Assembly: GCA_946481585.1 (NCBI GenBank)
Contig: CAMLOF010000040.1
Coordinates: 1-15,987, forward strand
Length of the DNA stretch: 15,987 nucleotides
Source of the DNA: an uncultured Macromonas sp.
GTDB taxonomy: Bacteria > Pseudomonadota > Gammaproteobacteria > Burkholderiales > Burkholderiaceae
Direction: 5' to 3'
Shown in pieces: positions 1-15,987 of the stretch (position 1 is its first letter; the number at the start of each line of letters is the position of its first letter). The notes beneath the pieces were generated by a model. That model saw only the letters and a program-made list of their open reading frames with translations. It did not search any database and had not been told where the DNA came from. The position numbers and the translations under genes were made by a program.

Positions 1-949
1 ATTCGGCCAGGTGGTTGGCCAGCACCTTGCCCTGCTCGAACAGCGGGGCCACCAGCCCGTAGGCGATGCCGCGGTGGCTGGCACATTCGCCCACTGCGTA
101 GATGCGGGGGTCGGTCACGGTCTGCATGGTGTCGCTCACCACAATGCCGCGGTTGACGTGCAGGCGCATGCTTTCGGCCAGCGCGGTGTTGGGGCGGATG
201 CCCACGGCCATCACCACCAGGTCGGCGGGCACCTCGGTGCCGTCCTTGAATTGCACCTTGCTGACGCGGCCGCCGTTCTCACCGTTCTCGCCCGCCACCA
301 GCGCGGCGGTCTGCGCGCCCATGAGGAACTTCATGCCACGTTCCTGCAGCGACTGCTGCAGCAGCTTGCCCGCCACATCGTCGAGCTGGCGTTCCATGAG
401 CCAGGGGGCCACGTGCACCACCGTCACGCTCATGCCGCGCTTCATCAGGCCGTTGGCGGCTTCCAGGCCCAGCAGGCCGCCACCAATCACCACGGCATGC
501 TTGTACTGCGCTGCGGCGTCGATCATGGCCTGCGTGTCGGCAATGTCGCGGTAGGCCAGCACGCCGGGCAAGTCCTTGCCGGGGATGGGCAGGATGAAGG
601 GGTTGGAGCCGGTGGCCAGGATGAGCCGGTCGTAGGGCTCGCTCATGGTGTCACCCTGGGCGTTGCGGGCGTGGACCATGCGGCGGGTGCGGTCCACCTC
701 GGTCACGGTCCAGCCGGCGTGCAGGGTGATGCCGTTGTCCTGGTACCAGGCCCAGTCGTTGAGGACGATCTCTTCCAGCGTCTGCTCGCCCGCCAGCACG
801 GGCGACAGCAGGATGCGGTTGTAGTTGGGGTGCGGCTCGGCACCGAAGACGGTGATGTCGTAGAGGTCCGGGGCGAGCTTGAGCAGCTCTTCCAGGGAGC
901 GGACACCGGCCATGCCGTTGCCGATCATCACCAGTTTTGCTTTTTTCAT
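1..949 (-). CDS. nirB: Assimilatory nitrite reductase [NAD(P)H] large subunit, N-terminal 316 residues (cut by window edge)
   Basis: NirB reduces nitrite to ammonium in the cytoplasm, passing electrons from NAD(P)H through FAD to a [4Fe-4S]/siroheme centre. Only the flavoprotein part is present here. The start at 949 opens MKKAKLVMIGNGMAG, a Rossmann dinucleotide motif (residues 8-15) for FAD. A GGAG Shine-Dalgarno sits 8 nt upstream. A second Rossmann motif, GGGLLGLEAA (about 156-165), is the NAD(P)H site, and YAVGECA (285-290) is the typical second FAD-contact motif. The family is usually about 800-850 residues, so the BFD-like Fe-S and siroheme domains lie beyond position 1. The gene is read from a sigma-54 promoter and a structured leader of about 220 nt. 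It stands divergent to the nasT-like regulator. Assignment to NirB rather than another pyridine-nucleotide oxidoreductase rests on the N-terminal sequence style and on the nitrate-cluster context. Confidence 0.93.
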   Translation of the reverse strand, partial: MKKAKLVMIGNGMAGVRSLEELLKLAPDLYDITVFGAEPHPNYNRILLSPVLAGEQTLEEIVLNDWAWYQDNGITLHAGWTVTEVDRTRRMVHARNAQGDTMSEPYDRLILATGSNPFILPIPGKDLPGVLAYRDIADTQAMIDAAAQYKHAVVIGGGLLGLEAANGLMKRGMSVTVVHVAPWLMERQLDDVAGKLLQQSLQERGMKFLMGAQTAALVAGENGENGGRVSKVQFKDGTEVPADLVVMAVGIRPNTALAESMRLHVNRGIVVSDTMQTVTDPRIYAVGECASHRGIAYGLVAPLFEQGKVLANHLAE

Positions 950-1049
950 TGCGGCTACTCCAGTCTGAGGATTGGGGGGCTCCGGTCCATGGTCAGGCGT
1001 GTACAGGCGCCGAGCTGGGCAGGAGCTGGATGGGAACGAGGGTGTTTCC

Positions 1050-1090
1050 CCGGCCGGGGCGGCCGGGTGCTGGCAGACCAGTGGCCTGCC
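1050..1090 (-). promoter_or_regulatory. GC-rich hairpins downstream of the ANTAR motif in the nirB leader
   Basis: Two stable hairpins follow the hexaloop pair. The first (1090-1072) has an 8-bp stem with a 3-nt loop. The second (1066-1050) has ccggcc/ggccgg with a 5-nt loop. The stretch ttgcc (1102-1098), directly after the last ANTAR hairpin, can also pair with ggca at 1090-1087. That would compete with the first hairpin. Neither stem is followed by a U-run, so these are not ordinary intrinsic terminators. The rest of the leader down to nirB shows no other clear element apart from a very short upstream reading frame (955-990). Confidence 0.4.
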
Positions 1091-1102
1091 TTTGTTTGGC
1101 AA

Positions 1103-1166
1103 CGCACGTCGTTGTGCGCGCAACCCTTGACGCGAGGAGGTCAAGACTGGACGCTTCGTCACGCCC
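1103..1166 (-). promoter_or_regulatory. Candidate ANTAR-responsive RNA leader of nirB
   Basis: Three hairpins follow one another in the predicted 5' end of the nirB RNA. Hairpin 1 (1166-1149) has a 6-bp stem, gggcgt/gcgtcc including two G-U pairs, around the hexaloop GACGAA. The middle hairpin (1145-1126) has a 6-bp stem, cttgac/gtcaag, with an 8-nt loop. The last hairpin (1118-1103) has a 5-bp stem, cgcac/gtgcg, around the hexaloop AACGAC, with A at loop position 1 and G at position 4. Tandem hexaloop hairpins with A1 and G4 are the known binding sites of ANTAR regulators such as NasR and NasT. Hairpin 1 has G rather than A at loop position 1, so it is the weaker of the two. The fold was done by eye. 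Confidence 0.6.
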
Positions 1167-1178
1167 ACCATCGACTAC

Positions 1179-1193
1179 GCAAGACTTGTGCCA
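1179..1193 (-). promoter_or_regulatory. Sigma-54 promoter of nirB
   Basis: Read on the minus strand this is TGGCACAAGTCTTGC, a perfect match to the -24/-12 consensus TGGCAC-N5-TTGC with GG-N10-GC spacing. The predicted start of transcription is near 1167, 1-2 nt before the first hexaloop hairpin of the leader. Sigma-54 control fits nitrogen-assimilation genes. I could not find a convincing NtrC palindrome upstream of it. Confidence 0.75.
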
Positions 1194-1310
1194 TCTTCTG
1201 CTTGCATGTGTTCGTGCTTGCGGGATACTCGGGGCCGTGAGCGTGTCTGCTGGTTTGGCGCGTGTCTTTCTTCGGGCTGTCGGCCCATTTCCTTCAGGTA
1301 TTCAACGGGT

Positions 1311-2603
1311 ATGACGTCGGTTTTGGTCTATTCCAGCGGTGCAAGCGCCGTGGATTCCCTTTTGCCAGACCTTCAGGGGGCTGGCTTTGCGGTGCTTGCC
1401 ACGGTAGGCGAATGCAGCAAACTGGTGCAGGCGGTGGTGCGGCATGCACCAGACCTGGTGGTGGCTGACGTACCCCAGCTGGACGACGCCTTTCTCAAGA
1501 CCTTGCGCGCGCTGGGTGAGGTGGCACCGCTGCCCGTGTTGCTGTTCACCGCAGACACCGACGCGCAACGCATGGCAAACGCGGTGGAGGCTGGCGTGCA
1601 TGCTTACGCTGTGTTGGGGTACGGTGCGCCGCGCCTGCGGCCTCTCGCGCTGCTGGCCCAGGCCCGCTTCAAGCGGGAGCAGGCCTTGCTCAAGCAGTTG
1701 AACGATGTTTCCACGCGCTTCGAGGAGCGCAAGGTGGTGGACCGGGCCAAGGGCATCCTCATGCGCGCGCGCCAGATGTCTGACGATGAGGCTTTCCAGC
1801 TTCTGCGCACCGCGTCCATGCACACCAACCGGCGGCTGGGGCAGGTGTCGGAGCAGGTCATACAGTCCGCCCGTGATGCGGAATGCCTCAACCGCGCCGG
1901 GCAACTGCGCATGCTCTCGCAGCGGCTGGTCAAACACCGGCTGCTGCAGCTGGCGGCTCAACCCGAACGGCACCGCCTGCTGCTCGAAGCGTCCATGCAG
2001 CGGGTGGCAGCCAACCTGGAGTTTCTGGACAAAAACCTGTCGCAGCCCAACTTCGGTGACTTGCTTGCCCGCGTGCGCAAGACCTGGGCGGCGCTCGTGC
2101 CGCTGCTGCGCGGTGATGCACACGGTGAACGCGTGGCGGAACTGGACGCATTGGCGGACAGGCTGCAGCAGGACGCCGATCGCCTGGTGACCACGCTGGA
2201 GCAGAGCGGTGCGGTGGCCACGCTGCACGTGCTCAACATGGCGGGGCGCCAGCGCATGTTGTCGCAACGCTACGCCAAGCACGTTTTGTTCGAATTGCTG
2301 GGTGTGGGGCAGCCCACCCCCGAGCGCGAACAGGCCATGCTCGACGCCCGGGCGGCTTTTGAGGATGGCCTGCGCTACCTCAACGGCATCCCCCTGTCCA
2401 GCGCAGCCATCCGTGACGGGTTGGCGGAGGCCGCGCACGCCTGGGAGCAGATGCAGGCCTGCGCCAGCGGTGCCGCCCGCGTGGCTGGCCGCGACCGCGC
2501 TGCGCGGCTGGAACTGCTCGCCAACGCCAGCGAAAACCTGCTGGAGGTGTTCGAGCAACTGTCTGCCCAGTACGAGAGCAGCATGCAAATGCTGATGGGG
2601 TGA
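1311..2603 (+). CDS. NasT-like ANTAR RNA-binding regulator fused to a tandem PilJ/NarX-type sensor region
   Basis: The 430-residue protein has three parts. Residues 1-120 resemble the NasT receiver. Asp53 is at the phospho-acceptor position, but the N-terminal acidic pair is replaced by Ser-Ser (VLVYSSG), so it is probably a pseudo-receiver. Residues about 125-185 are an ANTAR domain (EERKVVDRAKGILM at 138-151, then EAFQLLRTASM), which binds tandem hexaloop RNA hairpins. Residues about 190-425 carry two copies of a P-box-like motif, LNRAGQLRMLSQRLVK (193-208) and LNMAGRQRMLSQRYAK (308-323). Such motifs mark PilJ-type and NarX-type nitrate/nitrite-sensing helical domains. No membrane segment is visible, so the sensor is cytoplasmic. 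The classical partner NasS is absent next door. The likely role is nitrate- or nitrite-controlled antitermination at the neighbouring leaders (inference). The ATG at 1311 was chosen because it starts the receiver fold. The kinase gene follows after 49 bp and is probably co-transcribed. Confidence 0.88.
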   Translation: MTSVLVYSSGASAVDSLLPDLQGAGFAVLATVGECSKLVQAVVRHAPDLVVADVPQLDDAFLKTLRALGEVAPLPVLLFTADTDAQRMANAVEAGVHAYAVLGYGAPRLRPLALLAQARFKREQALLKQLNDVSTRFEERKVVDRAKGILMRARQMSDDEAFQLLRTASMHTNRRLGQVSEQVIQSARDAECLNRAGQLRMLSQRLVKHRLLQLAAQPERHRLLLEASMQRVAANLEFLDKNLSQPNFGDLLARVRKTWAALVPLLRGDAHGERVAELDALADRLQQDADRLVTTLEQSGAVATLHVLNMAGRQRMLSQRYAKHVLFELLGVGQPTPEREQAMLDARAAFEDGLRYLNGIPLSSAAIRDGLAEAAHAWEQMQACASGAARVAGRDRAARLELLANASENLLEVFEQLSAQYESSMQMLMG

Positions 2604-2652
2604 TGCCAGCCATTGCACCATCCTTGGGCGCAATTCTTGCTTGAGTTGGTGC

Positions 2653-4404
2653 ATGGCATTCGACATCGACATTGGCTTTGTCTCGCAGGCGGGCCGCAAA
2701 GACATCAACGAAGACTTCTGCGCCGCCATGCTGCCCGCGCCCGGGCAGGAGGGCTGGGGTTCCATCGTTGCCATTGCGGACGGCGTGAGCACTGGCGGCA
2801 TGGGTAAAGAGGCGGCGCAGACCAGCGTCACCAGCCTGGTGCGCGACTACTTCGGCACGCCCGAAACCTGGGACACCACCGTGGCACTGGACCGCGTGAT
2901 TGCCGCGCAGAACGCCTGGTTGGCGGGTGTCAACCGTCGCCGCCAACCCGCCATGGGGTTGACGACGCTGACCGCGCTGGTGCTGCGTGGCCAGTCCTAC
3001 ACCCTGGCGCACGTGGGCGACACGCGCTGCTACCTGCTGCGCGACGGGCAGCTCCAGCGCCTCACACACGACCACGCGGTCAACCACCCAGACCTGCGCC
3101 ACCAGTTGCTGCGCGCTGTGGGGGCAGAGGATCACCTCGTGGTGGACTACCTCCAGGGTGACCTCCACGTGGGCGACCTGTTCGTGCTGGTGTCTGACGG
3201 CGTGCACGGCAAGCTGGCCGAACGCCGCATGCGCGAACTGCTGGCCACGCCCGGCGCGCAGCAGACCAGCCAGGCGTTGGTGGACGCGGCGCTGGCTGCG
3301 GGCAGCGACGACAACGTCACCGCCATGGTGGTGCGCGTGCTGGGCTTGCTCGATGCATCACTGCACGATGTGGCGCGCGTGGCCGAGGCGTTGCCCGTGC
3401 CCGGTCACCTCAAGGTCGGCGACGTACTCGACGGCTTCACCGTGACCGCGCGCGTGGCAGACAACGGTATCAACGTTTTGTACCAAGTGCGCGAACCGGG
3501 CACCCACATGCTCTACGCGCTCAAGGCGCTGCATCCGTCGCGGGCGCACGATCCCGACGAGCGCGCCATGCTCGCCCACGAGGCCTGGCTGGCGTCACGC
3601 ATGCGCACGTCGAGCGTGGCCAATCACCTCGTGCACATCCACGACACGCTGCCCCATGGCCGGGCGCGCTCGGCTTTCTACCTGCTGTACGACTGGCACA
3701 GCGGCGAGACCCTGCACCAGATGCTGGAGCGCCAGAAGCGGTTCACGCCCACGCAGGCGGTGGGCCTGGCGGTGCAGGCCCTGCGCGTGCTGGGCCGCTT
3801 GCACCGGCAGGGCGTGGTACACCGCGACGTGAAGCCCGAAAACCTGCACCTGGGCGAAGACGGTGTGTTGCGCCTGCTGGACATGGGCGTGGCCCTGACG
3901 GGGCGCGAACCTGAAAGCATGCGGCGCCTGCACGCGGGTACACCCAGTTACGTGAACCCGGAGCAGTGGGGCTTCCAGATCCGCGCACTGGCCACGGCAC
4001 AGGAAGGTGAACACGAACTGCCCAACACCCAGAGTGACTTGTTTGCCCTGGGCGTCACGCTGTACAAGCTGCTGACCGGCAAGCTGCCCTACGGCGAGGT
4101 GCTGCCCTACCAGGTGGGGCGCTACTACCGCGACCCCACGCCGCCCAGCCGCCACAACCCCGAGGTGCCGATCTGGCTGGACCACGTGGTCCTGAAGGCC
4201 GTGGCGCGGGACAAGACGCAGCGCTTCGAGACGGCAGAGGAGTTCACTCTGGCCCTGGAGCGGGGGGCTTCCCGCCCGTTGACCGCGCCCCATCCGGCCA
4301 CCCTGGTGGAGCGCGACCCGCTCGTCATCTGGAAGATGCTTTTCGCGGTGAGCGTCCTCTTCAACCTGCTGCTGATTTACTGGCTGCTCTTCCTGCCGAA
4401 GTGA
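2653..4404 (+). CDS. Bifunctional PP2C-type phosphatase / Ser-Thr protein kinase, tail-anchored
   Basis: The 583-residue protein joins a phosphatase and a kinase that would act on Ser/Thr residues of unknown targets. Residues 1-232 are a PP2C domain with its metal-binding acids: RKDINEDF (15-22), ADG (42-44), VGDTR (121-125), SDG (181-183) and GSDDN (217-221). Residues about 260-540 are a Hanks-type kinase: Lys291, Glu310, catalytic loop HRDVKPEN (390-397), DMG (410-412) in place of DFG, activation-segment end NPE (435-437), and SDLFALGVTLYKLLTG. The glycine loop is poorly conserved. Residues about 560-581 form one hydrophobic helix at the extreme C-terminus, so the enzyme should be a tail-anchored inner-membrane protein facing the cytoplasm. 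ATG 2653 was preferred over an upstream TTG at 2641. As I recall, a similar kinase sits between nirB and the nitrate transporter in Pseudomonas aeruginosa, so the link to nitrate assimilation is probably conserved. The last 44 bp overlap narK on the other strand. Confidence 0.9.
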   Translation: MAFDIDIGFVSQAGRKDINEDFCAAMLPAPGQEGWGSIVAIADGVSTGGMGKEAAQTSVTSLVRDYFGTPETWDTTVALDRVIAAQNAWLAGVNRRRQPAMGLTTLTALVLRGQSYTLAHVGDTRCYLLRDGQLQRLTHDHAVNHPDLRHQLLRAVGAEDHLVVDYLQGDLHVGDLFVLVSDGVHGKLAERRMRELLATPGAQQTSQALVDAALAAGSDDNVTAMVVRVLGLLDASLHDVARVAEALPVPGHLKVGDVLDGFTVTARVADNGINVLYQVREPGTHMLYALKALHPSRAHDPDERAMLAHEAWLASRMRTSSVANHLVHIHDTLPHGRARSAFYLLYDWHSGETLHQMLERQKRFTPTQAVGLAVQALRVLGRLHRQGVVHRDVKPENLHLGEDGVLRLLDMGVALTGREPESMRRLHAGTPSYVNPEQWGFQIRALATAQEGEHELPNTQSDLFALGVTLYKLLTGKLPYGEVLPYQVGRYYRDPTPPSRHNPEVPIWLDHVVLKAVARDKTQRFETAEEFTLALERGASRPLTAPHPATLVERDPLVIWKMLFAVSVLFNLLLIYWLLFLPK

Positions 4405-5623
4405 CCGCGTGTGCGGCGGGGCGAGCCCGCCCGCCTTTCTCGGCCCAGGTGCGGGTCCAGCGGATCTGCATCACGCGCAGCATCAGCAGCATGCCCACGG
4501 CCAGCACGGCAAACGCCACAAAGCCCCACAGGTAGGTGTCGGTGTACTGCTTGCTCAGGCCCATGGCGTTGGGAATGAAGCCGCCGCCCAGTGCGCCCAC
4601 CTCGCCAATCATCGATCCGGCCACGGCCGTGGTCAGGGGCCAACGCAGGGGCACCAGCTGGAACAGCGCGCCGTTGCCCGCGCCAAGTGCCGCGAAGCAG
4701 AACATGAAGAGCAGGGTGGTGATAACCAACGAGCCGCCGGACAGACCGCACAGCACCAGCGACACCGCCACCACACCCAGCACGCCCGACAGCGTGTTGA
4801 TGCCACCAATGCGGTCAGAAATGTAGCCGCCCACCACGCGCACGGCCGAGCCCATCAGTGCCGCCAGCATGGTCAGCTGGCCGGCCTCCACTTTGGTCAC
4901 GCCGAACTGGTCGTGGAAGTAGGTGGGCAGGAAGCTCGACAGGCCGATGAAGCCGCCGAAGGTCACCACGTAGATCAGGCTGAAGGCCCAGCCGTCCTTC
5001 TCGAACAGGCAGGCAATGTGCTGCTTGAAGGTTTGGTGTTCCACGTCAGGCGGCTCCTTGGCAAACACCAGCATCACCACCATCGGGATCAGCATGAAGA
5101 AGGCGGCCAGGCCATACACGGTCTGCCAGCCGAACTTCATGGCCAGGGGCGGCGCGAACAGCACGGCCAGCACGGTGCCCGAGTTGCCTGCGCCCGCAAT
5201 GCCCATGGCCAGCCCTTTGTGCTGGGGCGGGAACCAGCCCGAGCCGAGCGACAGCGCCACGCCGAAACTGGCCCCCGCTATGCCCAGCAGCACGCCCATG
5301 GCCAGCACGTGGTCGTACTCGCTGATGAAGAAGTAGCCATAAGCCAGGGCGACGATGATCAGGCTCATCTCCACCATGGCAGCGTTCTTGCGGCCGATGT
5401 ATTGCGCCAATATCCCCAGCGGAAAACGCATGAGCGCCCCCGCCAGGATGGGCACTGAGATCATGAAGCCCTTCTGCGCAGCGGTGAGCTCGAAGGCTTC
5501 GCTGATGAAAGGCGCCATGGCGCCGTTGAGCACCCAGACCGCGAAACAGAAGTCGAAGTACAGGAATGCAGCGAAGAGGGTGGGCGCATGCCCGCTTTTC
5601 AGGAATGTGCGAAAGCCCGCCAT
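4361..5623 (-). CDS. narK: Nitrate/nitrite porter, MFS NNP family (NarK/NasA type)
   Basis: This 420-residue inner-membrane transporter has about 12 hydrophobic segments and imports nitrate and/or exchanges nitrite. Both nitrate-signature stretches are present: GIAGAGNSGT (141-150) and GAGNGALFQLVP (314-325) with GSMIGEVGALGGGFIP further on (336-351). Arg66 (MRFPLG) and Arg262 (VRVVGGYISDR) sit where the substrate-binding arginines of NarK are found. The start at 5623 is chosen because AAGGT lies 7 nt upstream and MAGFRTFLKSGHAPTLF is a natural N-terminus. An in-frame upstream start at 5704 would add residues encoded by the regulatory leader. The ATG follows a sigma-54/ANTAR-type leader. The 3' end overlaps the kinase gene by 44 bp. 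In this setting it most likely serves assimilation, where the name nasA would fit as well. Confidence 0.92.
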   Translation of the reverse strand: MAGFRTFLKSGHAPTLFAAFLYFDFCFAVWVLNGAMAPFISEAFELTAAQKGFMISVPILAGALMRFPLGILAQYIGRKNAAMVEMSLIIVALAYGYFFISEYDHVLAMGVLLGIAGASFGVALSLGSGWFPPQHKGLAMGIAGAGNSGTVLAVLFAPPLAMKFGWQTVYGLAAFFMLIPMVVMLVFAKEPPDVEHQTFKQHIACLFEKDGWAFSLIYVVTFGGFIGLSSFLPTYFHDQFGVTKVEAGQLTMLAALMGSAVRVVGGYISDRIGGINTLSGVLGVVAVSLVLCGLSGGSLVITTLLFMFCFAALGAGNGALFQLVPLRWPLTTAVAGSMIGEVGALGGGFIPNAMGLSKQYTDTYLWGFVAFAVLAVGMLLMLRVMQIRWTRTWAEKGGRARPAAHAVTSAGRAASKSAAG

Positions 5624-5647
5624 GGCGTGAACCTTGTAAGAGGAGGA

Positions 5648-5667
5648 GAAACGGGGGGATTTGCCCC
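5648..5667 (-). terminator. Possible weak attenuator hairpin in the narK leader
   Basis: On the minus strand gggg (5667-5664) can pair with cccc (5658-5655) across the loop caaat, followed by the pyrimidine-rich stretch ccgtttctcctcctctt. The gggg also forms the 3' arm of the last ANTAR hairpin, so the two folds exclude each other. The stem is only 4 bp and the U-run is interrupted, so its termination strength is doubtful. Confidence 0.3.
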
Positions 5668-5760
5668 AGACCGGCGCTGGCCCGGGGGCAAGTGATGCAT
5701 CCATGCAGCGGCAGCCGCGGTGGAATGCAGAGGGGGGATGTCAGGCCGTCGTTAGCCTGA
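5661..5760 (-). promoter_or_regulatory. Candidate ANTAR-responsive RNA leader of narK
   Basis: The predicted RNA starts at about 5760 with hairpin 1 (5760-5741), a 7-bp stem around the hexaloop AACGAC, the same loop as in the nirB leader. A linker of about 50 nt can form a middle hairpin, with gcat/atgc ends and an inner gcgg-ctg-ccgc. The last hairpin (5691-5661) is a stem of about 12 bp with one bulged C and two G-U pairs, around the hexaloop AGCGCC. Both hexaloops have A at position 1 and G at position 4, the ANTAR-target signature. The 3' arm of the last hairpin overlaps a possible weak terminator. Confidence 0.62.
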
Positions 5761-5769
5761 GAACTTCAC

Positions 5770-5785
5770 AGCAAAAACCGTGCCT
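5770..5785 (-). promoter_or_regulatory. Sigma-54 promoter of narK
   Basis: Minus-strand AGGCACGGTTTTTGCT matches the consensus TGGCACG-N4-TTGCW at all but the first base and has GG-N10-GC spacing. The start of transcription should fall at 5759-5760, which is the first base of the AACGAC hairpin. The promoter abuts, and overlaps by 3 nt, the 15-bp stem of the preceding hairpin. Its run of five T may also serve as that hairpin's U-tract. Confidence 0.68.
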
Positions 5786-5819
5786 CGGAAAGAGCGCGGC
5801 TGTGGCGCTCTTTCCGAGG
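5783..5819 (-). terminator. 15-bp inverted repeat, probable terminator of the nrtABD operon
   Basis: Bases 5783-5797 (cctcggaaagagcgc) and 5805-5819 are perfect inverted copies separated by a 7-nt loop. On the minus strand the stem is followed after 5 nt by TTTTT (5777-5773). The hairpin lies 86 nt past the stop of the last nrt gene. The gap before the U-run is longer than ideal, and on the plus strand there is no U-run after the stem. Confidence 0.55.
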
Positions 5820-5826
5820 GGGTTGT

Positions 5827-5867
5827 CCCGAATCAGGTGCTGCGGCGCACCATCTTGGTGATTCGGG
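5827..5867. repeat. Second inverted repeat between the nrt operon and narK
   Basis: cccgaatca (5827-5835) and tgattcggg (5859-5867) are perfect 9-bp inverted copies around a 23-nt centre. The centre itself holds a 5-bp hairpin, ggtgc/gcacc, and the NtrC-like site. It may add to transcription termination after the nrt genes, or the symmetry may only frame the protein-binding site. Confidence 0.45.
5847..5860 (-). promoter_or_regulatory. NtrC-like binding site upstream of narK
   Basis: Minus-strand CACCAAGATGGTGC matches the core of the NtrC palindrome (TGCACCA-N3-TGGTGCA) at 11 of 14 specified bases. The missing matches are the two outermost on the left and one on the right. It lies about 88-101 bp upstream of the predicted narK start, the usual distance for a sigma-54 enhancer. 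Confidence 0.55.
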
Positions 5868-5904
5868 GTGGGGCTTTGTCTCTCTCTGCCCGTTTTTGTG
5901 TGGT

Positions 5905-6732
5905 TCAGGCGGCCTTTTCCACGTGGGCCTGGCGGGTGTACAGGAAGTCGATCACGGCCTTGCGGTATTGCAGGTAGGCCGGATCTTCGGCCAGTTCCAC
6001 ACGGTTGCGCGGGCGCGGCAGCGCCACCGGCAGCACCTCGCCAATGGTGGCGGCAGGGCCGTTGGTCATCATCACGATCTTGTCGGCCAGCAGAACGGCT
6101 TCGTCCACGTCGTGGGTCACCATCACCACCGTGCTCTGTGTGCGCGCCACAATCTCCAGCAACTCGTCCTGCAGCTTGGCGCGGGTCAGGGCGTCCAGCG
6201 CGCCAAAGGGCTCGTCCATCAACAGCACCTTGGGCTCCATGGCCAGGGCGCGGGCAATGCCCACGCGCTGCTTCATGCCGCCAGAGATTTCGCCAGGGCG
6301 TTTCTGCGCGGCATGGGTCAGGCCAACCAGTTCCAGTGCGGCGTGGGTGCGCGCGGTCAGTTGCGCCTTGTTCTCGGCCGCGGCACCGGTGCTTTTCGAC
6401 GCTGCGCCAAACACGCGCTCCACACCCAGGTAGACGTTCTCGAAACACGTCAGCCACGGCAGCAGCGAGTGGTTCTGGAACACCACGGCACGTTCCGGCC
6501 CTGGGCCCGCGATCTCGCGCCCGGCGCACAGCAGCACGCCGTCGGTGGGCGTCGTGAGCCCGGCAATCAGGTTGAGCAGCGTGGACTTGCCGCAGCCCGA
6601 GTGGCCGATCAGCGCCACGAATTCGCCCTTGGCAATGTTCAGGTGGATGTCGCGCAACGCGGGGAACAGGCCCTTCTTGGTCTTGAACGTCTGCGCCACG
6701 CCTTGGATGTCGATGTACTTTGCGTCGCTCAT
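5905..6732 (-). CDS. nrtD: Nitrate ABC transporter ATP-binding protein
   Basis: This 275-residue cytoplasmic ATPase powers nitrate import through the NrtB permease. Walker A is GHSGCGKST (43-51), the Q-loop Gln is at 86, the ABC signature is ISGGMKQR (149-156), Walker B is VLLMDEP (169-175) and the switch His is in VTHD (207). The sequence belongs to the nitrate/sulfonate/taurine subgroup. It is a single ATPase without the NrtA-like C-terminal fusion of cyanobacterial NrtC, so NrtD is the better name (nasD is also used). Its ATG overlaps the stop of the permease gene in an ATGA arrangement, implying translational coupling. Confidence 0.9.
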   Translation of the reverse strand: MSDAKYIDIQGVAQTFKTKKGLFPALRDIHLNIAKGEFVALIGHSGCGKSTLLNLIAGLTTPTDGVLLCAGREIAGPGPERAVVFQNHSLLPWLTCFENVYLGVERVFGAASKSTGAAAENKAQLTARTHAALELVGLTHAAQKRPGEISGGMKQRVGIARALAMEPKVLLMDEPFGALDALTRAKLQDELLEIVARTQSTVVMVTHDVDEAVLLADKIVMMTNGPAATIGEVLPVALPRPRNRVELAEDPAYLQYRKAVIDFLYTRQAHVEKAA

Positions 6733-7667
6733 GATTTCACCTCTTCGAACGTGAAGGCCGTGGCCAGCTTGATCAGGGCCATTTCCAGCAGCAGGCCCAC
6801 GGTGCCGATGACGAAGATCGCCACGATGATGTTGGTGACGTTGAGGTTGTTCCACTCGTCCCACACCCAGAAGCCAATGCCCACGCCGCCCGTCAGCATC
6901 TCGGCGGCCACGATCACCAGCCACGCGGTGCCCACGGCCAGGCGCACACCCGTCAGCATGTAGGGCAGCACGGCGGGGAACAGGATCTTGGTCACGATCT
7001 TCCACTCGCTCAGGTTCAGCACACGGGCCACGTTCATGTAGTCCTGCGGCACGCGCTGCACACCCACGGCGGTGTTGATCACCATCGGCCAGATCGAGCA
7101 GATGAAGATGGTCCAGATGGCCGCCGGGTTGGCACCCTTGAACACCAGCAGGCCAATGGGCAGCCAGGCCAGCGGCGACACTGGGCGCAGCAGGCTGATG
7201 AGCGGGTTGAACATGCGGCTGAGGAAGCCGAAGCGCCCGATCATGAAGCCCAGCGGAATGCCCACCACCGCCGCCAAGCCAAAGCCCATGGCCACGCGCT
7301 GCAGCGACATCAGCACGTTCCAGCCCACGCCCTGGTCGTTGGGGCCGTTGCGGTAAAACGGGTCCGAGAAGATCTGCACCGCCTGCTTGCCCGTTTCCAG
7401 CGGCGACGGGATGCTGCTGCCCGTGGACACCGACACCAGGTACCACACCCCGATCAACAGCAACAGTCCTAGCACGGGCGGGACTACCCGCTGTGCCAGC
7501 TCCGTCAGATCGATCAATGGGGCTTTGCGGGCCACCGCCTGAGGCGGCGTTGGCGCGGGTTTGTTGGAGGCTTTGGCTGCCAGAGCCTGGGCCATGGTGG
7601 CTGGCTTCGCCGTGGTCGCCACTGGGGCGGCCGCCTCCAGCGGTGAATGAAAGACTGCGCTTACCAT
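6729..7667 (-). CDS. nrtB: Nitrate ABC transporter permease
   Basis: This 312-residue inner-membrane permease has an Ala/Pro-rich N-terminal extension (about 1-50), then about six hydrophobic helices. The first is VVPPVLGLLLLIGVWYLV. The cytoplasmic loop DYMNVARVLNLSEWKIVTKILFP, the EAA-type region that docks the ATPase, is present, followed by LPYMLTGVRLAVGTAWLVIVAAEML as in NrtB/SsuC/TauC proteins. The start at 7667 is preferred over a GTG at 7676 because AGGAG lies 8 nt before the ATG. That Shine-Dalgarno overlaps the stop codon region of nrtA. The 3' end overlaps nrtD by 4 bp. Confidence 0.9.
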   Translation of the reverse strand: MVSAVFHSPLEAAAPVATTAKPATMAQALAAKASNKPAPTPPQAVARKAPLIDLTELAQRVVPPVLGLLLLIGVWYLVSVSTGSSIPSPLETGKQAVQIFSDPFYRNGPNDQGVGWNVLMSLQRVAMGFGLAAVVGIPLGFMIGRFGFLSRMFNPLISLLRPVSPLAWLPIGLLVFKGANPAAIWTIFICSIWPMVINTAVGVQRVPQDYMNVARVLNLSEWKIVTKILFPAVLPYMLTGVRLAVGTAWLVIVAAEMLTGGVGIGFWVWDEWNNLNVTNIIVAIFVIGTVGLLLEMALIKLATAFTFEEVKS

Positions 7668-7679
7668 GTTGTCCACTCC

Positions 7680-8972
7680 TTAAACCTTGACCTTGAAGCC
7701 GTCGGCGTATTTCGCCGGGTCCTTGCCGTCCCACACCACGCCGTCCACCAGCTTGTGGGAGCGCATCTCGCTCTTGGGCAGCGGTGTCTTGCTGGCCGTG
7801 GCGGCCTGCTTGTAGATGTCGATGCGGTTGATGGCCTTGGCCACTCCCAGGTAGTCGGGGTGGTCCTTCAGCAAGCCCCAGCGCTTGTGCTGCGTCAGGA
7901 ACCACATGCCGTCGCTCAGGTAGGGGAAGTTCACCGCTCCATCGTTGTAGAACTTCATGTGGTTCGGGTCGTCCCAGGTCTTGCCCAGGCCGTTCTGGTA
8001 GCGGCCCAGAATGCGCTGGTTGATCGCGTCCACGCTGGTGTTCACGTACGCGCGGTCGGCAATCGTCTCGGCCATCTTCAGCTTGTTCTGCAGGCCCGCG
8101 TCAATCCACTTGCCCGCCTCCAGAATGGCTGCCGTCACGGCGCGTGCCGTGTTGGGGTACTTCTGCACGAATTCAGCAGTGGTGCCCAGCACCTTTTCGG
8201 GGTGGTCCTGCCAGATGGCCTGTGTCGTCGTGGCGGTGATGCCAATGCCGTCCATGATGGCGCGGTGGTTCCAGGGTTCGCCCACGCAGAAGCCGTCCAT
8301 GTTGCCCACGCGCATGTTGGCCACCATCTGCGGCGGCGGCACGGTGATGACCTTGGCGTCCTTCATCGGGTTGATGCCGTGGGCTGCCAGCCAGTAGTAA
8401 ATCCACATGGCGTGGGTGCCGGTGGGGAAGGTCTGGGCGAAGGTGTATTCACGCTTGTCCGTCTGCATCAGCTTGGCCAAGCTGGCACCGTCCACGGCCC
8501 CCTTGTCTGCCAGCTTCTTGCTCAGCGTGATGGCCTGGCCGTTGTGGTTCAGGTTCATCAGCACGGCCATGTCTTTCTTGGGGCCGGCCGTGCCCAGGTG
8601 CACACCGTAGATCAGGCCGTACAGCACGTGGGCAAAGTCCAGCTCGCCGTTGACCAGCTTGTCGCGCACGCCGGGCCAGCTTGCTTCCTTGGTGGGAACG
8701 ATCTTGACGCCGTATTTCTGGTCGATGCCCAACACCGACGCCATCACCACGCTGGCGCAGTCCGTCAGCGGGATGAAACCGATCTTCACTTCCTTCTTTT
8801 CGGGAGCATCCGAGCCCGCAGCCCAAACGCCATGGTGCCCCAGGGTGGAGAACAAGGCCGCGCCAGCCAGCGCGCCCCCTTTCTTGATGAGCTCGCGTCG
8901 GCTGGGTTGCTCGACGGCAGTTTCGGTACGTGCCTCGACGGGGCTGGCGGTGGAAGGGATGGCTTGGCTCAT
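7680..8972 (-). CDS. nrtA: Nitrate ABC transporter substrate-binding protein with Tat signal
   Basis: This 430-residue protein of the NrtA/CmpA family captures nitrate in the periplasm and delivers it to NrtB. A twin-arginine signal is visible: SRRELIKKG (24-32), then a hydrophobic stretch ending in WAAG near residue 53, so it should be exported folded. The mature part starts EKKEVKIGFIPLTDCASVVMA, typical of NrtA. FCVGEPWN and the aromatic-rich regions also fit this family. The ATG at 8972 has AGGAG 5 nt upstream. In-frame upstream codons to 9005 lie within the leader terminator's U-tract and are not used. Expression should depend on read-through of the strong terminator just upstream. Confidence 0.92.
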   Translation of the reverse strand: MSQAIPSTASPVEARTETAVEQPSRRELIKKGGALAGAALFSTLGHHGVWAAGSDAPEKKEVKIGFIPLTDCASVVMASVLGIDQKYGVKIVPTKEASWPGVRDKLVNGELDFAHVLYGLIYGVHLGTAGPKKDMAVLMNLNHNGQAITLSKKLADKGAVDGASLAKLMQTDKREYTFAQTFPTGTHAMWIYYWLAAHGINPMKDAKVITVPPPQMVANMRVGNMDGFCVGEPWNHRAIMDGIGITATTTQAIWQDHPEKVLGTTAEFVQKYPNTARAVTAAILEAGKWIDAGLQNKLKMAETIADRAYVNTSVDAINQRILGRYQNGLGKTWDDPNHMKFYNDGAVNFPYLSDGMWFLTQHKRWGLLKDHPDYLGVAKAINRIDIYKQAATASKTPLPKSEMRSHKLVDGVVWDGKDPAKYADGFKVKV

Positions 8973-8997
8973 GGCAACTCCTAGACAAACATTGACC

Positions 8998-9057
8998 AAA
9001 AACAAAAACGGCGGCCATCACGGCGCCTGCGTTTGCAGGCGGGTGATGGACGCCGTT
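8998..9057 (-). terminator. Strong intrinsic terminator (attenuator) in the nrtA leader
   Basis: A long three-part stem: aacggcg (9057-9051) pairs with 9013-9007, ccatcac (9049-9043) pairs with 9021-9015, and gcctgc (9040-9035) pairs with 9030-9025 around an aaac loop. It is followed directly by TTTTTGTTTTT (9008-8998). It lies before the nrtA start codon, so it can only act as an attenuator. Its 5' arm is shared with the second ANTAR hairpin. Confidence 0.85.
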
Positions 9058-9110
9058 GTCCGGGGGTGTCGTATCAGGACACAAGGTTGGCGCCGCCGTT
9101 GGCCCAAACC
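9048..9110 (-). promoter_or_regulatory. ANTAR-responsive RNA leader of nrtABD
   Basis: Hairpin 1 (9110-9085) carries the hexaloop AACGGC on a 3-bp GC helix, continued after a bulged G by ccaacc pairing with the upstream ggtttgg (one bulged T). A middle hairpin, gtgtc/gacac with a 7-nt loop, spans 9082-9066. Hairpin 2 (9061-9048) is a 4-bp stem, ggac/gtcc, around the same hexaloop AACGGC. Both hexaloops have A1 and G4, the signature recognised by NasR/NasT-type ANTAR domains. The loop and 3' arm of hairpin 2 lie within the 5' arm of the terminator. Protein binding that stabilises hairpin 2 would therefore prevent termination. Confidence 0.75.
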
Positions 9111-9124
9111 GTCGATGGAGTTAA

Positions 9125-9140
9125 AGCACCTTCCGTGCCA
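9125..9140 (-). promoter_or_regulatory. Sigma-54 promoter of nrtABD
   Basis: Minus-strand TGGCACGGAAGGTGCT matches TGGCACG-N4-TTGCW except for one T to G change and keeps GG-N10-GC spacing. The predicted start is near 9114, four bases before hairpin 1 of the leader. A 7-bp hairpin (9176-9155) lies upstream of it on the same strand. Confidence 0.7.
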
Positions 9141-9213
9141 GCTTCTTGCGGTGCAGCATCAGGTGTGCTTGATGCTTGAGTTGCGTCCAAATGGCCTTGC
9201 CAAGTCAGGATGT

Positions 9214-9256
9214 GTCCAGCATGGTGCATGGCCTGGCAATTGGCGGCGATGGTGCA
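9214..9256 (-). promoter_or_regulatory. NtrC-like sites upstream of nrtA
   Basis: The half-site TGCACCAT occurs twice on the minus strand, at 9256-9249 and 9228-9221. The second continues as TGCACCATGCTGGAC, resembling TGCACCA-N3-TGG of the NtrC palindrome with a degenerate right half. The first overlaps the palindrome GGTGCACC (9258-9251). They lie about 100-140 bp upstream of the predicted start of transcription, within enhancer range. Confidence 0.4.
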
Positions 9257-9282
9257 CCGCAGCAGTGCTGTTGTGCGCACCT

Positions 9283-10554
9283 TCAGCGCAAACGGGCGGG
9301 CAACACCTCGGCCATGGAGAGCACTGCCTCTGCCACCTCCACCAGCCGACGCCCCTGGTTCATGGCCATCTGCCGCATCGTGCGGTGCGCGTCTTCCTCG
9401 CTCAACTGGCGGTGCGCCATCAGCAGGCCCTTGGCACGTTCAATCACCTTGCGCTCGTTCAGGCTGGCGCGCACGGTGTCCAGTTCCTCTTCCATCTTCT
9501 GCAGCCGGTGCGCCTGGGCGTGCAGCAGGTCCAGCACTCCGCGGTCCAGTTGCGAACCCAACGGGCGAACCGGCGCCTGGGCTTCCAGCGTCTCCGGCTC
9601 CTCAAAGAATGTGGCCTGCGTTTCTGGTGCAACGGCAGACTCGTTCAGCGTGGCTTGCACCCTTTCCAGGTTATCCAGTTCCAGTCTGGCTTGCGCAAGT
9701 TTCCTGTCGCACAGCGTCTGCAGCGCCAGCGACAGGTGCATCTCCACAGTGCGCATGGCGTCGATTCGAGCGCTGCAGCCATCGAACCACGATGTACTCC
9801 AAGCCTTGTTGAGCGGTCCTCCGTCAACGCTAGTGCACAGCACGCGTCGCATCCGCTCCAGCTCGGCCAACTGCGGGGCGGACAAGCTGCTCTCCCACAA
9901 GGCGCGAGTGTCCGCGTCAGCGAAATCGGCAAACACCTCCAGGCACTGCTCCTGCGACTCGATCAGCCGCATCAGCCGCTGTTGCTGCCGAGCGTCGGCG
10001 CGCCCTGCGGCGAACATGGCAGCGCCCGTGGCGCGTTCCTGCCCCACGAACTCCTTGCCCTGCATGAAGTTGAACAGGCTGACCAGCAGGCGGGACACGT
10101 CGGGGTCGGTGGCCGTGTCGGCGGCCTCAAACACCACCGCCAGCAAGCCAGCAACCAGTTGCACGTAAGCGGCGGTGGCGCGCGGGGCGTCCCAGCGTTG
10201 ACGGTCCACCTGCCTGCGCAAGGCGGGCAGGGCGTCCAGCCCCTGCAGTACGTAGGCAATGCGGCTGAACAGCCGCGCCCCGTTGGTCATGCCTTGGGGT
10301 TCAAGGTTGAGCGTGTCAAAACATGCGCGCAGGGCGGTTTCGGTTGCCGTGCTGGCCAACAGCTGTTCCTGGCGCAAGGCGCTGGCGTCGGCGCCGCCCG
10401 AGCCCAGAAAGAGGTTCGTCAACCCGCGCTCACGCTGCAGGTCGTGAATCATGCGGGCGGTGGTGTCCACCAGCACGCTGGTCTGCGCCAGTTGGCGCAG
10501 ATCGGCGATCTCGCAGCGCTTGGCCGCGACCAGGAAGCACAAACCCGTTTTCAT
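9283..10554 (-). CDS. nasR: NasR-type nitrate-sensing transcription antiterminator (NIT domain + ANTAR)
   Basis: The 423-residue protein has two parts. Residues about 25-285 form a helical NIT domain, with the conserved arginine-containing stretch HDLQRERGLTNLFLGSGG (37-54) and a second block QQRLMRLIESQEQCLEVFADF (191-211). In Klebsiella NasR this fold binds nitrate or nitrite. Residues about 355-415 are an ANTAR domain (LNERKVIERAKGLLMAHRQ, then RQMAMNQGRRLVEVAEAVL) that binds hexaloop RNA hairpins. It lies directly upstream of, and on the same strand as, the nrtABD leader, as NasR lies beside its target operon in Klebsiella. The start at 10554 is chosen because AAAGGTGG precedes the ATG by 11 nt. 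In-frame ATG 10584 and two TTG codons further upstream lack a good ribosome site. It is divergent from tsaD across 94 bp in which I see no clear promoter. Confidence 0.88.
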   Translation of the reverse strand: MKTGLCFLVAAKRCEIADLRQLAQTSVLVDTTARMIHDLQRERGLTNLFLGSGGADASALRQEQLLASTATETALRACFDTLNLEPQGMTNGARLFSRIAYVLQGLDALPALRRQVDRQRWDAPRATAAYVQLVAGLLAVVFEAADTATDPDVSRLLVSLFNFMQGKEFVGQERATGAAMFAAGRADARQQQRLMRLIESQEQCLEVFADFADADTRALWESSLSAPQLAELERMRRVLCTSVDGGPLNKAWSTSWFDGCSARIDAMRTVEMHLSLALQTLCDRKLAQARLELDNLERVQATLNESAVAPETQATFFEEPETLEAQAPVRPLGSQLDRGVLDLLHAQAHRLQKMEEELDTVRASLNERKVIERAKGLLMAHRQLSEEDAHRTMRQMAMNQGRRLVEVAEAVLSMAEVLPARLR

Positions 10555-10648
10555 CTCTTGAACATCCACCTTTCGGCAAAGCATCAGCAACAAACGTGCC
10601 TTGCCCCTGCCGCCGGGCTGGCAACGGCGTGGCGCTTACACTCCGCGC

Positions 10649-11692
10649 ATGCTGATTTTGGGTATCGAATCCTCCTGCGACGAAACCGGTGTGGCCCTGG
10701 TTGATGCCTCTGGCACGGCCACGCCCAAGCTGCTGGGCCACGCCCTGCACAGTCAAATTGAAATGCACCAGGCCTATGGCGGCGTGGTGCCCGAGCTGGC
10801 CAGCCGCGACCACATCCGCCGCGTGCTGCCCCTGACTGCCGCCGCGCTTGCCCAGGCGGGGCGCAGCCTGCAAGACGTTGAACTGGTGGCCTACACGCGC
10901 GGGCCCGGCCTGGCGGGTGCCTTGCTCGTGGGCGCGGGTGTGGCCTGTGCCATGGCTGCCGCGCTGGGCAAACCCACCCTGGGCGTGCACCACCTTGAAG
11001 GGCACCTGCTCTCGCCCTTTCTCAGCGCCGATCCACCCGAATTTCCCTTCATTGCACTGCTCGTGTCTGGCGGGCACACGCAGCTCATGCGTGTGGATGG
11101 TGTCGGCCAGTACCAGCTGTTGGGTGAAACCATAGACGACGCCGCTGGCGAAGCCTTTGACAAATCGGCCAAGCTGCTCGGGCTGGGTTACCCAGGTGGG
11201 CCTGCGCTCTCCCGTTTGGCACAGCAGGGCGATCCGCAGGCCTTCAAGCTGCCTCGCCCCCTGCTGCACAGCGGCGACTTGGACTTCTCTTTCGCCGGGC
11301 TCAAGACGGCGGTATTGACCCAGGCCAAGAAGCTGGGTGATGACCTGCCGCTGCGCAGAGCCGACCTGGCGGCGTCCACGCAGGCGGCCATCGTTGAAGT
11401 GCTGGTTAAAAAAGCTCTGGCAGCCGTGAGCCAGTCGGGGTTGCGTCGGCTGGTGGTGGCCGGTGGCGTGGGGGCCAACAGCCTGCTGCGCGAGCAGTTG
11501 AACCAGGCCTGCGCCAAGCGCGGCGTTCGGGTGCATTACCCCGAGTTGCACCTGTGCACCGACAACGGCGCCATGATCGCACTGGCCGCTGGCTTGCGGG
11601 TCCAGACGGGCGGGTTGCCGCCATCTTCCGGCTACGGTTTCGACGTCAAACCCCGTTGGCCACTGGCTGACTTGTCTCAGGCCGTGCAGTAA
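10649..11692 (+). CDS. tsaD: tRNA N6-adenosine threonylcarbamoyltransferase
   Basis: TsaD (older names gcp, ygjD) transfers the threonylcarbamoyl group to A37 of ANN-decoding tRNAs in the cytoplasm, together with TsaB and TsaE. The 347-residue length is normal. The start [17 protein letters not shown] is the family signature. GVHHLEGH (112-119) supplies the metal-binding histidines 115 and 119, SGGHTQL (140-146) and AGGVGAN (271-277) are ATPase-fold loops, and CTDNGAMI (303-310) supplies the third metal ligand, Asp305. No strong Shine-Dalgarno is visible before the ATG. It is a housekeeping gene with no functional link to the nitrate cluster. Confidence 0.97.
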
Positions 11693-11712
11693 ACTGGCGC
11701 ACCTTTTTTGTT

Positions 11713-11736
11713 TTGGTGTCGCATATGTGACACCAA
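11713..11736. repeat. Perfect palindrome between tsaD and the binding-protein gene
   Basis: ttggtgtc (11713-11720) and gacaccaa (11729-11736) are perfect inverted copies around an 8-nt, largely self-complementary centre (gcatatgt). One further A-T pair extends the stem to 9 bp. No U-run follows on either strand. Poly-T (11704-11709) precedes it on the plus strand. It looks more like an operator for a dimeric regulator of the downstream gene than a terminator, but this is inference. Confidence 0.4.
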
Positions 11737-11779
11737 ACGGGTTGTGTCGAAACCCCTTCGGGCTTCCAAGAGCATCACC

Positions 11780-13111
11780 ATGAAACTGCTGTCTTCCCTG
11801 ACGCGTCTCGGAACGCGTACCCTGCGTGCGGTCTCGCGCCGCAGCGCCCTGGCCGCCATCGCGTCGATGGCCTGCATCGGCATGGCATCTGCCAACACCA
11901 CGCCTGCGGGCGCCCCCATCCGCCTGGCCCTTATCGAAGGCCTGTCCGGCCCGTTGGCCAACACAGGTGAAGCGGTGTTCCGCAACCTGGTCTGGGCCAC
12001 CGAACGCGTCAACGCCCGTGGCGGCGTGCGCTTGCCCGGCGGTGCACGGCCGCTCTTGGTCGAGCGTTTCGACAGCAAAGGCCAGACCGAAGAGGCCCTT
12101 TCCTCCTTGCGCGCCGCCGTGGACGCCGACATCCGCATCGTCATGCAGGGCAACTCCTCGGCCGCCGCCGCCGCCCTCATCGACGCCATCAACAAGCACA
12201 ACGAGCGCGACCCGTCGCGCCAGGTGCTGTTCCTCAACTACTCGGCGGTCGACCCCATCCTCACCAACGAGAAGTGCAGCTTCTGGCATTTCCGCTTCGA
12301 CGCTCATGCCGACATGCGCATGGCCGCGCTGATGGACGTCATCAAAGCCGACCGCGACGTGAAAAGCGTCTATCTGATCGGCCAGGACTACAGCTTTGGC
12401 CAAGCCGTGCAGCGTGAAGCCCGCCGCCAGTTGGGCCTGCAGCGCCCAGACGTCCGCATCGTGGGGGAAGAGCTGCACCCCATGGCCCGCGTCAAGGACT
12501 TCCTGCCTTACGCCACCAAGATCAAGGCCAGCGGTGCGCAGGCCGTCATCACCGGCAACTGGGGCAACGACCTGACGCTGCTGGTCAAGGCCGCGCGCGA
12601 AGTCGGCTTTGAAGGCAAGTTCTACACCTTCTACGGCAACGCCCTGGGTGCGCCTGCCGCCATTGGCGATGCTGGCATCGGCAAGGTGGTGGCTGTGGCC
12701 GACTGGTTCCCCAACGTCCCCGGCGCCGAATCCAAGGCGTTCTACGAGAGCTTCCGCGTCCGCTTCCCGCGCCCGGCAGACGATTACGTCCACATGCGCA
12801 TGCAGTTGATGATCGAAGCCTTGGCACAGGCCATCGAGCGGGCTGCTGGTTCGACGGCGGGCATGCCCTCGGCCCTGGCCATGGCCCGGGCGCTGGAATC
12901 TGCAGATGTCACGCTGGCGGGGCAGCGCCTGCGCATGCGCGCGGCCGACCACCAGGCCCAGCAGGCGCTCGTGGTGTCCGTCATGGACCGCCAGGGTGCC
13001 CCCGGTGTGCCGTTCGACGTGGAAGGCTCCGGCTACGGCTTCCGCGTCATCCGCCAACTGGCGCCCAGCGCCGCAGAACAACCCCACAGCTGCCAGATGA
13101 ACCGTCCGTGA
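11780..13111 (+). CDS. Periplasmic ABC-transporter substrate-binding protein, branched-chain amino acid (LivK) type
   Basis: This 443-residue protein of the periplasmic-binding-protein type I family probably binds an amino acid, amide or similar small organic acid. The N-terminus MKLLSSLTRL continues with an RR-containing n-region (SRRSAL, 19-24), a hydrophobic stretch and a likely signal peptidase site after MASA (38). The mature part starts IRLALIEGLSGPLANTGEAVFRNL, the usual first strand and helix of Peripla_BP_6 proteins. YLIGQDYSFGQ and VITGNWGNDL are typical later blocks. ATG 11780 is preceded by AAGAG at 8 nt. No permease or ATPase gene is adjacent, so it is an orphan in this window. 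The true ligand cannot be told from sequence. Confidence 0.8.
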   Translation: MKLLSSLTRLGTRTLRAVSRRSALAAIASMACIGMASANTTPAGAPIRLALIEGLSGPLANTGEAVFRNLVWATERVNARGGVRLPGGARPLLVERFDSKGQTEEALSSLRAAVDADIRIVMQGNSSAAAAALIDAINKHNERDPSRQVLFLNYSAVDPILTNEKCSFWHFRFDAHADMRMAALMDVIKADRDVKSVYLIGQDYSFGQAVQREARRQLGLQRPDVRIVGEELHPMARVKDFLPYATKIKASGAQAVITGNWGNDLTLLVKAAREVGFEGKFYTFYGNALGAPAAIGDAGIGKVVAVADWFPNVPGAESKAFYESFRVRFPRPADDYVHMRMQLMIEALAQAIERAAGSTAGMPSALAMARALESADVTLAGQRLRMRAADHQAQQALVVSVMDRQGAPGVPFDVEGSGYGFRVIRQLAPSAAEQPHSCQMNRP

Positions 13112-13160
13112 CAATCGCTCGCCCATAATTGCCCCATTGTTTCCAACGAAAGGGCAGGGC

Positions 13161-14330
13161 ATGCGATCCGTCGTGGCAGAACTGGAAGAGTCGCGCATCC
13201 GCGAGGTGGCCAACGCCGGCATGGGGCGCGACGACATGCTGGCCTTCTGGTTCGGCGAGAGCGACGAAGTCACGCCCGGCTTCATCCGCGAGGCGGCGAT
13301 AGCCTCCCTCAACGCGGGTGAAACCTTCTACGCCCACAACCTGGGCCTGCCCGCCTTGCGCGAAGCCTTGGGCCGCTACACGCACAGGCTGCATCCGCAG
13401 CACGACGCGGCGCACTGGCAAGGCCGTATCGCCGTCACTTCCGGCGGCGTGAACGGCCTGATGTTGGCCGCGCAAACGCTGGTGGACGCTGGCGATGAGG
13501 TGGTCGTCGTCACCCCGGTGTGGCCCAACCTGGTCGCGCAACCTCTCATCATGGGCGGCAAGGTGCGCTGCATCAGCCTGCACCCTGGCGATGATGGCCT
13601 GTGGCGGTTGGACCTGGCCGAGCTTCTGGCTGCCGTCACGCCCGGCACGCGCATGCTGGTGCTCAACGCGCCCAACAACCCCACCGGGTGGACGCTCACC
13701 CGCGCCGAACAGCAGGCCATCCTGGACCATTGCCGCCGCACCGGCACCTGGGTGCTGGCAGACGAGGTGTACGAACGCCTGTATTACGCCGCCAGCGGCA
13801 ACGGCTGCGCGCCCAGCTTCCTGGACGTGGCCGAGCCCGACGACCGCCTCATCGTGGTGCACAGCTTTTCCAAGAGTTTCCTCATGACGGGCTGGCGCCT
13901 GGGCTGGATGGTGTTGCCGCCCGAACTGGTTCAGCCGGTGGGCAAGCTCATCGAGTTCAACACCTCTTGCGCACCCGTGTTCACCCAGCGTGCCGCGGTG
14001 GTGGCGCTGGAGCGCGGCGACGAGGTGACGCCCGCCCTGGTTGCGCACCTGAAGCGTTGCCGCGACACCCTGGTGCCGCTATTGCAGGCCTTGCCGGGCG
14101 TTCAGGTGGCCGTGCCGCCGGGCGGCATGTACGCCTTCTTCAAGCTGCCCGTGGAGGGCGACAGCCTTACGGTGGCCAAGCGCCTGGTGCGCGAGGCCGG
14201 GCTGGGCCTGGCGCCCGGCAGCGCCTTCGGCATGGAAGGGGAGGGTTGGCTGCGCTGGTGCTTCGCCAGCCGCGACGTTGATCGCCTGCGCCAAGGGGTG
14301 GCTCGCCTTCAGCGCTGGCTCGGGGTATAA
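13161..14330 (+). CDS. Class I/II PLP-dependent aminotransferase
   Basis: This 389-residue cytoplasmic enzyme of the aspartate-aminotransferase fold transfers amino groups with pyridoxal phosphate. NAPNNPTGW (169-177) and DEVYER (201-206) are cofactor-contact motifs, [15 protein letters not shown] (235-249) holds the Schiff-base Lys238 and Arg246, and Arg366 (LRWCFAS) should bind the substrate carboxylate. The start at 13161 follows AAAGGGCAGGGC. Substrate specificity cannot be assigned. It is 49 bp downstream of the binding-protein gene and could share its transcript, hinting at amino-acid use (weak inference). Its stop codon lies inside the probable -10 box of the rpsO promoter. Confidence 0.88.
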
Positions 14331-14331
14331 T
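14326..14331 (+). promoter_or_regulatory. Probable -10 box of the rpsO promoter
   Basis: TATAAT is an exact sigma-70 -10 hexamer, and its middle holds the TAA stop codon of the aminotransferase gene. No good -35 hexamer is present at 16-18 bp. The RNA would start near 14338, giving a leader of about 108 nt. That leader can fold gttgcc (14337-14342) with ggcaac (14383-14388), enclosing gcgtg/cacgc (14352-14356 with 14364-14368). Confidence 0.5.
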
Positions 14332-14445
14332 CATCAGTTGCCTTCGCATGTGCGTGGGCAATTCACGCCCGTTGCGGCAGCTGGCAACCCTTCATGGGGA
14401 GCGGCAACCTGCGGCGGGTCGCATGTCAACCAAGGACTCATCCAA

Positions 14446-14712
14446 ATGATCGCATCCTCCATCAAGGCCGAAGTCATCGCGGCCAACGCCCGTGCCGCCA
14501 ACGACACTGGTAGTCCCGAAGTGCAAGTCGCCATCCTGACCGCACGCATCAACGAACTGACCCCCCACTTCAAGACCCACGCCAAAGACCACCACGGTCG
14601 CCGCGGTCTGCTGAAGATGGTGAGCCGCCGCCGCAAGCTGCTGGACTACCTGAAGTCCAAGGACTCCGACCGTTACGTCGCCCTGATCCAGAAACTGGGC
14701 CTGCGCAAGTAA
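14446..14712 (+). CDS. rpsO: 30S ribosomal protein S15
   Basis: S15 binds 16S rRNA early in assembly of the small-subunit platform. The 88-residue length and sequence are typical: [52 protein letters not shown] is a near-universal S15 core with the rRNA-contact residues in HHGRRGLL and [16 protein letters not shown] lies about 8 nt before the ATG. The adjacency to pnp is the standard proteobacterial order. In E. coli S15 represses its own translation through a leader pseudoknot. The folded leader upstream here could do the same, but I cannot show it. Confidence 0.98.
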
Positions 14713-14739
14713 TTTGGTCCGGCGCAAACGCTGAACAAG

Positions 14740-14783
14740 AAACGCCTGGGTTGCCACGCTGCCTCAGGCGTTTTTCGCTTTTT
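14740..14783 (+). terminator. Intrinsic terminator after rpsO
   Basis: aaacgcctg (14740-14748) pairs with caggcgttt (14765-14773) across a 16-nt loop. TTTTT (14771-14775) and a second T-run (14779-14783) follow. It lies 28 nt past the rpsO stop and should end or attenuate transcription before pnp. Confidence 0.75.
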
Positions 14784-14817
14784 CAACGGAGTGCTGTCGT
14801 TCAGATCGAAGCTGTGT

Positions 14818-14861
14818 CATTCCAACGGGGCGTCTGCAACGCCCGTCGCCTCGCTGGAATG
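14818..14861 (+). promoter_or_regulatory. Hairpin in the pnp leader, possible RNase processing site
   Basis: cattcca (14818-14824) pairs with tggaatg (14855-14861), enclosing an inner hairpin, gggcgt/acgccc (14828-14833 with 14839-14844), with a 5-nt loop. It sits between the rpsO terminator and the pnp ribosome site. In E. coli, pnp is autoregulated after RNase III cuts a leader stem. A similar role here is inference. Confidence 0.4.
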
Positions 14862-14932
14862 GCATCGTGTTCTGAAGGCAAATCTCCAGGCAGGGTGCGT
14901 GGCCTCACACGCACACATCAAAGGAGCAGAAC

Positions 14933-15987
14933 ATGAGCATGTTCAACAAAGTCACCAAAACCTTCCAATGGGGCAAGCACACTGTCCGCATGGAAACCGG
15001 CGAAATCGCCCGTCAGTCCAGCGGCGCCGTGCTGCTCGACATGGAAGGCACCGTCGTGCTGGCCACCGTGGTGGCCAAGAGCGAAGCCAAGGCCGGCCAG
15101 GATTTCTTCCCGCTGACCGTTGACTACATCGAGAAGTCCTACGCCGCTGGCAAGATCCCCGGCAGCTTCTTCAAGCGTGAAGGCCGCCCCAGCGAGCTGG
15201 AAACCCTGACCAGCCGCCTGATCGACCGCCCCATCCGCCCGCTGTTCCCTGAAGGTTTCTTCAACGAAGTGCAGGTGGTCATCCACACGCTGTCGCTGAA
15301 CCCGGAAGTGGACGCCGACATCGCAGCCATGATCGCCACCAGCGCCGCGCTGTCCGTGTCTGGCATCCCGTTCAACGGCCCCATCGGTGCAGCTCGCGTG
15401 GGCTACATCAACGGTGAATACGTCCTCAACCCCGGTCAGTCCGAGCGTGCCAACAGCCAGATGGATCTGGTCGTTGCAGGCACCCAGGCCGCCGTGCTGA
15501 TGGTCGAGTCCGAAGCCGAGCAACTGTCCGAAGAAGTGATGCTGGGCGCCGTGGTGTTCGGTCACGAGCAGGGCAACATCGCCATCAATGCCATCAACGA
15601 ACTGGTGCGTGATGCTGGCAAGCCCGAGTGGAACTGGCAGCCCCCGGCGCAAGACGACGCCCTGATCGCCAAGGTCGAGGCCCTGGGTCGCGACAAACTC
15701 GTCGCCGCATACCAGATCCGCAACAAGCAGGCCCGTACCCAGGCCTGCCGCGAGGCTTATGCCGCCGTCATGGAAGGCCTGAAGGCCGAAGGCGTGGAGT
15801 TCGACGGCGTGAAGGTTGAAGGCCTGCTGTTCAACATCGAAGCCTCCATCGTCCGTGGCCAGATCCTGGCCGGCGAGCCCCGCATCGACGGTCGCGACAC
15901 CCGCACCGTGCGCCCCATCGAAATCCGCAACGGCGTGCTGCCGCGCACCCACGGTTCCGCCCTGTTCACGCGTGGCGAAACCCAGGC
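14933..15987 (+). CDS. pnp: Polyribonucleotide nucleotidyltransferase (PNPase), N-terminal 351 residues (cut by window edge)
   Basis: PNPase degrades RNA from the 3' end using phosphate, as a trimer and as part of the RNA degradosome. The visible part covers the first RNase PH-like domain, starting [28 protein letters not shown]. It includes [29 protein letters not shown] and [14 protein letters not shown], both strongly conserved, then the all-alpha linker and the start of the second RNase PH domain ([32 protein letters not shown]). The full protein is usually about 700 residues. AAGGAG lies 6 nt before the ATG at 14933. Confidence 0.98.

Follow-up and report, generated by a model that had tools for sequence, protein, structure and literature searches.

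A probable sigma-54-driven ANTAR attenuator upstream of nrtA, and a candidate second nitrate-sensing ANTAR regulator, in an uncultured Macromonas sp.

Introduction

The closest described counterpart of the locus analysed here is the nasF leader of Klebsiella oxytoca, for which Ntr control is reported to be combined with nitrate-dependent antitermination by NasR (PMC5424462, PMC7496416). Published accounts describe a NIT-ANTAR regulator and two hexaloop hairpins with A at loop position 1, G at position 4 and a C:G closing pair, the second hairpin overlapping the terminator (PMC7496416, PMC3369931, PMC5424462). Full affinity of Klebsiella NasR is stated to require both hairpins, SELEX with this protein is described as selecting A1, G4 and the C:G closing pair, and nitrate is given as lifting read-through from 5 to 52% (PMC7496416). 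Alanine at W362 or N373 of the protein is reported to cause loss of RNA binding.

In the NasS-NasT systems of Paracoccus, Azotobacter and Pseudomonas, antitermination at the leader of nasA, which serves nitrate assimilation, is likewise ascribed to or demonstrated for an ANTAR protein (PMC3795266, PMC5424462). NasT itself lacks a sensor domain and is restrained by NasS, unlike the regulator described below, which carries its own NIT sensor. The eut leaders of Enterococcus, read by EutV, are described as following the general two-hairpin scheme of ANTAR antitermination (PMC3369931), but they serve ethanolamine utilization and receive a two-component input.

The DNA studied here, called the window, is a stretch of 15,987 nucleotides from an uncultured Macromonas sp. 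(GCA_946481585.1, contig CAMLOF010000040.1).

Anatomy of the nrtA leader and its operon

Upstream of nrtA, a sigma-54 promoter is followed by a pair of hairpins with AACGGC hexaloops, then by a terminator and a T-rich tail (Table 1). A first-pass annotation had proposed the same anatomy, which is also conserved in relatives, and had left unstated that it lies on the minus strand; the NIT-ANTAR gene is found on one side of the leader and nrtA on the other. Transcription is predicted, by sequence-level placement, to start at 9114, assuming C9126 to be position -12 (the start was set one base earlier in the leader-survey, shuffled-set and NtrC-site scans). Both hairpins carry A at position 1, G at position 4 and a C:G closing pair as in NasR-type leaders, and a NIT-ANTAR regulator adjoins the operon. 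Judged from its sequence alone, the promoter is a candidate sigma-54/Ntr promoter, as expected of such a leader. An inverted repeat, AGCACTGCTGCGGTGCA (9253-9269, minus strand), lies ~155 nt upstream of the predicted start and agrees at 11 of 12 positions with the NtrC consensus. Of 79 upstream regions, 28 have a best NtrC-like site that scores at least 10, whereas mononucleotide shuffling, a weak control, would predict ~1.3.

Table 1. Features of the window discussed in the text.
Feature	Position	Strand	Basis or remark
sigma-54 promoter box TGGCACGGAAGGTGCT (GG-N10-GC), nrtA leader	9140-9125	minus	one departure: GTGC for TTGC
hairpin 1	9110-9085	minus	loop AACGGC 9100-9095; begins 4 nt past predicted start; folding, covariation
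hairpin 2, GGAC-AACGGC-GTCC, antiterminator half	9061-9048	minus	loop 9057-9052; folding, conservation
intrinsic terminator stem, includes hairpin 2 loop and 3' arm	9057-9007	minus	-37.2 kcal/mol
U-rich tail TTTTTGTTTTT	9008-8998	minus	sequence, folding
nrtA, NMT1-like binding protein of nitrate ABC transporter	7680-8972	minus	PF13379, 339 bits
nrtB, permease	6729-7676	minus	TIGR01183, above cut-off
nrtC/D, ATPase	5905-6729	minus	TIGR01184, above cut-off
nasR-like NIT-ANTAR regulator, presumed leader reader	9283-10557	minus	Pfam NIT 186 bits, ANTAR 70 bits
sigma-54-like box AGGCACGTTTGTTGCT before nasR	10586-10601	minus	box scan
second ANTAR regulator: receiver-like domain, ANTAR, two PilJ (NarX/McpN-type) domains	1311-2603	plus	domain search
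sigma-54 box TGGCACAAGTCTTGCG before nirB	1178-1193	minus	box scan
class B hairpin 1, nirB leader, loop GACGAA (G at position 1)	1150-1165	minus	scan, alignment
class B hairpin 2, nirB leader, loop AACGAC	1099-1121	minus	scan, alignment
sigma-54-like box AGGCACGGTTTTTGCT before NarK-like MFS transporter	5770-5785	minus	box scan
class B hairpin at predicted 5' end of transporter mRNA, loop AACGAC, U.G closing pair	5741-5760	minus	scan, alignment

The name nrtA follows from the position of the gene before nrtB and nrtC. The neighbouring regulator, earlier annotated as NasR-like, deserves this description: its NIT and ANTAR domains are recognized by Pfam and its nearest solved structure is that of Klebsiella NasR (4akk, E 4.6e-44). 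A sigma-54-like box comparable to the one preceding its gene was found before nasR in 69 of 80 relatives, against 3.8% in the control. All 81 sequences (NasR of the window and 80 relatives) retain the arginines of QxERG and RR in the NIT domain, as well as those of the ANTAR domain that correspond to Klebsiella R340 and R366. The protein differs from Klebsiella NasR in having H at the place of W362 and G at that of N373. Among the 81 sequences the first place is occupied by H in 74 and otherwise by Y, and the second by N in 65 and G in 11; Klebsiella residue numbers were transferred manually from the alignment, W362 giving a chain offset of 27. The leader also departs from that of Klebsiella nasF, compared by its published description, in that the operon starts with nrtABC and the two loops start 43 nt apart.

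Mutual exclusion of hairpin 2 and the terminator

The terminator begins exactly at base A1 of the hairpin 2 loop, so that the two structures are mutually exclusive. The first-pass annotation had stated that the 5' arm of the terminator contains the loop and 3' arm of hairpin 2 and that only one of them can form, and had named RNA folding as a check. Folding gave -37.2 kcal/mol for the terminator and -23.9 kcal/mol when hairpin 2 was held closed, a cost of 13 kcal/mol; both this result and the compensatory changes described below agree with the claim. In folds of the growing transcript, 3' ends at 9045, 9035 and 9025 give hairpin 2, which is absent from 9015 onward. The 129-nt leader RNA is more stable than its shuffled versions (z -3.7), 1 of 200 being equally good.

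The motif GG-N10-GC alone is at chance level in the window (403 matches, 381 expected), as is the sigma-54 box with at most two mismatches (12 matches, 15.9 expected), and for this reason neither was given weight by itself. The ordered set was defined as a sigma-54 box, then two C:G-closed ANNGNN hairpins separated by 20-50 nt, then a T-run at proper distance. The window contains it once, and none of 300 dinucleotide-shuffled windows does. A plain terminator scan of the window called nothing at the nrtA leader, probably because of internal mismatches in the stem and because its last pairs use the first Us of the tail.

Conservation in relatives

A contig search with the NasR protein found 343 loci, of which the first 80, mostly from Hydrogenophaga, Variovorax, Polaromonas and kin, were used. 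As they were picked by likeness of NasR, their leaders are related by descent. The leader set (n=79) comprises the window and the 78 relatives with nrtA downstream, L077 and L080 having no nrtA match. A sigma-54 box with at most two mismatches is present in all 79 leaders (0, 1 and 2 mismatches in 24, 53 and 2, respectively), and so is hairpin 2, with loop AACGGC in 45 and AAAGGC in 34. Hairpin 1 was found in 78 by the strict scan, the remaining leader (L052) matching the model all the same; in L063 hairpin 1 was assigned by hand. The T-run was detected in 74 leaders by the pattern used (absent in L001, L023, L035, L040 and L067) and in five of these it lies ~18 nt past the stem (L004, L012, L014, L016 and L028). 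In all 74, 7-10 of the 10 nt of the hairpin 2 loop and 3' arm find pairing partners on the 3' side.

Alignment of 45 of the 75 distinct hairpin cores, with near-duplicates dropped by eye, showed 96.4% of cells paired in hairpins 1 and 2, and double-sided changes in 79 cells compared to 30.1 in shuffles (0 of 500 as high). Nearly all of these changes fall in hairpin 1 because the stem of hairpin 2 hardly varies. For the terminator, 46 of 68 distinct sequences were aligned, near-duplicates again being dropped by eye, and RNAalifold pairs the hairpin 2 loop with the terminator arm. Position 3 of this loop faces the terminator 3' arm as C-G in 28 sequences and as A-U in 17, and is unpaired in one; the two loop types thus match two terminator ends, GCCGTTTT and CGCCTTTT. 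This compensatory change indicates that selection retains the loop within the terminator stem, as an ANTAR switch requires.

Variovorax-type nrtA leaders (L025, L036, L055 and others) have an extra inverted repeat, AGACC-N6-GGTCT, between the promoter and hairpin 1. Its loops are variable and it was not counted among the class B hairpins described below.

Interpretation of the nrtA leader

The best reading of the nrtA leader is an Ntr-driven, NasR-dependent antitermination leader of the Klebsiella nasF type. We hold it to be very probable that the leader is an ANTAR attenuator, and are less confident that NasR is its sole reader. A system with the same parts and logic has been published for Klebsiella, which places the leader in an already known kind; the Klebsiella NasR precedent had been invoked by the first-pass annotation, and the logic described in the published accounts (PMC5424462, PMC7496416) fits it.

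In such a leader the nrtABC nitrate-uptake operon would stand under a two-input gate. Nitrogen shortage would fire the sigma-54 promoter, presumably via NtrC, and in the nascent RNA hairpin 1 would form first, followed by hairpin 2. Unless held, hairpin 2 would be unzipped, its loop and 3' arm being drawn into the long terminator that ends at the U-tail. A NasR dimer with bound nitrate or nitrite would grip A1 and G4 of both hexaloops, hairpin 2 would stay closed and RNA polymerase would read through into nrtA. The leader would then represent a clean and highly conserved beta-proteobacterial case of an AND-gate for Ntr and nitrate, with a compensatory record of mutual exclusion.

The second ANTAR protein of the window (REC-ANTAR-PilJ-PilJ) might be the reader of the attenuator instead of NasR or together with it: its ANTAR domain is EutV-like, with F and N at the places of W362 and N373, and its sensor domains are of the nitrate type. 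We regard this as unlikely: in the genome comparison, which took in 50 of the 80 loci, the protein is unmatched in 34 relatives' genomes, while nasR and the nrtA-type leader, hereafter class A, are found in all 50; besides, nasR lies directly upstream of the nrtA leader. The leader could also consist of a plain sigma-54 promoter and a terminator that acts constitutively against stray read-through from nasR, the hexaloops having no role. The terminator does sit downstream of nasR and the single motifs are common by chance, but there is strong conservation of both loops alongside covariation in the hairpin 1 stem, the overlap of the terminator with hairpin 2 is maintained by compensatory change, and a terminator placed downstream of the nrtA promoter would silence the operon if there were no switch, all of which makes this reading very improbable.

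Some ANTAR-RNA pairs of actinobacteria act on translation. This precedent (PMC8164766) speaks for control of nrtA at translation or mRNA decay rather than at termination, the least probable of these readings: hairpin 2 ends ~75 nt before the nrtA ATG (8972) and overlaps the U-tailed terminator, not the ribosome-binding site.

Likeness to the Rfam narK RNA

The nrtA leader scores 21.1 bits (E 2.9) against the Rfam narK RNA, RF03032, below its cut-off of 43.2. The RF03032 consensus has nevertheless a similar layout, with a GG-N10-GC box followed by the hexaloop CCAACGGCGG and by a second hexaloop (CGACAAAGACGUCG); the Rfam model pairs the first hairpin only and leaves the second hexaloop unpaired. 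An order-wide draw of 200 genomes, which has two genomes (G013 and G047) in common with the 50-genome relatives' set, gave a NasR match (E 1e-40) in 10 genomes and matches to the class A model at 64 places in 56 genomes (E 0.01); the hairpin models match their own training rows by construction. The class A match lies beside NasR in four of the ten NasR-matching genomes, those at 55-60% identity, and 49 class A genomes have no NasR match, from which it follows that the motif is not NasR-only.

In the same draw the narK RNA gave 37 matches at E 0.01, three of them reaching the Rfam cut-off; 25 of the 37, including two of these three, overlap class A matches. Of 12 narK loci inspected, 10 are followed by nrtA and nine have an ANTAR gene no more than 1.5 kb away. 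Its consensus, its overlap with class A and its nrtA and ANTAR neighbours suggest that the narK RNA is best read as the same arrangement, and thus point to its nature, apparently a sigma-54 promoter with a tandem ANTAR target behind it. This likeness had escaped the first-pass annotation, as had the second ANTAR protein and the boxes and hexaloops before nirB and the NarK-like transporter.

The second ANTAR protein

While the nrtA leader itself is well explained and mostly known, the window holds a less expected second regulator of different build, which deserves attention together with its hairpin class. The gene of the second ANTAR protein is divergent to nirB in the window. Nitrate-binding PilJ domains are described by the McpN N-box pattern [IVL]-[ND]-x-A-G-x-Q-R-M-L-[ST]-Q (PMC6381276). 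Compared by eye, the second PilJ domain (LNMAGRQRMLSQ) fits this pattern, and the first (LNRAGQLRMLSQ) departs from it at one place (Q to L). By Foldseek alone, NasR was not among the best 50 matches listed. Relatives of the protein go under the database names 'type IV pili methyl-accepting chemotaxis transducer' and 'AmiR/NasT family response regulator'. It is probably a one-component nitrate regulator that has the parts of NasR in reverse order. A gene coding a PP2C phosphatase-Ser/Thr kinase fusion (2641-4404, plus strand) directly follows and is adjacent in several relatives too.

Class B hairpins

A hairpin with loop RACGAM (class B) is found at about +1 to +3 after the sigma-54 boxes of nirB (TIGR02374, 391 bits on a cut-off gene fragment) and of the NarK-like transporter (TIGR00886, E 2e-72 yet below its cut-off). 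In most class B nirB leaders a second loop of RACGAM type follows ~45 nt on, AACGAC in the window. Alignment of 25 of 29 leaders (near-duplicates dropped by eye) showed 100% of cells paired and 29 double changes, with 0 of 500 shuffles as high, in rows that were partly selected for the hairpin and are therefore biased; for two measures out of five, the number of doubly changed pairs and that of further pair types, the values did not exceed shuffles. G4 is invariant (25/25), position 1 is A or G, and the closing pair is U.G in 19 and C-G in 6. Class B hairpins are less likely to be DNA sites of a dimeric regulator, because it is the loop that is preserved and not the arms. A conserved second hexaloop in the transporter leader was also considered and discarded: the 12-bp AGCGCC hairpin of the window is not repeated in the relatives compared.

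All 16 of the 50 relatives' genomes that have the second protein also have class B (E below 1e-5), as do 7 of the 34 without it (Fisher 5e-8, a value that ignores kinship, many of the rows having trained the class B model). In all 16 the class B leader lies 65-234 nt from the gene of the second protein and divergent to it, as in the window. Exactly two genomes of the 200-genome draw have class B, those with a full-length second protein (G013, which is also in the relatives' set, and G098); four further genomes match its REC-ANTAR part only. Class B is not exclusive to the second protein, given the seven genomes mentioned (G001, G006, G024, G036, G037, G039 and G050). In G001, G024, G037 and G039 the only ANTAR match is then NasR, which tells against a strictly one-to-one code; the records of G037 and G039 carry no MAG label.

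In five genomes without the second protein (G025, G034, G042, G045 and G046; only E 0.03 for G042) nirB has a class A leader with a U-tailed terminator. The nirB leaders L033, L044, L047, L072, L073 and L063 are of the class A terminator type in place of class B. Upstream of nirB, class A and class B thus seem to substitute for one another.

No conserved U-tailed terminator was seen in 14 class B nirB leaders aligned and inspected by eye, although individual ones (L032, L052) have T-runs; some class B transporter leaders have four Ts straight after the hairpin. Given this lack of a conserved terminator, the second protein would act otherwise than by classical antitermination. We tentatively propose, as a possibility that is still rather doubtful, that it is a separate one-component nitrate regulator whose PilJ pair, within residues 170-430, would form a NIT-like double sensor bundle and which reads the RACGAM hairpins at the 5' ends of the nirB and NarK-like transporter mRNAs. 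If so, one cell would run two nitrate-sensing ANTAR proteins with two RNA codes within 10 kb. The data point to a sizeable family of ANTAR proteins with built-in PilJ nitrate domains, whose target code is directly testable.

In the Variovorax transporter leaders (L036 at 15923-15977, and others) a conserved GGTG lies downstream of the class B hairpin, whose 3' arm CACC could also pair with it in a possible alternative fold.
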